Source: Candidatus Bipolaricaulota bacterium (GTDB taxonomy: Bacteria; Bipolaricaulota; Bipolaricaulia; M55B111). Taken from it: a DNA stretch of 64,000 bases. Below are positions 1 through 64,000 of this stretch, in pieces (position 1 is the stretch's first letter; every line of letters starts with the position of its first letter). Location: NCBI GenBank assembly GCA_021735245.1, contig JAIPHJ010000008.1, forward strand, positions 1-64,000, in the 5' to 3' direction. The position numbers and the translations under genes are program-made. The notes beneath the pieces are model-generated. The model was given only the letters and a program-made list of their open reading frames with translations, searched no databases and had not been told where the DNA came from.

Positions 1-40
1 AGTTTATTTCCCATATTGGGTATAAGGCGGGAAACGGGTT

Positions 41-136
41 CGATTGACTGCTGGGTCGATTGTCGTTAAAGAAAAACATTCCTGACCTTACGGGTTTGTG
101 GTTACAAGCCCCGCACCTTGGTGCGGGGTAATTGAC
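41..136 (+). repeat. Palindromic element (copy G)
   Basis: tcgattgactgctgggtcg...ttacaagccccgcaccttggtgcggggtaattgac. Confidence 0.6.
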
Positions 137-344
137 TTCAGAAAAACGTTGCGGAATTTTAACCAAAGTGATAGGGCGGAAATTTAGCCTTAACGGAAAG
201 GTTAAGACCAGTTTTTAGAACCGGGTTTTCTTGACATAAACCATGAAGCATTACATTATATAGGCTCAGTATATTAAGAAAGGAGGGACTATTCTTTGTC
301 TATACGGAAAGCGGGACACTATTTTTTAATCAAGGGGTTATTTT

Positions 345-1223
345 ATGAAAAAGTTTGAGGTCATGTTGCTGGGTCACTTTACTAAGGATCGAGAAGTAGT
401 GGGGCAACAGGAGGCTGATCTTCTCGGCGGTGCGGTCTATTTCGGGGCGTTCCCGCTTAAAAAGATGGGGGTAAAAGTCGGGGTCGTTACTAAACTGGCC
501 GAGGAGGACTTTTCGGGACTTACGGAATTTAAAGAGGCCAATATTCCTGTATTCGCTTCCAGGGCCCCTGAAACTACGGGAATGAAAAACGTCTATCCCA
601 CCGAAAAACGGGAAGAAAGAAAGAGTTACCAGACAGGCTTTGCCGGACCTTTTGATCGAAGTGACTTACCCGAAGTTGACACTGAGATCTTCCATATTGG
701 GGCTCTATTGCGGGGGGAAGTTTCACCTGAATTGATAAAGCATTTGAGCCAGGGATCGGAGCTGGGGCTGGATTTACAGGGATTTGTTCGAAAAAAGAGT
801 GGCGACGACATTGTATTGGAAAAGTGGGAAAAAGCTGGAGAAGTCTTACCTTATGTTACCTATCTAAAGGCAGACGACAACGAGGCGGAGATCTTGACCG
901 GGGAAGAAGACCTGACCGGAGCGACTAAGGAGCTGGCCAGGCTGGGACCCGAAGAGGTTGTGGTTACCCACGACGATGGCGTAATAGCATACACAGAAGG
1001 TAAGGTCCATCGGGCCCCGTTTAGGCCTAAGTCTTTGGATGGTAGAACGGGCAGAGGGGATACCTGTATGGCAACCTACCTGGGTAAAAGGTCGCAAGGA
1101 TCGACTCCAGAGGAAGCAATAAGGTACGCGGCGGCTCTTACGACCCTTAAACTAGAGGAGCCGGGCCCGTTTAACAGGGAAATAGGTGAAGTCAAGAAGC
1201 TACTGGAAGAGCAACAATTTTAG
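345..1223 (+). CDS. PfkB-family carbohydrate kinase
   Basis: 292 aa ORF; C-terminal DGRTGRGDTCMATYLG resembles the PfkB signature (GAGDxF variant). Confidence 0.8.
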   Translation: MKKFEVMLLGHFTKDREVVGQQEADLLGGAVYFGAFPLKKMGVKVGVVTKLAEEDFSGLTEFKEANIPVFASRAPETTGMKNVYPTEKREERKSYQTGFAGPFDRSDLPEVDTEIFHIGALLRGEVSPELIKHLSQGSELGLDLQGFVRKKSGDDIVLEKWEKAGEVLPYVTYLKADDNEAEILTGEEDLTGATKELARLGPEEVVVTHDDGVIAYTEGKVHRAPFRPKSLDGRTGRGDTCMATYLGKRSQGSTPEEAIRYAAALTTLKLEEPGPFNREIGEVKKLLEEQQF

Positions 1224-1709
1224 CCAGTAACGGATTTCTAAAAATCCCTGGTTGTCCGTAAATATAGTAGATATTCTGTACGGTGAATCGAAATCCTGCC
1301 CGGAAAAGTAGTTACGGGATAAGTATACTGGGTAATTTGACTTTTTATATTGTCTCTGTATAATGTAACAATTCTCGAAGGGGTCTAAAATATTAGATAT
1401 CATTTCGAAGGGAAACTACAGGTGGATGGGAGCCCGATATGTTGAAGAGAGGTTTCTCGTAAAATAGAATATTTTCTATTAGACTCCTAGACAGAAAGAT
1501 TATTAGAAGGGAAGGGCGGAATAATTTTTTAGATGCTGCCTGTTGGTGACAGTAAATATTCCATCTCATCCAACGGGGGTGAAACTAAAGTACCAGTTTT
1601 TATTTCTCAATTCGTTTAACGGAGCTATTTGATGTAACTAATTCTTTAGACTCGGAATTTTTTATTAATAACCATTCATTATAACTATAAAGGAGGTATT
1701 TCATAAAAA

Positions 1710-3005
1710 TTGAATAAAAAAATTGCTGTAGTGTTATTGCTGGGTATATTGGGAACCGCCCTGTTTTCGGTATTTAGTTTTAGTGCTGACGTACAACTTG
1801 ATTACTGGATTTGGGATCCAACTATTAGGGGAAAGTACGAGAAGGCAATAGAAGAATTCGAATCCCAGAACCCCGACATCGAGGTCAATCTGAATGCAAT
1901 AGAACCCGATAACTACTGGACGAAGATGAGGCTAAATGCCAGAACCAACCAGCTACCCGACGTCTTTAACATGAGTTCCGCGTTCTTGGAGCAGTGGGTA
2001 TCCAATGGATCGGTAATGGCCCTTGATAAGTTTCTAGAAGAAGACTTAAATCAGGAGAATTACTTCTCCCCTCTGTTTGACGTCCTCACGTTTGACGGCT
2101 CCACGTATGCCCTGCCGTTTGCCTGGGTTACCCCGGTTTTATACTACAATAAGGACGCTTTCGACGAAGCAGGAGTGGACTACCCGTCAAATGGCTGGAC
2201 CTGGGACGATTTTCTCAAGGCAGCCAGGAAGCTGACGAAAGACTCTAACGGTGACGGAAAAATCGACCAATGGGGTTTCTGGTTCTACGGTCGTTACGCC
2301 CATATCGAACCATGGATCTATCAAAACAACGGGCGACTGCTGGATGAAAACAAGCAGAACTTTGATCCCTCGCCCGAAGCCGTAGAAGCTTTAAGGTTCT
2401 TAACCGATCTCGTTCTGGAACACGAAGTGGCGCCGTCTAAGTCAGAGATGTCCGGGATAGATCAACAGAATGTTTTCCCCCAGGGCGAGGCAGCGATGTG
2501 GGTGGACGGCAGCTGGAGCATAGAGAATAACCGTCGCATTATCGGTGATAGTTTCGACTGGGGTATAGCTAAGGTCCCTCGCGGTCCAAGCTGGGAAGAG
2601 GATACTCTCTTTGCCTGGCCGGATAACATAGCCATCTCTCCGAACACTGACCATCCGGAAGCAGCCTGGAAACTCGCCAAATTCTTTAGCGGTCCCGGTC
2701 TGAGTTCAGATCTCTACATGGCCGGCAAGATACCCTCTTACAACCCCCTGGCAAAATCGGAAGAGTTCTTCAACCAGGATGCCCAACCTTCCAATATAAC
2801 AAAACTACTCGAGTGGGGTAGTCTGCCGATGAAGACGTCATTTACAAAAAGCTGGTCCGAATGGCGCGGTTACGCCGGTGCTGAAGGGCTTGGACTTACG
2901 GGTGCTATTGATCAAGTTATCAATGGCAGGAAGGATTTCGATCAGGCAATGAAAGAAGCCAACAAATACATCAACAAAGTTCTAGACGAAAACTACGAAG
3001 AATAA
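1710..3005 (+). CDS. Sugar ABC transporter substrate-binding protein (family 1)
   Basis: signal peptide, SBP family-1 features (YALPFAWVTPVLYYNKDAF), followed by two permeases; TTG start after aaaggaggt. Confidence 0.9.
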   Translation: MNKKIAVVLLLGILGTALFSVFSFSADVQLDYWIWDPTIRGKYEKAIEEFESQNPDIEVNLNAIEPDNYWTKMRLNARTNQLPDVFNMSSAFLEQWVSNGSVMALDKFLEEDLNQENYFSPLFDVLTFDGSTYALPFAWVTPVLYYNKDAFDEAGVDYPSNGWTWDDFLKAARKLTKDSNGDGKIDQWGFWFYGRYAHIEPWIYQNNGRLLDENKQNFDPSPEAVEALRFLTDLVLEHEVAPSKSEMSGIDQQNVFPQGEAAMWVDGSWSIENNRRIIGDSFDWGIAKVPRGPSWEEDTLFAWPDNIAISPNTDHPEAAWKLAKFFSGPGLSSDLYMAGKIPSYNPLAKSEEFFNQDAQPSNITKLLEWGSLPMKTSFTKSWSEWRGYAGAEGLGLTGAIDQVINGRKDFDQAMKEANKYINKVLDENYEE

Positions 3006-3027
3006 CCGGTAAAATTTATACAGTAAT

Positions 3028-3063
3028 AAAGGGGGGGAGAAGATGGTTTTCTCTCCCCTTTAT
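3028..3063 (+). terminator. Intra-operon hairpin/terminator between SBP and permease
   Basis: aaagggggggagaagatggttttctctcccctttattt inverted repeat just after the SBP stop. Confidence 0.7.
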
Positions 3064-3222
3064 TTATTAAACTTGTAGATCATTTTTGAAAACTGCCGGT
3101 AAGCCAGAACATCGCTTCCTTTTATTCTCATTTAACTGTATACAATCCTTATTAAGGTTTGTTCGGCAAACAAAGTTACCCTAACAACTTTGAAGAGTAT
3201 TTAAAAACTTAAGGAGGGAAAC

Positions 3223-4110
3223 TTGAGAAACGGTGCTCGCAACTGGTATCAGTCCTGGCATCCTTACGCTTTCCTCGCTCTGGGAGTCGTAGGGCTGTTT
3301 GTCTTTAGGTTAGGGCCAATCGGGGCGGCCTTTTTCATGAGCTTCACCGAATGGAATATTATGGGAGATATAGAGTGGGTAGGGCTAGCCAACTACAAGG
3401 AAATGTTTGCGAGTGGGGATTTTTGGATAGTCCTGCGCAACACAGGGGTTTTTACTTTAATATACGTTCCCGGGGCACTCTTTGCGGGTTTTCTACTCTC
3501 CCTGGTTATAAATGTTAAAGTCAAGGCAGTAAGTTTCTTTCGCGCGTTGTTTTTCTCTCCCCTGGTTACTTCGGCGGTAGCTATAGGAATGGCCTGGAGC
3601 TGGATTCTTAGTCCAAAATTTGGAATACTCAATTATTTCATAAATGCAGCTTTAGGTATCGAAGGACCGGCCTGGTTGGGTAATCCTGATACGGCCCTGA
3701 TGGCGGTTGCGCTGGTATTTATTTGGAAGGAAGCAGGTTTCTATATGATTATATTTCTGGCTGGCTTACAAAACATTCCAAACAGCCTTTACGAAGTAGC
3801 TTCTGTGGATGGAGCTTCGTGGTGGCACAAGCTGAGAAAGATTACCCTACCTTTGTTGACGCCAACGACTTTTTTCGCCTTAATTATTGCCGTCTTTCGG
3901 TTATGGCAGCATTTTCAGTTAGTTTATGCCATGACCAAAGGAGGTCCGGGTATTTCTTCAACCACCCTGCCCTATTCGATTTACCAGAATGCTTTTGTCT
4001 TTTATAACATGGGTTATGCTTCCGCTTTAGCTTATGTTTTCGTATTAATCGTAGGGGCCATAACCGCTCTGAATTTTTACTACAAGAGCCGCTGGGTTAC
4101 ATATCAATGA
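3223..4110 (+). CDS. Sugar ABC transporter permease (MalF/UgpA type)
   Basis: multi-TM protein with EAA-like loop (YEVASVDGASWWHKLRKITLPLL). Confidence 0.9.
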   Translation: MRNGARNWYQSWHPYAFLALGVVGLFVFRLGPIGAAFFMSFTEWNIMGDIEWVGLANYKEMFASGDFWIVLRNTGVFTLIYVPGALFAGFLLSLVINVKVKAVSFFRALFFSPLVTSAVAIGMAWSWILSPKFGILNYFINAALGIEGPAWLGNPDTALMAVALVFIWKEAGFYMIIFLAGLQNIPNSLYEVASVDGASWWHKLRKITLPLLTPTTFFALIIAVFRLWQHFQLVYAMTKGGPGISSTTLPYSIYQNAFVFYNMGYASALAYVFVLIVGAITALNFYYKSRWVTYQ

Positions 4111-4131
4111 AATCACATATAGAGGGAGAAT

Positions 4132-4962
4132 ATGAGTAAAACTCAAAAAGTCATATATTATACACTAGTTACCGGAATAGGTTTTATCTGGGCGTTCCCT
4201 TTTCTCTGGATGATGAATGCATCTTTTAGTACCCAGGAGGTAATATTTAGCCTCCCTCCTAAATTAGGTGACTTATTTACCTCTTCGAATCCTTTTATTA
4301 ACTATATAAAGGTTTTAACGGAGTATAATTTCTTCCGGTATATGCTAAATACGGCTTTTGTTACCGTTAGCGCTTCGGTTGGCCAGTTACTAACGTGCTC
4401 GCTGGCCGGGTTTGCTTTCGCCAGGATGAAATTCCGGGGTAAAAACGTTCTCTTTGGTCTTTTCCTCATGACGATGAGCGTGCCAATTCAGGTAGTTATA
4501 ATACCGGAGTTCTTACTCATGATGCACCTCGGATGGTTGGACACCTGGCTTCCGCTGATCGTTCCCTCGATCTTCGTGGGTTCGTTGGGAACTTTTTTGA
4601 TGCGTACTTTCTTTGAAAATATTCCTCAGGAAATCGAGGACTCTGCGGTCGTTGATGGTGCCGGCCCGTTCAGACTTTACTGGAACGTCTTTCTTCCTCA
4701 AGCAAAGACTCCGTTAATTACGCTTTTCATTCTTGCTTTTATTACAAACTGGAACCAGTTACTTCGACCGATACTCTATATAAATAGTAGAAGTCTGATG
4801 ACACTGCCAATGGCTTTGACTCAATTTCAGAGCCAATACGAGGCCGAATGGCATTTATTACTTACCGGTTCCGTTATAACCGTCGTGCCTCTCATAATAC
4901 TATATATCTTCCTCCAAAGATACGTCATAAGGGGTATGGCCAGGGTAGGAATAAAAGGCTAA
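4132..4962 (+). CDS. Carbohydrate ABC transporter permease (MalG/UgpE type)
   Basis: multi-TM protein with EAA-like loop (IEDSAVVDGAGPFRLYWNVFLPQ). Confidence 0.9.
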   Translation: MSKTQKVIYYTLVTGIGFIWAFPFLWMMNASFSTQEVIFSLPPKLGDLFTSSNPFINYIKVLTEYNFFRYMLNTAFVTVSASVGQLLTCSLAGFAFARMKFRGKNVLFGLFLMTMSVPIQVVIIPEFLLMMHLGWLDTWLPLIVPSIFVGSLGTFLMRTFFENIPQEIEDSAVVDGAGPFRLYWNVFLPQAKTPLITLFILAFITNWNQLLRPILYINSRSLMTLPMALTQFQSQYEAEWHLLLTGSVITVVPLIILYIFLQRYVIRGMARVGIKG

Positions 4963-4974
4963 CAGGGACAAAAA

Positions 4975-5030
4975 CCAGCCGATTCCTCCCCACAGCGAGC
5001 TGTGGGGCTTCCTCGGCAAGTTTTGGTGAA
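4975..5030 (-). repeat. Left-end-type hairpin of a dispersed palindromic element (copy A)
   Basis: ccagccgattcctccccacagcgagctgtggggcttcctcggcaagttttggtga; shares cagccgatt...ctcggcaag flanks with copies at 26.6 and 32.0 kb. Confidence 0.6.
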
Positions 5031-5125
5031 AGGTCTCGGTTATACGGAAACTTGCAATCAAACAAATTACTTTGAGTTGAAAAAACAGGTTCGACTACTA
5101 TCTGATTTATCTAAGGAGGGGCAAC

Positions 5126-6553
5126 ATCAGTTCGAGAAAAAAAACTTTCGAGGAAAGTGGGTTTAGATTTGAACGTACAAAGCGAAGCTTCGGAGAAGAA
5201 TATTTTGCGGCATCAAGTCTAAAGCTCAAGGACGAGTGGTCCCTTAGACCTCGCTTTTTGGAAGATAAAAGTTTTCCCGTCCTTGTATACGCTGCATCGA
5301 CGAGAGCATCCAAATTGAAGAAAAAGTTAGGGGAGGTCCATCCTGTAATTTCTTTCTTCCCTTCTTTACCGGGTGAGGACGTTGAAGACTTAACCGAAGA
5401 AATAACGGATTCCGGAGAAGTATTGCTATCCGCTCATTCACGAATAAATTATGCTTTGCGGAAAGCCCTGGAGAACGAGCAATTATTTATTGAAGACGGC
5501 AAGCTACGCTCCGAAGAGGTTAACAGCGCACGGTTGATAGAAATTCTGTACGAAAAAAATAATCTTTACGTCGAATCCGATCGATCCCGGAAAGAAAAAC
5601 TCCGAGAGAAGTCACAGCTCCTGCCGGTAAATAGTAACTGTGGCTTCCCTTCGCGAGTCAAGCACAAACACGAGATATTAATGAACGCTTCGTTCTTTTT
5701 GTTAGAGCCGAGCGATATGAAGAGTGTACATTCCCTTTTCTGTCAGCCCTACGGATTAATCCTGAACCGAGGTAAGGTTCTACACCCTCCTCTCTTCCCC
5801 CGGGGAGCCATTATTAGGGGAGAAGACGAAAGTAAAGCAGAAGTTTTATCCATCAGGGACGTAGATTTAAAGATAGGGGAAGAGAGGCTCAAGATTTCAG
5901 ACAACTGCAGTGTTTTTACCAGAGCAAAAACGTACCTTACCCCTGAAAATCCCCATGAAACGCATTTAGCAGTAGTTAACAATCAAATAGTTTCTTACAA
6001 AGAGAATGGAGGTTTAAGGGTCCCGGATGCTGGATTCGTTTTGGCAGTCAAAAAAGACCTCTTTAGCAAATTGGAACTCTCTTCTCGGGTTGAGTATTTC
6101 TGGCGGAATGACCCGGGGCCATCCCAACCGGTCTGGGGAATCCAGGTCGGCCCCGTTTTGTTCAGGGATGGATCAGTTCGTGACTCATTTGGTGAAGAAG
6201 CTTTCTCTGACCGCCATCCGCCAACCGTATTTCCTTACAACTGGAACGAAACTCCAGCGGCACGGCTTGCGATAGCCGTAACGGAGGATGAAGAAATGAT
6301 GCTGCTGGCGGTAGAGGGGTGCAACGACTCCGATTACCATCCCGGTTTCGATAGCCGAGGTGCAACGCTGGAGGAGTTGGTGGAGCTCTTGAGGGGAAAT
6401 AATGTCAAGTGTGCGCTCAATCTAGACGGCGGAGGGTCAACCAGTCTGTATTTCGAAGGAGGGAGCTGTATCAAAAAGGCAGATAGAAAGAAACTACCGG
6501 GTGTAGCTTATGAACGACCCGTTCCTTTAGTCATAACCGGTCGACAGGAGTGA
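5126..6553 (+). CDS. Phosphodiester glycosidase (NAGPA-like domain) family protein
   Basis: CALNLDGGGSTSLYFEGG and PVPLVITGR motifs; frame is open to 5081 and likely starts upstream of the listed 5258 (see findings). Confidence 0.75.
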   Translation: MSSRKKTFEESGFRFERTKRSFGEEYFAASSLKLKDEWSLRPRFLEDKSFPVLVYAASTRASKLKKKLGEVHPVISFFPSLPGEDVEDLTEEITDSGEVLLSAHSRINYALRKALENEQLFIEDGKLRSEEVNSARLIEILYEKNNLYVESDRSRKEKLREKSQLLPVNSNCGFPSRVKHKHEILMNASFFLLEPSDMKSVHSLFCQPYGLILNRGKVLHPPLFPRGAIIRGEDESKAEVLSIRDVDLKIGEERLKISDNCSVFTRAKTYLTPENPHETHLAVVNNQIVSYKENGGLRVPDAGFVLAVKKDLFSKLELSSRVEYFWRNDPGPSQPVWGIQVGPVLFRDGSVRDSFGEEAFSDRHPPTVFPYNWNETPAARLAIAVTEDEEMMLLAVEGCNDSDYHPGFDSRGATLEELVELLRGNNVKCALNLDGGGSTSLYFEGGSCIKKADRKKLPGVAYERPVPLVITGRQE

Positions 6554-6559
6554 ACTACA

Positions 6560-8755
6560 GTGAAAGCTTTAATCCTTGCTGGAGGAAAAGGCAGTAGGTC
6601 TGGAGTTGATTACCCGAAGGTGCTCCAAAAGCTAGGGGAGAAAAGAGTTATTGACCATATATTGGAAAAAGCCAAACAATTTCTGGATCCTTCCGATATT
6701 TACATTGTTGTCGGTTACCAGAAAGAAGCGATAATAGATTATTTAGGCGCTAGTTACAATTACATAAACCAGGAAGAACAATTAGGCACAGCGCATGCAG
6801 CATTGCAGGCGACGGAGGAACTAAGAAATTGGAGTGGGACCCTTCTTGTCCTGTATGGAGATACTCCTCTGTTTCGGCAAGAATCAATTAGAGGCTTGAT
6901 TAACTACCATCAGCAGAAAGGCCCCGCCCTGACGATTTTTACGGCTTTTTTAGAGGATCCTCCCCCTTACGGGCGAGTCGTGAGGGATGACGAAGGGCGA
7001 ATAACTTCTGTCATCGAGGAGTTCGACGCTTCGACTTCAGTAAAAGAAATTAAAGAAATAAATATTGGGGCCTATGTTGCTGAATGGCCCGAAATAGTAC
7101 CTTCTTTGAGAGAGCTGGAAAGGGATAACGAACAGGATGAATATCTCTTTACTGACGTGGTTAAAGAGCTAACGGAACGAGATTTAAACGTCCACTCCTA
7201 TCGCACCTTTGATAGCGATGAGATCCTCGGCATCAATACGCCAGAAGATCTGGATACTGCAGAGTTCATTTTGCAGAAAAGAACTTTCAGACCCTTCCAG
7301 CGGGAAGAAAAAAATATTATTGAATTTGGTACGGGGGGCTGGAGGGGGATTATCGGTGAAGGGTTCACATTTGACAACGTCAGAAGACTTGCCCAGGCCA
7401 TTGCAAATAACTTAATACGCGAGGGAAAAGAAGACGAAGGTGTAATCATCGGCTTTGGCAGACGGTTTTTGTCTAATAGGTTTGCGGAAGCATTTGCAGA
7501 GGTGCTGGCTGGTAATAACGTAAAAACTACCGTTTTGCCGGAAAGTTCCCCGACGCCGGTTATTGTGTACGCCACTCAAACGTCCGATCACGCTCTGGGA
7601 ATTATGGTTACGGCCAGTCATAATCCGGCTAAGTATAATGGGATCAAAATTAGAGCGGAAGAAGGCAAGCCAATGCCCGACTCAAAAACTCACTCTTTTG
7701 CCGAGGAAGCAAATTCATTTGATTCTCAGGAGGTAGTAAAAGCGGATTATTCGTCCTGTCAGAAAGCGGATTATATAAAAGAAAGGGAGTATAGCAATAG
7801 CTACATCGACGCCGTAGAAGAAAAAATAGATATGGATTCTATAAGGTCCGCTGACATGCATGTAATCCTTGATCCGATGCATGGAGTAGGGCAAGTTACG
7901 CTTGAAACTATACTGACGGAGTGCCGCTGTAAACTTAATACGATCCACGATCGCCACGATCCGCTTTTTGGTGGCCAGTCGCCTTCCCCGGATCTTTCTT
8001 CGTTGACGGAATTGACGTCCTTAGTTCAAGAGGAAAGCTACGACCTGGGGCTGGCTACGGACGGGGACGCTGACCGTATAGCCGTAATAGATGAGCGAGG
8101 AGAGTACGTCTCTGCCAACGATATATTAACCATCCTTTATTATTACCTGCACGAATACAGGAAGTTGTCAGGGGGAGTGGTCCGAAATTTAGCTACCACC
8201 CACAAGCTCGATAGACTCGCTCAGTCCTTCGGGGAAGAGTGTATAGAAGTACCTGTAGGGTTTAAACACATTTATCAGGCTATGAATGAAAGCGGAGCCC
8301 TGCTCGGAGGCGAGAGCAGTGGGGGGTTGACAGTTAGAGATCATATACCGGGTAAAGATGGGGTCTTTGCGGCTGCTTTGATTGTAGAACTTCTGGCAAA
8401 GAGCGGTAAATCGTTGAGTGACTTTCAAGCTGAGTTAAAAGATATTACCGGTGAGTTATATACTTACCAGGAGAACATCGAATACCAGGGAGAAATGAAG
8501 GCAACTTTAACAAAACAGTTCAAGGAAAGAGATCTAGAGGAAATTGCCGGACACTCTGTAGAATATACTACCCACAAGGACGGTGTCAAATATTTTCTGG
8601 AGAATGACAACTGGGCCTTACTCCGTTTCTCCGGCACCGAGCCCCTCCTTCGCCTGCGTGCCGAAGGAACCACGAAAAGTACAGCGAAACGTTTAGTAAA
8701 GGGGCTTTACGATAAATTTGAACTGGACACCCTGGAGGGGAAAAAGATTTATTAG
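6560..8755 (+). CDS. Bifunctional nucleotidyltransferase (GlmU N-domain-like) - phosphoglucomutase/phosphomannomutase fusion
   Basis: N-term MKALILAGGKGSR / VLYGDTPL; C-term GTGGWRGIIGEG, TASHNPAKYNGIK, DGDADR, RFSGTEPLLRLRAEG. Confidence 0.88.
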   Translation: MKALILAGGKGSRSGVDYPKVLQKLGEKRVIDHILEKAKQFLDPSDIYIVVGYQKEAIIDYLGASYNYINQEEQLGTAHAALQATEELRNWSGTLLVLYGDTPLFRQESIRGLINYHQQKGPALTIFTAFLEDPPPYGRVVRDDEGRITSVIEEFDASTSVKEIKEINIGAYVAEWPEIVPSLRELERDNEQDEYLFTDVVKELTERDLNVHSYRTFDSDEILGINTPEDLDTAEFILQKRTFRPFQREEKNIIEFGTGGWRGIIGEGFTFDNVRRLAQAIANNLIREGKEDEGVIIGFGRRFLSNRFAEAFAEVLAGNNVKTTVLPESSPTPVIVYATQTSDHALGIMVTASHNPAKYNGIKIRAEEGKPMPDSKTHSFAEEANSFDSQEVVKADYSSCQKADYIKEREYSNSYIDAVEEKIDMDSIRSADMHVILDPMHGVGQVTLETILTECRCKLNTIHDRHDPLFGGQSPSPDLSSLTELTSLVQEESYDLGLATDGDADRIAVIDERGEYVSANDILTILYYYLHEYRKLSGGVVRNLATTHKLDRLAQSFGEECIEVPVGFKHIYQAMNESGALLGGESSGGLTVRDHIPGKDGVFAAALIVELLAKSGKSLSDFQAELKDITGELYTYQENIEYQGEMKATLTKQFKERDLEEIAGHSVEYTTHKDGVKYFLENDNWALLRFSGTEPLLRLRAEGTTKSTAKRLVKGLYDKFELDTLEGKKIY

Positions 8756-8773
8756 GATGAAGTTATACCGAAA

Positions 8774-8823
8774 CTAGCCGAAAGTATTCCCGGGGTAACC
8801 CCTGGGCTGATCGGCAGGTTTTT
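8774..8823 (-). repeat. Degenerate left-end-type hairpin of the dispersed palindromic element (copy B)
   Basis: ctagccgaaagtattcccggggtaacccctgggctgatcggcaggttttt; similar stem layout to the copies at 4975 and 26610. Confidence 0.4.
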
Positions 8824-9073
8824 CCTCCAGCGTTTTTGAAAGACGCAATTTAGGGCAACAGGAGCTTTTTGTACGCGGCCCGATTTTTATTAACGGGGTA
8901 ATAGATTGGTTGTAGCAGTTTAAGTTGAACCGAATTAGTCGAAATTGGTGCGCTGAAAGGTCCAACTTGGGCGGGGTTTCAGTTGTGAGTGCACCGGAAG
9001 ACCAGGTGCTCGGTCCAGTATGGTCTTCGGGGTTACCTGGTGATCCCGCAGTCACAATCAAGGGGGTAGCAGT

Positions 9074-9733
9074 TTGATGCAAAAAGATACTATTTACACT
9101 TCGGAAAGAAATAGAGGTTCCAAAATTGTTCACGCTCTAATTTTCGACATGGGGGGAGTGATTTTTCCCCTTGATCACATGATAACCTGTCGCAAATTAT
9201 CCAGGCATTGCAAATACGGACCGAAAAAAATTTACGATAAAATATTTGATTCCGAACTCGAAGATTTTTTTGCCAATGGACAAATCACTTCAAAAACATT
9301 TTATCACGAACTAAAAAACATGTTAAAATTCGACGACCTGTCCTTCGATGAATTCCTCGAAATTTGGTCCAATATATTTCAAAAAGATCAGGCAGTATGG
9401 AAACTAATCGAGGAATTTAATAATAAGGGAGTTAACCTATATCTACTATCAAATACCGATAAAGTCCACTTTGAGCATCTCGAAAAAAAGTACGAGGTAT
9501 CCAGGTTGTTCGATGATTGCATTCTGTCTTTTAGGGTCGGTAAAACTAAGCCGGATCCGGAAATATATAAGGTTGCTATGCAAAAAGCTGAGTTACCTCC
9601 GGAGGATTTGGTTTTTATTGACGATACCAGGGAAAACGTCTTAGGAGCTAATAGTCTGGGCTTGAATGCGATTCATTTTAGATCTCCCGGTGGACTCAGG
9701 GAAGACCTTGCGAGTTTTGAAATAGCCTTATAA
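9074..9733 (+). CDS. HAD-superfamily hydrolase (HAD-IA like)
   Basis: IFDMGGV, LLSNTD, GKTKPDPEIY, VFIDDTRENV motifs. Confidence 0.88.
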   Translation: MMQKDTIYTSERNRGSKIVHALIFDMGGVIFPLDHMITCRKLSRHCKYGPKKIYDKIFDSELEDFFANGQITSKTFYHELKNMLKFDDLSFDEFLEIWSNIFQKDQAVWKLIEEFNNKGVNLYLLSNTDKVHFEHLEKKYEVSRLFDDCILSFRVGKTKPDPEIYKVAMQKAELPPEDLVFIDDTRENVLGANSLGLNAIHFRSPGGLREDLASFEIAL

Positions 9734-9887
9734 AACCGAGTTAAGCGTCTGAGTTTAATATAACCTTTCCCCGATTCCGTTATCCTCGAAAATCCCGTGC
9801 AAGGGATAAATTCTTCATCCAGATCGGTTTCCGTAAAATGGTGGCGACGGTAAAAGACAAATATCGGCAGTTTTCACCGGGAATCGG

Positions 9888-10724
9888 CTAGATAGAATAT
9901 TCCTGGGTCTTTTCTCCCCCTCCGGTCTCGATCCTCTCCCTCAGCCGGCTGGATAGGTAGTCTATACCCCAGACCATGAGCACTATCAACATCGTCAGCA
10001 CGACCGCTTTCGGAAAGTTCCATTTATTGATATAGCTATAGAGACGCATACCTATTCCTCCCCCGCCAACTATTCCAATTATCGTCGCCATTCTCACGTT
10101 GATATCCAGCCTGTAAAGGGTAAATGAAAGGTAGGGGTTAATAATCTGGGGGATCACTCCGTAAGCCAATACCAGCAACTTCCCCGCCCCCGTAGCTCTA
10201 ATTGCTTCCATTGGCCCGACGTCTATACTCTCGACTCTTTCGGAGAAAAGCTTCGTCATGTCGGCGACGGAGTGGATCCAGAGAGCCAGCACGCCGGGAA
10301 ACGGTCCCGTCCGAACCCATACGACGAATATAATTGCCCAGATAATCGGCTGGATGGAGCGAATAACGCTTGCCAGACCTCTGACAGCCGTGTAAATCGC
10401 CTTTGCAACCGGGGAGTTCATCAGGTTTTTCGCGCCGAGGAATGAAAGGACTATGGCAAAAGGTAAAGCAAGGGCCGTTGCCATGAAGGCCATGTACAGG
10501 GTCTTAATCAGCAGGATTACCCCTTCTCCAAATACGGACCAGTCCGGTTTGGCAAATGCCGACCATAATTTTAGAGTGCTGGGGAAGTTTTCTATCAGGA
10601 GAGAGAGGTCCAGGTTTATCCTGTTTAATGCTACCAGGAAAGCGACGGCGAAAAGAACGGCTATCCCCAGATTTCTCCAGAACGGCCAGGAACTTCTTTC
10701 CGGTATTTCTGTTTCCTGGTTCAT
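9888..10724 (-). CDS. phnE: Phosphonate/phosphite ABC transporter permease PhnE-like
   Basis: PhnE-like loop (GPMEAIRATGAGKLLVLAYGVIPQIINPYLSFTLYRLDINVRMATIIGIVGGGGIG). Confidence 0.85.
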   Translation of the reverse strand: MNQETEIPERSSWPFWRNLGIAVLFAVAFLVALNRINLDLSLLIENFPSTLKLWSAFAKPDWSVFGEGVILLIKTLYMAFMATALALPFAIVLSFLGAKNLMNSPVAKAIYTAVRGLASVIRSIQPIIWAIIFVVWVRTGPFPGVLALWIHSVADMTKLFSERVESIDVGPMEAIRATGAGKLLVLAYGVIPQIINPYLSFTLYRLDINVRMATIIGIVGGGGIGMRLYSYINKWNFPKAVVLTMLIVLMVWGIDYLSSRLRERIETGGGEKTQEYSI

Positions 10725-11800
10725 ACTATCTTCTCCCTCGCTTTACCACTGATATAGTCGAGCAACCAGACCACCGTAGCGATAACTATGGTTACCGCCC
10801 CTACCTGGTTCCAGTCCAGCTGGCTCTTGTAGTAGAAGAAGAACCGGCCGATTCCCCCTCCGCCTACCAGAGCAATTACGGTCGCCATTCGGACGTTGAT
10901 GTCGAGCCGGTAGAGCAGGAATGCGGTATACTGCGGTATCACCTGAGGGACAGCTCCGTACCTGACTATCTGCCAGAACGAAGCGCCGGTGGCCTGAACG
11001 GCTTCGATTGGCCCTTTCTTTATCGACTCCACCTGTTCTGAGAACAGCTTTGCCAGGGCAGCCATCGAGTGAATGAGCAAAGCGAACGTTCCGGCGGCCG
11101 GGCCCCAGCCAACCCAGATCGCGAAGACTATGGCCCACAGAAGGCTCTCCACCGACCTCACCACGTTGAAGAAGGCCCTGGTGACGTAGAAGATCGTCTT
11201 TCTGAAAAGGCTTCCACCCATGATATTTCTCGCGCCCAGAAATCCCAGGGGAGCGGCGAGAACTCCTCCGAGAAGAGTTGCCAGGTAGGCCATGAACAAG
11301 GTGTCTACGAGGCTGCCCAGTATAGTATCATTGAGCTCCGGGTCTATGTTCATTAGATGAGTGAAATCCGGGTGCGACAGGCCGTACCAGAGGTGAGAAG
11401 TCTTCGAGGCTCTGCGGGTTATTATTCCGAGCTCCATGTCAGTGGTCAACCAGCCGACCCAGAACGTAAGGACGATCAGTACCACCGTGGTAATTCCCCA
11501 GTTGGTCAGAGCCCAGGTCTTACGGGGCGCCCTTTCTTTACCCTTTATCGTCTTGAGGCCGACGCTTATTCCGAACCTTTCGCTGGCCAGAGCACACCCT
11601 AAAGTCCCGAGAACCGTTAGAGCCCAGCCCCACGGTTCCAGGGTTAAAGACCCGTACCAATCCACGTACTGGGTATACCAGTAGCTGTCGAGGAGAAAAA
11701 TTACCGTGTAGGCAAGGTAACCCCAGATCAACCAGTCAAGTAACAGGGGCTTAATTCCCTCGGCCAGGTCAGGAAATGTGAACCTTTTCGGCTTCTTCAC
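10721..11800 (-). CDS. phnE: Phosphonate/phosphite ABC transporter permease PhnE-like
   Basis: same PhnE motif (YRLDINVRMATVIALVGGGGIG); adjacent paralog. Confidence 0.85.
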   Translation of the reverse strand: MKKPKRFTFPDLAEGIKPLLLDWLIWGYLAYTVIFLLDSYWYTQYVDWYGSLTLEPWGWALTVLGTLGCALASERFGISVGLKTIKGKERAPRKTWALTNWGITTVVLIVLTFWVGWLTTDMELGIITRRASKTSHLWYGLSHPDFTHLMNIDPELNDTILGSLVDTLFMAYLATLLGGVLAAPLGFLGARNIMGGSLFRKTIFYVTRAFFNVVRSVESLLWAIVFAIWVGWGPAAGTFALLIHSMAALAKLFSEQVESIKKGPIEAVQATGASFWQIVRYGAVPQVIPQYTAFLLYRLDINVRMATVIALVGGGGIGRFFFYYKSQLDWNQVGAVTIVIATVVWLLDYISGKAREKIV

Positions 11801-12530
11801 CGAATACCTCCTTGAATTTCTGATCGTCTATTCCCTTAGGATGACCGTCGTAGACGATCTTGCCACCTTTTAAACCGATAGCTCGGGTTCCGTACTTCCT
11901 GACCAGGTCCAAAAAGTGAAGACTGGTAATTACCGTCTTTCCCTGGTCGTTTATCTCGGCTAAGTAGTCCATTATAGTTCCGGAAGTTGCTGGATCGAGG
12001 CTGGAGACGGGTTCGTCGGCCAAGAGAAGTTTCGGGTCCTGCATCAGTGCCCGGGCGATACCCACCCTTTGTTGCTGCCCTCCGCTCAGTTCGTCGGCTC
12101 GCTTGAAAGCCTGTTCCGGTATTCCGACCGTTTTAAGCTTTTCGTGGGCAGTCTGCTTCATCTCCTCCGGAAAGCGACCAAGCATGCTCCTCCAGAAGCT
12201 GAGTTCACCCAGCTGACCGGTAAGGACGTTGGTTAATACCAGAGAGCGTTCTATCAGGTTGAATCTTTGAAAAACCATGGCTATTTCTTTGCGGATGGCC
12301 TTTAATTCCTTGCTGGAGGCGGTTGTTACCTCTTTCCCCTCGAATTTTATGCTGCCTTCCGTCGGTTCGATTAACCGGTTGATACAGCGAAGCAGGGTAG
12401 ATTTTCCCGAGCCGGATAACCCTATGACTACGAGAAATTCCCCTTGCTCTACTTCAAAGGAAATATCGTCCAGGGCAAGGACGTCCGGCGGGTATACCTT
12501 CGACAGGTTGTTGATTTCTAATTGAGCCAA
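11769..12530 (-). CDS. phnC: Phosphonate ABC transporter ATP-binding protein
   Basis: Walker A GLSGSGKST, signature LSGGQQQRVGIARAL, operon context. Confidence 0.9.
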   Translation of the reverse strand: MAQLEINNLSKVYPPDVLALDDISFEVEQGEFLVVIGLSGSGKSTLLRCINRLIEPTEGSIKFEGKEVTTASSKELKAIRKEIAMVFQRFNLIERSLVLTNVLTGQLGELSFWRSMLGRFPEEMKQTAHEKLKTVGIPEQAFKRADELSGGQQQRVGIARALMQDPKLLLADEPVSSLDPATSGTIMDYLAEINDQGKTVITSLHFLDLVRKYGTRAIGLKGGKIVYDGHPKGIDDQKFKEVFGEEAEKVHIS

Positions 12531-12559
12531 GTTATTTCTCCCCCTCCGTGGGTAACAAA

Positions 12560-12595
12560 CTGAGAGGGCCGGAAGGCGAATTCCGGCCCTCTCAG
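12560..12595 (-). terminator. Strong hairpin between phnD-like and phnC genes
   Basis: ctgagagggccggaa-ggcgaa-ttccggccctctcag, 15-bp perfect stem; weak U-tract. Confidence 0.6.
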
Positions 12596-12611
12596 TAAAT
12601 GAATAATTCGG

Positions 12612-13652
12612 TTATTCTTCGTCAGGCACCGGGTAACCGACCAGTTCTCTGTAACCGTCGTAGTAATCGTCAGAAATCCTTTCCACGTCGGTCCACTCGT
12701 AGAAGTTAGAGTCTCCCCAGAGCTTGGAGCCTTCTTCCGTCCTGATGTGCTCGACGACTGCTTCGACTATCTTGTCTTCCATTGCCTTCGGAAAGTCGTT
12801 TACGAAAGTCAGCGCGTCGTTGGGCATCGGGCCGAAGGTTGCTACGACACCGATCTTATCGATGACTTCCCAATAGTCGTACATGCCCGTGTCGGCGGCC
12901 GCCTGTCGCGCATCGTAGATTTTACCCCTCAATTCCTCGGGGTAGAGCTTGTCCAGGGCGTGGTTCCAGATCCAGATTTCGGGGTCGTCGCCGTATTCCC
13001 AGTCAAAGTATACTCCGTCGGGCGGGGTCGGAGGCGAACCGTAGGCAGTTGCGAAGTCACCTCTTTCCTCCAGCAAGGCTATTATTGAGGCGGTATGTCC
13101 CCCACTTTCGACTTTGTCGTCTATCTCGACTCCGTAGTTGTCGAATATTTTGTTTGGAACTACGTAACCCGACGTGCTTCCCACGTCGTTATAGATCCAG
13201 GTCTTTCCTTCCAGTGCTTCCAGTGCACCTTCCGTGGTCGGATGGTAATCAAATTCGTCCCGCCAGCCGTAGACGCTTGCGAAGTAATAGGGGTATCCGT
13301 ATCGGACTGCCGCGAGCCTCGGATGAACCCCGCCGTCAGTCTCCTGGTAGAGCCGGGTGTACTGATTGGTGGTGGGCGTGGCCATCGTGTCGCCGTCAGC
13401 AGCCTTTACTGCTTCAATTAGTGCCGCGTAATCGGCCGTCACGTGGGGCTCGATGTAGATATCCGTCATTTCGAAAAGGTCCTTCGCAATTTCGTTCGCC
13501 ACATCTTCTATGACCGTGGCGTTCGTGGACGGGGGAAAGAGCCACTGAACAGGATTCTTTTTCGTGCCTAATTCCGCGCTCAAAGCGCCAACACTTAGAA
13601 GTCCTACTGCCAGGACCAGAACAAACGTCAACTTAGCTTTTTTTAGCCACAT
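12612..13652 (-). CDS. phnD: Phosphate/phosphite/phosphonate ABC transporter substrate-binding protein (PhnD-like)
   Basis: signal peptide, PhnD-like sequence (VGSTSGYVVPNKIF), first gene of the phnCEE operon. Confidence 0.85.
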   Translation of the reverse strand: MWLKKAKLTFVLVLAVGLLSVGALSAELGTKKNPVQWLFPPSTNATVIEDVANEIAKDLFEMTDIYIEPHVTADYAALIEAVKAADGDTMATPTTNQYTRLYQETDGGVHPRLAAVRYGYPYYFASVYGWRDEFDYHPTTEGALEALEGKTWIYNDVGSTSGYVVPNKIFDNYGVEIDDKVESGGHTASIIALLEERGDFATAYGSPPTPPDGVYFDWEYGDDPEIWIWNHALDKLYPEELRGKIYDARQAAADTGMYDYWEVIDKIGVVATFGPMPNDALTFVNDFPKAMEDKIVEAVVEHIRTEEGSKLWGDSNFYEWTDVERISDDYYDGYRELVGYPVPDEE

Positions 13653-13705
13653 TGGGCTATCCCTCCTGAAAAACCCTTGTCGGGCTTAATTAGAAAAATT
13701 TTTGT

Positions 13706-13731
13706 CAAGGAACCAGAATGAAGTTCCTTAA
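13706..13731. promoter_or_regulatory. Candidate operator palindrome upstream of phnD
   Basis: caAGGAACcagaatgaaGTTCCTtaac; adjacent to a TTGACA-like -35 on the minus strand. Confidence 0.35.
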
Positions 13732-13854
13732 CAATTTTGATAGAACCACTAATTTATAGTAAATCTTTTACCGGGCGAAGGCAAATAGTAGGGGGCCTGG
13801 TTTCGTTATCGAGTATTGTTTTAGCTCGAGAGAGAGTAGTTACGGACCGGGAGA

Positions 13855-14390
13855 TTACCCCTGAAGCACAGTACTTTCGTAGTCGGAGGTAATTAACAGG
13901 TCCGCTCTATTTCTATGAGTGGATATTATCTCGTGCTCCCGTTCCAGGACGTCTTCGAAGAACGGCTCCATCCTGTCCCGGCCCCGCCGTTTTCGGTCCT
14001 CGTAGGTTTGCCTGTAGTCCCTATCGATGAAAATTCGAAAGTCAGCGAATTCTAGCATTGTCGTGTAGGTTCCTTCGGCAATTAAAACTCCGTATTTCCC
14101 CACTTCCTTGACTTCGGTGGTAATTCTGTCCGCGTCGTAATCGACCAGCGGCTTGTATATTGAATCATCTCCTCTCTTGAAAGAGCGGAGGTTTGCGTCG
14201 AGGAAATCGAGCTTTACTTCGTAGGTTCCAACCTGATCTATGTTCTTCCTGCGCATTTCGTGGTTGGTTTGCGGGGGAAAGACGAAGTAATCGTCCTGCT
14301 GAAGAATACCGGCTAGGAGTCCTTTTCCCCGCTGGGGAAGTTTCGGAGGTTACCCCCGAAGCCCCTGATAAAACCCTGTGGCATGATTGT
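13855..14390 (-). pseudogene. Uridine kinase-like gene, frameshifted in the P-loop region
   Basis: ORF 13855-14256 plus upstream in-frame LLAGILQQDDYFVFPPQTNHEM; GASGVTSETSPAGKRT lies in another frame at about 14320. Confidence 0.6.
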
Positions 14391-14428
14391 GTATTCTATA
14401 AGTATTGCCTTTCTCTAGTTTAAATTGA

Positions 14429-15589
14429 CTATCTGCCAACAATGCCATCTAAACCGACAGGCAAACAGGCAGACCATAATTGTTTATCACACCCTAGGGG
14501 GTATAGTTTTCCATTTTTCCAACCGAAAAGTTCGTAAAACCCATGTTTGTCCAGCGCATTGAGAACTCTGCTTCCCCCGGTAACCAACCAGGGCTGATTG
14601 AATTTGTTGCCACTCTTGGCGATAAAATACTGTTCAAAAGGCCATACGGACCCCAAATGATAACTATCGGGGGAATAATCCGGTTGATCGGGTCTGTAGG
14701 TCCGAAATCCATAAGGAGTCAATAACGTTTTAGATTTTTCCATAATCTTCTCTAACTTTTTTTTGGGAATATCTTCCGGTTCGAGATAAGCAAGGGCGTG
14801 TAACCCGTCGGAACTTATTCCTGAAATTAGCCCAAGTTCGTCTTTCGCAATAGCAAAAAATTCGATTTGATCATCCCAGAAAACAGATAAAAGCGCATCC
14901 GCCATTTCTTTTGCTGTTTTTTTTAACTCGCCCTGGCTAAAGGATAGTTCGACCACGCCCGCTAACTTCACCGACTCCCTCAGGGCCGCTATCGTTTGGG
15001 CTTGGACTAACATATACGCTATAGGGTAATGTGGATGCTCTCTGGAGGGAAGTCTATCGTCCTTCCAGTAAGTAGATTTGAGTGCGTAGCGGTTTGCTCC
15101 GCAATAAGATGGATCTTCCCAGAAGAGACCTTCTCTTATATGGTTGAATAAATAGTTGAGGGATTTTTGGATGGAGCTTTCGCGGTTCTTTATAAATGCA
15201 TGATATCCTTCATCCAGGAGCTTTCCAAGGCCTATCAGGGCTAACTGGGTGGTGTCCGAAGCGTTATATCGTGTTTCTCGGCCCCTCAAATTAACGTGGT
15301 CGTGCTCGTGTATTATCTTGCCTGGTTCCTCACCAGTTTGAGGATCTTGAGTTTTTCCTTGAGTTAAACAGGCAAACTTCACCACTTGGCGCAGAAAATC
15401 GGAATCGTCCAATATAAATGCCGAGAGGAATAGATCCCTTGCAAACAATCCAAATCTTGTTTCCCCATCCTTTATTCCGGCGTTGTACAGTGTAAATTCT
15501 TTGTTATTAATTCGGGGATTTACTCGTAGTTCTTCAATTACCCTTTGTCCTGCCTTAATAGTTCTTTGAAGAAGCTTAGTTTCATCCAA
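14429..15589 (-). CDS. Glycoside hydrolase, (alpha/alpha)6-barrel / glycogen-debranching-like
   Basis: GLFARDLFLSAFILDD, YNASDTTQLALIGLGKLL, DSYHLGSVWPFEQY motifs; in a sugar ABC operon. Confidence 0.65.
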   Translation of the reverse strand: MDETKLLQRTIKAGQRVIEELRVNPRINNKEFTLYNAGIKDGETRFGLFARDLFLSAFILDDSDFLRQVVKFACLTQGKTQDPQTGEEPGKIIHEHDHVNLRGRETRYNASDTTQLALIGLGKLLDEGYHAFIKNRESSIQKSLNYLFNHIREGLFWEDPSYCGANRYALKSTYWKDDRLPSREHPHYPIAYMLVQAQTIAALRESVKLAGVVELSFSQGELKKTAKEMADALLSVFWDDQIEFFAIAKDELGLISGISSDGLHALAYLEPEDIPKKKLEKIMEKSKTLLTPYGFRTYRPDQPDYSPDSYHLGSVWPFEQYFIAKSGNKFNQPWLVTGGSRVLNALDKHGFYELFGWKNGKLYPLGCDKQLWSACLPVGLDGIVGR

Positions 15590-15601
15590 GGGAACTCTCC
15601 A

Positions 15602-16462
15602 TTATCCCTTAACCGAACCCGCCAAAATCCCTCGGACGAAATACCTTTGGAGGCTGAAGAACACGACCATCGGTAATACCATGGAGACAAAGGCGGCAGC
15701 GGTGAGTAGTTCCCAGTCCTGCCCTCGGGAGCCGACCAGGTTTGCTATCTTAAGTGTAAGTGGGGCTACTTCGGGAGAACCGCCGAGATATATCAGGGCT
15801 ACCAGCAAATCGTTCCAGACCCAGAGGAATTGAAAGATGAAGACGGAAGATATTGCTGGGACTGATAAAGGTAATACTATCCTGAAGAATATTTGAAGGG
15901 TTGAGGCCCCGTCTATCTCAGCTGAATCGAAGAGGTCGCTGGGTAAGCCGGCGATGAAATTGTGAAGAAGAAATACGGTCAGCGGCAACCCGTACCCAGT
16001 GTGAGCTAGCCAGATTCCCGGAAAAGTTCCTGCCAGCTTCAAGCTAGAGAAGATTCTATAGATAGGGATAAATGTCATCTGTAGAGGAATGACGAGCAGT
16101 CCCACTACCACCATGAAGATATAGTCACGCCCCGGAAAGTCCATCCAGGCGAAGGCGTATGCGGCAAACCCGGCCAATAGTATCGGGATGAGTGTGGCCG
16201 GTATTGAGATAAACAAGCTATTTATGAACGCCCTTCCCAGGCCTTGCTGGGTCAGAACCGACTTATAATTCTGTAAAGTATATTGAGTAAAGTCAAAAGG
16301 GTGTTCAAATACAGTCCACCAGCCGGAATTTACTACGTCGCCCGGTGCCCTAAACGAAGTCACCAGCAGACCGAGAGTAGGTAACAGCCAAACCAGAGCG
16401 ATAACTAATATTACCAAGTGTGTTGGTCCTCTCGACACAAGATTCTTTATTCTATTAATCAT
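15602..16462 (-). CDS. Carbohydrate ABC transporter permease (MalG type)
   Basis: EAA-like loop FDSAEIDGASTLQIFFRIVLPLS; operon context. Confidence 0.9.
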   Translation of the reverse strand: MINRIKNLVSRGPTHLVILVIALVWLLPTLGLLVTSFRAPGDVVNSGWWTVFEHPFDFTQYTLQNYKSVLTQQGLGRAFINSLFISIPATLIPILLAGFAAYAFAWMDFPGRDYIFMVVVGLLVIPLQMTFIPIYRIFSSLKLAGTFPGIWLAHTGYGLPLTVFLLHNFIAGLPSDLFDSAEIDGASTLQIFFRIVLPLSVPAISSVFIFQFLWVWNDLLVALIYLGGSPEVAPLTLKIANLVGSRGQDWELLTAAAFVSMVLPMVVFFSLQRYFVRGILAGSVKG

Positions 16463-17328
16463 CGTATTTCCCTCTGCCTCCTGAACCTTCTGATGTTAAT
16501 TATCATTACCGGTATTATTAGAACGAGCAAAATTACGGCCAGCGTGCCGGCTCGACCGAAGTGTTGAAATTTGAACATTTCCTTGTACATTCGGTTTGCG
16601 ATAACCTCAGTATTGTAGTTTCCGTTGGTCATTACGTAAACAAAGTCGAATATCTTGAGTACAAATACGACCATAGTTGTAGCTACCACGGCAATGGTCG
16701 GCCGCATTAGCGGTAGAGTTATATGCCAGAAGATTTGCCACTCGGTTGCCCCATCAACTCGGGCGGATTCCATCAACTGGCGAGGGATGTTCTTATAAGC
16801 GGCAGATAATACCACCATGCAGAACCCCGTCCATATCCAAACACCCACAAAAATAATGAAGAAATTGTTCCATGGTTTTCTAATCAACCAAGCTATGGGT
16901 TCTCCGCCGAAAAACGTAACAACTCTGTTCAACAAACCTATCTGGGGAATTCCCGGAGGTCTCCAGGCGTAAACGAATTTCCATATTACGCTCGCCCCCA
17001 CCATGGATATGGCCATAGGGAGAAATATTACCGATTTAGCAACCGATTCGTAGGCCACGCGATCGAGCAAAACAGCTAGTACCAGGCCAAAAGAAACAGT
17101 GAGAGCTGTAAAGAAGAACACCCACAGAGCGTTGTTTCGGAAGGCAGTCACCATCGTCGGATTAGTGAAAGCAAAGACGTAGTTCTTAACGCCGACGAAT
17201 TCCTGAGAGTTGGAACCGTAAAAGGAGAGTATTACAGTCTTGATGGATGGATAAATCAGAAAGAAGCTCAGAAGGATCACTACCGGAGCTATGTATAGCC
17301 ACGGTTTTACCTTACCAGCTCTAATCAA
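16459..17328 (-). CDS. Sugar ABC transporter permease (MalF type)
   Basis: EAA-like loop MESARVDGATEWQIFWHITLPLM. Confidence 0.9.
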   Translation of the reverse strand: MIRAGKVKPWLYIAPVVILLSFFLIYPSIKTVILSFYGSNSQEFVGVKNYVFAFTNPTMVTAFRNNALWVFFFTALTVSFGLVLAVLLDRVAYESVAKSVIFLPMAISMVGASVIWKFVYAWRPPGIPQIGLLNRVVTFFGGEPIAWLIRKPWNNFFIIFVGVWIWTGFCMVVLSAAYKNIPRQLMESARVDGATEWQIFWHITLPLMRPTIAVVATTMVVFVLKIFDFVYVMTNGNYNTEVIANRMYKEMFKFQHFGRAGTLAVILLVLIIPVMIINIRRFRRQREIR

Positions 17329-17353
17329 TATTTGACCCCCTAAATTAAAAGTA

Positions 17354-17386
17354 AAAAGAAGGAGGGTGTCCCCTCCTTCTTTTTTT
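17354..17386 (-). terminator. Intra-operon hairpin between SBP and permease
   Basis: agaaggaggg-tgtc-ccctccttct with A/T tracts on both sides. Confidence 0.75.
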
Positions 17387-17394
17387 ATGAGATC

Positions 17395-18657
17395 TTAGTA
17401 AGCTTCGTCTGCGCTCCTTTCGATAGTTTTCAGTACTCCTGTCAGGTCTTCGCCACTAACGTAGTCCATTACCCCTGTCCATAAAGTTCCCGAACCGACG
17501 GCCGAAGGCATGAGATCGGATCCATCAAAACGGAACGTTTCCGCTTCGGAAAGGATTCCGGCAGCTTTGGCTGTTATGGGGTCCGGGTAAACTTCTGAGC
17601 TAACGTTGGTGTTCACCGCTAACTTACCTAACTCCTTAACCCAGACTTCCTGAGCCTCAGCCGAGGCGAGGAATTCCATTAACTTGTGTGTTTCCTCCGT
17701 GTCGGTAAAGGCACTTACGAGGTCGCCAGCACCCAGGAGGGGGCTCCCGTGCTCCTCGTCAATCGGAGGAAATTTGAAGATGTCATAGTCCTCTCCCGGC
17801 ACTAAGTCAGGGTATTGATCCTTAATAAAGCTCTGAATGAAAGTAGCCTGACGATGCATATAACAGCGGGGAGGGTCCGTGAACAGGCCAGCCGGGGAGT
17901 CTCCGAAGTAAGTTGTCAGCGCTCCGGTGGTGCCCCCGAATACGTAATCAGGGTTCTTTATTATACTGCCAAATTTCTCCCAGGCCCTGTGGACGACCGC
18001 GTCCGTCCATTCTATTTCATGGTTGACCCAAGCGTCGTACATATCTGGTCCGGCGGTTCTAAGCATGATATCCTCGATCCAATCCGTGCCAACCCAACCG
18101 CTTGCAGCGCCGCTCTCCAGACCTATACACCAGGGAGTTCCTCCATTCGCAACTATTTGATCCGAAAGATCGATTAACTCGTCCCAGGTTTCGGGCACTT
18201 TGTAGCCCTGTTTTTCGAATTCCTTGGGATTGTACCAGACCAGGCTTTTGAGATCTGCGGAAAGAAAAACTCCGTAAAGATTATCATTTACGGTTGCCAG
18301 ATCTACGAAGGCTTGCGGGTGATCTTCAACTATTGATTTATCAATGTTAACCAGAGCACCTTTCTTTGCAAACTCCTCCATCTGCCCGGGATTGGGAATA
18401 GCCGCTACGTCGGGAGGATTTCCACCCTCTACCCTGGTTACCAGAACAGTGGCTATATCCCTACCGATGGATTCAACAGTAACGTCAATCCCCGTATCTT
18501 CTTCAAATATTTTTACTGTTTTCTTGAAGGCTTCCAGTTCTTCCCCACTCCAGGTGACGGCAATACTTACCTTGTTATCCTGGGCGAAACCGACGATTGT
18601 CATAGCTCCTGCTAACAGTAATCCGATCAAAACAATACTAAAACTTTTCTTTACCAT
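17395..18657 (-). CDS. Sugar ABC transporter substrate-binding protein (family 1)
   Basis: signal peptide, family-1 SBP sequence, precedes two permeases. Confidence 0.9.
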   Translation of the reverse strand: MVKKSFSIVLIGLLLAGAMTIVGFAQDNKVSIAVTWSGEELEAFKKTVKIFEEDTGIDVTVESIGRDIATVLVTRVEGGNPPDVAAIPNPGQMEEFAKKGALVNIDKSIVEDHPQAFVDLATVNDNLYGVFLSADLKSLVWYNPKEFEKQGYKVPETWDELIDLSDQIVANGGTPWCIGLESGAASGWVGTDWIEDIMLRTAGPDMYDAWVNHEIEWTDAVVHRAWEKFGSIIKNPDYVFGGTTGALTTYFGDSPAGLFTDPPRCYMHRQATFIQSFIKDQYPDLVPGEDYDIFKFPPIDEEHGSPLLGAGDLVSAFTDTEETHKLMEFLASAEAQEVWVKELGKLAVNTNVSSEVYPDPITAKAAGILSEAETFRFDGSDLMPSAVGSGTLWTGVMDYVSGEDLTGVLKTIERSADEAY

Positions 18658-19107
18658 CGTTGACCCTCCTTTTGGATTAATTCCGGGTAAAAATTATTGA
18701 TTGGCTGAGCTAAAAATTTTACCTTATAGTGGTTTAACATCACCTCCTTTTTCATATTACATACCCCCATACTTCCAAACATCGCTTTATTAACCCATTT
18801 GGTATTATCAAGCGTCCATTACAAATCCTGAGCAAAAACACGTACTAATTTGCAGTTGTCATTCTAATTCCCTTTACGGATTTAGACCAGCGGAGTTAAA
18901 GATATCTGCTCACTATTAATAAGAGACTTTTTTAGTGTCAGTTTCATCTATTTTGTAAAATGCCATCGTGTTTCTCGACCCGGAAAACCCTTAAAAAATT
19001 ATATTGAAAATCTGATTTCTGTCAAATACATATATAGCTGTATAGGGCGGCCTATATCTTAGCGATTCTCGCCTGGGGGGTGAATTTCCCCATGATTCGA
19101 CCCAGGG

Positions 19108-19647
19108 ATGCCATTCTCTTATAATAAAAATATGAAGAAAATACTGCAAAACTTTGAGTTATCTTTTGGTTGTTTTGTCGGCTGGGGGCTGCTGTACCTT
19201 CTCTGGCTGGTTCTCTTTCGGAAGATCGACCCTGTCATTATGGTGAGCGGGGTCTTTGTCGCCGGATTCGTGGTTTTCTTGTACGGCAGGTTCGAACTTG
19301 CTGTCGATATTCCCCTCCGATCACTGGCCCGTCCCTTGCTCTGGATCAAGTTCTTTACGTCCCTGGTTCTGGAGATAGGTAAGTCCACCGTCAGGACGTG
19401 TTACATCATTTTGACCGGGAGGGTAAAGGGTAAGATAGTTGCTTACGATACTAAACTGGGGTCCGGGTCGGGAAGACTATTTTTGATAAACTCCATTACG
19501 CTTACTCCGATAACCATTGGAATACTCTCCGAAAAAAACCTGGTATATATTCACCACCTACATATCGAAGACAGGGACGACTACGAAGCCGTCGTGGATA
19601 AGATCCGTTCTACTTTCGAAGATCCTCTTCTAAAGCTTCTGGGATAA
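19108..19647 (+). CDS. mrpE: Na+/H+ antiporter subunit E (MrpE/MbhA type)
   Basis: first gene of an E-F-G cassette; NSITLTPITIGIL motif. Confidence 0.85.
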   Translation: MPFSYNKNMKKILQNFELSFGCFVGWGLLYLLWLVLFRKIDPVIMVSGVFVAGFVVFLYGRFELAVDIPLRSLARPLLWIKFFTSLVLEIGKSTVRTCYIILTGRVKGKIVAYDTKLGSGSGRLFLINSITLTPITIGILSEKNLVYIHHLHIEDRDDYEAVVDKIRSTFEDPLLKLLG

Positions 19648-19651
19648 AGCG

Positions 19652-19903
19652 ATGATCAGGATTTCAATCGACGCTGTCGTTGGGTTGAGTCTTGTTCTTA
19701 CTCTCTATCGGCTGTTTTACGGACCCAGCGTCCTCGATCGTCTTCTCGGTTATAGTTCGGTTACCGGGAAAATAGTAATTCTTCTGGCGGTAGAGGGAAT
19801 AATGGGAGGGAGGCCGGTCTTCATCAACCTGGCTCTGATCTACGGAGTGTTGAGCTTTCTTGGAATTGTCATTATAGCGAGGTATATAGAACGAGAGGTA
19901 TGA
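19652..19903 (+). CDS. mrpF: Antiporter subunit F (MrpF/MbhB type)
   Basis: 83 aa; YRLFYGPSVLDRLLG; gene order. Confidence 0.85.
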   Translation: MIRISIDAVVGLSLVLTLYRLFYGPSVLDRLLGYSSVTGKIVILLAVEGIMGGRPVFINLALIYGVLSFLGIVIIARYIEREV

Positions 19904-20205
19904 ACGTATTTTCTCTGATACTGATCTATTTTGGTCTATTTTTGATGCTGGTGGGGTCCTTTGGTATCGCTCGGATGCCGGATATCTACTCGAGACTGCA
20001 GTCCAGCGGGGTATCGGATACGGTGGGTGTAATTGTTATGCTAGCGGGATTTCTCCTGCTGAACGGGTTCAGGTTTTCCGATTCTTTCCTTGGGTTGCTG
20101 ATGTTGTTCTTCTTCGTTACCGGTCCAATTATCGGTCACTCCATTGCCAAATCGGCTTTTCTTTCGAAGGTCGAGCCCTCTCATTCCAGCGAAGAGGATG
20201 AGTGA
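19900..20205 (+). CDS. mrpG: Antiporter subunit G (MrpG/MbhC type)
   Basis: 101 aa; GSFGIARMPDIYSRLQSSG motif. Confidence 0.88.
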   Translation: MNVFSLILIYFGLFLMLVGSFGIARMPDIYSRLQSSGVSDTVGVIVMLAGFLLLNGFRFSDSFLGLLMLFFFVTGPIIGHSIAKSAFLSKVEPSHSSEEDE

Positions 20206-20208
20206 TCT

Positions 20209-21051
20209 ATGCTAATACTTTTCAGCCTCCTTCTGCTCGGGCTTTCCGTAGCCGTTTTACTCCAGAACAGGCTATTAAATGCGGTGATCCTGCTTGGCGT
20301 GTTTAGCCTCGTCAGTTCGGTTATCTATTTTTGGGTAGGGGCTCCGGACGTTGCCGTCACCGAGGGGGCGATTGGAGTAGCTTTCGTAACGTTTATTTAC
20401 GTGCTGGCTTTAAGTGACCAGGGCAAGCTGCACGTGATTGCCGAAGAGGTCCCGCCTTTCCTGTTCCAGGAAAAAGGAGAACTGCAGGGGGCGGAGCTGG
20501 AGATACTGGAAGGGTTTGCCGAAAAAATAAACCTCGAGCTGGAGGTAGAGTTCGTGGGGCACCAGGAATTGACTTCGTTGATCGGGGGCAGGAGGGCGGA
20601 CGTGATAGCTGGAGCCTATTTCCCCGGGTTCCTGGCCCAGGAGGAAATAAGCCACTCGAAGGGTTACAACCAGGGCCAGCTGGCGAAAATTCACCGGACC
20701 CCTCCGGGCGAGGGCGATATCGGAATCCTTGCGGAGACCGATCTTTCCGAATTTACCGAAATAAGCGAAGAAGATTTATCTCGATTTAGCTCTGTGGACG
20801 AGATGGTCACGGCTTATAACGAGGGCCGGATTAGGGGATTCATTTCCGATTCCGGCCGGATGTCGGCCTCGTTGTACAGGGTAAATACTACCCTGCGGGA
20901 TAAGAGTGAGATCGTTACGCTCGGTGAATTGGACTACAGTTTTGCCGTTTCTTCCGGGGAAGAAGAGCTTCTCGATCGGCTGAATGACTATTTGGCCGAC
21001 CTGACTCGCTCGGGCAAAATCGGTGAACTGTTGTCGGATCACTTTCGGTGA
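20209..21051 (+). CDS. DUF4040 (MbhD-like) membrane domain fused to a family-3-like periplasmic solute-binding domain
   Basis: N-term NAVILLGVFSLVSSVIYFWVGAPDVAVTEGAIG (DUF4040); C-term EEVPPFLFQEKGELQGAELEILEGFAEKINLELEVEFV...RSGKIGELLSDHF (SBP_bac_3 style). Confidence 0.8.
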   Translation: MLILFSLLLLGLSVAVLLQNRLLNAVILLGVFSLVSSVIYFWVGAPDVAVTEGAIGVAFVTFIYVLALSDQGKLHVIAEEVPPFLFQEKGELQGAELEILEGFAEKINLELEVEFVGHQELTSLIGGRRADVIAGAYFPGFLAQEEISHSKGYNQGQLAKIHRTPPGEGDIGILAETDLSEFTEISEEDLSRFSSVDEMVTAYNEGRIRGFISDSGRMSASLYRVNTTLRDKSEIVTLGELDYSFAVSSGEEELLDRLNDYLADLTRSGKIGELLSDHFR

Positions 21052-21752
21052 TAACAATGGGTAAGTATTCCGTGTCGTTGAAAACGTTGTACGTGATTTT
21101 TCTTGTGATAATGTTTGGCGCCTTTACGATCGGAGCCCTGCTTATAGTAGATGATACGGGAGTTTCCCGGTTGGGTGCGATATACCTTGAGCGGAGTCAG
21201 AAGTTTCCAAATATTTCTAACGTCGTATTTGGGGTCTACGGGATGTACAGATTTTACGACACGCTGTTTGAATTATTGATATTCTCTACTGCCGTGCTGG
21301 GAATCACTGTATTTTCCGACCTGGAGCCCTCGCCGGGTTCGGCGTCGCGGAGACCGGTCGAGTCTCACGTTGTCTCAGCTTCTGCTTCGTTTCTCTACCC
21401 AATTATCGCCGTCTTTGGAATTTATCTCGCCTTTAGTGCCCATCTGGGTCCCGGAGGCGGGTTTGCCGGCGGGGTGATCAGCGGAACCGGGATACTTTTA
21501 CTTGCTCTGGCGAAGGGCGCCGAGGAAACCGCTCGCAATTTCCGGGAAGATTCCATGAAGCAGCTCGAATACGTCGTACTTTTTCTGGCACTATTGGTAG
21601 CAATCCTTGGTGCCTTATATCCGACGGAAGTTTATCGGGATGCACTTGGAACCGGCGTGATCACCCTCGTAAATATATCGATAGCGATGAAGGTCTTCAT
21701 CGGAACCTGGGCCATATTACACTTCTTTGTCAAACATAGAGGGGAAGTATGA
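21048..21752 (+). CDS. mrpB: MrpB-type subunit with MbhE-like N-terminal extension
   Basis: AFSAHLGPGGGFAGGVISG MnhB motif; about 90-aa two-TM N-terminal part. Confidence 0.82.
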   Translation: MITMGKYSVSLKTLYVIFLVIMFGAFTIGALLIVDDTGVSRLGAIYLERSQKFPNISNVVFGVYGMYRFYDTLFELLIFSTAVLGITVFSDLEPSPGSASRRPVESHVVSASASFLYPIIAVFGIYLAFSAHLGPGGGFAGGVISGTGILLLALAKGAEETARNFREDSMKQLEYVVLFLALLVAILGALYPTEVYRDALGTGVITLVNISIAMKVFIGTWAILHFFVKHRGEV

Positions 21753-22117
21753 GTACCGGCGTACTGGCGTCTGCGATCTCGATAATTATCGTCTGTATTG
21801 GCGTACTTGGCCTGATACTTAAGCGAAATCTATTGTTGAAGCTTCTGAGTCTAAATATCGTAAATACGGCGACGATACTTTTCTTCGTACTGGTTGTTTA
21901 CAGCCCCGGAGATAGAGCACCGATAGATCCGTCACCCGGGGTTCAATACGCCGACCCTCTACCTCAGGCTCTCGTCCTCACCTCCATAGTCATTAATTTC
22001 GGCGTCCTTGCTCTTTCACTTCTGTTTACGATGGTCCTGGTGAAGCGCTATCACACGCTTGATCTAATAAAAATAGAGGATTTCGTCAGGCGAGAATTCG
22101 AGGAGGAAAAGTCGTGA
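21749..22117 (+). CDS. mrpC: Antiporter subunit C (MrpC/NuoK-like)
   Basis: 122 aa; DPLPQALVLTSIVINFG motif. Confidence 0.88.
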   Translation: MSTGVLASAISIIIVCIGVLGLILKRNLLLKLLSLNIVNTATILFFVLVVYSPGDRAPIDPSPGVQYADPLPQALVLTSIVINFGVLALSLLFTMVLVKRYHTLDLIKIEDFVRREFEEEKS

Positions 22118-23640
22118 CCGCTCTACTGGTAGGGGTTGGCTCCTACGTCTCCGCGGGTATTTTAAGCCTTCTCTTTTCTCGTTACAGATTCTGGTTTAGT
22201 TTGTTAGGCTGGGCTGGAGCGCTGACCGGAGCTTCTTTTGGCGTCTCTTCCTTCCTCGGTTCGGGGCCGCTCGTGGGTACGCTGGGCAGGTGGGGAATTC
22301 TGGGGATCGAGATAGTAATAGATCAAACTACCCTCCTGTTTTCCGGCCTCGTCGTTATCCTGAATATTTTCACTCTGGTTTATCTCCGGGGGTCGAAGAA
22401 AGGGGTATTCTATTGCCTTTATAACTTCCTTCTGGCCACGACGTTTTCTATTGCTTTTTCTCACGATCTATTTAACCTCTACGTAACTATAGAGTTTATG
22501 TCCCTGGTGTCCATCCTGTTGATCGGATACGAGCGAAAAGCTTATCAAATTTATGCCGGCGCCAAATACCTGATAATTTCCTCGCTGGCAATGAGCCTTT
22601 ACCTGATCGGACTGGGACTCGTTTACAGGGCTGGAGGAAGTCTGGGGATTAGCGAGCTGGCTCGGACCGTGGAAGGTGGGACTGATTTATCCATTTCCCT
22701 GGGTCTCTGTCTGATGTTGACCGGACTGGCCGTTAAAGGAGGAGTCTTTCTTTTCAGCATGTGGCTGCCCGACGCCCACTCCTACAGCGATACGGTTGTC
22801 TCCGCACTCCTTTCCGGAATGGCGATTAAGTCCGGCCTGATTGGAATCATCAGGGTCTCAGAAATGCTTGACTGGAGCCAGTTGTTGCTGGTGCTTGGGG
22901 CTCTGACCGGTATAGCAGGGGCAATATTTGCACTCGTAAGTCGCAAACCGAAAAAAATACTGGCCCATTCGACGATATCTCAGGTGGGTTATATCCTTAT
23001 CGGAATTGGTACCGGAACTCCAGCAGGGGTTCTGGCCGCCTCGCTTCACTTATTTTTCCATGGACTGTTCAAGGCTTTGCTCTTTTTATCCGTAGGAGCA
23101 GCGGGGGTTGGAGCGGACGATATCGATCGAGCCAGGAACCTTTCGGTTCCCCTGACAAGCAAGGTAGGGTTGGTTGTCGGTTCGGTCTCGATAATGGCAA
23201 TCCCCCCTTTCAACAAATACTTTAGCAAGACCATGCTCGTCGAGCAGGTAAACCAGGAGTGGGCCTGGTTTGCGATGCTGGCCATCGGACTCGGAACGGC
23301 CCTGTATACCTTGAGACTTGACTGGGCTTTAATTTTTGAGGCTCGGACTGATTGGGCTGGTAAAAATGACTTTGTAGTAGTAGTTTTTGCCCTGGCTGTT
23401 GTTTTATCCAGCCTTCTGGCCTGGGTTATTTTAGGCAGCCCGGAGATGGTACAATTGCTGAGCTTGCACCACCTGGCTACATACCTTGTCATACCTGTTG
23501 TCGGCGGATTTGCGCTGCTACTTTTCAAGAAGAAGTTGAGCGAGATCTCCCCCCCTGACTTTCCCTTTAGCCTGGAGAACTCCCTCGTTTCCTTGTTTAC
23601 GGGCTTTCTGCTTATAGAGCTGGTATTGTTTGTACTTTAA
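22114..23640 (+). CDS. mrpD: Antiporter subunit D (MrpD/NuoN-like)
   Basis: 508 aa multi-TM; GGVFLFSMWLPDAHSYSDTVVSALLSG and AHSTISQVGYI motifs. Confidence 0.9.
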   Translation: MTALLVGVGSYVSAGILSLLFSRYRFWFSLLGWAGALTGASFGVSSFLGSGPLVGTLGRWGILGIEIVIDQTTLLFSGLVVILNIFTLVYLRGSKKGVFYCLYNFLLATTFSIAFSHDLFNLYVTIEFMSLVSILLIGYERKAYQIYAGAKYLIISSLAMSLYLIGLGLVYRAGGSLGISELARTVEGGTDLSISLGLCLMLTGLAVKGGVFLFSMWLPDAHSYSDTVVSALLSGMAIKSGLIGIIRVSEMLDWSQLLLVLGALTGIAGAIFALVSRKPKKILAHSTISQVGYILIGIGTGTPAGVLAASLHLFFHGLFKALLFLSVGAAGVGADDIDRARNLSVPLTSKVGLVVGSVSIMAIPPFNKYFSKTMLVEQVNQEWAWFAMLAIGLGTALYTLRLDWALIFEARTDWAGKNDFVVVVFALAVVLSSLLAWVILGSPEMVQLLSLHHLATYLVIPVVGGFALLLFKKKLSEISPPDFPFSLENSLVSLFTGFLLIELVLFVL

Positions 23641-23748
23641 CCCGTCTTTCTCCCAACTCCTGGAGGGTGGAAACTCCAGCTGCTCAAGTCCATAGATTGA
23701 TCAGGCCGGGTCCCCGTACCCGGCCGATAATTCCGATAAAGACACTCC

Positions 23749-23784
23749 GCGCGGGCAATGGGAACCCGCGCTGCTTTTCTTTTT
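23749..23784 (+). terminator. Rho-independent terminator after the mrp cassette
   Basis: gcgcggg-caatgggaa-cccgcgc followed by tgcttttcttttt. Confidence 0.8.
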
Positions 23785-23941
23785 AGAAGTCCCTTATCCC
23801 GTAGGTGATCAACTGGGCCATTTTCATATCTGTAGCAGCCGGAGCTCACACGGCCCGGCGTTTCGTTGAGGCGACCTCTCGGTCCGGCAGTGGGAGAAGG
23901 GCCTGCTCCAGAAGTTTAAAATTGAATCGAGGATTGATCCC

Positions 23942-24583
23942 TCAAAAGTCGTGCTGGTAGGCCAGGGTAGCGGTCAGTAAAACCGTCAGTCCGATAAACA
24001 CCCAGGCGTCGACGTACCAGAAAAATATTACGATCCCGTATAGAAAGCCCCGCCTTCCCAACATGTAGCGTTGACTCCCCTTCTTGAATAATTTTTCCAG
24101 ATAGGCCGGGGCTGAATTCCCTTCGATTTTTTCCAATTTTTCCGGGTCACTCCGGACCAGCACCGTGAGGTTGTTTATATGCCTCAAGGCAAGTAGAAGG
24201 TTAAGGAACGAGAAAGCCAGGGTGAAAAAGACGAGCCATACCGGGTAGTTTACTGACTCAATAAGGGAGGGACCCTCAGTTACCGGTCCCCCCGTCAAAC
24301 CATAAGTCAGAAGGAATCCAACCAACAGGATACTGGCAGAAGCTAGAAAGGTAATGCTCATGATCATATTTCTCAGCTGGTGCACCAGCAGGAGGTGTTG
24401 ACCTTCCTCCGTAGACTTTTTCAACCAGGAGGCGTAACAATCGTTAATCCGGCCTTTCTTTGTCAAGCTCGGCTTTTTCTCTGTGAAGTACAGGTAAGTC
24501 CAGTGGTAAAGGGGGAAACAGAAGCCAAAGACGAGAAAAGCCAGTATGGTTTTTAATTCCATGTTGACCCCTTTGATTGGCAT
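23942..24583 (-). CDS. DUF599-like membrane protein
   Basis: 213 aa, about 4 TM; FPLYHWTYLYFTEKKP and RNMIMSITFLASASILLVGFLL resemble DUF599. Confidence 0.6.
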   Translation of the reverse strand: MPIKGVNMELKTILAFLVFGFCFPLYHWTYLYFTEKKPSLTKKGRINDCYASWLKKSTEEGQHLLLVHQLRNMIMSITFLASASILLVGFLLTYGLTGGPVTEGPSLIESVNYPVWLVFFTLAFSFLNLLLALRHINNLTVLVRSDPEKLEKIEGNSAPAYLEKLFKKGSQRYMLGRRGFLYGIVIFFWYVDAWVFIGLTVLLTATLAYQHDF

Positions 24584-24790
24584 ACGGTGGTCTAATTCAG
24601 GATATTAGCAGCGGGGCGAAATTACAAGACGAGAGTTACTACACCTTCTAAGCCTGAACGTGTTGAAAGTTTACCAAAATCGCCGGAGATTAAGCAGTTG
24701 ACAACAAAATGTTCTTAGTGTTCTTCTGCCTTCAGCCTCCGGCTGCAAGTCGTGGTGGGGGTTTTAGGGCTACGTAGCCTTCCCAATTTA

Positions 24791-26467
24791 TTAGAGCAAG
24801 CTCTGAAGCGGCTGGGGCCTTCCTATATGGTAGCCCTGGGCGTGGTCGGTCCCGTAATTTTTCACCATTTGAAGTGTCTCTTCGTCTTCGACGAACTCGG
24901 CTATTGTCTCCTTTTTTAGCCGGTGGGCAACCTCGACTATCGACTGGACCAGATCCTGATTCATAGAGTCCCGGGGGAGGTTCTGGATGAAGCTGCCGTC
25001 GATCTTCAGGTAGTCCACCGATAGCTGCTTGAGATAGTTGAACGAGGAAAACCCCATACCGAAATCGTCGAGAGCGAATTTACTTCCTCTTGACTTCAGA
25101 GTCGAAATGAAGTCGTTTGCAGACCCGATGTTGCTCAGGGCGGCAGTTTCCGTAACTTCGAACAGGACTCTTTCGAAGTTTCCTCCTTCCAGCGTCCGGT
25201 TGGACTTCAACCAGTTTAGAAGTTCGTTGTCCGTCAGGGACTGACCGGATAAATTAATTGCAAATTGATGGTTAAGGCTTTCGCTCGCTGTTCCGGTCAA
25301 ATTGTCCAGTGTTTCATTCACCACCCATTTATCGATATCCCTGCTCAGACCGAACTTTTCCGCCACCGGGAGAAACTTCCCCGGCGATATTAGCTCGCCT
25401 CCCCCTTCCAGCATCCTAATTAGTACCTCGTAATGGGATATATTATCAGATCCCAGTTCCAGTATAGGCTGTGCGTAGAGCACAAAGTTGTTTTTCTTTA
25501 TCGCGCTATCGATCCGGTTGACCCAGCCGATCCTCGATTTAACTTCTTCCTGGCTGTCGTGCTCCGAATCGTAAACTTTGAATTGATTTCTGCCAGATTC
25601 CTTTGCCTGGGCGAGAGCGATGTCCGCCTTTGCCAGTAGCTCATCGGTACTTGTGCCTTGATCTGGAAATAGGGAATACCCCATGCTAATAGTAGACTGG
25701 ATTTTTGTGCCATTAGTCTTGAATCCTCGTTCCCGAACTTCTCGAATGATTTCCCTGGCTAGTTTTTCGGCATCTTTCCTAGTCTTTTCGGGAGATAGGA
25801 CTATAAATTCGTCCCCGCCGAATCGGGCCAGGTTATCGGACTCGGATAGCTTGTTCTTCAATAGACCTGCCATTGAAACCAGTAGATCGTCGGCCGCTCC
25901 AAACCCGAAGCTGTTGTTGACTTCCCTTAATCGGTCTATATCAACTAATAAGACTGCCCCTGACGTCCCTTCACCGTTCTGGCTCAGATAGTTTTCGAGA
26001 TCGTCACGAAATTTGTAGTGATTGGGTAGCCCTGTAAGTCTGTCGTGGTGTCGCTGGTGGTTAAGCTCTTTTTTTAACCTGATTGTGTCTGATTTATCCT
26101 TGAGTGATACTATGGCTCCAATTACTTCCCCTTCTTCATCTCTGAGAGGGTTGGTCGTGCAGTTCACCGGGATTCTAACCCCGTCTTTTTTCCAGAATAC
26201 ATCTTCAATGCTTATATTTTTTTTGTAGCTTATGGACCGTGATACGGGAGAAACTTCCCATTGATCTTTTCCGTCCCCGGTTGAGTAGATGAGGTTAGAG
26301 TGAAGATAATCCCCCAACAAATCTTCCCCCTCTTTGATGATATTTCCTTCGGCCGACGAGTTTGCGAATACGATTTTGCCGTCTTCATTGACTACTAGAA
26401 CGTTCTGATCGGTTTTGTTTAGTAAAGCAGGGGTGGTAGCATTGATATTTTCGAATATTTCCTCCAA
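24791..26467 (-). CDS. PAS-GGDEF-EAL c-di-GMP turnover protein
   Basis: ARFGGDEFIVL (GGDEF), YEVLIRM (EAL-position variant EVL), ALDDFGMGFSSFNYLKQL and LKIDGSFI (EAL domain). Confidence 0.92.
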   Translation of the reverse strand: MEEIFENINATTPALLNKTDQNVLVVNEDGKIVFANSSAEGNIIKEGEDLLGDYLHSNLIYSTGDGKDQWEVSPVSRSISYKKNISIEDVFWKKDGVRIPVNCTTNPLRDEEGEVIGAIVSLKDKSDTIRLKKELNHQRHHDRLTGLPNHYKFRDDLENYLSQNGEGTSGAVLLVDIDRLREVNNSFGFGAADDLLVSMAGLLKNKLSESDNLARFGGDEFIVLSPEKTRKDAEKLAREIIREVRERGFKTNGTKIQSTISMGYSLFPDQGTSTDELLAKADIALAQAKESGRNQFKVYDSEHDSQEEVKSRIGWVNRIDSAIKKNNFVLYAQPILELGSDNISHYEVLIRMLEGGGELISPGKFLPVAEKFGLSRDIDKWVVNETLDNLTGTASESLNHQFAINLSGQSLTDNELLNWLKSNRTLEGGNFERVLFEVTETAALSNIGSANDFISTLKSRGSKFALDDFGMGFSSFNYLKQLSVDYLKIDGSFIQNLPRDSMNQDLVQSIVEVAHRLKKETIAEFVEDEETLQMVKNYGTDHAQGYHIGRPQPLQSLL

Positions 26468-26528
26468 CTTAAACCTCCTATTTCTCGGCAGTTCCAGCTT
26501 TAAATAGTTAGAACGTGTTTCAGCTGAG

Positions 26529-26664
26529 TCTACAACCCCTACCCCAAGGGACGGGGTTGTAGAAGATCCCCCTTAAGTAGTTTTTTTCGGTCTTTTACAA
26601 ACCAAAAACCAGCCGATTTCTCCCCGGGAGGTGCCCCGGGCCTTCCTCGGCAGGTTTTGGTGAA
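26529..26664 (-). repeat. Complete short palindromic element (copy C), IS200/IS605-like ends, no ORF
   Basis: right-end hairpin tctacaacccctaccccaagggacggggttgtaga plus left-end hairpin ccagccgatttctccccgggaggtgccccgggccttcctcggcagg. Confidence 0.65.
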
Positions 26665-26961
26665 TAAAACAATGTAAGTATAAGTAGAGAGGCGCATTCA
26701 AAAGTGATTTATGTCCCGAACTCCCTAGAAAATAGTTCGAATTTATTTAGGATATAAAGTAGTTAATTCTATTCGATAATAATGTTGCTCGCCGGCGGAA
26801 GCCGATGAAACTTAATTCGGAACAGACTATGAAACCGGGAATAACAGTGGTAAAGGGTGAATTTAGGAGAAGAAAGCAGGTAAAGCGCTGCAGGGTATTG
26901 AAGAACTAATAATCGGCCTTCACTGGCAATTTCGCATTCATCCGCTAAAATATTTTTTGAT

Positions 26962-27873
26962 TTGAATACCTTAACGGGAGTGATACGGGTGAAGTCGGAA
27001 ATTACCAGGTTAATTGGTTCCCCGTTCTGGATTCTCATCAAGTCCGGCGTGATAGTAGTTGCCACGTACCTGGGGGCAAAACTTACCAAATATCTACTTG
27101 ACCGTTGGTCTCAGCGCCGACTGAACCAGTTGAAGGACAAGCAGAAGACGACCGCTGTAACCACCCAGATGGAAGTCTTCCGGAGGGTGGGAGGGTTATT
27201 TATCTGGTTTATAGGGATAATAATCCTGGTATCTCAGTTCCCGGTGGTCCGGAGCCTGGGAGTCGGTTTGTTTGCATCTGCCGGAGTCGTAGGACTGGTA
27301 ATTGGTCTGGCTGCTCAGAATACTCTGTCCAACATGATTGCCGGGATAGTTCTTTCCTTCTCTCAGCCACTTCGACTGGGAGATGCGGTGATAATGGATG
27401 ACGATTTCGGCTACGTCGAGGAAATAACTCTGATGCAGACCTTCATCCGCACCTGGGATAACCGGCGGATCATCGTCCCCAACGACGTCCTGAGTAACAG
27501 AATTGTCCAGAATTGGTCGATCAAGGATCCGAAACTGCTTGCTGCTACGATAATCTACCTCGATTACGGTGCGGATATAGAAAAAATTCGGGAATGGATT
27601 AAGGAAGCTGTAACGGAGAGCGAATACTGGAACGGGGAAGGCGAACCCGGTGTTCAGGTCATGGACTTTACCGAGAAAACCATCAAAGTCCGGGCGCTGG
27701 CCTGGGCCGACGATCCACCTTCGGCCTGGAACCTCCGCTGCGAGATCAGGGAGAAGTTAATAGAGCACTTCCGGGAGGAGGGGCTGGAATTTCCCAAATT
27801 TCGGGTCGAAATGGAACGGCCGGAGTTCGAGACCTTTGAAGAGAACGTGGAATCGGGTATCGATTCCTCATGA
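26962..27873 (+). CDS. MscS-family mechanosensitive channel
   Basis: GVVGLVIGLAAQNTLSNMIAGIVLSFSQPLRLGDAV. Confidence 0.92.
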   Translation: MNTLTGVIRVKSEITRLIGSPFWILIKSGVIVVATYLGAKLTKYLLDRWSQRRLNQLKDKQKTTAVTTQMEVFRRVGGLFIWFIGIIILVSQFPVVRSLGVGLFASAGVVGLVIGLAAQNTLSNMIAGIVLSFSQPLRLGDAVIMDDDFGYVEEITLMQTFIRTWDNRRIIVPNDVLSNRIVQNWSIKDPKLLAATIIYLDYGADIEKIREWIKEAVTESEYWNGEGEPGVQVMDFTEKTIKVRALAWADDPPSAWNLRCEIREKLIEHFREEGLEFPKFRVEMERPEFETFEENVESGIDSS

Positions 27874-27993
27874 GTTGTTCTTGAATGGATGAATATTATT
27901 AGGTGTGGAAGTCTAAAGACTTCCTCTACTTCAAGAGGGAATAACAGCGCATCTGGTGTTTGTGGCGGAACTCATTAGAGTTCCACATCATTG

Positions 27994-28974
27994 CTAAAAC
28001 CAGTCCTTCTTCTTGAAGTAATAAACCATTCCCAGAGCCATAGAGCCCATGACTCCCAGCGCTCCGTAGTAACCCCAATCCCAGCTTAACTCAGGCATTA
28101 TCTCGAAGTTCATCCCATAAATCCCTGCGATGAAGGTAAGAGGGATGAATATGGTGGCTACTATCGTCAGCGTCTTCATTATTTCGTTCATCCGATTGGA
28201 TATGGATGTCATGTACATGTCCCTCGCCATGCTAATTAAATCCCGGTAGTTGGTCAGCAGGTCGAAAATTCTGATCATGTTGTCCTGGATGTCCCGGAAA
28301 TACACCTTCCTTTCGTCGGCGATGAACTGGGTATCAGTCCTGGCCAGTTTTGCCGCCATCTCCCTCTGGGGTCCGGCAGTTTTTTGTATTTCAATTAAGT
28401 CTGAACGGAGGTTGGAAATTTTTGTCAGCAGTTCCTCGTCGGGTTCCGTAAGAACCTCGTCCTCAACCTGGCCAATTTCGTCTTCCAGTTTATCCAGGAC
28501 GGGATAATAATTGTCCGAAATTCCGTCCAAAAGGTAGTAACACAGGTAATCTACCCCTCTGCCGAAGTATCTTTCGGGGTTCTGGGTAATTTGCTCCTCT
28601 AATTGTCCTATTACGGGGAGATTTCGCCGGTGAAAGCTCAGCAAAAAATTGGGCCCGAGTACCAGAGAGAGCTGGAACGTCTGCATTTCTCCTATTTCCC
28701 AGTCCTGAGCGGGGATTCTGGCCAAAATGTAGAGGTAGTCCTGAAACGAATCCACTGTTGGTCTGCTTTCAGTCGTCAGAACGTCCTCTACAGTAAGAGG
28801 GTGGAGATCCAGCTCCTCTCCGACTCGTTTGGTCTCGGATTCGAAAACCTCAGCACCGACGTCCAGCCAGAATAAAACCCCTCTTTGGTTAGCCTGCCCC
28901 TGAAAGTTCTCAAGGGCGTCTTCAACCTGGATTCCGGGCTCTGGCTCGTTGGGATAGAAAAGATAACCTTTCAT
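27994..28974 (-). CDS. corA: CorA-family Mg2+/Co2+ transporter
   Basis: C-terminal IPLTFIAGIYGMNF (GMN motif) and two TM segments. Confidence 0.92.
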   Translation of the reverse strand: MKGYLFYPNEPEPGIQVEDALENFQGQANQRGVLFWLDVGAEVFESETKRVGEELDLHPLTVEDVLTTESRPTVDSFQDYLYILARIPAQDWEIGEMQTFQLSLVLGPNFLLSFHRRNLPVIGQLEEQITQNPERYFGRGVDYLCYYLLDGISDNYYPVLDKLEDEIGQVEDEVLTEPDEELLTKISNLRSDLIEIQKTAGPQREMAAKLARTDTQFIADERKVYFRDIQDNMIRIFDLLTNYRDLISMARDMYMTSISNRMNEIMKTLTIVATIFIPLTFIAGIYGMNFEIMPELSWDWGYYGALGVMGSMALGMVYYFKKKDWF

Positions 28975-29888
28975 TCTTCTTTAGTAATCTCGGTAAATTG
29001 ACCGTCTCCTTGCGGATAGACGTAGACGTCTCGCTGGGGAAATGGAATCCCAATTCCGGCCTCGTTTAGTTTTTTATCGATCTTTCTCCTTACGTTATCC
29101 CTGACGGCTATCCTGTCCTTCGGGGTGGAAATCCAGACTCTGAGTTCGAAGTTAAGTGCCGAATCGGCGTGTTCCTTGAAGAAGACCTGTGGTTCGGGTG
29201 TATCGAGAATTTTTTCCTCTTCGTCCGCTATCTCCAACAGTATATCTTCGACCTTCTCGATGTCCGTTCCGTAGTCTACACCGATAGGGATGCGGAGCCG
29301 GAGCGTCGTATCGCCGGCATAGGACCAATTTGTAACCTGTTTACTTACAAGGTCAGAATTCGGAACTATAATCGATTCGTTGTCGAAAGTGTTAACCACT
29401 GCAACTCTGAACCTAATTTCCTCGACCTTTCCGATTATTCCTTCGACTTCCACTATATCGCCGACCTGAATCGGCCTTTCAAGAAGCAGAATGAGGCCGG
29501 AAGCAAAGTTGGAAAATATGTTCTGCAGGCCGAACCCTATACCTACACCGAACAGACCACCGAATACAGCCAGGATTGACAGATCGAACCCGATCATCTG
29601 TAGTCCGATAAGGAATCCTACGGTGACCGTTACGTACCTGACCAGGCGAGATAGGGTATACTGGGCGCCCTTCTCTATTTCTGTCTTGGAATATACGTTA
29701 CGCTTGAGAAACCTGGTTAACAGGCGGGCGAGGACTACGGAGAGGATGATAACGACTATGAAGTACAGGAAAGACATTACTGAAATACCCTGGCCGCTGA
29801 CCGTGAAGATGGGTTTCTGCAGGAGGTCCCACACGGAAGCAAAAGCCGCAGAGGAGTTCATGTATTCACCCCTTCTTGTATTTCTCAA
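28971..29888 (-). CDS. MscS-family mechanosensitive channel
   Basis: GGLFGVGIGFGLQNIFSNFASGLILLLERPIQVGDIVEV; start codon overlaps region of corA. Confidence 0.92.
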   Translation of the reverse strand: MRNTRRGEYMNSSAAFASVWDLLQKPIFTVSGQGISVMSFLYFIVVIILSVVLARLLTRFLKRNVYSKTEIEKGAQYTLSRLVRYVTVTVGFLIGLQMIGFDLSILAVFGGLFGVGIGFGLQNIFSNFASGLILLLERPIQVGDIVEVEGIIGKVEEIRFRVAVVNTFDNESIIVPNSDLVSKQVTNWSYAGDTTLRLRIPIGVDYGTDIEKVEDILLEIADEEEKILDTPEPQVFFKEHADSALNFELRVWISTPKDRIAVRDNVRRKIDKKLNEAGIGIPFPQRDVYVYPQGDGQFTEITKEE

Positions 29889-29983
29889 CTATGTCGAACG
29901 GGAAAATCCGAAGTAGAGAAATCATCTTATTTGCAAACTTCCTCCCTGATTTGGTTAAAACTTGTTTAGGACCAATCAAAAGG

Positions 29984-30490
29984 TTAAGTCTGCCCGGGTG
30001 TCTCGGACTCCTGTTGTCTGGCCTTTCCTAATCCAGGTCTCGCGACCGTTACTACTTCGTGGCTGAATCCTTTTTCCTCGAGGACCGTCTCCATTTCCTC
30101 CAGGAAGGGGGTAATCAGGCTTTCAGTTCCGCTGAGTTCTATCTCGAAGCCCGGTTGCTCCCTGGCTATTACCTTAAACGTGGACTTTCTCGAGAGGAAA
30201 CCGCTTTTAGCTTGCTCTAACTCTTTGCCTTCCTCGTCCAGTTTCTGAATATTGGCTTCGTAAATCCACCGTCCACCAGCTTTGTAAGCCTGGTCCCTAT
30301 CGAGCTTATCTGCCCTGACTGGATTGTTTTTGTTGTACTTTTCTATAGTTTCGTTGATTACCTCGTAAAAATCTTCCAGAAAGTCGTCCATACTCCCGTA
30401 ATTTTTCTCCAGTCTGCACAAAAAGCGAACTATACTATCTCTTGTTTCTTCTTCTTTTTTTCCAGAGGAGAGCCAGTCCATAATACCCAT
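29984..30490 (-). CDS. Hypothetical protein
   Basis: 168 aa ORF without strong overlapping competitor. Confidence 0.5.
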   Translation of the reverse strand: MGIMDWLSSGKKEEETRDSIVRFLCRLEKNYGSMDDFLEDFYEVINETIEKYNKNNPVRADKLDRDQAYKAGGRWIYEANIQKLDEEGKELEQAKSGFLSRKSTFKVIAREQPGFEIELSGTESLITPFLEEMETVLEEKGFSHEVVTVARPGLGKARQQESETPGQT

Positions 30491-30997
30491 CTGAAATCAC
30501 CTCAATATAAATATTTACCAGTATACAATATAGCCCGGGAAGCCGAGGAAACCAAAAAATTAACAAATCGGTGCACTTTAAGAATTTATCTACTCTGGGT
30601 AACTTTCCATTTTGATTGCACTATTTAGTTTATACTCCAGGGAGGATAATATCAATTTTGCCATTTGCATTATCCCGGAACTACTGGTCCGCCCTGAACC
30701 CGGCTCGGAAGGTCTATCGCAGGATCACGAACCTCTCGAGCAAAACTGATCATCCATCTCGATCTTTGGCTGGATTACTCTGATAACCGGATAAATCGGT
30801 CCGGCCCTTTCCTGATGTCTTGGGACGATAATGTCTAAAATGCATCATTCTAGGTATAATAAATAATGGTAGCAATTGGTGACAAATTGAAAAAGATTAA
30901 GATCTTTGACAGTCCGGGATGAAAGCGTCTGACAAGGTGGCTGACGGCGACACAGAGTCGCCAAAAATCAAACCTTTGCAACTCATGGGAGCATCTA

Positions 30998-31213
30998 TAA
31001 AGGCAAACCGGGGGGGACCCGGGGCGCAAAGCTACGGCCTCTAAGAGTGAATACGAGAAAGGCACACCCACGGGCAACCTGGGGTCGCAAAACCACGGGT
31101 CCGTCCTGGTTCGCTGGTTCTCTGAGTTTATTGGGTTCGTTGAATTGATATAGCAATCAATTCGATAAACCCTTAACCCGACGAACTGAGAATGGATAGC
31201 CGGGTTGCCGTGG
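30998..31213 (+). promoter_or_regulatory. Cyclic-di-GMP-I (GEMM)-like riboswitch region with two 5'-half-like segments
   Basis: aaaGGCAAACCggggggacccggGGCGCAAAGCTACGGCC (30999-31039), GGGCAACCtgGGGTCGCAAAACCACGGGTCC (31072-31103), 3' part AATGGATAGCCGGGTTGCCGTGG (31191-31213). Confidence 0.75.
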
Positions 31214-31267
31214 CTCTTAGTGGTGGACGAGCTGCTGGATGCTCAACATCGCTAGGAGGTGCTTTCC

Positions 31268-31696
31268 ATGAGGAAACCATTTATCGTAGCGTTGGTGGTA
31301 ATTTTAGCAAGCACCTTATCCATAGCCGGTTTTGCCGCAGAGGATACCGCTGAAGCATATGCCAGCTTTAACGTAAATTCGACACTTTCCCTGCCCGTAA
31401 TAAATGGACAGGTAGTAGACTTTGGTGCTGTAACACCCGGGGAATCCTACGAGAAAAAAGGCGGTACCAAATTGAAAGTATCAGCTAACAGGGATTTAAG
31501 CTGGGTTATTACGACAAGCAAATCGAGCACGACATTGGGAGAGAACGAAATGGATGCCCTGGTGGTCGAACTTGGAACGGTTAGTGGTACAGGTAGGGAT
31601 AATAATATCAAGGTGGATTACATTTTGAACGTTCCGGAAGAGATGCCTTCCGGTAACCACACCGTTACAGTCACTTTTACCGCGTCAGCGGATTAA
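31268..31696 (+). CDS. Secreted beta-sandwich-like protein downstream of the riboswitch
   Basis: signal peptide MRKPFIVALVVILASTLSIAGFAAE; aggaggtgctttcc RBS before ATG at 31268. Confidence 0.7.
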   Translation: MRKPFIVALVVILASTLSIAGFAAEDTAEAYASFNVNSTLSLPVINGQVVDFGAVTPGESYEKKGGTKLKVSANRDLSWVITTSKSSTTLGENEMDALVVELGTVSGTGRDNNIKVDYILNVPEEMPSGNHTVTVTFTASAD

Positions 31697-31738
31697 GTGC
31701 TTGTTAAAAATTACCAGAATTTCAGAACGGTGAGTGCC

Positions 31739-31774
31739 AGGCGGGAGGGTAACCTCTCGCCTTTTTAATTTTTT
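31739..31774 (+). terminator. Rho-independent terminator
   Basis: aggcgggagg-gtaa-cctctcgcct followed by ttttaatttttt. Confidence 0.85.
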
Positions 31775-31819
31775 CCCGGCCTCAATTTAAATCCTTTCAG
31801 TTGCCAGTATTTCCGGAGA

Positions 31820-32084
31820 GTCAAGAACCCCGCCCCAAAGGACGGGGCTTGTAGAAAAATAATTGGATACAAACTTAGATTTGAAAAACGAGAATTGACC
31901 CAGCACTCAGTTGAGGAGACTAATTTGGTTGAAACTAAAGTACGAATATCACGGTTACCGTAGCACAATTTGATAAGATCACAATCCCCTGACCAATTAT
32001 CTTATCTCAACTGAGTGCTGGACAAACACCAGCCGATTCAGCCCCGCAGCAAGCCACGGGGCTTTCTCGGCAAGTGATGGTAAA
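31820..32084 (-). repeat. Palindromic element (copy D), interrupted by a 122-bp inverted-repeat element
   Basis: right end gtcaagaaccccgccccaaaggacggggcttgtagaaa; left end ccagccgattcagccccgcagcaagccacggggctttctcggcaagtgatgg. Confidence 0.65.
31900..32021. mobile_element. Short inverted-repeat (MITE-like) insertion
   Basis: 16-bp perfect terminal inverted repeats ccagcactcagttgag ... ctcaactgagtgctgg, no ORF. Confidence 0.6.
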
Positions 32085-32142
32085 TTTTTCAGTAAACTGA
32101 TTTTTAAATACCTCAAATTATCTCCACCAGGGTGAACTTCCA

Positions 32143-32433
32143 ATGGAAGGTTCAAATTATGACATCGCCTCGGCTTACGACGGTTCCAGGGACGAATTCC
32201 TTTCCCTTGCCTTCGATTGTACCAGGATGGTTACCCAGCTAAGCCAGGGAGCCAAACTGGAAAGCCAGGGGAACCACGAGTCGGCCATGTCCCTCCTCGA
32301 AAACGTAGAAACCCGTATCGACACCTGGATCGAGAAGCTGGAAGATCTGGATACCGAAGGGGTCGATAAAAAAGAACTATTTCGGGACCTGGAGGGAGCC
32401 CGGGAAGCGATCAGGGTTGATTCATTCGAATAG
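32143..32433 (+). CDS. Small hypothetical protein
   Basis: 96 aa acidic ORF with little competition. Confidence 0.5.
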   Translation: MEGSNYDIASAYDGSRDEFLSLAFDCTRMVTQLSQGAKLESQGNHESAMSLLENVETRIDTWIEKLEDLDTEGVDKKELFRDLEGAREAIRVDSFE

Positions 32434-32587
32434 TCCCGGGAATTGCGAGAGCATTACTACCTAAAAGACCGGCTCTCCGGGGAAGATCTCCGTCTCTTCT
32501 CATGATGGTGAGTCTGGTCAAATACGTAAATACAGGTACCTGTATTCAAGATCTTCAGACAGAAAGTATAATTATTTACAGGAACTT

Positions 32588-32687
32588 CGCCCGATTGCCA
32601 GATGGGTCTCGTGTTTTTGAAGGAAGTAGTTGTTGTTTATAAAGGGATTTTTCTACAAGCCCCACCCGGAAGGCGGGGTAATTGACT
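32588..32687 (+). repeat. Palindromic element (copy F)
   Basis: tttctacaagccccacccggaaggcggggtaattgac right-end hairpin. Confidence 0.55.
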
Positions 32688-32848
32688 GAAAATCCCTGTT
32701 TCATTTTGGAAAGTTCCCTTCCCTGCTCGATCGTTTTGTTATTTTTTGGATCTTTTTGGCTTGCTTACTTTTCCGCCTGAGTTCCGGTTAAGATGGGTGG
32801 GTGTAAAAGCTTGGTGGGTTAAAAAACTATGAATTTTTGGGTGAGGAT

Positions 32849-33042
32849 TTAAGCAGCGGAAATGGTATAGATTAAACTTGCCTGATAGTTCCCTTCCACG
32901 TATTCGTCCTCGTCGTAATTTACTTTGTAGTCGACTCTGAAATTGTATTTGCCTGCTTGGCCAGGGGGCAGTACTAATTTCGACGAACTGGCCGGTAGAG
33001 TGTCGTTCCTACAAATTGAATTTTCGGAGGTCTTTTGCTATA
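32849..33042 (-). pseudogene. C-terminal remnant of a paralog of the secreted protein at 31268
   Basis: minus-strand translation NDTLPASSSKLVLPPGQAGKYNFRVDYKVNYDEDEYVEGNYQASLIYTISAA*, similar to the C-term of the 31268 product; no start or signal peptide. Confidence 0.5.
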
Positions 33043-33147
33043 GTAATTAAAACAATGCCTTTATCTATATAGTTCTTCTTCTAATTGATCCGAGGGAATT
33101 TAGTAAATTAAGGATACACCAAACTTTATATTTTAGATGTCGTAAAC

Positions 33148-36100
33148 ATGGGACATACTATTTTTAAAGAGAGCGTCCGGGTCACTCCGGGCAAACTGAT
33201 ATTGGTAATCTTTGCGGTATTAACTTTCCTGTTTATCTCTTCTTCAACTATACTGGCGGATGACGGTCCACCCTGGGTGGGGACTACTCTCGACGACCTA
33301 TCATACACGGAACAGGAGGGGTGGAAGGGCCTGGATGCGGAAGTGACTGTGACCTCGGATACAAACGACTTCACCGACGGGTACGTCGAGGTGGAGATAG
33401 CTGACGGAACCCGGTTCGACGAGCTACAGTTGGTGGACGGGACGGACCTGAGTGTTGACGGGAATGTAGTTTACTGGAATGGCGATCGGGTAGGCTCGAT
33501 CGACAATACCTACGACGGTTCGAACGGAAGACTCCGAATTAATTTTAGCGCTGCGGCCCCGCTTGAAAATTCTGGTTTCGAGTCGGGTGACCTATCCGGC
33601 TGGACGGTTAATACAGTCGGGAACAGTATGAGAGGACAGACATGGGCGGAGGGCCCTGACGTCCTGGGATTTACCGGTGATTCTGACCCCAGATATGATG
33701 ACCAGATTTCGGGCTCAGGGGTTACGGACGTTAATTCCGGCGCGGCCTACGAAGGGGAATACGGGCTGGAGCTTGAAATTACCGGTGATGTTGGTGCCGC
33801 TTACGGTACCGGTCACACCCCGTCTGTAACGAGCTCGACGTTTACCGCCGAGTCAGGTGATAGCCTGACCGTGAGGTGGAAGGCTTCCCAGACGAATGAC
33901 TACTACGATGTTTTTGGTTTCCTGTTCTCTGATTCCGACGGCGACGGAAAGATGGCCAATGAGAATTACCAACTTCTCTTTCACGAGATCGGCTCGGACA
34001 CCGGCGGATGGCAAAGCTTAACCACCTCTCTCACGATAGGGGGAGACAATCTCCGATTTAAGTTTCTGAACGGGGGCTACGACCGGTCCGGTAACATGGT
34101 CGTCGGGTCTTATCTCTGCATAGACGAGATAAAACTCCAGATTTCAAATACTACCACCGCCACTGAGGCAGTAGTTCAGTCCGTAATAGAACATTTGGAG
34201 TACAGAAATACCTCCGATAACCCCGGGGACGTAAAAAATTACGACCTAAACTTCAGAGAAAGCGACGGAGGGTTAGGGTATAACTCTGCCCGGATAGACA
34301 TCTCTCCGGAAAACGATCCACCAACCGGGGTAAGTTTGAGCGGCAACTCTGTGGACGAAAATACTCCGCCCGGGAATATCGTGGGGACTCTTTCGACGAC
34401 TGATCCGGACGATTCAAGTTTCACGTATAGCTTAATCGGCGGCGACACCGGGTCTTTCAGGATCAACGACGTCCAGCTTGAGACCGCCAGAGAGTTCGAT
34501 TACGAATCTCAAACGACCTATACCGTTCAGGTACAGTCCGATGACGGGAACGGCGGTACGTACGATCGGACGTTCACCATCTCCGTTAATGATGTCAACG
34601 ATAAACCGATTGCCGACGCCGGGCCCAGCAAGATAATTAGCCTTCACGAGACAGCTATCCTCGATGGGTCCAGCTCAGTAGATAAGGATGGCGATTCGCT
34701 TAGTTTCAGCTGGAGCCTTGTTCAGAAACCGTCGGACCTTTCGATCCCCGTTACCGTTCAGGATAACCTATCAAATCCTAACGCTTCCAGGGCCGAGTTC
34801 TTTCCTACAGGTAAGGGAGAAAATACGCGAGGCATTTACCGGTTTGAACTTGCTGTCTCGGACGGTAACGGAAATTCGGATACCGACGAACTTCAAATAA
34901 CGGTAACCGGCTCACCGAAAGATATAAAAGGCGACAGCCTGACTTCGAAAGGGGTTGAGGGTCCCGATCCCGGACCTGCCGACTTCACTGAAGAAGCGGA
35001 TCTCAAAGTCGACTTAAAAAACGTGAACTCCGGCACCCGGGGACTAATAGGTGGGTTTCAATACGATGAGGCGTACTTTCCTGAAGACAAAAGGTTTCCC
35101 GGCCCTGCAGTAAAATACGCCGACGTAAAAGCAATAGAGGTAAATTCCGGCAATGCACGGATCAGCGTACATTATACGGATCAGGAGGTATCTCAATTTA
35201 TCGAGGAGGGACTAAAGCTCTACGTCTATTACGACGGGAGCTGGTCCGAGGCAGATAATATAAATGTGGATACTTCCGACAACGTCGTACAGGGTGACGT
35301 AGCCGTTTCAAAACTCACCGGAAGCCCGATAACTGTCTCGGGGAACCAATCACCCCGCGCCGATTTCGCCTACGAACCATCCGAACCCGAAGTTAACGAG
35401 ACAATAAACTTTTACGGGGCCCTCTCCTCGGATTCGGACGGCTCTATAAGCACTTACAGGTGGGACTGGACGAACGACGGAAGGTACGATACTACTGCTT
35501 CTGCCCCTACCAGCACGCATTCGTTCCCGGATTACGACATCTATACCGTCAAACTGCAGGTCGTTGACGACGACGGGGGGACCGCGACCTTCACAAAAGA
35601 AGTTAACGTAGGTAAAAACACGAAGGAAGGGAAAGACGTTGACGTCCAGTTCGATAGTTTATCCTACAATTGTGGGTCCCTGAAAGGAGTTAAGTTAACG
35701 TTCAGCGAGGTAACCAGCACCGGCTCCACGGAAGTAAGGGTAAGTGACGAACCGTCATTTGCTCAGCCGTCCGGCATTACTTTCCTGGATTGTTTTTACA
35801 GGATAGAAACTACCGCTGGTTTCAAGGGCCCGGTAGGGATCGAGATGGACTACGACGACTCGTCATTGACCGAAACTCAGGAGAAAAACCTGAAATTGTT
35901 TAAATTGACCGAAGACGAAGGATGCCAGGCTATTACCGAATCACTTGACCCTGAAAAGAATGTAGTCAGCGGGAAGTCAGGTGGTTTTTCCTACTTTTCT
36001 CTCGGTTACGGCACAGGCACCTTGCCGGGTGAAGATTTGATTAACCACGGCCCAAACCCCGTCCCGGACGAGGGCTGTGACTTCTGGCTTGACCTACCGG

Positions 36101-36348
36101 AGGAAGCAAGCGGGGCGACACTTAGAATCTATGACGTAGACGGTAAGCCACTTTACGAAGTGGACCTGGATGCAAACCAGAGCAGGTATCCCTCCACCGG
36201 CAGGTGGAACCCGCAAGACGAAAACGGAAGTAAATTGGATACCGGCGTTTACATATATCGGGTGAGAGTCAAAGGAGATAATGGTTCCGATAGATGGTCG
36301 GAGGTGCACAGGCTGGTGCTGGATAGGTCGGACCCCTCTCAGGGATGA
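33148..36348 (+). CDS. Large secreted/surface protein with cadherin-like and PKD repeats and a FlgD-Ig-like C-terminus
   Basis: signal peptide; NDPPTGVSLSGNSVDENTPPG (cadherin-like), PRADFAYEPSEPEVNETINFYGALSSDSDGSI (PKD), C-term LRIYDVDGKPLYEVDL...TGVYIYRVRV. Confidence 0.85.
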   Translation: MGHTIFKESVRVTPGKLILVIFAVLTFLFISSSTILADDGPPWVGTTLDDLSYTEQEGWKGLDAEVTVTSDTNDFTDGYVEVEIADGTRFDELQLVDGTDLSVDGNVVYWNGDRVGSIDNTYDGSNGRLRINFSAAAPLENSGFESGDLSGWTVNTVGNSMRGQTWAEGPDVLGFTGDSDPRYDDQISGSGVTDVNSGAAYEGEYGLELEITGDVGAAYGTGHTPSVTSSTFTAESGDSLTVRWKASQTNDYYDVFGFLFSDSDGDGKMANENYQLLFHEIGSDTGGWQSLTTSLTIGGDNLRFKFLNGGYDRSGNMVVGSYLCIDEIKLQISNTTTATEAVVQSVIEHLEYRNTSDNPGDVKNYDLNFRESDGGLGYNSARIDISPENDPPTGVSLSGNSVDENTPPGNIVGTLSTTDPDDSSFTYSLIGGDTGSFRINDVQLETAREFDYESQTTYTVQVQSDDGNGGTYDRTFTISVNDVNDKPIADAGPSKIISLHETAILDGSSSVDKDGDSLSFSWSLVQKPSDLSIPVTVQDNLSNPNASRAEFFPTGKGENTRGIYRFELAVSDGNGNSDTDELQITVTGSPKDIKGDSLTSKGVEGPDPGPADFTEEADLKVDLKNVNSGTRGLIGGFQYDEAYFPEDKRFPGPAVKYADVKAIEVNSGNARISVHYTDQEVSQFIEEGLKLYVYYDGSWSEADNINVDTSDNVVQGDVAVSKLTGSPITVSGNQSPRADFAYEPSEPEVNETINFYGALSSDSDGSISTYRWDWTNDGRYDTTASAPTSTHSFPDYDIYTVKLQVVDDDGGTATFTKEVNVGKNTKEGKDVDVQFDSLSYNCGSLKGVKLTFSEVTSTGSTEVRVSDEPSFAQPSGITFLDCFYRIETTAGFKGPVGIEMDYDDSSLTETQEKNLKLFKLTEDEGCQAITESLDPEKNVVSGKSGGFSYFSLGYGTGTLPGEDLINHGPNPVPDEGCDFWLDLPEEASGATLRIYDVDGKPLYEVDLDANQSRYPSTGRWNPQDENGSKLDTGVYIYRVRVKGDNGSDRWSEVHRLVLDRSDPSQG

Positions 36349-36369
36349 AAATTAGACCAGCTCCTAACC

Positions 36370-36915
36370 TTACAGGAAATAAGCGAAGTAAGCGACGGAG
36401 GCCAAAGCAAACACTTTGGCAACTTTTGCGAATATAATAACTGCGAGGCCGAACCTAATCTTCAGCGCTTCGACTGCAAATAACGCCGCTCCCGTCATGA
36501 GAGTGCCCAGGAAGGGAATGGGAAAAAACGACAGACCGAAAACCGTCAGGTAGTCGTACCCGTACGTGTCGATGAGTTTAGAAATCAACTTACCCCTCTT
36601 TTCCTCTGATTTCAAAAGGGACAAAGAACTACTTCCAGAGTCTTCCGAGAGGTTATTCACCCTGTCTAAATGCCGTTTAAACCAGGGGAATTTTAACTGA
36701 AGGTAGGCCCTAAAACGTTTTATTTTCTTGTCTGGTATGAGTAAGTTGATCGGTACGTAGAGTACAAATAGTCCCCAGAGGTTGATTCCAAGCGCCACGG
36801 ACAGGGAAAAGATCATTGCCTCGTGGTTCAGGAAGCGGCGAAACAGTATCTGGTCGGAAGTTAGCCACCACTGAAAAAACATATTCGCCACGTAAACTGA
36901 CTTTTCTACGAACAT
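36370..36915 (-). CDS. Hypothetical membrane protein (small-multidrug-export/SNARE-associated-like)
   Basis: 181 aa multi-TM; FFPIPFLGTLMTGAALFAVEALKI. Confidence 0.5.
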   Translation of the reverse strand: MFVEKSVYVANMFFQWWLTSDQILFRRFLNHEAMIFSLSVALGINLWGLFVLYVPINLLIPDKKIKRFRAYLQLKFPWFKRHLDRVNNLSEDSGSSSLSLLKSEEKRGKLISKLIDTYGYDYLTVFGLSFFPIPFLGTLMTGAALFAVEALKIRFGLAVIIFAKVAKVFALASVAYFAYFL

Positions 36916-37024
36916 TGCAATCCTCTGGTCAGCGAACTCCAGGATTTACGGCCACACCCACTTAAGCTTTTCACCGAAATTCTAGCAGGTTTTAGCGCGG
37001 GTTTTGAGGGGAATTTTAAAATTG

Positions 37025-37145
37025 TCGAGGGACTGGGTGAAGTGAGCAGGGTAGCGAGCTTCTCCACCAGGGGGAACGGCGACGGTAAGAGCCGCCTTCG
37101 GCCGGACTTACGGAGCGGGTAATCGTGACGGGGGGCAACCTAACA
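37025..37145 (+). ncRNA. Possible structured RNA, GC-rich intergenic hairpins
   Basis: gtaagagccgccttcggccggacttac hairpin with UUCG loop plus ggtgaag...cttctccacc; strand uncertain. Confidence 0.25.
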
Positions 37146-37206
37146 CGTTCCAGCTAGTTAGAAAAACACGGAGTAGTTCCGGGGATCGGTCAAAAGTTTA
37201 CTGGTG

Positions 37207-38157
37207 TCAGAAAAAACCGATGACTTCGAAACCTTTGTAAAGCCCAAAGGCAAATAGTGCGGCCGCCGTGGGAGACGCGATCCAGCCTATTACGATTTTC
37301 GTTATCTTCCTCAGACTAACTGTTTTAGCTCCCTTGACTAACCCTACTCCTATTACTGCTCCCACGATTGCCTGTGAGGTGGAAACGGGAATACCGACGC
37401 TGGCAAAGAAGTTGACGGCACCGGCAGCGGATAGCTGGGCCGCCACAGCCGAAAGGGGGTCCAGGCTCGTTATTCCCTTGCCTACTGTTTCAGTTACCTT
37501 TTTCCCGTAAGTAAGCGTTCCTGCTGAAACGGCTACTCCGGCCAGCAACGCCAGCCAGGTCTTATCAATACCCAGGGCTGCCAGAGGACCTACGGAGGTC
37601 CCTACTGTATTTGCACCAAGCGAAAACGCTACGTAGCCTCCGGAAGCTATAACCAGATAGCTCAATATTCTGTCCCATAAAAACACCAGTCTTACGCGCT
37701 TCAGGAAAAATGCCAGGAGGTGATAGAGAAAAAAACTGATAAGGGCGGTCATAGGGGGATTTAATACCCAGACTTCTACTATAGTGACCACCTGACCTAT
37801 ATTAACTTTACTTCCCATGCCAAGAGCAGCCCCTATAACACCGCCAACGATGGCCTGAGAAGTAGAAACGGGAACCTTGAAAAATGTTGCTGCGGTGACG
37901 AAGATGCCGGCGGATAACATGGCGATAAATACTGCTTTCATGTTGAGGGGGCTTACTGCTACGCTCTTCCCGATAGTTTCCATAACCTGGTGACTCTGGA
38001 ATAAAGCTCCCAGGACGACAAATATTGCCACCAGATAGACCATCTTACGGTAGGATATTAGGCCGGATCCCACCGGTATTCCCATGCAATTGGCCGTATC
38101 GTTTGCTCCAATGTTCCAACCGACGTAGACGCCAACCAGGAGTAGTAAAATCAGCAT
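37207..38157 (-). CDS. Inorganic phosphate transporter, PiT family
   Basis: GANDTANCMG and two PVSTSQAIVGxVIG repeats. Confidence 0.92.
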   Translation of the reverse strand: MLILLLLVGVYVGWNIGANDTANCMGIPVGSGLISYRKMVYLVAIFVVLGALFQSHQVMETIGKSVAVSPLNMKAVFIAMLSAGIFVTAATFFKVPVSTSQAIVGGVIGAALGMGSKVNIGQVVTIVEVWVLNPPMTALISFFLYHLLAFFLKRVRLVFLWDRILSYLVIASGGYVAFSLGANTVGTSVGPLAALGIDKTWLALLAGVAVSAGTLTYGKKVTETVGKGITSLDPLSAVAAQLSAAGAVNFFASVGIPVSTSQAIVGAVIGVGLVKGAKTVSLRKITKIVIGWIASPTAAALFAFGLYKGFEVIGFF

Positions 38158-39004
38158 AATATCAACTATTAATTATTTTTTTCGTACGTCTCCGATTTTC
38201 GGATATCCGTTTTGGTCAAGGTTTATTAAACCCTTAAAGTAAATGTAAGTATAAGCAATTATGTAGTACGTGTTCCAACCCTCCAACCCAGTCGGTATGT
38301 AAACCCGGATAATTGGTTCATAAAAGTGGTAACCGGAGTCCCCACGCTACAGTTGCTCAGAAAATAACGCAGTATATATACAACTATGATTTAAATATAC
38401 TACAATAAAGATAGAAGTCAATAAACTAGTTACGTTAATCAACTCAGAGCTGGTTAGGGATATTAGCACATCGAACCAGATTAAATTTTCAGATCTGAAT
38501 CGAGGGGTTTTAGCACGTAAGTTCGAAGGGAAAGGGTAAGGGTATTTTACAGGCGAGATTTGGTCCAGCACCCGGATGAGCTCCGGGACCTGGCTCGTGA
38601 TCTTTGACTTTGCTCCGGTATAGTCTGCCCCAATCGTTCAGTGGTAGATTACATAAGCTTGAGTCTAAAATATCTATAGGTCCGTAGCAGGACTGGAAAC
38701 CTATCGAGGGAAGGATGCTCTCCAGGCCACGGAAGAAACAAGATACCACTTACCGCGGGGACAAAGGCGGCTTAAATATTGACCCGTTGACCGGCTTTTC
38801 CGGTCAGGGCTGGATGTCAGGAATCGCTAACTGGATTTTGTGAATGATCATTCCGTCGGGAGTTATCTCTAAGGTCTCTAAGTTACTGAAGTATCACAAG
38901 CAGGGAACGTATTTCCGACTCCACAGGGTCATGAGGTATTGGAAAAAAGCCATGTATTCATTTAAATACAATGTACACTACCTGTAGATCTAGCAGAGTT
39001 GTTG

Positions 39005-39038
39005 GCTGGCCAGGTAGATTTAGTACTATCTGGCCAGC
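39005..39038. terminator. Hairpin, possible terminator
   Basis: gctggccaggtagatttagtactatctggccagc. Confidence 0.4.
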
Positions 39039-39167
39039 TCTATTACCCTTTTCTACAGTTTTGGCGAGTTTTTACCGTTGTCTGACTAGTACCTTATGCC
39101 TCCTCGGTTTCCCGGCAGGTGGTAATCCGCCGGGCTTTTAACCGGACAGATTTGTGCCTCGAAAACT

Positions 39168-40052
39168 TTAGCCGCTCAAACTTAGAACGTACTGTTGTGC
39201 GGGACCGCTTAGTTTGACCACTACCACCAAAAAAGTGTTGCCCGGCACGGGAGCGTTACCGATAGTAGTTAGGGGTTCGGTAGAGGCGGGAGCGTCACAG
39301 GAAACTTCTATTCCTCCTCCGGTAGGGAGAACGGAAGCGCAGAAATTAAGCGAGGAGCTGACTACCAGAAGGACCATAGGAGAGGAAGGTCGATCCCACG
39401 TAGCTACGGCCCTTAATTGACCGGGGCCGTTGATCCAGTAAGCCGTGGCGGTAAAGCCGCTCCCGAGTGAACCTATCAACATGGGATCAGCTACGTTACC
39501 CAGTTTTGGATTGTTCCTGCTTCCCTGAATTTCCAGCTCCGCTCCGCTCCTGCTGAGCTGGTTTAGTACCTCCTGCGGACTGGATCCAGGCGAGATACCC
39601 TGCAGCCTCGAAGGAAGTCGAGCTCGGCCCTGCCCGGGCTGGGGATGTTGGTCCTCCTCGGGCGGTTGCTCGCCTTCCGAGAATGCGGAAATTTGGCCGC
39701 AACGATACTCCTCTCTTTCTCCCATTTCGACTTGAACGCTGAATTCCCGTTCCCTGTCGTCTCGACCACTTACGGCTACGGCAGTGGGCCTGTTATTGAG
39801 TTCGAAAGTGAAGGTCCTGGTTTGGTCCAACTCGACTGACCGGGCAGGAGAGAACACCTTGAGGCCTATCGGAAATCCACCCCGCTGAAACGTGAATTTG
39901 GAAATCCCGACTGGACCTTTACATGACGTGTTACTGACCCTAACTCTTGTAGTCACGGCCGTTGAAGTTTGGCTCGTCGCTATAATCGCAATTCCGACGA
40001 ACAGGACGGCCACTAAAACAAAGGTTTTTGTTTTCGGATGCCTTGAAAACAT
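39168..40052 (-). CDS. Hypothetical secreted protein
   Basis: 294 aa with N-terminal hydrophobic segment. Confidence 0.6.
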   Translation of the reverse strand: MFSRHPKTKTFVLVAVLFVGIAIIATSQTSTAVTTRVRVSNTSCKGPVGISKFTFQRGGFPIGLKVFSPARSVELDQTRTFTFELNNRPTAVAVSGRDDREREFSVQVEMGEREEYRCGQISAFSEGEQPPEEDQHPQPGQGRARLPSRLQGISPGSSPQEVLNQLSRSGAELEIQGSRNNPKLGNVADPMLIGSLGSGFTATAYWINGPGQLRAVATWDRPSSPMVLLVVSSSLNFCASVLPTGGGIEVSCDAPASTEPLTTIGNAPVPGNTFLVVVVKLSGPAQQYVLSLSG

Positions 40053-40123
40053 TTTATCACTCCTTTTCCCTTCAGTGCTTATTTATACTCCCATCGAGTA
40101 GTTTTAAGTCAAAGATCGCATTA

Positions 40124-40222
40124 AATCGGTTGACTGCTGGGACCTGGTTTGTGAAAGATCGCAAAAACTACTTAAAGGGGATTTTCTACGGGTCCCGTCC
40201 CCTGGAGGCGGGGTTCTTGACA
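40124..40222 (+). repeat. Palindromic element (copy E)
   Basis: atcggttgactgctggg...ggtttgtgaaagatcgcaaaaactacttaaaggggattttctacgggtcccgtcccctggaggcggggttcttgac. Confidence 0.6.
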
Positions 40223-40435
40223 AGCGTACCCGACATCGAAATCAATAAGTTCAAAAGACCTTCTTCGCGATAATGATAATCACTGTTATGTTCATTGCAA
40301 AAAGCGACAGAAACTGCAATGACAAAAAATGTTCGAAAAAATACGTCAGGTAGTTCGTAGAGGGGAGCGATAGTAAAGGGGAGAGCAATCAATTCAAAAA
40401 ATTCCGGTCCCCCGGATTCAAGTACTTGCCCGGGT

Positions 40436-40906
40436 TTATTTCAGTTTATTCAGTTCCACTCTTAGAATCTCGTAGTGCTCCCTTTCGTTTGAAGCCAGAA
40501 AACCCAGCAGCCTGCGGACCTCCTTGTCCTCGAACTCGTCAATCAGTTCCCTGTAAAACTTTTCCGCGTTCCGCTCTGCCTCTATCGCTTCTTCGATTAT
40601 CTTCCTGGGAGTGGTTTCTCCGGAGGTCTCTTCCGGAACCTCTACCCCAGAACGTTCCGGAAGGGGAATTTCTTCGTCGGGAAAGAAATCGTCGAAAGTG
40701 GACCGCAACTTTTCCTCGTGGTTTTCTTCCTGAGTTATAAACCTTTCTATTATGGGTGCGGTTTCATCGGGAAGGTCCTTTTCGAGCAGGTTACGGTAGA
40801 TATCGGCTTCCTCGAGTTCGGTTCTTACGGCCCTCCCCAGCAGTTCCTGGAGCGAGACTTCAAAATTGAACAGATCGAAGGGAGACGAATCTTTTTCCCT
40901 GTTCAT
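40436..40906 (-). CDS. Rubrerythrin/ferritin-like protein
   Basis: 156 aa; paired E..EExH-type helices (RAVRTELEEADIYRNLL...TQEENHEEKL; AIEAERNAEKFYREL...SNEREHYEIL). Confidence 0.7.
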   Translation of the reverse strand: MNREKDSSPFDLFNFEVSLQELLGRAVRTELEEADIYRNLLEKDLPDETAPIIERFITQEENHEEKLRSTFDDFFPDEEIPLPERSGVEVPEETSGETTPRKIIEEAIEAERNAEKFYRELIDEFEDKEVRRLLGFLASNEREHYEILRVELNKLK

Positions 40907-41071
40907 AATTTTACCTCCTTCTTATAGATTCAAATTTAAAGGGTAGTTAAAACATTTGTCTCTTCCCAGGGTAACCGTTACTCTGTGAAGTGTAATGGAA
41001 AGGAAGTTCGCAGCCAATTTAACTTCGGGAAACGTCCAGTAACTGTAATTAATCAATTCGGGGTGGTGGAG

Positions 41072-41587
41072 ATGGCACTCAAGGAACTCCTTTTATTGGG
41101 CGACGAGAAGTTGCGGCAGGAGTCGGAACCCGTTTCCGATATTTCCAAAAGCAGCGTTGAAAAAATTAAAAAGGATTTACACGATACTCTCACCGACCTC
41201 CAGGACCAGTACGGAATGGGCCGGGCTCTCGCTGCCCCTCAGATTGGCCATCTAAAGCAGATCATATATTACAATTATGACGGTGAATCCTTTTATATGA
41301 TAAACCCCCGAATAGTTGCAGAAAGCTCGGAGAAGTTCCAGGTGTGGGACAGTTGTTTCAGCTTCAACCTGGCTTTCTTCGTGCAAATTCCCAGGAGCAA
41401 AAACGTAACCGTTAAATATCTAAACGGAGAAGGCGCTAACCGAGAGGTGCAGGCAGAGCTGGAAGAAGCCGAATTATTCCAGCACGAAATTGATCATTTA
41501 AACGGAAAGTTGGCAGTAGACCACCTGCAATCACCCGCCGACATAATTACCCGCGAGGAATGGGAAAAACGCACCGAATCGGATTAG
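41072..41587 (+). CDS. Peptide deformylase-like protein (divergent)
   Basis: MALKELLLLGDEKLRQESEPV, GRALAAPQIG, HEIDHLNGKL; ATG at 41072 preferred over listed 40985. Confidence 0.8.
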   Translation: MALKELLLLGDEKLRQESEPVSDISKSSVEKIKKDLHDTLTDLQDQYGMGRALAAPQIGHLKQIIYYNYDGESFYMINPRIVAESSEKFQVWDSCFSFNLAFFVQIPRSKNVTVKYLNGEGANREVQAELEEAELFQHEIDHLNGKLAVDHLQSPADIITREEWEKRTESD

Positions 41588-41599
41588 AACCCCTTAGAA

Positions 41600-42700
41600 T
41601 CAACTACCGCCTTTCAGGTATCGAGGAAAGAACTTCCTGGTTTTGTTGGCGATGAAGACCAGGGTCAACATGACCGGCACCTCGACGAGCACGCCGACGA
41701 CCGTGGCCAGGGCCGCTCCGGAAGCGACTCCGAAAACGGAGATGGCTACTGCCACCGCCAGTTCGAAGAAGTTGCTGGCCCCGATCATGGAAGCTGGTGC
41801 CGCGATATCGTGATCCAGGTTCCAGAGGTAGGACCACCCGTAAGCAATAGAGAATATAGTAAATGTGAAGAGCACCAGCGGAATTGCAATCAGTAAAATA
41901 TGCAGCGGGTTGTTAATTATCTTATCACCTTGGAAAGAGAAGAGTAGTATCAGGGTAAGCAACAAGCCGGCCGTCGGGAAGGTATCTATTTTCTCCAGAA
42001 AAACGTCTTCGAACCAGGACTCACCGTACTTGCCTATAAGGTAATTCCTCGAGAGGTAACCGGCGATCAGAGGGATGACCACGAACAACACCACCGAAAG
42101 TATTAAGGTATCGTACGGGACCGTTATACCTCCGATACCCAGGAGGAAAGTGACCAGAGGTACGTAAGCAAACAGCAGGATCACGTCGTTGGTAGCTACC
42201 TGGACCAGCGTATAAGCAGGGTCACCGTCGGAAAGGTAACTCCAGACGAATACCATCGCCGTACAGGGAGCGGATCCCAGAAGTACTGCGCCGGCTATAT
42301 ACTGGTCCTGGAGGACGGACGATATAAATGGGGAAAACAGTTTAGTCATAAACAACCAGAACAGGAAATACATCACGAACGGCTTTATCAGCCAGTTCGA
42401 GGTCCAGGTTACGAGCAAACCCTTAGGTTTCTTCCTTACGTCCAGAACGCTCTGGAAGTCGATCTCGACCATCATCGGATATATCATGAACCAGATGAGT
42501 ACTGCAACCGGTATGTTAACCCGGGCGTACTGAATTTCGCCCAGAACGTTCGGGATTACCGGAACGTACCTGCCGACCATCACACCGAGCCCTATGCATA
42601 TAGCCACCCAGACCGAGAGATATTTTTCGAAGAAGGTCAGTTCTCTGCCCAGCCCTTCGGCGTCTTCCTTGACTGAATTGTCGTTCTTTTGTTCTTTCAC
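41600..42700 (-). CDS. acr3: Arsenite efflux transporter, ACR3 family
   Basis: multi-TM; LLGSAPCTAMVFVWSYLSDGDPAYTLVQVATND. Confidence 0.93.
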   Translation of the reverse strand: MKEQKNDNSVKEDAEGLGRELTFFEKYLSVWVAICIGLGVMVGRYVPVIPNVLGEIQYARVNIPVAVLIWFMIYPMMVEIDFQSVLDVRKKPKGLLVTWTSNWLIKPFVMYFLFWLFMTKLFSPFISSVLQDQYIAGAVLLGSAPCTAMVFVWSYLSDGDPAYTLVQVATNDVILLFAYVPLVTFLLGIGGITVPYDTLILSVVLFVVIPLIAGYLSRNYLIGKYGESWFEDVFLEKIDTFPTAGLLLTLILLFSFQGDKIINNPLHILLIAIPLVLFTFTIFSIAYGWSYLWNLDHDIAAPASMIGASNFFELAVAVAISVFGVASGAALATVVGVLVEVPVMLTLVFIANKTRKFFPRYLKGGS

Positions 42701-42734
42701 GCGAAAAACACCACCTGTAATTACTTACAAAAGT

Positions 42735-43130
42735 CTATTCGTCGCCTTCGTCGTCCGGATGTCCCGTGACGCATTTTCCGTTTTCTCTGCGGTAAATTCT
42801 TTCTCGCAGGCGCTTTTCGTCCTCTCTAAAAGTTTCACCGTCCAGGACTTCACCAATCGTTTCCAGTATAGCCTGAGCGCCGGATCCCGCGTCGTAGGAG
42901 AGGCTGTAATAAGACCATACTCCGTCCTTTCTACTATCGACGAGGCCGATCCGTTTGAGCCTGTTGAGGTGTCGGGAGACCGTATACTCAGGAAGTTGCA
43001 GCGCGTCTTCGAGTTCGCAGACACAGGGCTCTTCCTCGGAAGTTAGCAATAGATTCAGCAGCCTCAATCTAGTTTCGTTCGATAGCGACTGGAGCAATTC
43101 CTCCGTTTCCGCCAGGTTCAAGTTTGACAC
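42735..43130 (-). CDS. arsR: ArsR-family transcriptional regulator
   Basis: LSNETRLRLLNLLL, EEPCVCELEDALQLPEYTVSRHLNRLK (ArsR wHTH with CVC motif). Confidence 0.92.
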   Translation of the reverse strand: MSNLNLAETEELLQSLSNETRLRLLNLLLTSEEEPCVCELEDALQLPEYTVSRHLNRLKRIGLVDSRKDGVWSYYSLSYDAGSGAQAILETIGEVLDGETFREDEKRLRERIYRRENGKCVTGHPDDEGDE

Positions 43131-43134
43131 CCTT

Positions 43135-43160
43135 TATGTAAGTATGTACTTTCCTACATA
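43135..43160. promoter_or_regulatory. Candidate ArsR operator
   Basis: tatgtaagtatgtactttcctacata imperfect palindrome just upstream of arsR. Confidence 0.5.
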
Positions 43161-43274
43161 TTATAGATAAGAAGAGAACTTTTCAACAGGTTCAACGCAG
43201 GTGATCCGGGGGGTCAGCAGCACTCGAAGCTTTTTATTAACCTCCGGTGTCGCGATTCCCTTAAATATCCCTTC

Positions 43275-43691
43275 TTAAGCTATCTCTTCCAGCAGAGAAT
43301 CGACCCTCTGTTCTATCTCGTCTCTTATCTCACGGACCTTCTCTATCCCTGCTTCTGCCGGGTCGTCGAGATCCCATTCCATATCCGTCCCATCCCAGGT
43401 GGCGGGACAGACTCCCCTGGCCGAGCATCCCATAGTAATAACGTAATTACAGTCATCCAGCTCCCCCGGTTCGGCAAATGACGGCTCGTTCGAGGAAAGA
43501 TCGAACCCCTTTTCTTTCATCGCTTTCACCACCACGTCGTGAATGGCCTCGGCGGGGTCCGTACCCCCGGAAATGATTTTTACCGGGAGATCCTTTTCTT
43601 TTACTTTTTGTCGGGCGAAAGCGGCTGCCATCTGACTTCTACCGGCATTCTGAACGCATATAAAAGCCACACAATGTTTTTCTTCGGTCAT
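43275..43691 (-). CDS. arsC: Arsenate reductase (low-molecular-weight phosphatase type)
   Basis: FICVQNAGRSQMAAAFA P-loop. Confidence 0.9.
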   Translation of the reverse strand: MTEEKHCVAFICVQNAGRSQMAAAFARQKVKEKDLPVKIISGGTDPAEAIHDVVVKAMKEKGFDLSSNEPSFAEPGELDDCNYVITMGCSARGVCPATWDGTDMEWDLDDPAEAGIEKVREIRDEIEQRVDSLLEEIA

Positions 43692-43754
43692 GAAACACTC
43701 CTTGAATTTTTGACCTTATCGAGAGCTCGGATAAGTAAAAAGTTTTCTGAGCCT

Positions 43755-45038
43755 TTACTTGACTTCAAACATGGGAAGGACCTTCTTTCTAATCAAAACC
43801 AATAAGAGAGAGCCAGACAGTGCTGCTCCGAAGACGATCAACGTTCCCATCAGGCTATTCATCAGCTCCGGGGCGAACAGGAAACTAACTGCCAGGGTCA
43901 ACATCAGCGTACCGCCGACCAGCTTTAAGGCCCTGCCGTGTTCTTCCTGAAGCTTGCTCGACTGTAGAGTAATGCTGACCGTCCCGAATACCAGTAGCTC
44001 GTCCAGCAGGTAGATAACCATATAGATGAGGAAAAGAATTCCAAAAGTCGCCCCCGAAACCCCCTGGGTATTAAGAATGCCGGTCCAGACCACCGGGAAG
44101 CCGGCGGTGCAGGGTAACTCCGCCAGGGTAATCCCCAGGGCCATAAGAACAGTGGCCCCGACCAGTGCAGGTAGGGAGTGACTCTTCTGGGTCAAGTTCC
44201 GGAATTTATCGGCTATTTTGGGTTTTACACTCTCGGGAATGGTGAAAGAAATTCCTTCTTTGAACCAGAAGTAGTCCTTTATGTTGACCAGTCCGAACGA
44301 GAAAGCTATGACTGCTACGAGGACCCGGATCCATAGCAGTTGACCGATGTACTGGAAAGCGCTGAACAGGCCGAGAATGAATAGCCCGTAGGCGGATGCA
44401 GTGACCGCGAGGAAGGTCAACCCGACGATGACTATTTTCTTTCGGGACTTAGTGTAAATTAACAATCCCAGCAGGAAGGTAAGGACCCAAAGTGAACAGG
44501 GGTTAAACCCGTCGACAAACGCTATCAATGCCGTTGACATGAATGCGGACATCGAGGAAAGGTCGACCGTCCCGACGAAAGGCAAATTTATGGTCTCTTC
44601 TTTCGTGCTGGTCGGCGTTTCCGGCGCCGCGGCTTCTCCTTTGAGCTTTAACATCGGGTTCACACAGCGGTTTTCGGTACAGTACTTGACCTTTTCCTCT
44701 ATTTGGTTCTCAATTTTCTTCGTGAACCCAACCCAGACGTCTCCTCCTATGAAGGTAGCCGGGACCGTTCGTATTTCTTGTCCGTACTCTTCCCCCATTT
44801 CCTTTAATAGTTTCAGGTTTTCTTCACTGTCGCGGATTTCTTTTTTTTCCACTTCGAGCGATGGGTGCCTGTTCTGTAACTTTTCGAGAAAGTCCTCCTC
44901 TTCGGCACAACGCGGACAACCCTCCATCTTAAAAAAGTAGATAACCGTCTCGTCGTTGGTTGCACCGACAGAAAGGGAAAATAGAGATAACAGGATTAAT
45001 GTTAGAACTAATCCGGAAACCTTCAGTCGATTATTCAT
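43755..45038 (-). CDS. Thioredoxin/glutaredoxin-like domain fused to a CcdA/DsbD-like membrane domain
   Basis: MEGCPRCAEEEDFLEKL near the N-term; DGFNPCSLWVLTFLLGLL and LAELPCTAGFP in the membrane domain. Confidence 0.85.
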   Translation of the reverse strand: MNNRLKVSGLVLTLILLSLFSLSVGATNDETVIYFFKMEGCPRCAEEEDFLEKLQNRHPSLEVEKKEIRDSEENLKLLKEMGEEYGQEIRTVPATFIGGDVWVGFTKKIENQIEEKVKYCTENRCVNPMLKLKGEAAAPETPTSTKEETINLPFVGTVDLSSMSAFMSTALIAFVDGFNPCSLWVLTFLLGLLIYTKSRKKIVIVGLTFLAVTASAYGLFILGLFSAFQYIGQLLWIRVLVAVIAFSFGLVNIKDYFWFKEGISFTIPESVKPKIADKFRNLTQKSHSLPALVGATVLMALGITLAELPCTAGFPVVWTGILNTQGVSGATFGILFLIYMVIYLLDELLVFGTVSITLQSSKLQEEHGRALKLVGGTLMLTLAVSFLFAPELMNSLMGTLIVFGAALSGSLLLVLIRKKVLPMFEVK

Positions 45039-45197
45039 ATACCGGTTCTAAACCTCCGAATTGCTGCTTTCACGGGAAACCGCAAATCTTCAAAACGTTT
45101 CACGCTGGATAGTCTCAACATTTAGGTCTTTTTGTTTTTCAGGTTCTCTTTGAAACGGTTTTTCCCTATCCAATCATCCCGGCTTAACTCCGGGGAT

Positions 45198-46130
45198 TCA
45201 AAAAACCAGATTGAACACGAACCCGAGTACCATAATACCAACTCCGATGATGCTTCCGTAGGCGATAAGCAGGTTTCTCTTCATTACCTGTTTGAGCAGG
45301 ACGAACTGTGGTACCGACAATGCCGCTACCGACATCATGAACGCGATGGACGTTCCAACCGGCAGTCCTTTGCTGATCAAACTCTCCGCCACGGGTATCA
45401 CGCCCATTATATTGGTGTAGATTGGAATCCCCAGAGCGGTGGCCGCCGGAACGGCGAACGCCCCCTGAAGCGTGTTTTGAATGAAATCTTCCGGCAGGAA
45501 GCCGTGTATCGCCGCTCCCATCCCGACTCCTATTACCACGTAGGGAAAGATTCGGCCGACTATTTCTTTCGCGTCCACGTACGCCTCCCGAAGGCGCTTT
45601 CTGGCGGATTTGGTTGAGTCACCAGGTTCGTCCCCGTTGGCCGAGAAGTCGAAGTCCACCACGTACCGTTCGAACCCCAGCACTTTCAGGCCGCTACCGC
45701 CGATAATCCCGACCGTCAGGCCTCCAAGTAAGTAGGCTAGCGTCAGTCCCCAGCCGAAGGTTCCGAAAAGTACGAAGACCGCGGCGGTATTTACCATAGG
45801 GGAGACGGTAAGAAACGTTATGGTCATGCCGAACGGTACCCCGGCTCCGACGAAACCGAGAAAGAGGGGGACTGTGGAGCAGGAACAGAAGGGTGAAATA
45901 ACTCCCAACCCTGCGGCCAGCACGTAACCGACCAGGGCCTTCTTGCCCTTCAGGAAGTCCCTGATCTTTTCCGGCGGAAGGTACGTCCTGAGGTAACTAA
46001 CCGAAAAGACAACTCCGAGCAGGATGACGGTAATCTTCAGCGTATCGTAGATCCAAAACTCCAGCGAAGACGCTAACCTCCCGGTTAGACCGGTTAAATG
46101 AACTAACTGAACCGCGATATATTCGAACAT
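45198..46130 (-). CDS. DUF318/ArsP-like permease
   Basis: GLGVISPFCSCSTVPLFLGFVGAGVPFGMTITFLTVSPMVNTAA. Confidence 0.88.
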   Translation of the reverse strand: MFEYIAVQLVHLTGLTGRLASSLEFWIYDTLKITVILLGVVFSVSYLRTYLPPEKIRDFLKGKKALVGYVLAAGLGVISPFCSCSTVPLFLGFVGAGVPFGMTITFLTVSPMVNTAAVFVLFGTFGWGLTLAYLLGGLTVGIIGGSGLKVLGFERYVVDFDFSANGDEPGDSTKSARKRLREAYVDAKEIVGRIFPYVVIGVGMGAAIHGFLPEDFIQNTLQGAFAVPAATALGIPIYTNIMGVIPVAESLISKGLPVGTSIAFMMSVAALSVPQFVLLKQVMKRNLLIAYGSIIGVGIMVLGFVFNLVF

Positions 46131-46148
46131 ATAGCTTCCTGGCCTTCT

Positions 46149-46388
46149 TTAGGAAAGTACCTCTCGAATTTCCTGAGAAGAGGGCACGGTACCTTTGAAC
46201 TCCACCTCGCCGTCTGCCACCAGGGCCGGGGTGCTCATTACTCCGTAGCTGGCAAACCTGGCGGGATCTTCTACCTTTACTACGTCAATTTCGTCTTCCT
46301 TCCCCATTTCCTCGACAATCCTTTCGACGTCATGTTTTAAGCTTTCGCACGTTGAACATCCGCTGCTTCCAAGTATTTCAACTTTCAC
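46149..46388 (-). CDS. Small thioredoxin-family protein
   Basis: 79 aa; GSSGCSTCESLKHDVERI and GVMSTPALVADGEV. Confidence 0.88.
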   Translation of the reverse strand: MKVEILGSSGCSTCESLKHDVERIVEEMGKEDEIDVVKVEDPARFASYGVMSTPALVADGEVEFKGTVPSSQEIREVLS

Positions 46389-46665
46389 TTTGGTTCACCT
46401 CGTTTTGTGTTAGTTCTGTTGCTAACTCCAGCAAGTTGTTTACCTTTTCCCTGTCTCGGACTTCGCACTCGACCCGCTTGCCCACGCGTTTGGTCTTCAG
46501 TAAGCCGACTTCTTCCAGTTTTTTCAGGTGCCTGTAAATGACGGACCTGTCCCTGTCGATAACTCCCTCCAGTTCGCAATAGCAGGTTGGCTCATCTACC
46601 TGAAGCAGGTGTTTGAGCAACTTCAATCTCTGCTCGGAGCCGAGTACTTTGAATAATCGATGCAT
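46378..46665 (-). CDS. ArsR-family transcriptional regulator
   Basis: MHRLFKVLGSEQRLKLLKHLL, EPTCYCELEGVI; internal ATG at 46665 preferred. Confidence 0.85.
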   Translation of the reverse strand: MHRLFKVLGSEQRLKLLKHLLQVDEPTCYCELEGVIDRDRSVIYRHLKKLEEVGLLKTKRVGKRVECEVRDREKVNNLLELATELTQNEVNQSES

Positions 46666-46855
46666 TATTGCACATCCTTGCATAGAAAATAAGCCAAACA
46701 ATTAGCGATGTCAAGGTTAATGTATTCACAATTGGGAGGTTAAACCTTTCCTTTGCTCAAATACAGCTGGCCTTATCTACCGTTAACTGGGCTTTTAGAA
46801 AATATCCGGTGGTAATTCAAAGTGATCCCTATAACAAATGTTCGACCCGGACAAC

Positions 46856-47311
46856 CTAGTATAGATCCTTCAGGTAAGGAAGCAGGGTGAACCTGATCAG
46901 AGCAAAGGTCAGGGCACTGACGATCACGAAAGCCACTTCGGGAAAACTTGCGGATATCGCCAGACCCAGAGCGGCTCCCGCCGCCGGGGGATGTTCGGCG
47001 TCGAAGAGAACCATGAAGAACGAGGCCGACCCCACAGCTACTCCCCCGGCCACCCAGAGGGGACCAAGATACGAGCAGGCAAAACCGACTAGAGCCGCTA
47101 TCACGCCCCCGCCAATTATATTCCTGGTTCTGGCCGTTCTATTGTGGGGTAGGCCGAAAACCGTAAATGCGGTCGACCCGGCGGCAGCTATCAGCACCAG
47201 ACCGACCATTCGGGTGAAGGTTATCAACAGCAGGATCGATAGCCCCGCCCCCGCGCTTTGCCAGAGGTAATTCAACCACTTTTTTATAAAGCTTTTGCTG
47301 AAGATTCTCAT
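46856..47311 (-). CDS. HPP-family membrane protein
   Basis: AAGSTAFTVFGLPHNRTARTRNIIGGG and DAEHPPAAGAALGLA. Confidence 0.85.
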   Translation of the reverse strand: MRIFSKSFIKKWLNYLWQSAGAGLSILLLITFTRMVGLVLIAAAGSTAFTVFGLPHNRTARTRNIIGGGVIAALVGFACSYLGPLWVAGGVAVGSASFFMVLFDAEHPPAAGAALGLAISASFPEVAFVIVSALTFALIRFTLLPYLKDLY

Positions 47312-47338
47312 TCTTATTCGGAATTTGATCCCCGGTCT

Positions 47339-47860
47339 CTACCAGGCCGCTACTTTCGTCTGTTTTGAAAGTTGTTCTTCATCCTGGTCCGTCTCGCTCA
47401 AAAGTGCTGCTACCACCGATTCCTTTATCGTATCGATATCCAGGTCTTCGGAAGTACTGAATATTCCTATTCTCGTATTCGTCTCTACCGGTGCTGAATA
47501 AATCACCGTTTTTACATTTTTGCAGATTGACATTTCGTCCATAATTACTACACCAACAGATTCTATTTCTTTTTGGAACGATTCGGGCAGTTCTTCTCTG
47601 CTGGACAGTTCTTCATGGGAAAGATCCGAAGGAATTGCCCAGGCCACTGCTTTCGTTCTTCTGCTCGTGATGCTTTTCGAAGGAGTCCATAAAATGACCT
47701 GGTTTTCTTTTAGAATACCTTCTTTAGAAAGAAGAGAACCTTCAACCCGGTTGGCTAACTTTGGACTTGCTTTGTCAAGTGTTTTGGCCGCCACAGAGCC
47801 CGCCCCCAGGACCATAAGGAATGAGAGAGTGAGTAAAAAAATCACTGTATTTTTTCTCAT
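47339..47860 (-). CDS. Hypothetical secreted protein
   Basis: signal peptide MRKNTVIFLLTLSFLMVLGAGSVAA. Confidence 0.55.
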   Translation of the reverse strand: MRKNTVIFLLTLSFLMVLGAGSVAAKTLDKASPKLANRVEGSLLSKEGILKENQVILWTPSKSITSRRTKAVAWAIPSDLSHEELSSREELPESFQKEIESVGVVIMDEMSICKNVKTVIYSAPVETNTRIGIFSTSEDLDIDTIKESVVAALLSETDQDEEQLSKQTKVAAW

Positions 47861-48332
47861 CGTTATTCCCTCCTTACAACCATTTTCGACATAAAAAGTG
47901 AAAAATCAATTTAAGGCTACTGTGCCGTATGGGAGGAATTACGAAAAAACCAATCAAGAGGTTCCTGAAAGGACGTACTCCCACCATTAGGCAGAAGTAT
48001 CCAGGCGTTTTATGTAAAGGAAAAACCTTATTGAAACTTACTTTAGCCCAACGCTGAGGTGTAAACCATTTCTTAAAAGAACATAAAATACAGCTCTGGG
48101 CCTGCAGAAAATTACATCGTGTGAGTCCATATAGAGTCAGGGTATAGTATGGTTCCCGATGGCAACCTCGCCCTGAACAGAAAGGAATTCTCTCCTTTCA
48201 ATATCTCTCATGCCTGGTTCTCTCCGGAATCGAACTCGAGAAATTCGCATTTCGGGTCCAGGCCCACCTATCCCCTAATAGATCAACTTCTGTTAGCCCA
48301 GACGACTGAAAAAGGACAGGGGAGGCAAAATC

Positions 48333-48515
48333 CTAACCAAGGTCATCTTCGTTGATAACGTCCTTTTCACCCCAGGTGATGGTTTTTCCGCAATTTTCGC
48401 AATTGGTGGTGGCTTCCTGGATTCGGATAGCTCGGAAGAACTTTTTGCTCTCGACGACCTTGCTGGTGCCTGTCTCTTCCCCGCAGTGGGGGCATTCTAC
48501 ATTCAATTCCGGCAT
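48333..48515 (-). CDS. Small zinc-ribbon-like protein
   Basis: VECPHCGEE and TNCENCGKTITW CxxC pairs. Confidence 0.6.
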   Translation of the reverse strand: MPELNVECPHCGEETGTSKVVESKKFFRAIRIQEATTNCENCGKTITWGEKDVINEDDLG

Positions 48516-48820
48516 TTTTCACCCCCTTACTCGTCAAAATCTGGCCGGTGGAAGAAAACAAGTACAGGCAAACGGGGTCCAGTTAGGATTATATAAATGG
48601 ACCAGGTTCTGATCAAATTTACCCGGGCAAAGAATAGCCCCAGCCGTAAGTATAGGACCCAGCGGCAGAAATGGGGATAACGGGACAAGTACGTATTATC
48701 TCGAGCTGGAGCCAACCACCTGGATAGTGGACCTTTCGGCGATCCTCGGATTATCCCCAAAGCAAGGGAAAAGCGTGACTGTTCCGGGTAAAGTCCGTAA
48801 TTCTCAAAACGTGGCCGGAC

Positions 48821-51442
48821 CTATAATGGATAATTCATTTTTATCATATCTTCACTTTGGCCCACTACCCGGAACCCCATATGTTTGCTAAAATTAATCA
48901 TCCGTTTGTTTTCGACACGAACAAATTCGTAAATGCTATATAGGTCCATATCCTGGGCCCACTCGACAAGCGCCTCCGTTAACTCCCTGCCCAACCCCAA
49001 ACCCTGCCAGGGATCGCCAACCACAATAGCGTACTCTCCTTTTTCTCCGGTGGGGTCAACTATTAATCGGGCCATCCCCATCATCTTCTCTTCGCCCCCT
49101 TCTTTCAATATTCCCACTATAGCCATTTCGCGGCGATAGTCGATATTGGTGAAGGTGCTCATCTTTCTATGAGTTACCGCCTGGGGAGAGGAGAAAAATC
49201 GCTCTCTCCAGGTCCTCTCGGAAAAGGTGTCAAAGAGTTCTACTTCCAGGGGTTCGTCCTCGGGACGAATTGGACGTATAGTTACAGATCGGCCATCCTT
49301 TAACTCGGCTTCACTTACATAACGCTCAGGATAAGGGCTAATGATCATGTGGGAGTGCGGCCTTTCGTCTTTTTCCGCTTTAGCCGGTCCTAAAGTTACT
49401 TCGGTCCCCAGAGCCCTCAGTTTCTCCTCCGCGAGGACCAGGCGAGGAATATTTATCTCGACAATCTCGGGATAATCTATCAGTAACTGTGAAAATGAAG
49501 CCAGCGTCCTCTCGAGTTCTCGTATTAGGTGTGGAGGGTCCCTGTAAAGATTTTTGAGAAGGCGCTCGATCCCTGCCTCCTCCAGCAGACGGCGGGCCAG
49601 TACCTGGTTTAAAGGTGGAAAACCTACGATATTGCTAACCTTTACGTCGTAGTTTTCCCTTGTTGGATTTACCATAATTAGGGAACCAAATAGACTGTCC
49701 CTGTAAGAGTTGAGACGGATAATCGAAGACCCCTCCGGGACTTTCTCCCGGACGAGTAGTTGGTTATTTTGGTGAGAACCGCTACCAACCATTCTGGAGA
49801 GAGCGGATTCAAGTTGGTCCCAAGTGTTAACCGTTAGCTTCCACCCTCTGTCTCCTTTCAAGGTGAGGGGAAACCCAGCCGTGGAAGCGAACTCTTTTGC
49901 CTCCGAAACGGAGCAGATCGACTTCTGGTCAAGGGGATTTATATCGTAAGCCCGAAGAAGTTTTCGAGTTTCCGTTTCGGACAACTTAGTTATCCCCTCC
50001 TCAATGTCCTTCTTAATGTGTTTGGGGATAGAGTAAGCGGTTGGGCTGAATTCCAATTGCTCGGGCGTCTGATAAAGCATCTCCAAATTTCGAACGTACT
50101 GATAGAGATAAAGATAAGCTTTAGCCGCTTGTTCCGGTGCCGTACAGGTGACTATACCGTTATCCCGAAGTTTTTTTCGGCCCTCCCGAGCTTCTTTCCC
50201 TCCGATCCAGGCCGTGAGCACTGGTTTTTCCGTATCTTCTACCACTTCCACCACCGCTTCAGCGGCATCCGTCGCCGGGGCCTCCCCTTGTGGGCAGTAG
50301 ATGACGAGCAGGGCATCGACGTCCCCGTCCTCTGAAACTACCCTGCCACATTTTTCGTACCTGGTACTACCCGCATCTCCTAAGACATCTAAAGGATTGC
50401 CCGGGTTGGCTTGAGGGGGTAATAACTTGCCAAGCTTTTGCCGGGTTTCTTTGTGGAAAGTCGCGACTCGCCCACCTTGGTCCAGCAGGGTGTCCAGAGC
50501 CAATATGGCGGGACCGTTTGCGTTGGTAACCACTGCCAGATTCGGACCCTCGGGGAGGGGTTCGTGAGCGAGGATTTCCGAACAAGCAAATAGATCTTCT
50601 AAAGTCCTAACTCGAGTTATGCCCACTCGCTTGAATAATGCATCGTATACTTCATTCCGCCGGGGGCTAAGCCCTATGTGGGAGGAGACCAGGGACTGGC
50701 TTTGAGGGTGCCTACCCCCTTTAAGACAAATTATAGGCTTCCTCCGGGCAAAGGGCCTGGCTGCTCTGATGAACGCTTCGGGATCCTCCAGAGTTTCCAG
50801 ATAAAGAATAATACTTTTGGTGGAAGGATCTTGACCGTAGTAGTCGATCAGGTCGGCGAAACCAATATCGAGCGTATTACCGATGGAGACGAAGGCGCTA
50901 AATCCTATCCGGGACTCAGTAGCCCAATCGATCAGGCTTGACCCCATTGCCCCGCTCTGGGAAATAAAGGCTACTCCTCCTGGCGAAGGAACCTCTCGAG
51001 CAAAGCTCAAGTTTAACCGGGCGGGAGGCCTGATAAAGCCCAGACAGTTCGGCCCCAAAATTCTCATGCCGTACTTTTTTCTCCCGGCTTCGATTTTTTC
51101 TTGTAATTTTTCCCCTTGAATACCGGCTTCGCTAAATCCAGCGGATATTATTATTACAGCGCTAATTCCCGCCTTCCCGCATTCCTCCACTATAGAAGGA
51201 ACGGTAGAAGCGGGGGTGGCGATGATCGCTACGTCTATTGGCTCCGGGATAGCTCCTACGTCCGGATAACTCGTCCGCCCCAGCACTGAATCCCTATTCG
51301 GGTTAACCGCAAAGACTCGACCCTGAAATCCCTGAAGGACGTTTCGCAACAAAGTGGCGCCAACGGACCTTTCGGAACTACTAGCTCCTATCACTGCTAC
51401 CGAGTTCGGCTCAAAAAGCTTCTGGAGATTATGTATAGTCAT
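48821..51442 (-). CDS. CoA-binding / ATP-grasp / GNAT protein (Pat-like acetyltransferase, ADP-forming acyl-CoA synthetase-like)
   Basis: N-term SVAVIGASSSERSVG, SGAMGSSLIDWA; C-terminal GNAT VVGDPWQGLGLGRELTEAL. Confidence 0.88.
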   Translation of the reverse strand: MTIHNLQKLFEPNSVAVIGASSSERSVGATLLRNVLQGFQGRVFAVNPNRDSVLGRTSYPDVGAIPEPIDVAIIATPASTVPSIVEECGKAGISAVIIISAGFSEAGIQGEKLQEKIEAGRKKYGMRILGPNCLGFIRPPARLNLSFAREVPSPGGVAFISQSGAMGSSLIDWATESRIGFSAFVSIGNTLDIGFADLIDYYGQDPSTKSIILYLETLEDPEAFIRAARPFARRKPIICLKGGRHPQSQSLVSSHIGLSPRRNEVYDALFKRVGITRVRTLEDLFACSEILAHEPLPEGPNLAVVTNANGPAILALDTLLDQGGRVATFHKETRQKLGKLLPPQANPGNPLDVLGDAGSTRYEKCGRVVSEDGDVDALLVIYCPQGEAPATDAAEAVVEVVEDTEKPVLTAWIGGKEAREGRKKLRDNGIVTCTAPEQAAKAYLYLYQYVRNLEMLYQTPEQLEFSPTAYSIPKHIKKDIEEGITKLSETETRKLLRAYDINPLDQKSICSVSEAKEFASTAGFPLTLKGDRGWKLTVNTWDQLESALSRMVGSGSHQNNQLLVREKVPEGSSIIRLNSYRDSLFGSLIMVNPTRENYDVKVSNIVGFPPLNQVLARRLLEEAGIERLLKNLYRDPPHLIRELERTLASFSQLLIDYPEIVEINIPRLVLAEEKLRALGTEVTLGPAKAEKDERPHSHMIISPYPERYVSEAELKDGRSVTIRPIRPEDEPLEVELFDTFSERTWRERFFSSPQAVTHRKMSTFTNIDYRREMAIVGILKEGGEEKMMGMARLIVDPTGEKGEYAIVVGDPWQGLGLGRELTEALVEWAQDMDLYSIYEFVRVENKRMINFSKHMGFRVVGQSEDMIKMNYPL

Positions 51443-51666
51443 AAAGCTCTCCAGGGAACAGTTGGGCGGCCAGGATTGTTGCTCCTAAACGCAAAACTAA
51501 ATGGATTAAGAAGGTTTTACCTTCGACTTTTATTCTACCCTTATACTGGACCAAAGAGTGGTAATTTTCAAACTGGTTCGTCTCTACGTGTCTGGAAAAT
51601 TCTCCTTTCTCTTTACTTTCCTAATTACTCGAGACTTTATCCATCAATCAAAACGACTCCATTCCA

Positions 51667-51718
51667 CACAAAATCTACACATCTCGTTCACAGGTTTCCC
51701 ACAAACGGGGAGTATATT
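51667..51718 (+). promoter_or_regulatory. Promoter with four CACA motifs phased at 11 bp, then -10 TATATT
   Basis: CACA at 51667, 51678, 51689, 51700; TATATT at 51713. Confidence 0.7.
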
Positions 51719-51767
51719 TATGTCAATTAGGTATTAGAAAAATAATCCTCCACTGGAGGTGGAGAAA

Positions 51768-52454
51768 ATGAAACAAAGTCTAATTAATAACAAAACAACA
51801 GCATTGTTTTTTAGCCTGATTATTGGTCTGCTATTAGTCGGTAGCTCATTCGGCACGATGGCCCTCGCGGGGGAGGACCAATACGGGGCAGAAAACGTAA
51901 ACGCGGAGCAAACCTACACGATCGAAGAGATGTTGAACTACGCGATAGAGGACGAGTACAAGGCACGTGCTGAGTACGAACTAATAATCGAGGAGATGGA
52001 TAGAGGAAGGCCATTTACGAACATAGTCAAGGCTGAAGAGACTCACATCGCAATGCTGACGTCGCTGTTCGCAAAATACGGAGTTGAACTGCCAGCGGAT
52101 AACGCGTTCGAACACACGGTATTGCCTAATAGCATCGATTCGGCCTTAGAGACGGGCGTTAAGGCTGAGATAGACAACATAGCGATGTACGAGCAGTTCC
52201 TCAGTCAGGACCTCCCGGAGGATATTGAAGACACCTGTATCAGGTTGAAGAATGGATCACAAAACCACCTTGAAGCTTTTCAACGGGTACTTTCTGGTGG
52301 CAACCAGAACGTGGGCCGCGGTGAGAAATCCGGAGAGAATCGGGGACCAATGAAGGACCGTAATAAAGGAACTATGAACGACGAAAACCGTAACGGAAAG
52401 GGCCCCCATGGACAATTGAACCGGGAAAATAACCGGAAAGATGGCAGGAACTAA
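51768..52454 (+). CDS. DUF2202-like ferritin-fold secreted protein with Gly/Asn/Arg-rich tail
   Basis: signal peptide; LNYAIEDEYKARAEYELIIEEM, KAEETHIAMLTSLF; ATG at 51768. Confidence 0.8.
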   Translation: MKQSLINNKTTALFFSLIIGLLLVGSSFGTMALAGEDQYGAENVNAEQTYTIEEMLNYAIEDEYKARAEYELIIEEMDRGRPFTNIVKAEETHIAMLTSLFAKYGVELPADNAFEHTVLPNSIDSALETGVKAEIDNIAMYEQFLSQDLPEDIEDTCIRLKNGSQNHLEAFQRVLSGGNQNVGRGEKSGENRGPMKDRNKGTMNDENRNGKGPHGQLNRENNRKDGRN

Positions 52455-52665
52455 TTGCTCTCCGGACTAACTGCTTATCTTGCTAATGGCCGGGTGGATA
52501 CTCTGCTCGGCTTATCTCTTTACAGCAAGTAAAGCCCGAATGCCGCAACGTCGTACTAAGGATTTCTGATCAATAATTGAGAGGTTAGTAAAAGTCCTAT
52601 ATAACTAGAATACCTAAGTTTGAAATCATCAGGACGCACGAAGAAGATAATCGGAGGAAACAAGT

Positions 52666-53361
52666 ATGCAGAAAGTACTCGTGATCGAGGACGAGGGCAG
52701 AATAGTAAGGTTGATCAGGGATTACCTGGAAAAAGAAGGTTATAAAGTCATCGACGCCCGAGACGGGGAAGAAGGTCTTGTGGCCTTTGAGCGCCAGGAA
52801 CCTGCTCTGATAATTCTGGACCTGATGTTGCCGAAAAAGGACGGCCTGGAGGTGGCGAAAGAGATAAGGAAGGAGTCTCAGGTCCCAATCATCATGTTGA
52901 CGGCAAAGACGGAAGAAGCTGACCGAGTAACCGGGCTGGAGATCGGTGCCGATGACTACGTGACCAAACCGTTCAGTCTTAGGGAACTGGCTGCCCGGAT
53001 CAAGGCAGTTCTGCGCCGTTCCGAGGGAGATCTCGAAAAACAGGATAGGGTCAAGCGGGGAGAGCTGTCGATCAATCCAGAAACTCATCAGGTAAAACTC
53101 GAGGGCGAGGTAGTCGACCTAACCCCGACGGAATTTGCCCTGCTTCTCGCCCTGGCTAGGAGACCCGGCCGTGCCTTTACGAGAAAAAGCTTGCTGGAAG
53201 AGATCGGTCACTTTCCCGGCGAAAACGTAAAACGGAAGATAGATACTCATGTAAAAAACCTGCGAAAAAAACTGTCCGGTCCGGACGAGCGACCCCGGTT
53301 TATCGAAACCGTCCACGGGGTTGGCTACCGGTTTCGAAAGGATAATGGCGAGGAGACATGA
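52666..53361 (+). CDS. OmpR-family response regulator
   Basis: receiver (LIILDLMLPKKDG) plus winged helix (DTHVKNLRKKL). Confidence 0.93.
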   Translation: MQKVLVIEDEGRIVRLIRDYLEKEGYKVIDARDGEEGLVAFERQEPALIILDLMLPKKDGLEVAKEIRKESQVPIIMLTAKTEEADRVTGLEIGADDYVTKPFSLRELAARIKAVLRRSEGDLEKQDRVKRGELSINPETHQVKLEGEVVDLTPTEFALLLALARRPGRAFTRKSLLEEIGHFPGENVKRKIDTHVKNLRKKLSGPDERPRFIETVHGVGYRFRKDNGEET

Positions 53362-54752
53362 AAAACCTCTTTAGTTCCTTTCGTTTCAAACTGGTTTTAT
53401 CACTTTTCCTAATAGTTATCGTAATTCTTGGTTCCCTCTACTACGTCGTAAACCGAACTACCCAGAGCGAGTTTCGGGATTACGTCGTCCGCGGTCGGAG
53501 TAACCAGCTACGGGGAACCAGGGAAACGCTACTGAGTTACTACCGTACTAACGGTTCCTGGAACGGAGCGGATTCGGTATTCAAGGATAGAGTTGGATCC
53601 AATGTAGGAGGTAACGGAAAAGGCCCGGGAAGTTCGGCCAGTTCTCCGGCCAGCGGCGCACGCCACGTAGCTCTGGTCGGACCTGACGGACGAATTATTG
53701 CGTCCTACGACGGGGAGATGGTCGGAAAGAAAATACCCGGCGATTTGCTCTCTCAGGGCATATCACTTGAGCTGGATGGCAAAAAGATAGGAACGTTGCT
53801 TGCCGGACCGCTCCTGGCCGCCGAACTGGACCAGTCGGAGCGGCAATTCCTGGAATCGGTAAACAGGAGGATAATTTATGCGGGGGCTGTCGGCCTTGCC
53901 GTCGCGCTTTTGCTCGGTTGGCTGCTGATCAAACAGCTGACCAGGCCTTTGAACAAGCTGACCCGGGCCACCAGGGAGGTCTCCCAGGGTAAACTGGACC
54001 ACCGAGTTTCCGTGGATTCGAATGACGAGCTAGGAGAACTAGCCGAGTCGTTTAACAGGATGACGAGCAGCCTGCAGGAGTCGGAAGAAATTAGACGTCG
54101 GATGATCGGAGATATCGCACATGAATTGCGAACCCCGTTGACTGTTTTAAACGGCGAAGTGGAGGCAATCAGGGAGGGAGTTTACGAGCCGACCGACGAA
54201 AAACTGGAGGAAATTCAGGAAGATATAAATTTGCTCAATCGACTGATTGAGGACCTGCGCGAGCTGACGCTTGCCGAGGCCGGCGAACTTGAATTAAACA
54301 GGGAGCCTGTGGACCTCGCCGAGCTTATTAGGAAGTCAACCAACAAGTTGAGCGATCTCACTGCCGAAAGCGACGTAGAACTAAAGACTGATTTACCAGA
54401 AGCTGTGCCCGAGACAGAGCTTGACGCAGACAGGATATTGCAGGTAATCAACAACTTAGTAAAGAACGCGATCAGTCATACCGAATCCGGAGAAGTTCGG
54501 ATAAGTCTGGAGGAACAACCTGAAGATATAGTTATGAAAATTACCGATACCGGGGAAGGAATCCCGGAGGATAAGCTGGAACATGTTTTCGACCGATTTT
54601 ACCGGGTGGACAGCTCTCGTTCCGGCGAAGGTGGATCCGGTCTGGGTCTATCGATAGCCAAGGAGTTAGTCCGGGCCCACGGCGGAGAGATCTGGATCAA
54701 CTCCGAACCAGGAAATGGAACCACCGTAAGTTTCTCCCTTCCAAAGAATTAA
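53358..54752 (+). CDS. HAMP-domain sensor histidine kinase
   Basis: IAHELRTPLT H-box, DTGEGIPEDKLEHVFDRFYRVD, GLGLSIAKELV. Confidence 0.93.
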   Translation: MKNLFSSFRFKLVLSLFLIVIVILGSLYYVVNRTTQSEFRDYVVRGRSNQLRGTRETLLSYYRTNGSWNGADSVFKDRVGSNVGGNGKGPGSSASSPASGARHVALVGPDGRIIASYDGEMVGKKIPGDLLSQGISLELDGKKIGTLLAGPLLAAELDQSERQFLESVNRRIIYAGAVGLAVALLLGWLLIKQLTRPLNKLTRATREVSQGKLDHRVSVDSNDELGELAESFNRMTSSLQESEEIRRRMIGDIAHELRTPLTVLNGEVEAIREGVYEPTDEKLEEIQEDINLLNRLIEDLRELTLAEAGELELNREPVDLAELIRKSTNKLSDLTAESDVELKTDLPEAVPETELDADRILQVINNLVKNAISHTESGEVRISLEEQPEDIVMKITDTGEGIPEDKLEHVFDRFYRVDSSRSGEGGSGLGLSIAKELVRAHGGEIWINSEPGNGTTVSFSLPKN

Positions 54753-54794
54753 TTCCAATCTTCCCTCAGTTAAAAAGTAAGAGATTCAAAACCA

Positions 54795-54846
54795 CACATA
54801 ATCTTCACAGTTAACACATCGGTTCGACACATTCCCGGTATATACT
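54795..54846 (+). promoter_or_regulatory. Promoter with CACA motifs phased at 11 bp, then -10 TATACT
   Basis: CACA at 54795, 54806, (CATC at 54817), CACA at 54828; TATACT at 54841. Confidence 0.68.
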
Positions 54847-54877
54847 TTCCCTGAATTAACATAAGAGGTGAAACAAA

Positions 54878-55543
54878 ATGTTATCAAAAAACTTCAAAAT
54901 CACGAGCGTACTTTCACTGGTATTGGTTTTAGGCCTTATGGTCACTAGTTTTGTCGGGTTTGCCGGTAACGGGTTCGGTTCTGAAGGAGAAAGGATCTTG
55001 AAAGAGACTTACATCGACCTTTTGGCACCGAAGCTGGGGCTGGAAACGGAGAATCTGGATGCGCTGATGGATAAAGCGATGAACCAGGCAGTAGCCGAGG
55101 ATGAAAGGCCGATAGGTGACAACTACCTGGAAATTCTGGTTGCCGAAGTGGCGGATATGGACGTCGAAAAATTGAAGACAACGATGGTAGAAACGAAAGC
55201 GGAAGCCGCGGACAAGCTAGCGGCGGAAGGGGCGATAAGCGAAGAGCTGGCAAACACCTTCAAAGAGAGGGCTTCGACCTTCCCGTTTGGCTACTCCAAC
55301 CAGGGTGCCGAGAAGGGGAAAAGTCAGAGATCGTCTCCGGGCAAGGCACAAAATAGGGACGGTAACCAGTACGGCGCAGCTGACGGCACTGGCTCCGCCT
55401 TACAGCCTGAAGACGGCACCGGTTACGGACCGGGAGCCGGTCGGGCAAATGACGGGACATGTGATGGAGGCGGTCCGCACGGAAGACAGGCCGGGGATGA
55501 CGAGGAAAGAGGCAGTCGGAATGGTGGACGACGTAAAAACTAA
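54878..55543 (+). CDS. Hypothetical secreted protein with Gly/Asp/Asn-rich tail
   Basis: signal peptide; helical Ala/Glu-rich core; low-complexity C-term. Confidence 0.7.
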   Translation: MLSKNFKITSVLSLVLVLGLMVTSFVGFAGNGFGSEGERILKETYIDLLAPKLGLETENLDALMDKAMNQAVAEDERPIGDNYLEILVAEVADMDVEKLKTTMVETKAEAADKLAAEGAISEELANTFKERASTFPFGYSNQGAEKGKSQRSSPGKAQNRDGNQYGAADGTGSALQPEDGTGYGPGAGRANDGTCDGGGPHGRQAGDDEERGSRNGGRRKN

Positions 55544-55575
55544 ATAGTTGCAGATCAGTTAAAGCAAAGCTCCAT

Positions 55576-55612
55576 AGCCAGGTGGTCGGTTGACCACCTG
55601 GCTTTCTATTTT
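55576..55612 (+). terminator. Rho-independent terminator
   Basis: agccaggtggtc-ggtt-gaccacctggct then ttctatttt. Confidence 0.88.
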
Positions 55613-55926
55613 ACCCCAAATATTGAATTGACGGCTTCCCCATGTTTTCAATTTGACGGCAACTTTGATAGGCCAAGCAAATCAAAGCCGACTCAATAGC
55701 TCGTTCAGAGTATGCTATGACTTCAGAGAGGGGTTAGATGCAACATGAAACCCAAAGGCAGCCAAGAAGTTATTCTATCTACCAAACAAAGAACAGTCCG
55801 AGGACTGGACCAAGATAAGGATACGTGGCTTTAAAAAGCACGAGACCAATTAGAGGAAATGTTTGAAGAGCGTTACGGGACGAACCGAAACAAATCAGAT
55901 CAGTCAACCCGGGAGGAGACCCCTGA

Positions 55927-56157
55927 AGTTGGGAATACACAACTTTTTTTGCACTACTGAAGATAGAATCAACCGAGGTAGAACCAATAAGTGAAGAAGA
56001 AATAAAAGGAGAGGTAGATGACCTACACAAATTACTTACCAAAGGTAGCTTCTTTGAGCAGAAACAATTCCTTTCCAAGTTCATAGAAGAAATTATCGTG
56101 AACCCATTGGTAAAGTCGAAAATGAGTTTTCTTAGTTCACTAGGTAAGAACGAATAG
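55927..56157 (+). pseudogene. Remnant of a serine-recombinase C-terminal region
   Basis: translation PISEEEIKGEVDDLHKLLTKGSFFEQKQFLSKFIEEIIVNPLVKSKMSF; stops upstream. Confidence 0.55.
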
Positions 56158-56170
56158 GTTAAGCAATCTA

Positions 56171-56201
56171 GCTCCCCGGCGTGCACTTCATACAAACTTT
56201 T
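56171..56201 (+). repeat. Direct repeat unit 1
   Basis: gctccccggcgtgcacttcatacaaactttt. Confidence 0.65.
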
Positions 56202-56471
56202 GTACTGATTTTGGATTAAAAATGGTTTTGGTCGTAATGTATTTTGACTTAGATAAATCAGCAGGATTTTTATTTAAGCAGTAATTCTCCCGGATTCGAG
56301 AATTTTATTTTAGCTTCTTAGTATAGGGGGTGATGCGAAAAAAATACGCACCCACTCTTCCCATGAAATTGCGATATAACATGAAAAGTTTTATTATAAA
56401 AATTAATTGGGTGTTTTGATAAAATTCTAAAATTTGTCTAAATTCTTATTGTTAAGCCTGTTTAATTCACA

Positions 56472-57194
56472 TTGAAACTAACAATTTCCCCGAAGATAAA
56501 AAGTTTTCTCGACAATAGAAGTCAAATTTTTTGGGGGGCATTTTATTTTCTTTTAGGGAGTATTGTTACCTTATTGATTGGAATGTGGACTTCTGGTCGA
56601 CTCAGAACAACTGGAAAACACATTGAGATTAAGGCAACAGGTCAAGTGCTCCTCACTTCCAATGATCAGCCTGATGTATCTTTATTATATAAAGGGGAAA
56701 AATTCCCTAATCTTAGAATAATTACAGTCAGGATTTCCAATGTCGGTACTAAGGGTATGAATGGTATAGCTGGAAATAAAAACGTTTCTCAACCAATAAG
56801 GTTCTCTTTTAGTAAAGCTAAGTCAGAATTGTTAGGAGCGAGCGTCAATAGAAATCCAACTGGGGTTAAAGTAAAACGCAGATTAATAAAAGAAAAAGAT
56901 AAATTGGTAGTCGAATTTGATGTATTAAACAAAAAGAATTACTTCTCTTTAAATATTTTCTATTCTGCAAGCCAGAAGATATGTCCTAAAGTAGACGGAA
57001 AGTTCAAAGATATAAGTCGAAATGAATTGAATACTCTGAAAAATTGCCCCCTTCAAGAAAGACAGGGGCTTTTCCCCTTTTGGTGGCCACTATTAATTAT
57101 TATGGGAGTGAGTGTATTAATAATGATTTTGTCCGTTTTTCGCAATATATTAGGGAAAGTAAAATATGAATACGTGGCTAAAAAGGATAAGTAA
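56472..57194 (+). CDS. Hypothetical protein with N- and C-terminal TM segments
   Basis: 240 aa in an AT-rich island; TTG start. Confidence 0.55.
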   Translation: MKLTISPKIKSFLDNRSQIFWGAFYFLLGSIVTLLIGMWTSGRLRTTGKHIEIKATGQVLLTSNDQPDVSLLYKGEKFPNLRIITVRISNVGTKGMNGIAGNKNVSQPIRFSFSKAKSELLGASVNRNPTGVKVKRRLIKEKDKLVVEFDVLNKKNYFSLNIFYSASQKICPKVDGKFKDISRNELNTLKNCPLQERQGLFPFWWPLLIIMGVSVLIMILSVFRNILGKVKYEYVAKKDK

Positions 57195-57386
57195 ATTTAA
57201 TACTTAAAAAAGCTACTCTTCTTATTAAGGAAATATCGGGAGAAGAGTGTGCTAAATCAAAACCAGTTTACTCCAGTAAAGTCAAAAGGTGAGAACCCTC
57301 GTTTATTTCGGCAGAAGAGTTGACGTAAAGATATAACGATTATCTAAAAAAGTTGAGTGTCTTTGTGAAGAAAAAGAACCTATTTT

Positions 57387-57417
57387 GCTCCCCGGGATGC
57401 ACTTCATAAAAACTTTT
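57387..57417 (+). repeat. Direct repeat unit 2
   Basis: gctccccgggatgcacttcataaaaactttt; 28/31 identical to unit 1. Confidence 0.65.
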
Positions 57418-57487
57418 AGAGTGATAATTAAATGAGATTTTACTAGTAGGTATTCCTTAACGTCCGGATCATATCAAAGCTCCCAAC

Positions 57488-57712
57488 TCATTTGAGATTC
57501 TCAAAAACTTCCTCATGGGAAAGAGTATTCCCCGACTCGTAGTTTTCCAGAGCCTTTTGTCGAATTTCTTCGAGGGACACCTTGCGTAAAATTACGTTGC
57601 CATCTCTTTCTATGAGTGCTAGCTTGTCACCTTTTTTCAGTTCCAGTTTCTCACGAATCTCCTTGGGTATGGTTATCTGTCCCTTGCTGGTGAGGGTTGC
57701 GGTAGTGGTCAT
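57488..57712 (-). CDS. AbrB/MazE-type DNA-binding protein (antitoxin-like)
   Basis: TATLTSKGQITIPKEIREKLELKKGDKLAL. Confidence 0.9.
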   Translation of the reverse strand: MTTTATLTSKGQITIPKEIREKLELKKGDKLALIERDGNVILRKVSLEEIRQKALENYESGNTLSHEEVFENLK

Positions 57713-57966
57713 GATTACCCTCCTATTTATTTGTTGAATCGAGTAAGAAATCCTTACTTAGGCTAAAATTACTATACTATGATAAACTGAAATTATCAAA
57801 CTCGCCGGTTTCGCCAACTGTAAATGATCTTACTAGGGTTCGTTCTTTTACCAGTGTGTCTGTTGGCCGAAACAAGGCTCCATGCAAAGCCAAAGAGTTT
57901 ATAAGGCTCATTTTGGATTTAGTGTATTATAGCCTCCAGAGGCGAGGGTTGGGGCTGTCGTAACTT

Positions 57967-57994
57967 TTAACAAATTCTTAACATTTCATTAATA
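57967..57994 (+). promoter_or_regulatory. Three TTAA(C/T)A direct repeats at 11-bp spacing
   Basis: TTAACAaattcTTAACAtttcaTTAATA just upstream of the response regulator. Confidence 0.65.
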
Positions 57995-58004
57995 AGTTAT
58001 CTAT

Positions 58005-58709
58005 ATGGACAAGAAAATACTGGTTGTCGACGACGATAAAGAGCTCGTGGATTTCCTCGAAGATTATCTTGAAAAAGACGGGTACTCCGTCACGGGAGCC
58101 TACAACGGGAAAGAAGCTCTCCAGTTATTTAGAAAGCGTGAGTTTGACCTGGTCGTCCTGGATCTCATGCTACCGGAGATGGACGGTTACAACGTATGTA
58201 AAAGGATGAGGCGCGATTCGGAAGTACCCATAGTTATGCTTACCGCGAAAACGGCCGATGAAGAAAAGATAAAAGGTCTCGATCTTGGAGCGGACGATTA
58301 CGTGACGAAGCCGTTTAATCCGGGAGAACTACTGGCCAGGATCAGAGCCTCGCTCAGGAGAGTCGAGAATGAAGATCAGCCAAAAGAACTCACTTACGGG
58401 GACCTTACCGTCAATTTTTCGAGAAAAGAGGTCCTACTGGACAACGAACCTGTAGACATTACCCCGACTGAGTTCAAAATACTGGCGGCCCTGGTCAAAG
58501 AACCGGACAAGGTATTTTCGAGAACTCAGCTTATCCATGCCGCCCTGGGCTTCGGGTACGAAAGCTTCGAGAGGACAATCGATGTGCATATCAAACACCT
58601 GAGGGACAAGATCGAACCGGATCCCCAGGATCCCAGTTATATAAAGACCGTCTTCGGTATGGGTTATAAGTTCGATTCCAGAGGGAAAGAAGGAGGTAGC
58701 GAAACATGA
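58005..58709 (+). CDS. OmpR/PhoP-family response regulator
   Basis: receiver (LVVLDLMLPEMDG) and wHTH (DVHIKHLRDKIEPDP). Confidence 0.93.
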   Translation: MDKKILVVDDDKELVDFLEDYLEKDGYSVTGAYNGKEALQLFRKREFDLVVLDLMLPEMDGYNVCKRMRRDSEVPIVMLTAKTADEEKIKGLDLGADDYVTKPFNPGELLARIRASLRRVENEDQPKELTYGDLTVNFSRKEVLLDNEPVDITPTEFKILAALVKEPDKVFSRTQLIHAALGFGYESFERTIDVHIKHLRDKIEPDPQDPSYIKTVFGMGYKFDSRGKEGGSET

Positions 58710-60082
58710 TTTACAGCATTCGCTGGAAGTTGCTTGTGGGGTTCATCCTTATCGTGGCGGTTGCAATAGGTACGGTAGCTTTTGTTGCTAACCGGACCGC
58801 CACCCGGGAGTTCGACCGGTACATAACCCAGGACCAGGCGTTAAAATACCAGCGGCTCTCGCTAATGTTGTCCAGTTATTACGAACAGACCGGAAGCTGG
58901 GAAGGTGTACAGAAACTAATTGACAGAATAAGTAAGACTTATCAGAATCGAATCGTTCTCACAGGTGTCGAGGGAAGCGTGGTTGCTGATACCGCCGGTT
59001 TAACAGGTAGTTCCTCTCAGGATGCATTGAACCTGAAGATAGCGACCCTGGGAGAAGCGAATAACCCAAGCGGGTTCCTTTATCTCAAGGATAGAAAACG
59101 ATCGGAACTGGAAAAGATCTTTCTTTCTTCGGTCAACGAGTCTATTACCTTTGCGGCAATTATCTCCGTTCTGGCGGCAGTATTTCTTACTCTAATATAT
59201 TCAAGAAGGACGTTAAAGCCGATTAATGATATTACCTCGGCCGCCGAGAGGATAGAACGCGGTAATCTGGACCAGGAAGTAAAGGTAAAGTCACGGGACG
59301 AAGTGGGAAAGCTTGCCTCCGCCTTCAATTCCATGGCGGAGGAGTTGAAGAAACAGGAAAGGTTGAGGAAAGATATGGTCAGCGACGTAGCCCACGAGTT
59401 GAGAAGCCCTCTAACCAAGATTCACGGTTACCTGAAAGCGATAAAGGAGGGAACGATGGAAGCCAATGAAAAAGCAATCGATTCGCTTTACAGGAATTCC
59501 AAGTTGTTAAAGAGACTGGTTGATGATCTCCAAGACCTGGCGATGGCGGAGGCTGGCAAGCTAAACCTCGAGAAGCAACCTATCCTTTTAAGCGATATAA
59601 TCTCTAAAGCCAAAGAATCAATTCACCTCAGGCTGGAAGAAGGAAACCTTGAGTTAAATGTGGGCTCTAACGGCAAGGTACTTTTAAACGTGGATCCCGA
59701 CAGGATACACCAGGTACTGCAAAATCTCCTTGAAAACGCAATTATCCATAGCCCCGAGGGAGGAACGATACAATTAGGTACCGAACTCACCGACGATCAA
59801 GTTGAGATCAGTATTTCCGATGAAGGTGAAGGAATTCCGAAAGAGGATCTACCGCACGTATTTGATAGATTTTACCGGGTGGATCGGTCTCGCTCGCGGA
59901 CTACCGGAGGAACGGGATTAGGACTAACTATCTCGAAAGAATTGGTCGAGGCTCACGGTGGAAAAATTGATGTCAGAAGCGAAGAAGGCGAAGGTTCTAC
60001 CTTCACTGTAACCCTGCCTTACAAAGAAAAGGGGAGGGTTGCCGATAATCTGCCGCGAAACTGGGATAACCCTAACCAGTAG
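58706..60082 (+). CDS. HAMP-domain sensor histidine kinase
   Basis: VAHELRSPLTKIH, DEGEGIPKEDLPHVFDRFYRVD, GLGLTISKELV. Confidence 0.93.
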   Translation: MIYSIRWKLLVGFILIVAVAIGTVAFVANRTATREFDRYITQDQALKYQRLSLMLSSYYEQTGSWEGVQKLIDRISKTYQNRIVLTGVEGSVVADTAGLTGSSSQDALNLKIATLGEANNPSGFLYLKDRKRSELEKIFLSSVNESITFAAIISVLAAVFLTLIYSRRTLKPINDITSAAERIERGNLDQEVKVKSRDEVGKLASAFNSMAEELKKQERLRKDMVSDVAHELRSPLTKIHGYLKAIKEGTMEANEKAIDSLYRNSKLLKRLVDDLQDLAMAEAGKLNLEKQPILLSDIISKAKESIHLRLEEGNLELNVGSNGKVLLNVDPDRIHQVLQNLLENAIIHSPEGGTIQLGTELTDDQVEISISDEGEGIPKEDLPHVFDRFYRVDRSRSRTTGGTGLGLTISKELVEAHGGKIDVRSEEGEGSTFTVTLPYKEKGRVADNLPRNWDNPNQ

Positions 60083-60169
60083 ATTTTGAACCCGATGAAA
60101 AGGCTCTTCTCAGAATCCTTTTATCCTCTTGTTTCTATTAAATATAACCCTATTCTTATTTTTTAGGGG

Positions 60170-60913
60170 GTGATTTTGGTGAAATATACCCGTAAAGGAA
60201 ATGATTTAGTCAGCTATATGACAGCTAGCCTTCTGTTTCTACTGCTTTTCGCCACCCTCGCTATTCCAGTCCACGCTGATCAAGAAGAGAAGCAAAGTTC
60301 CACTGTAGCTATAGTAAACGGGGAAGAGATTACTAAAAGAAGCCTGGCGAGAAGGGCAGTGATCCAGCGGATACTTTTGGCTTTAAAAGGAGTACCGGAG
60401 TTCGCGAAATTTTTAATGAAGACCAAAGAAGGCCAAAGGGCCCTGGATGCTTACAGAAGCCACGTGATAGAAAAGTTGATCGAAGAAGAACTCATCCTCC
60501 AGAAAGCAGAATCCCGGGGGATCGAGGTAAAGGACCGAGAAATTGAAAACAGGTTGACAACCATAATTAACAGAACGAAGGAAGTTAAAAATAAAGAGGA
60601 ACTAATAGAGAAATTAAAGAAAGACCAGAGAACGCTCGAGGACCTCAAGGAAGAAATCCGTCGGAAAATTGTTAGGGAAAAACTCAGACGGGAAGTCGTT
60701 GGAAAGGTAAATGTAAGTGAATCGGAAATCCGTAATCATTACGAAAAAAACAAGGATTCTTTCCGGGGCAAAGACGGTGAAGTAAAACCCCTTGCAGAAG
60801 AAAAAGACCATATCCGAGAAAAGTTAAGGGAAGATAAGAAAGAAGCTCGTTGGAAAGAATGGCTGACAAAAGTTAAAAAGGAGGCGAAAATAGTCAGGGA
60901 TCTAAGAGATTGA
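60170..60913 (+). CDS. SurA N-domain-like secreted chaperone
   Basis: signal peptide, VAIVNGEEITKRSLARRAV, LIEEELILQKAESRGIEVKDREIENRL. Confidence 0.75.
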   Translation: MILVKYTRKGNDLVSYMTASLLFLLLFATLAIPVHADQEEKQSSTVAIVNGEEITKRSLARRAVIQRILLALKGVPEFAKFLMKTKEGQRALDAYRSHVIEKLIEEELILQKAESRGIEVKDREIENRLTTIINRTKEVKNKEELIEKLKKDQRTLEDLKEEIRRKIVREKLRREVVGKVNVSESEIRNHYEKNKDSFRGKDGEVKPLAEEKDHIREKLREDKKEARWKEWLTKVKKEAKIVRDLRD

Positions 60914-61141
60914 CTGTTAAGGACCTGAAATCCAGCACACCCTTCAATGGAGCCTCCTTTCTAGGGCTTTCTTTATTAACTTTTTTCTCTTCCAAAAACA
61001 ATTATCTACCCAAATCCTTCCAGACCTCTATTTTGTTAATAAGATTTTAAAATTGACTTTCTAAATTATAAGCGATCAGAGTTCGGGGAAGTGAAGTCCA
61101 ACGATCAATTTACCCTATAACTTTAACAGGGAGGTAAAAAG

Positions 61142-61483
61142 ATGGAAGTCGAATTCAGAGTCAACTCGGACCATTTAGGTTGGGACGACCCCGCAATAGA
61201 GCCGGCGATACAGGAATACACCAGCCCTCTCTGGCCCTTTGGCAGGAGGGAAAAGGCTCAGGCAGTACTTGAGGAAAAACAGAAGGAGTTGCTGGAAAAG
61301 CACGGGATAGAGGAGGACTCGTCGCTCGGTGTAACCGTTCTTAAAGTCGATGGAGTGGAAACAGAAGAAGAGGCTTGGGAAGTAATTAAATCCTTCCAGG
61401 AAGATATCGACAAATTGTACCGGGAAGAGTTCGGACTGGATGAACCTCTCGAAGTTGCAATTAGAGAAAGAGCGAGGGCTTAG
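61142..61483 (+). CDS. Hypothetical protein
   Basis: 113 aa; good RBS (agggaggtaaaaag). Confidence 0.55.
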   Translation: MEVEFRVNSDHLGWDDPAIEPAIQEYTSPLWPFGRREKAQAVLEEKQKELLEKHGIEEDSSLGVTVLKVDGVETEEEAWEVIKSFQEDIDKLYREEFGLDEPLEVAIRERARA

Positions 61484-61522
61484 GGTTACCTCCACAGAAC
61501 ATTCCTAAATAATAAACGCCTT

Positions 61523-61993
61523 ATGAGGTGGCTCGTGAAGCTTAAGGAAAGGATTCCATTCCCTGGAGGAGATGGTGTCGGAACTGAGGAGCAACAAGGT
61601 AGAGTTCGTCTCCTGGGTAAGTTAGAGGACCTTGAATCTTTTGAAGTTTCCGACTTCAATAAACTGTTCAAGGCCGCCGCAATCAAACTAGAGAACCGAG
61701 TGGATAATGGATCCGTCTTTCTAGGAGATGAGATCGCTCGTAATGTAAACAAGGAAGACCTTCTGGAACAACACCTTTCTTATCGGGTGGAGGTGTCTGA
61801 AGAAGAAAGTAGTCTTCTAAAAGAGACAACTACGGTTAAAATCATCCATGTCATCCTTAGAGCTCAGCCCAACGATGCCATTGAGATAAACGGTCCCCAT
61901 GATATCTCCTCCCGCTACAAAGAAGCTCTTAAGGACGCATTCAACGAAATCACTGGTGAGAACATAACCTTCCAGGATATAGTAAAGGACTGA
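61523..61993 (+). CDS. Hypothetical protein
   Basis: 156 aa, same strand as neighbours. Confidence 0.5.
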   Translation: MRWLVKLKERIPFPGGDGVGTEEQQGRVRLLGKLEDLESFEVSDFNKLFKAAAIKLENRVDNGSVFLGDEIARNVNKEDLLEQHLSYRVEVSEEESSLLKETTTVKIIHVILRAQPNDAIEINGPHDISSRYKEALKDAFNEITGENITFQDIVKD

Positions 61994-62003
61994 GACATCC
62001 TTC

Positions 62004-62609
62004 ATGTCAAAGAGTTGTGTAATAGAAAGTGAACAACTTTGTTTTAAGCCGCTGGAGCGGAGGTACCTCGACCGCTACATAAGCTGGCTAAACGATCCCA
62101 GGTTAAATCGCCACCTGGGTCCTATTACTGGTTCTCTATTTACCAAAGAGAAGGGCGAAGAGTGGTACAACCGGATGAAGGAACAAAATGACAAGCGTAT
62201 TTTCTCATTCCACCCCAAGGAAGGAGAAGTCGAGCCAATAGGTTACTGCGGTCTCTACCAAATAGATCACAGACACGAGAGGGCGACGATCCAGGTAATT
62301 ATTGGAGAAGAAGAGTATAGAGGACGAGGTTTCGGAACGGAGATAACGAGACTTCTGCTTGACTATGGCTTTTCTCTGCTTAGCCTCGACTCAGTCAGTT
62401 TGTCCTTCATGGAGACCAACAGTAAGGCCCGGCGGGTTCCCAAGAAACTCGGGTTCCGAGAGGCGGGTAGGTTGAGAAACTACTGGAATGTCGACGGAAA
62501 GTACTATGACAGGATATTGATGGATATCACTAGAGAAGAGTTCTACGAAGAGAACGAGGCACAAATTGCCGATAACTACCTTCAAATCGAGACCAAAATT
62601 AAGGGGTGA
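62004..62609 (+). CDS. GNAT-family acetyltransferase (RimJ/RimL-like)
   Basis: LEIGEEEYRGRGFGTEI-type acetyl-CoA motif (VIIGEEEYRGRGFGTEITRLLLDYGF), NSKARRVPKKLGFREAGRLRNYW. Confidence 0.88.
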   Translation: MSKSCVIESEQLCFKPLERRYLDRYISWLNDPRLNRHLGPITGSLFTKEKGEEWYNRMKEQNDKRIFSFHPKEGEVEPIGYCGLYQIDHRHERATIQVIIGEEEYRGRGFGTEITRLLLDYGFSLLSLDSVSLSFMETNSKARRVPKKLGFREAGRLRNYWNVDGKYYDRILMDITREEFYEENEAQIADNYLQIETKIKG

Positions 62610-63163
62610 TTGATTTGGCAAAAGCGGACGAATCGGACAAAAATTTGTGGCTACAGAGAGGAAAACTCTCCCTGTACGCAATAGTTGCTGCGGGGATAGG
62701 GTTCCTTGTTGGTCTGTATATTGTCGCTCCCATGATGCCAAAAACGGCGGCTTACGTGCCCGATGCGGTAAAGAAAATGGAAACGGATGTGGTCGGTTTT
62801 ACCAATCCCGGAAACGGAGAGTTATTACTTCCGGTAAAATTAACCGAGGAAGAAGACGCAGTGGATAAGGGGTTGAACAGTATCGGATCAGAAGCGTGGG
62901 GGAATACTTATCTACTTTTCGACGAGGGAGACGTGACTTCATGGGGGGGAGATTTCGACGTAAGTAAGATAAAGGCTTCCCTCTCTTTTGCAGGAATGAA
63001 CGGTGAAGGTGAAGTAGTAGAAGTTAAAGAAGCTGAGGTAGGTGACGAAGAAGTTGAAATAGAGAGCGACCACCGGTGGGTGCTAATCATGAAAACAGAG
63101 GTTATGAATGAGTACGGTATAAAAGCTGGCTCGAAACTCATGACGAATACTCTGCCTGATTAG
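62606..63163 (+). CDS. Hypothetical single-TM protein
   Basis: 185 aa, start overlaps the stop of the GNAT gene. Confidence 0.6.
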   Translation: MIDLAKADESDKNLWLQRGKLSLYAIVAAGIGFLVGLYIVAPMMPKTAAYVPDAVKKMETDVVGFTNPGNGELLLPVKLTEEEDAVDKGLNSIGSEAWGNTYLLFDEGDVTSWGGDFDVSKIKASLSFAGMNGEGEVVEVKEAEVGDEEVEIESDHRWVLIMKTEVMNEYGIKAGSKLMTNTLPD

Positions 63164-63211
63164 TAGTAAAAAATCTTTAAACTAACCCGTGGGTTAGATC
63201 CCACAATCCCT

Positions 63212-63255
63212 GAGCAGGCTGCCTCGGATCGTTTCGGGGCAGTCTGCTATCTCTT
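63212..63255 (+). terminator. Rho-independent terminator-like hairpin
   Basis: gagcaggctgcc...ggggcagtctgctatctcttt. Confidence 0.65.
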
Positions 63256-63260
63256 TATAT

Positions 63261-63473
63261 TTATTCAGCAAAACTTCCGGTCTTCACAAATACCGCGTGG
63301 CAATCTCCCTGCTCGGCCAGGTCTTGGCAGTCTTCGCAAACCTCTTCAGGTTCGCCGTAGGACTTGTCGATTCGTTTTTCTGAATTTTCTAAAGCATCGC
63401 CCTCGCCCATTTCTTCTAAATGTTCCCGACAGAAGTGGTAACGATCTTTTTCTTCTTCCAATTTTACATACAT
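63261..63473 (-). CDS. Small cysteine-containing hypothetical protein
   Basis: 70 aa; CREHL..., VCEDCQDLAEQGDCHAVF. Confidence 0.45.
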   Translation of the reverse strand: MYVKLEEEKDRYHFCREHLEEMGEGDALENSEKRIDKSYGEPEEVCEDCQDLAEQGDCHAVFVKTGSFAE

Positions 63474-64000
63474 TTGGCTTTACCTCCTACCTGATCAATT
63501 TTTGTTTATGTGCTCTCGCAAGAAAAATAAGAAGTGATTGTTAAAGTCTTATTAACGATTATCTTCTCACGGAGATGGGGATAACCTCGTTTAAAGGCAT
63601 CTGCTCGAGATTAATATTAAGATTTTATCAATCTCACAACCTTCTATTTGAGGTGACCTGAATCCCATAGAATTTAAATAATTCCCCACTCTAACTACCC
63701 GTAGAACCAGTAAGTAAAAAGAAAGAAAGGGGTGAAACCAACGGGTTGGGTTAAGATTGCAGCCCGGCGCTCGGAGGACTTTGCTGAAAATTATAAGGCA
63801 GTAGCAAATCCTCAAAAGATCAGTTCAGGATAGAATATGGTTTGTAAAAATAATATCTCTACCAGAAAGAATAAGCCGGAGAAGAGGTATGGAAGAATTG
63901 TAAAACCGTTGATACTGTAGTTTTTAGGTTGACAGTCGAAAAAGTTTGTCGAGAAAGACGCTATCGATAATAAAAGGATCAGTTTTTTGTCAAAAAGGTA

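Follow-up and report, generated by a model that had tools for sequence, protein, structure and literature searches.

What arrangement of RNA places two c-di-GMP-I 5' halves in front of a single visible 3' half? The question is raised by the leader of the gene at 31268..31696 in the window, by which we mean the whole stretch of 64,000 nucleotides of Candidatus Bipolaricaulota DNA (class Bipolaricaulia) that was analysed; all features described here lie on its plus strand. An earlier note had described this leader as a c-di-GMP-I (GEMM-I) aptamer with an unusual doubling of the 5' half, of which the first copy was canonical, and both points were borne out. RF01051 matches 31051-31212 with 48 bits (gathering score, 35), which is the sole Rfam match over threshold in the 64 kb, and a permissive scan places a separate canonical 5' half at 30993-31040 (RF03167, 23 bits, P3 deleted). 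Two further details required revision. The second 5' half, said to lack the small hairpin, starts at ~31052 rather than 31072 and does contain P2, the 3' side of the hairpin having been mistaken for the start. The 3' half taken to be the only clear one is followed by a second c-di-GMP-I 3' half, CTCTTAGTGGTGGACGAGCTGCTGGATGCTC (31214-31244), which starts one base past the end previously assigned to the element (31213), is part of the alignment to the covariance model introduced below and has verified pairs.

Together, these elements describe one aptamer inside another: the outer P3 arm encloses a complete inner aptamer (31052-31213), and the complete outer aptamer extends over 30989-31244. CTCTTAGTGGTGGACGAGCTGCTGGATGCTC pairs perfectly with GAGCATCT (30989-30996, P1) and with CTAAGAG (31041-31047, P3 extension); its GATGCTC end matches the GAGCATC that directly precedes the first 5' half, and its CTCTTAG matches the CTAAGAG that directly follows it. 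In the RNA, the outer P1 5' strand GAGCAUCU (30989..30996) forms 8 bp with 31237-31244, the first of the covarying helices. The outer 5' half (30997..31039) contains G20 (31002), the P2 hairpin (31003-31027), A47 (31028) and the P3 5' strand (31030-31039), and the P3-extension strand CUAAGAG (31041..31047) forms 7 bp with 31214-31220. The outer 3' half (31214..31244) supplies the P3 extension (31214-31220), the P3 3' strand (31222-31233), C92 (31235) and the P1 3' strand (31237-31244). Base-by-base inspection gave 8/8 pairs in the outer P1, 2 + 5 in P2, 4 + 2 + 2 in P3 and 7/7 in the P3 extension, and, for the checked segments of the inner aptamer, 3 in P1, 2 + 4 + 2 in P2, where a GCAA loop and a single bulged C are found, and 3 + 3 in P3. 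Given that the inner aptamer is inserted into the outer P3, the outer P3 and P1 can be closed only around it. We consider this nested architecture, as read from the sequence, to be close to certain.

Both window aptamers carry the ligand-pocket residues G20, A47 and C92, the inner one at 31061, 31089 and 31208. Its P2 (31062-31088) includes the hairpin CCCA(c)GG[GCAA]CCTGGG at 31067-31083 with the GCAA loop at 31074-31077, and the outer P2 loop, GGGGA, is no clean GNRA loop; most relatives have GAAA or another GNRA loop at the outer site. The inner P3 loop holds a GTTC-rich hairpin of ~88 nt (31105..31192), which the model alignment treats as an insert; other copies have comparable insertions at this position. 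This hairpin is built from a degenerate 9-nt GTTC repeat (GRGTTCNTW), as are hairpins in the inner P3 loops of L183, L184, L191, L203, L204 and L210, and all three exact triple-unit matches in the window's own genome lie in riboswitch P3 arms. A riboswitch-specific repeat was ruled out, however, as the element is dispersed in the class, with up to 106 matches per genome in family f2.

With regard to known classes, P1, P2 and P3 of the outer and the inner aptamer all covary, as expected for c-di-GMP-I (RF01051). The outer aptamer escapes Rfam because its halves stand ~170 nt apart. Assignment to c-di-GMP-I-GGC (RF03167), a class of the same clan whose cut-off is passed by many aptamers of this phylum, was ruled out for the window copy: it scores 47 bits against a gathering score of 59, and A47 is present where the GGC of the class name presumably denotes G47. 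The leader is also distinct from a tandem of two complete aptamers in succession, the outer 3' half coming only after the inner aptamer, and from the cAMP-GMP variant with A at position 20, both window sites having G.

Is the second 3' half a product of chance? The phylum was represented by 100 genomes, all of the class Bipolaricaulia. A pattern search for two 5' halves without a 3' half between them gave matches in 11 of these genomes, spread over 8 of the 39 genera, compared to 1 match for the reversed control, and an outer 3' half was located downstream in each full-length example that was read. An exact-pattern scan of named genomes gave, among the matches listed, mostly chance matches. 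RNAalifold applied to the full leader mixed aptamer and alternative states, and for this reason we drew up the nested structure manually before testing it. The resulting covariance model, R1, was built on a MAFFT alignment of 12 copies, all from genera other than that of the window. Along its entire length (model positions 1-176), R1 aligns to 30988-31244 of the window, with 102.6 bits and an E-value of 3e-24. Across the class, single aptamers reach up to ~74 bits and nested copies 80-187 bits; matches at 74-76 bits in one genome (G043), considered as nested copies, turned out to be tandem. Combining R1 with confirmation by eye yielded ~45 nested copies in 28 of the 100 Bipolaricaulota genomes, representing 17 genera and 5 of 9 families. 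Among these are a second copy in the window's own genome on another contig (C58:33816-34060), the counterpart of the window copy in a relative of the same genus (L047), and copies in Candidatus Acetothermia (L068; G107) and in a further Candidatus Bipolaricaulota (L120; G135).

Some members show variations on the arrangement. At L120:815-2860, three consecutive genes each have their own nested riboswitch, and similar two- or three-unit arrays are found at L171, L172, L177, L179, L183/L204 and L184. At L206:1201-1316, a short hairpin replaces the inner aptamer and the outer aptamer and expression platform are the same, providing a natural outer-only control.

The nested helices are supported by compensatory changes. 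In the 12-copy MAFFT alignment, which was not fitted to the nested structure, 93.3% of cells are paired and 16 pairs contain double changes, with 39 double-change cells compared to 13 in shuffles and at most 40% pairing when the structure is slid. The corresponding values for 41 distinct copies are 92.5% paired cells, double changes at 25 pairs and in 181 cells (55 in shuffles), and at most 41% pairing in slid structures, figures to be read with the leaning towards the nested structure that comes from an alignment fitted to it. The P3-extension helices differ wholesale between groups and match within copies (GGGCUGC/GCAGCC, AGGCAG/CUGCCU, GGUAUG/CGUACC and CUAAGAG/CUCUUAG). When pairing within copies was compared to pairing between copies (41 copies), the nested helices gave z-scores of -6.8 to -8.0, the latter for the P3 extension, and the inner P3, serving as positive control, gave -10.3. 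Since a model derived solely from other genera recognises the window, and since the helices covary, a chance origin of the second 3' half is excluded.

How might this structure control the downstream gene? The outer P3 3' strand (CCUAAUGGUGG type) can alternatively pair at or just before the Shine-Dalgarno sequence (ACCAUUAGGAGG type) in nearly every copy with a readable start. In the window, CUCUUAGUGGUG (31214-31225), the strand common to the outer P3 and this alternative hairpin, forms 12 contiguous pairs with the expression-platform strand CAUCGCUAGGAG (31247-31258), covering AGGAG of the Shine-Dalgarno sequence AGGAGGUG (31254..31261), which is conserved in the copies. The hairpin appears in the free minimum-energy fold of the window, and its strands match within copies (-17.3 versus -15.9 when permuted, sd 0.24). 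A further helix, P0, forms between the start-codon region and the bases directly 5' of P1: in the window, CUCAUGG (30982..30988) forms 7/7 Watson-Crick pairs with CCAUGAG (31266..31272) and thereby sequesters the AUG at 31268-31270. P0 covaries as well (GCCUC/GAGGC, AGUCGCU/AGCGACU, UGUCCUC/GGGGACA), with a matching value of -12.65 in 41 copies compared to -9.53 when permuted (sd 0.38). In many family f2 copies, for example in L171 before 1501, P0 is preceded at a distance of 10-30 nt by an additional perfect hairpin (GCAGCGGAYGGYCCGCTGCAA type). Forcing the nested fold raises the mean predicted accessibility of the Shine-Dalgarno sequence from 0.17 to 0.52, and 34 of 40 copies show an increase. 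For the window copy, the AUG becomes fully free and the Shine-Dalgarno accessibility rises just from 0.01 to 0.24. By secondary-structure energies alone, the forced fold costs ~19 kcal/mol on average and 11 kcal/mol in the window relative to the free ensemble, and because of this cost the nested fold must have help from ligand, tertiary contacts or kinetic trapping.

From the hairpin at the Shine-Dalgarno sequence, the matching of P0 and the rise in accessibility, we infer that translation is on when ligand is present; judging by the topology, the ON switch would also be cooperative. The leader of the gene at 31268 is probably a nested double c-di-GMP-I riboswitch acting as a two-site, hierarchical translational ON switch. 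Counting against this reading are the energy cost, the modest rise in the window copy, the imperfect outer P2 loop of the window and the sequestering of the AUG by P0. In the mechanism that we propose, the inner aptamer would fold first while transcription is under way, bind c-di-GMP and keep the outer P3 halves together. The outer site would form next, bind a second ligand and lock the outer P3, which would withdraw the P3 3' strand from the Shine-Dalgarno hairpin. Translation of a secreted, fibre- or matrix-like protein would then be turned on by c-di-GMP, with a dose response that is steeper and AND-like compared to that of a single aptamer. A more far-reaching version, which we hold tentatively and put a little short of an even chance, is that the fold order of the nested aptamers enforces inner-to-outer binding and so a cooperative AND gate on one platform, that some members respond to two ligands (cGAMP at an outer A20 site, c-di-GMP at an inner G20 site), and that P0 constrains the first codons.

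Readable nested copies are followed by proteins of 130-200 aa with a signal-peptide-like N-terminus, most of which contain FDFGxIxAG...SNTxW, and the downstream proteins of other copies share 24-34% identity with the 142-aa window protein (MRKPFIVALVV...), forming one coherent, if diverged, secreted family. AlphaFold2 predicts a beta-sandwich for the window protein (pLDDT 85). A Pfam search returned no family for it, and Foldseek matches are weak, the best with an E-value of ~1e-3. Weak as they are, these structural and profile matches point in the direction of fibre subunits, namely bundling pili (7ueg), Csu and type 1 pilins, cannulae (9h8b) and TLP-1 (9ikj), with TLP-2 (9ikk) at a weak E-value of 0.05. 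The product is probably a secreted fibre or matrix subunit. Approximately 1.5 kb downstream of the riboswitch gene, the window encodes a 1066-aa secreted protein (33148-36348) with PKD, cadherin-like and FlgD_ig-like domains, which possibly belongs to the same surface programme. On contig C58 of the same genome (L210 (G000:C58), ~34.8-35.6 kb), copies of a ~110-aa protein (MQTT..YYKDEDEYLIDKVEEKANRERKSKSAV..) are found behind single c-di-GMP-I aptamers.

Do both sites sense a ligand? It might be that a single aptamer senses, with the other, inner or outer, serving as a structural spacer that stiffens the outer P3. An outer-type aptamer in one genome (G012:C20) contains a short hairpin where the inner aptamer would be, so that the inner one is dispensable at least once, and inner P3 loops tolerate large GTTC-rich hairpins. 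On the other hand, G20, A47 and C92 are kept by the inner aptamer in 42 copies (and by the outer in 35), most inner aptamers retain a GNRA-type P2 loop, and a spacer has no need of a ligand pocket; we therefore rate this explanation as improbable, although it fares best among the alternatives to a switch with two working sites.

A second possibility starts from the pocket variants. In seven outer copies (genus g26 and two others), position 20 is occupied by A; six of these retain A47 and C92, and the corresponding inner aptamers all keep G20 (L120:2666-2857, L179:1501-1689, L179:2514-2707, L183:1501-1744, L184:1501-1752, L189:1501-1682 and L205:1141-1385). We take G20A to be the specificity change known from cAMP-GMP riboswitches. 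A 2022 review (PMC9481103) describes a nucleotide substitution of this type in the binding pocket. In such copies, the outer site could sense 3',3'-cGAMP and the inner site c-di-GMP, which would create a gate for two ligands. A20 aptamers can, however, be promiscuous, and the explanation is inapplicable to the window copy with its outer G20; all in all, we regard it as unlikely, marginally more so than the spacer.

The earlier note had also suggested a switch in which the two 5' halves take turns pairing with one 3' half. The outer P3 strand can indeed pair with the inner 3' half, and five such pairs were chosen by RNAalifold. The pairing of CCACGGGCAACC with GGTTGCCGTGG, which the note had pointed out, is present and prevails when the window segment is folded in isolation, but it finds no family-wide match (z +1.4). 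Competing halves should match within copies, yet in the 41 copies the outer 5' half and the inner 3' half pair no more strongly than permuted ones (the P3 strand gives z +1.1, and the half taken as a whole +4.1, which points the wrong way), in contrast to -6.8 and -8.0 for the nested pairing. Competition was rejected on these grounds, to which the existence of the second 3' half adds, and we give it very little credence. Least credible of all is the suggested degenerate tandem with a functionless, decaying first 5' half: the outer half is a weak 23-bit fragment to RF03167, the window P2 loop is imperfect and ordinary tandems occur in the class (G043), but every 5' half is matched by a covarying 3' half of its own, the two pairs being nested in 41 distinct copies from different genera, the outer ligand residues are conserved, and decay would have erased the matched P3-extension helix.

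We next consider how widely the nested double riboswitch is distributed. No nested unit was detected with R1 among 195 genomes of the Pelotalea class, 291 genomes of the class to which a Lachnospiraceae genome (G126) belongs, 38 non-Bipolaricaulota genomes of a mixed set, or 193 genomes of the phylum of an Omnitrophota locus (L061; G104), a set that included no positive control. Among ~680 genomes of other groups, no match scored above ordinary tandems, with the stricter filters of large searches, which may miss rare or diverged nested units. The best outside matches that were inspected (71-73 bits) are tandems or single aptamers; L219 and L227, the highest among them, were ruled out as nested, being ordinary tandems with their own 3' halves. 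A search of the mostly open-access literature returned no description of a nested riboswitch or aptamer and no riboswitch paper on Bipolaricaulota, and the word nested is absent from the 2022 tandem-riboswitch review, whose passages on arrangement, as far as consulted, list only side-by-side ones (PMC9481103). The nested c-di-GMP arrangement is conserved across one candidate phylum, and it was not found in the searchable, mostly open-access literature.

Natural multi-aptamer riboswitches have been described as side-by-side arrays, and a conserved aptamer within an aptamer would demonstrate coupling by topology: the inner site is completed before the outer one can exist, with no reliance on tertiary contacts or independent expression platforms. 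Such an RNA offers a test of cooperativity in a natural molecule, as well as a design rule for synthetic switches, and illustrates why scans with covariance models miss one half. It might also connect c-di-GMP with a secreted, fibre-like protein family in an uncultivated phylum whose surface biology is little known.

The closest relatives of the nested RNA are the riboswitches of RF01051, with which both window aptamers share the P1/P2/P3 plan as well as G20, A47 and C92. Known members stand alone or side by side, whereas here a complete aptamer replaces the P3 loop of another. Tandem c-di-GMP-I riboswitches are represented by 347 doublets and 12 triplets in the review (PMC9481103) and by the triple tandem Bc3-5 (PMC4759541). 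Like the nested RNA, they place two aptamers for one ligand in one leader, which likely sharpens the response. Their copies are sequential, however, each being finished before the next begins, while the nested form runs from the outer 5' half through the whole inner aptamer to the outer 3' half and, unlike the tandems, has one expression platform shared by both aptamers. The glycine double-aptamer riboswitch likewise couples two aptamers of the same class to one expression platform, with the aptamers adjacent rather than nested. A further parallel comes from twin-ribozyme group I introns, in which a functional RNA is inserted into a peripheral stem of a related RNA, as in the nested riboswitch; these are ribozymes in eukaryotic rDNA introns and not ligand sensors.
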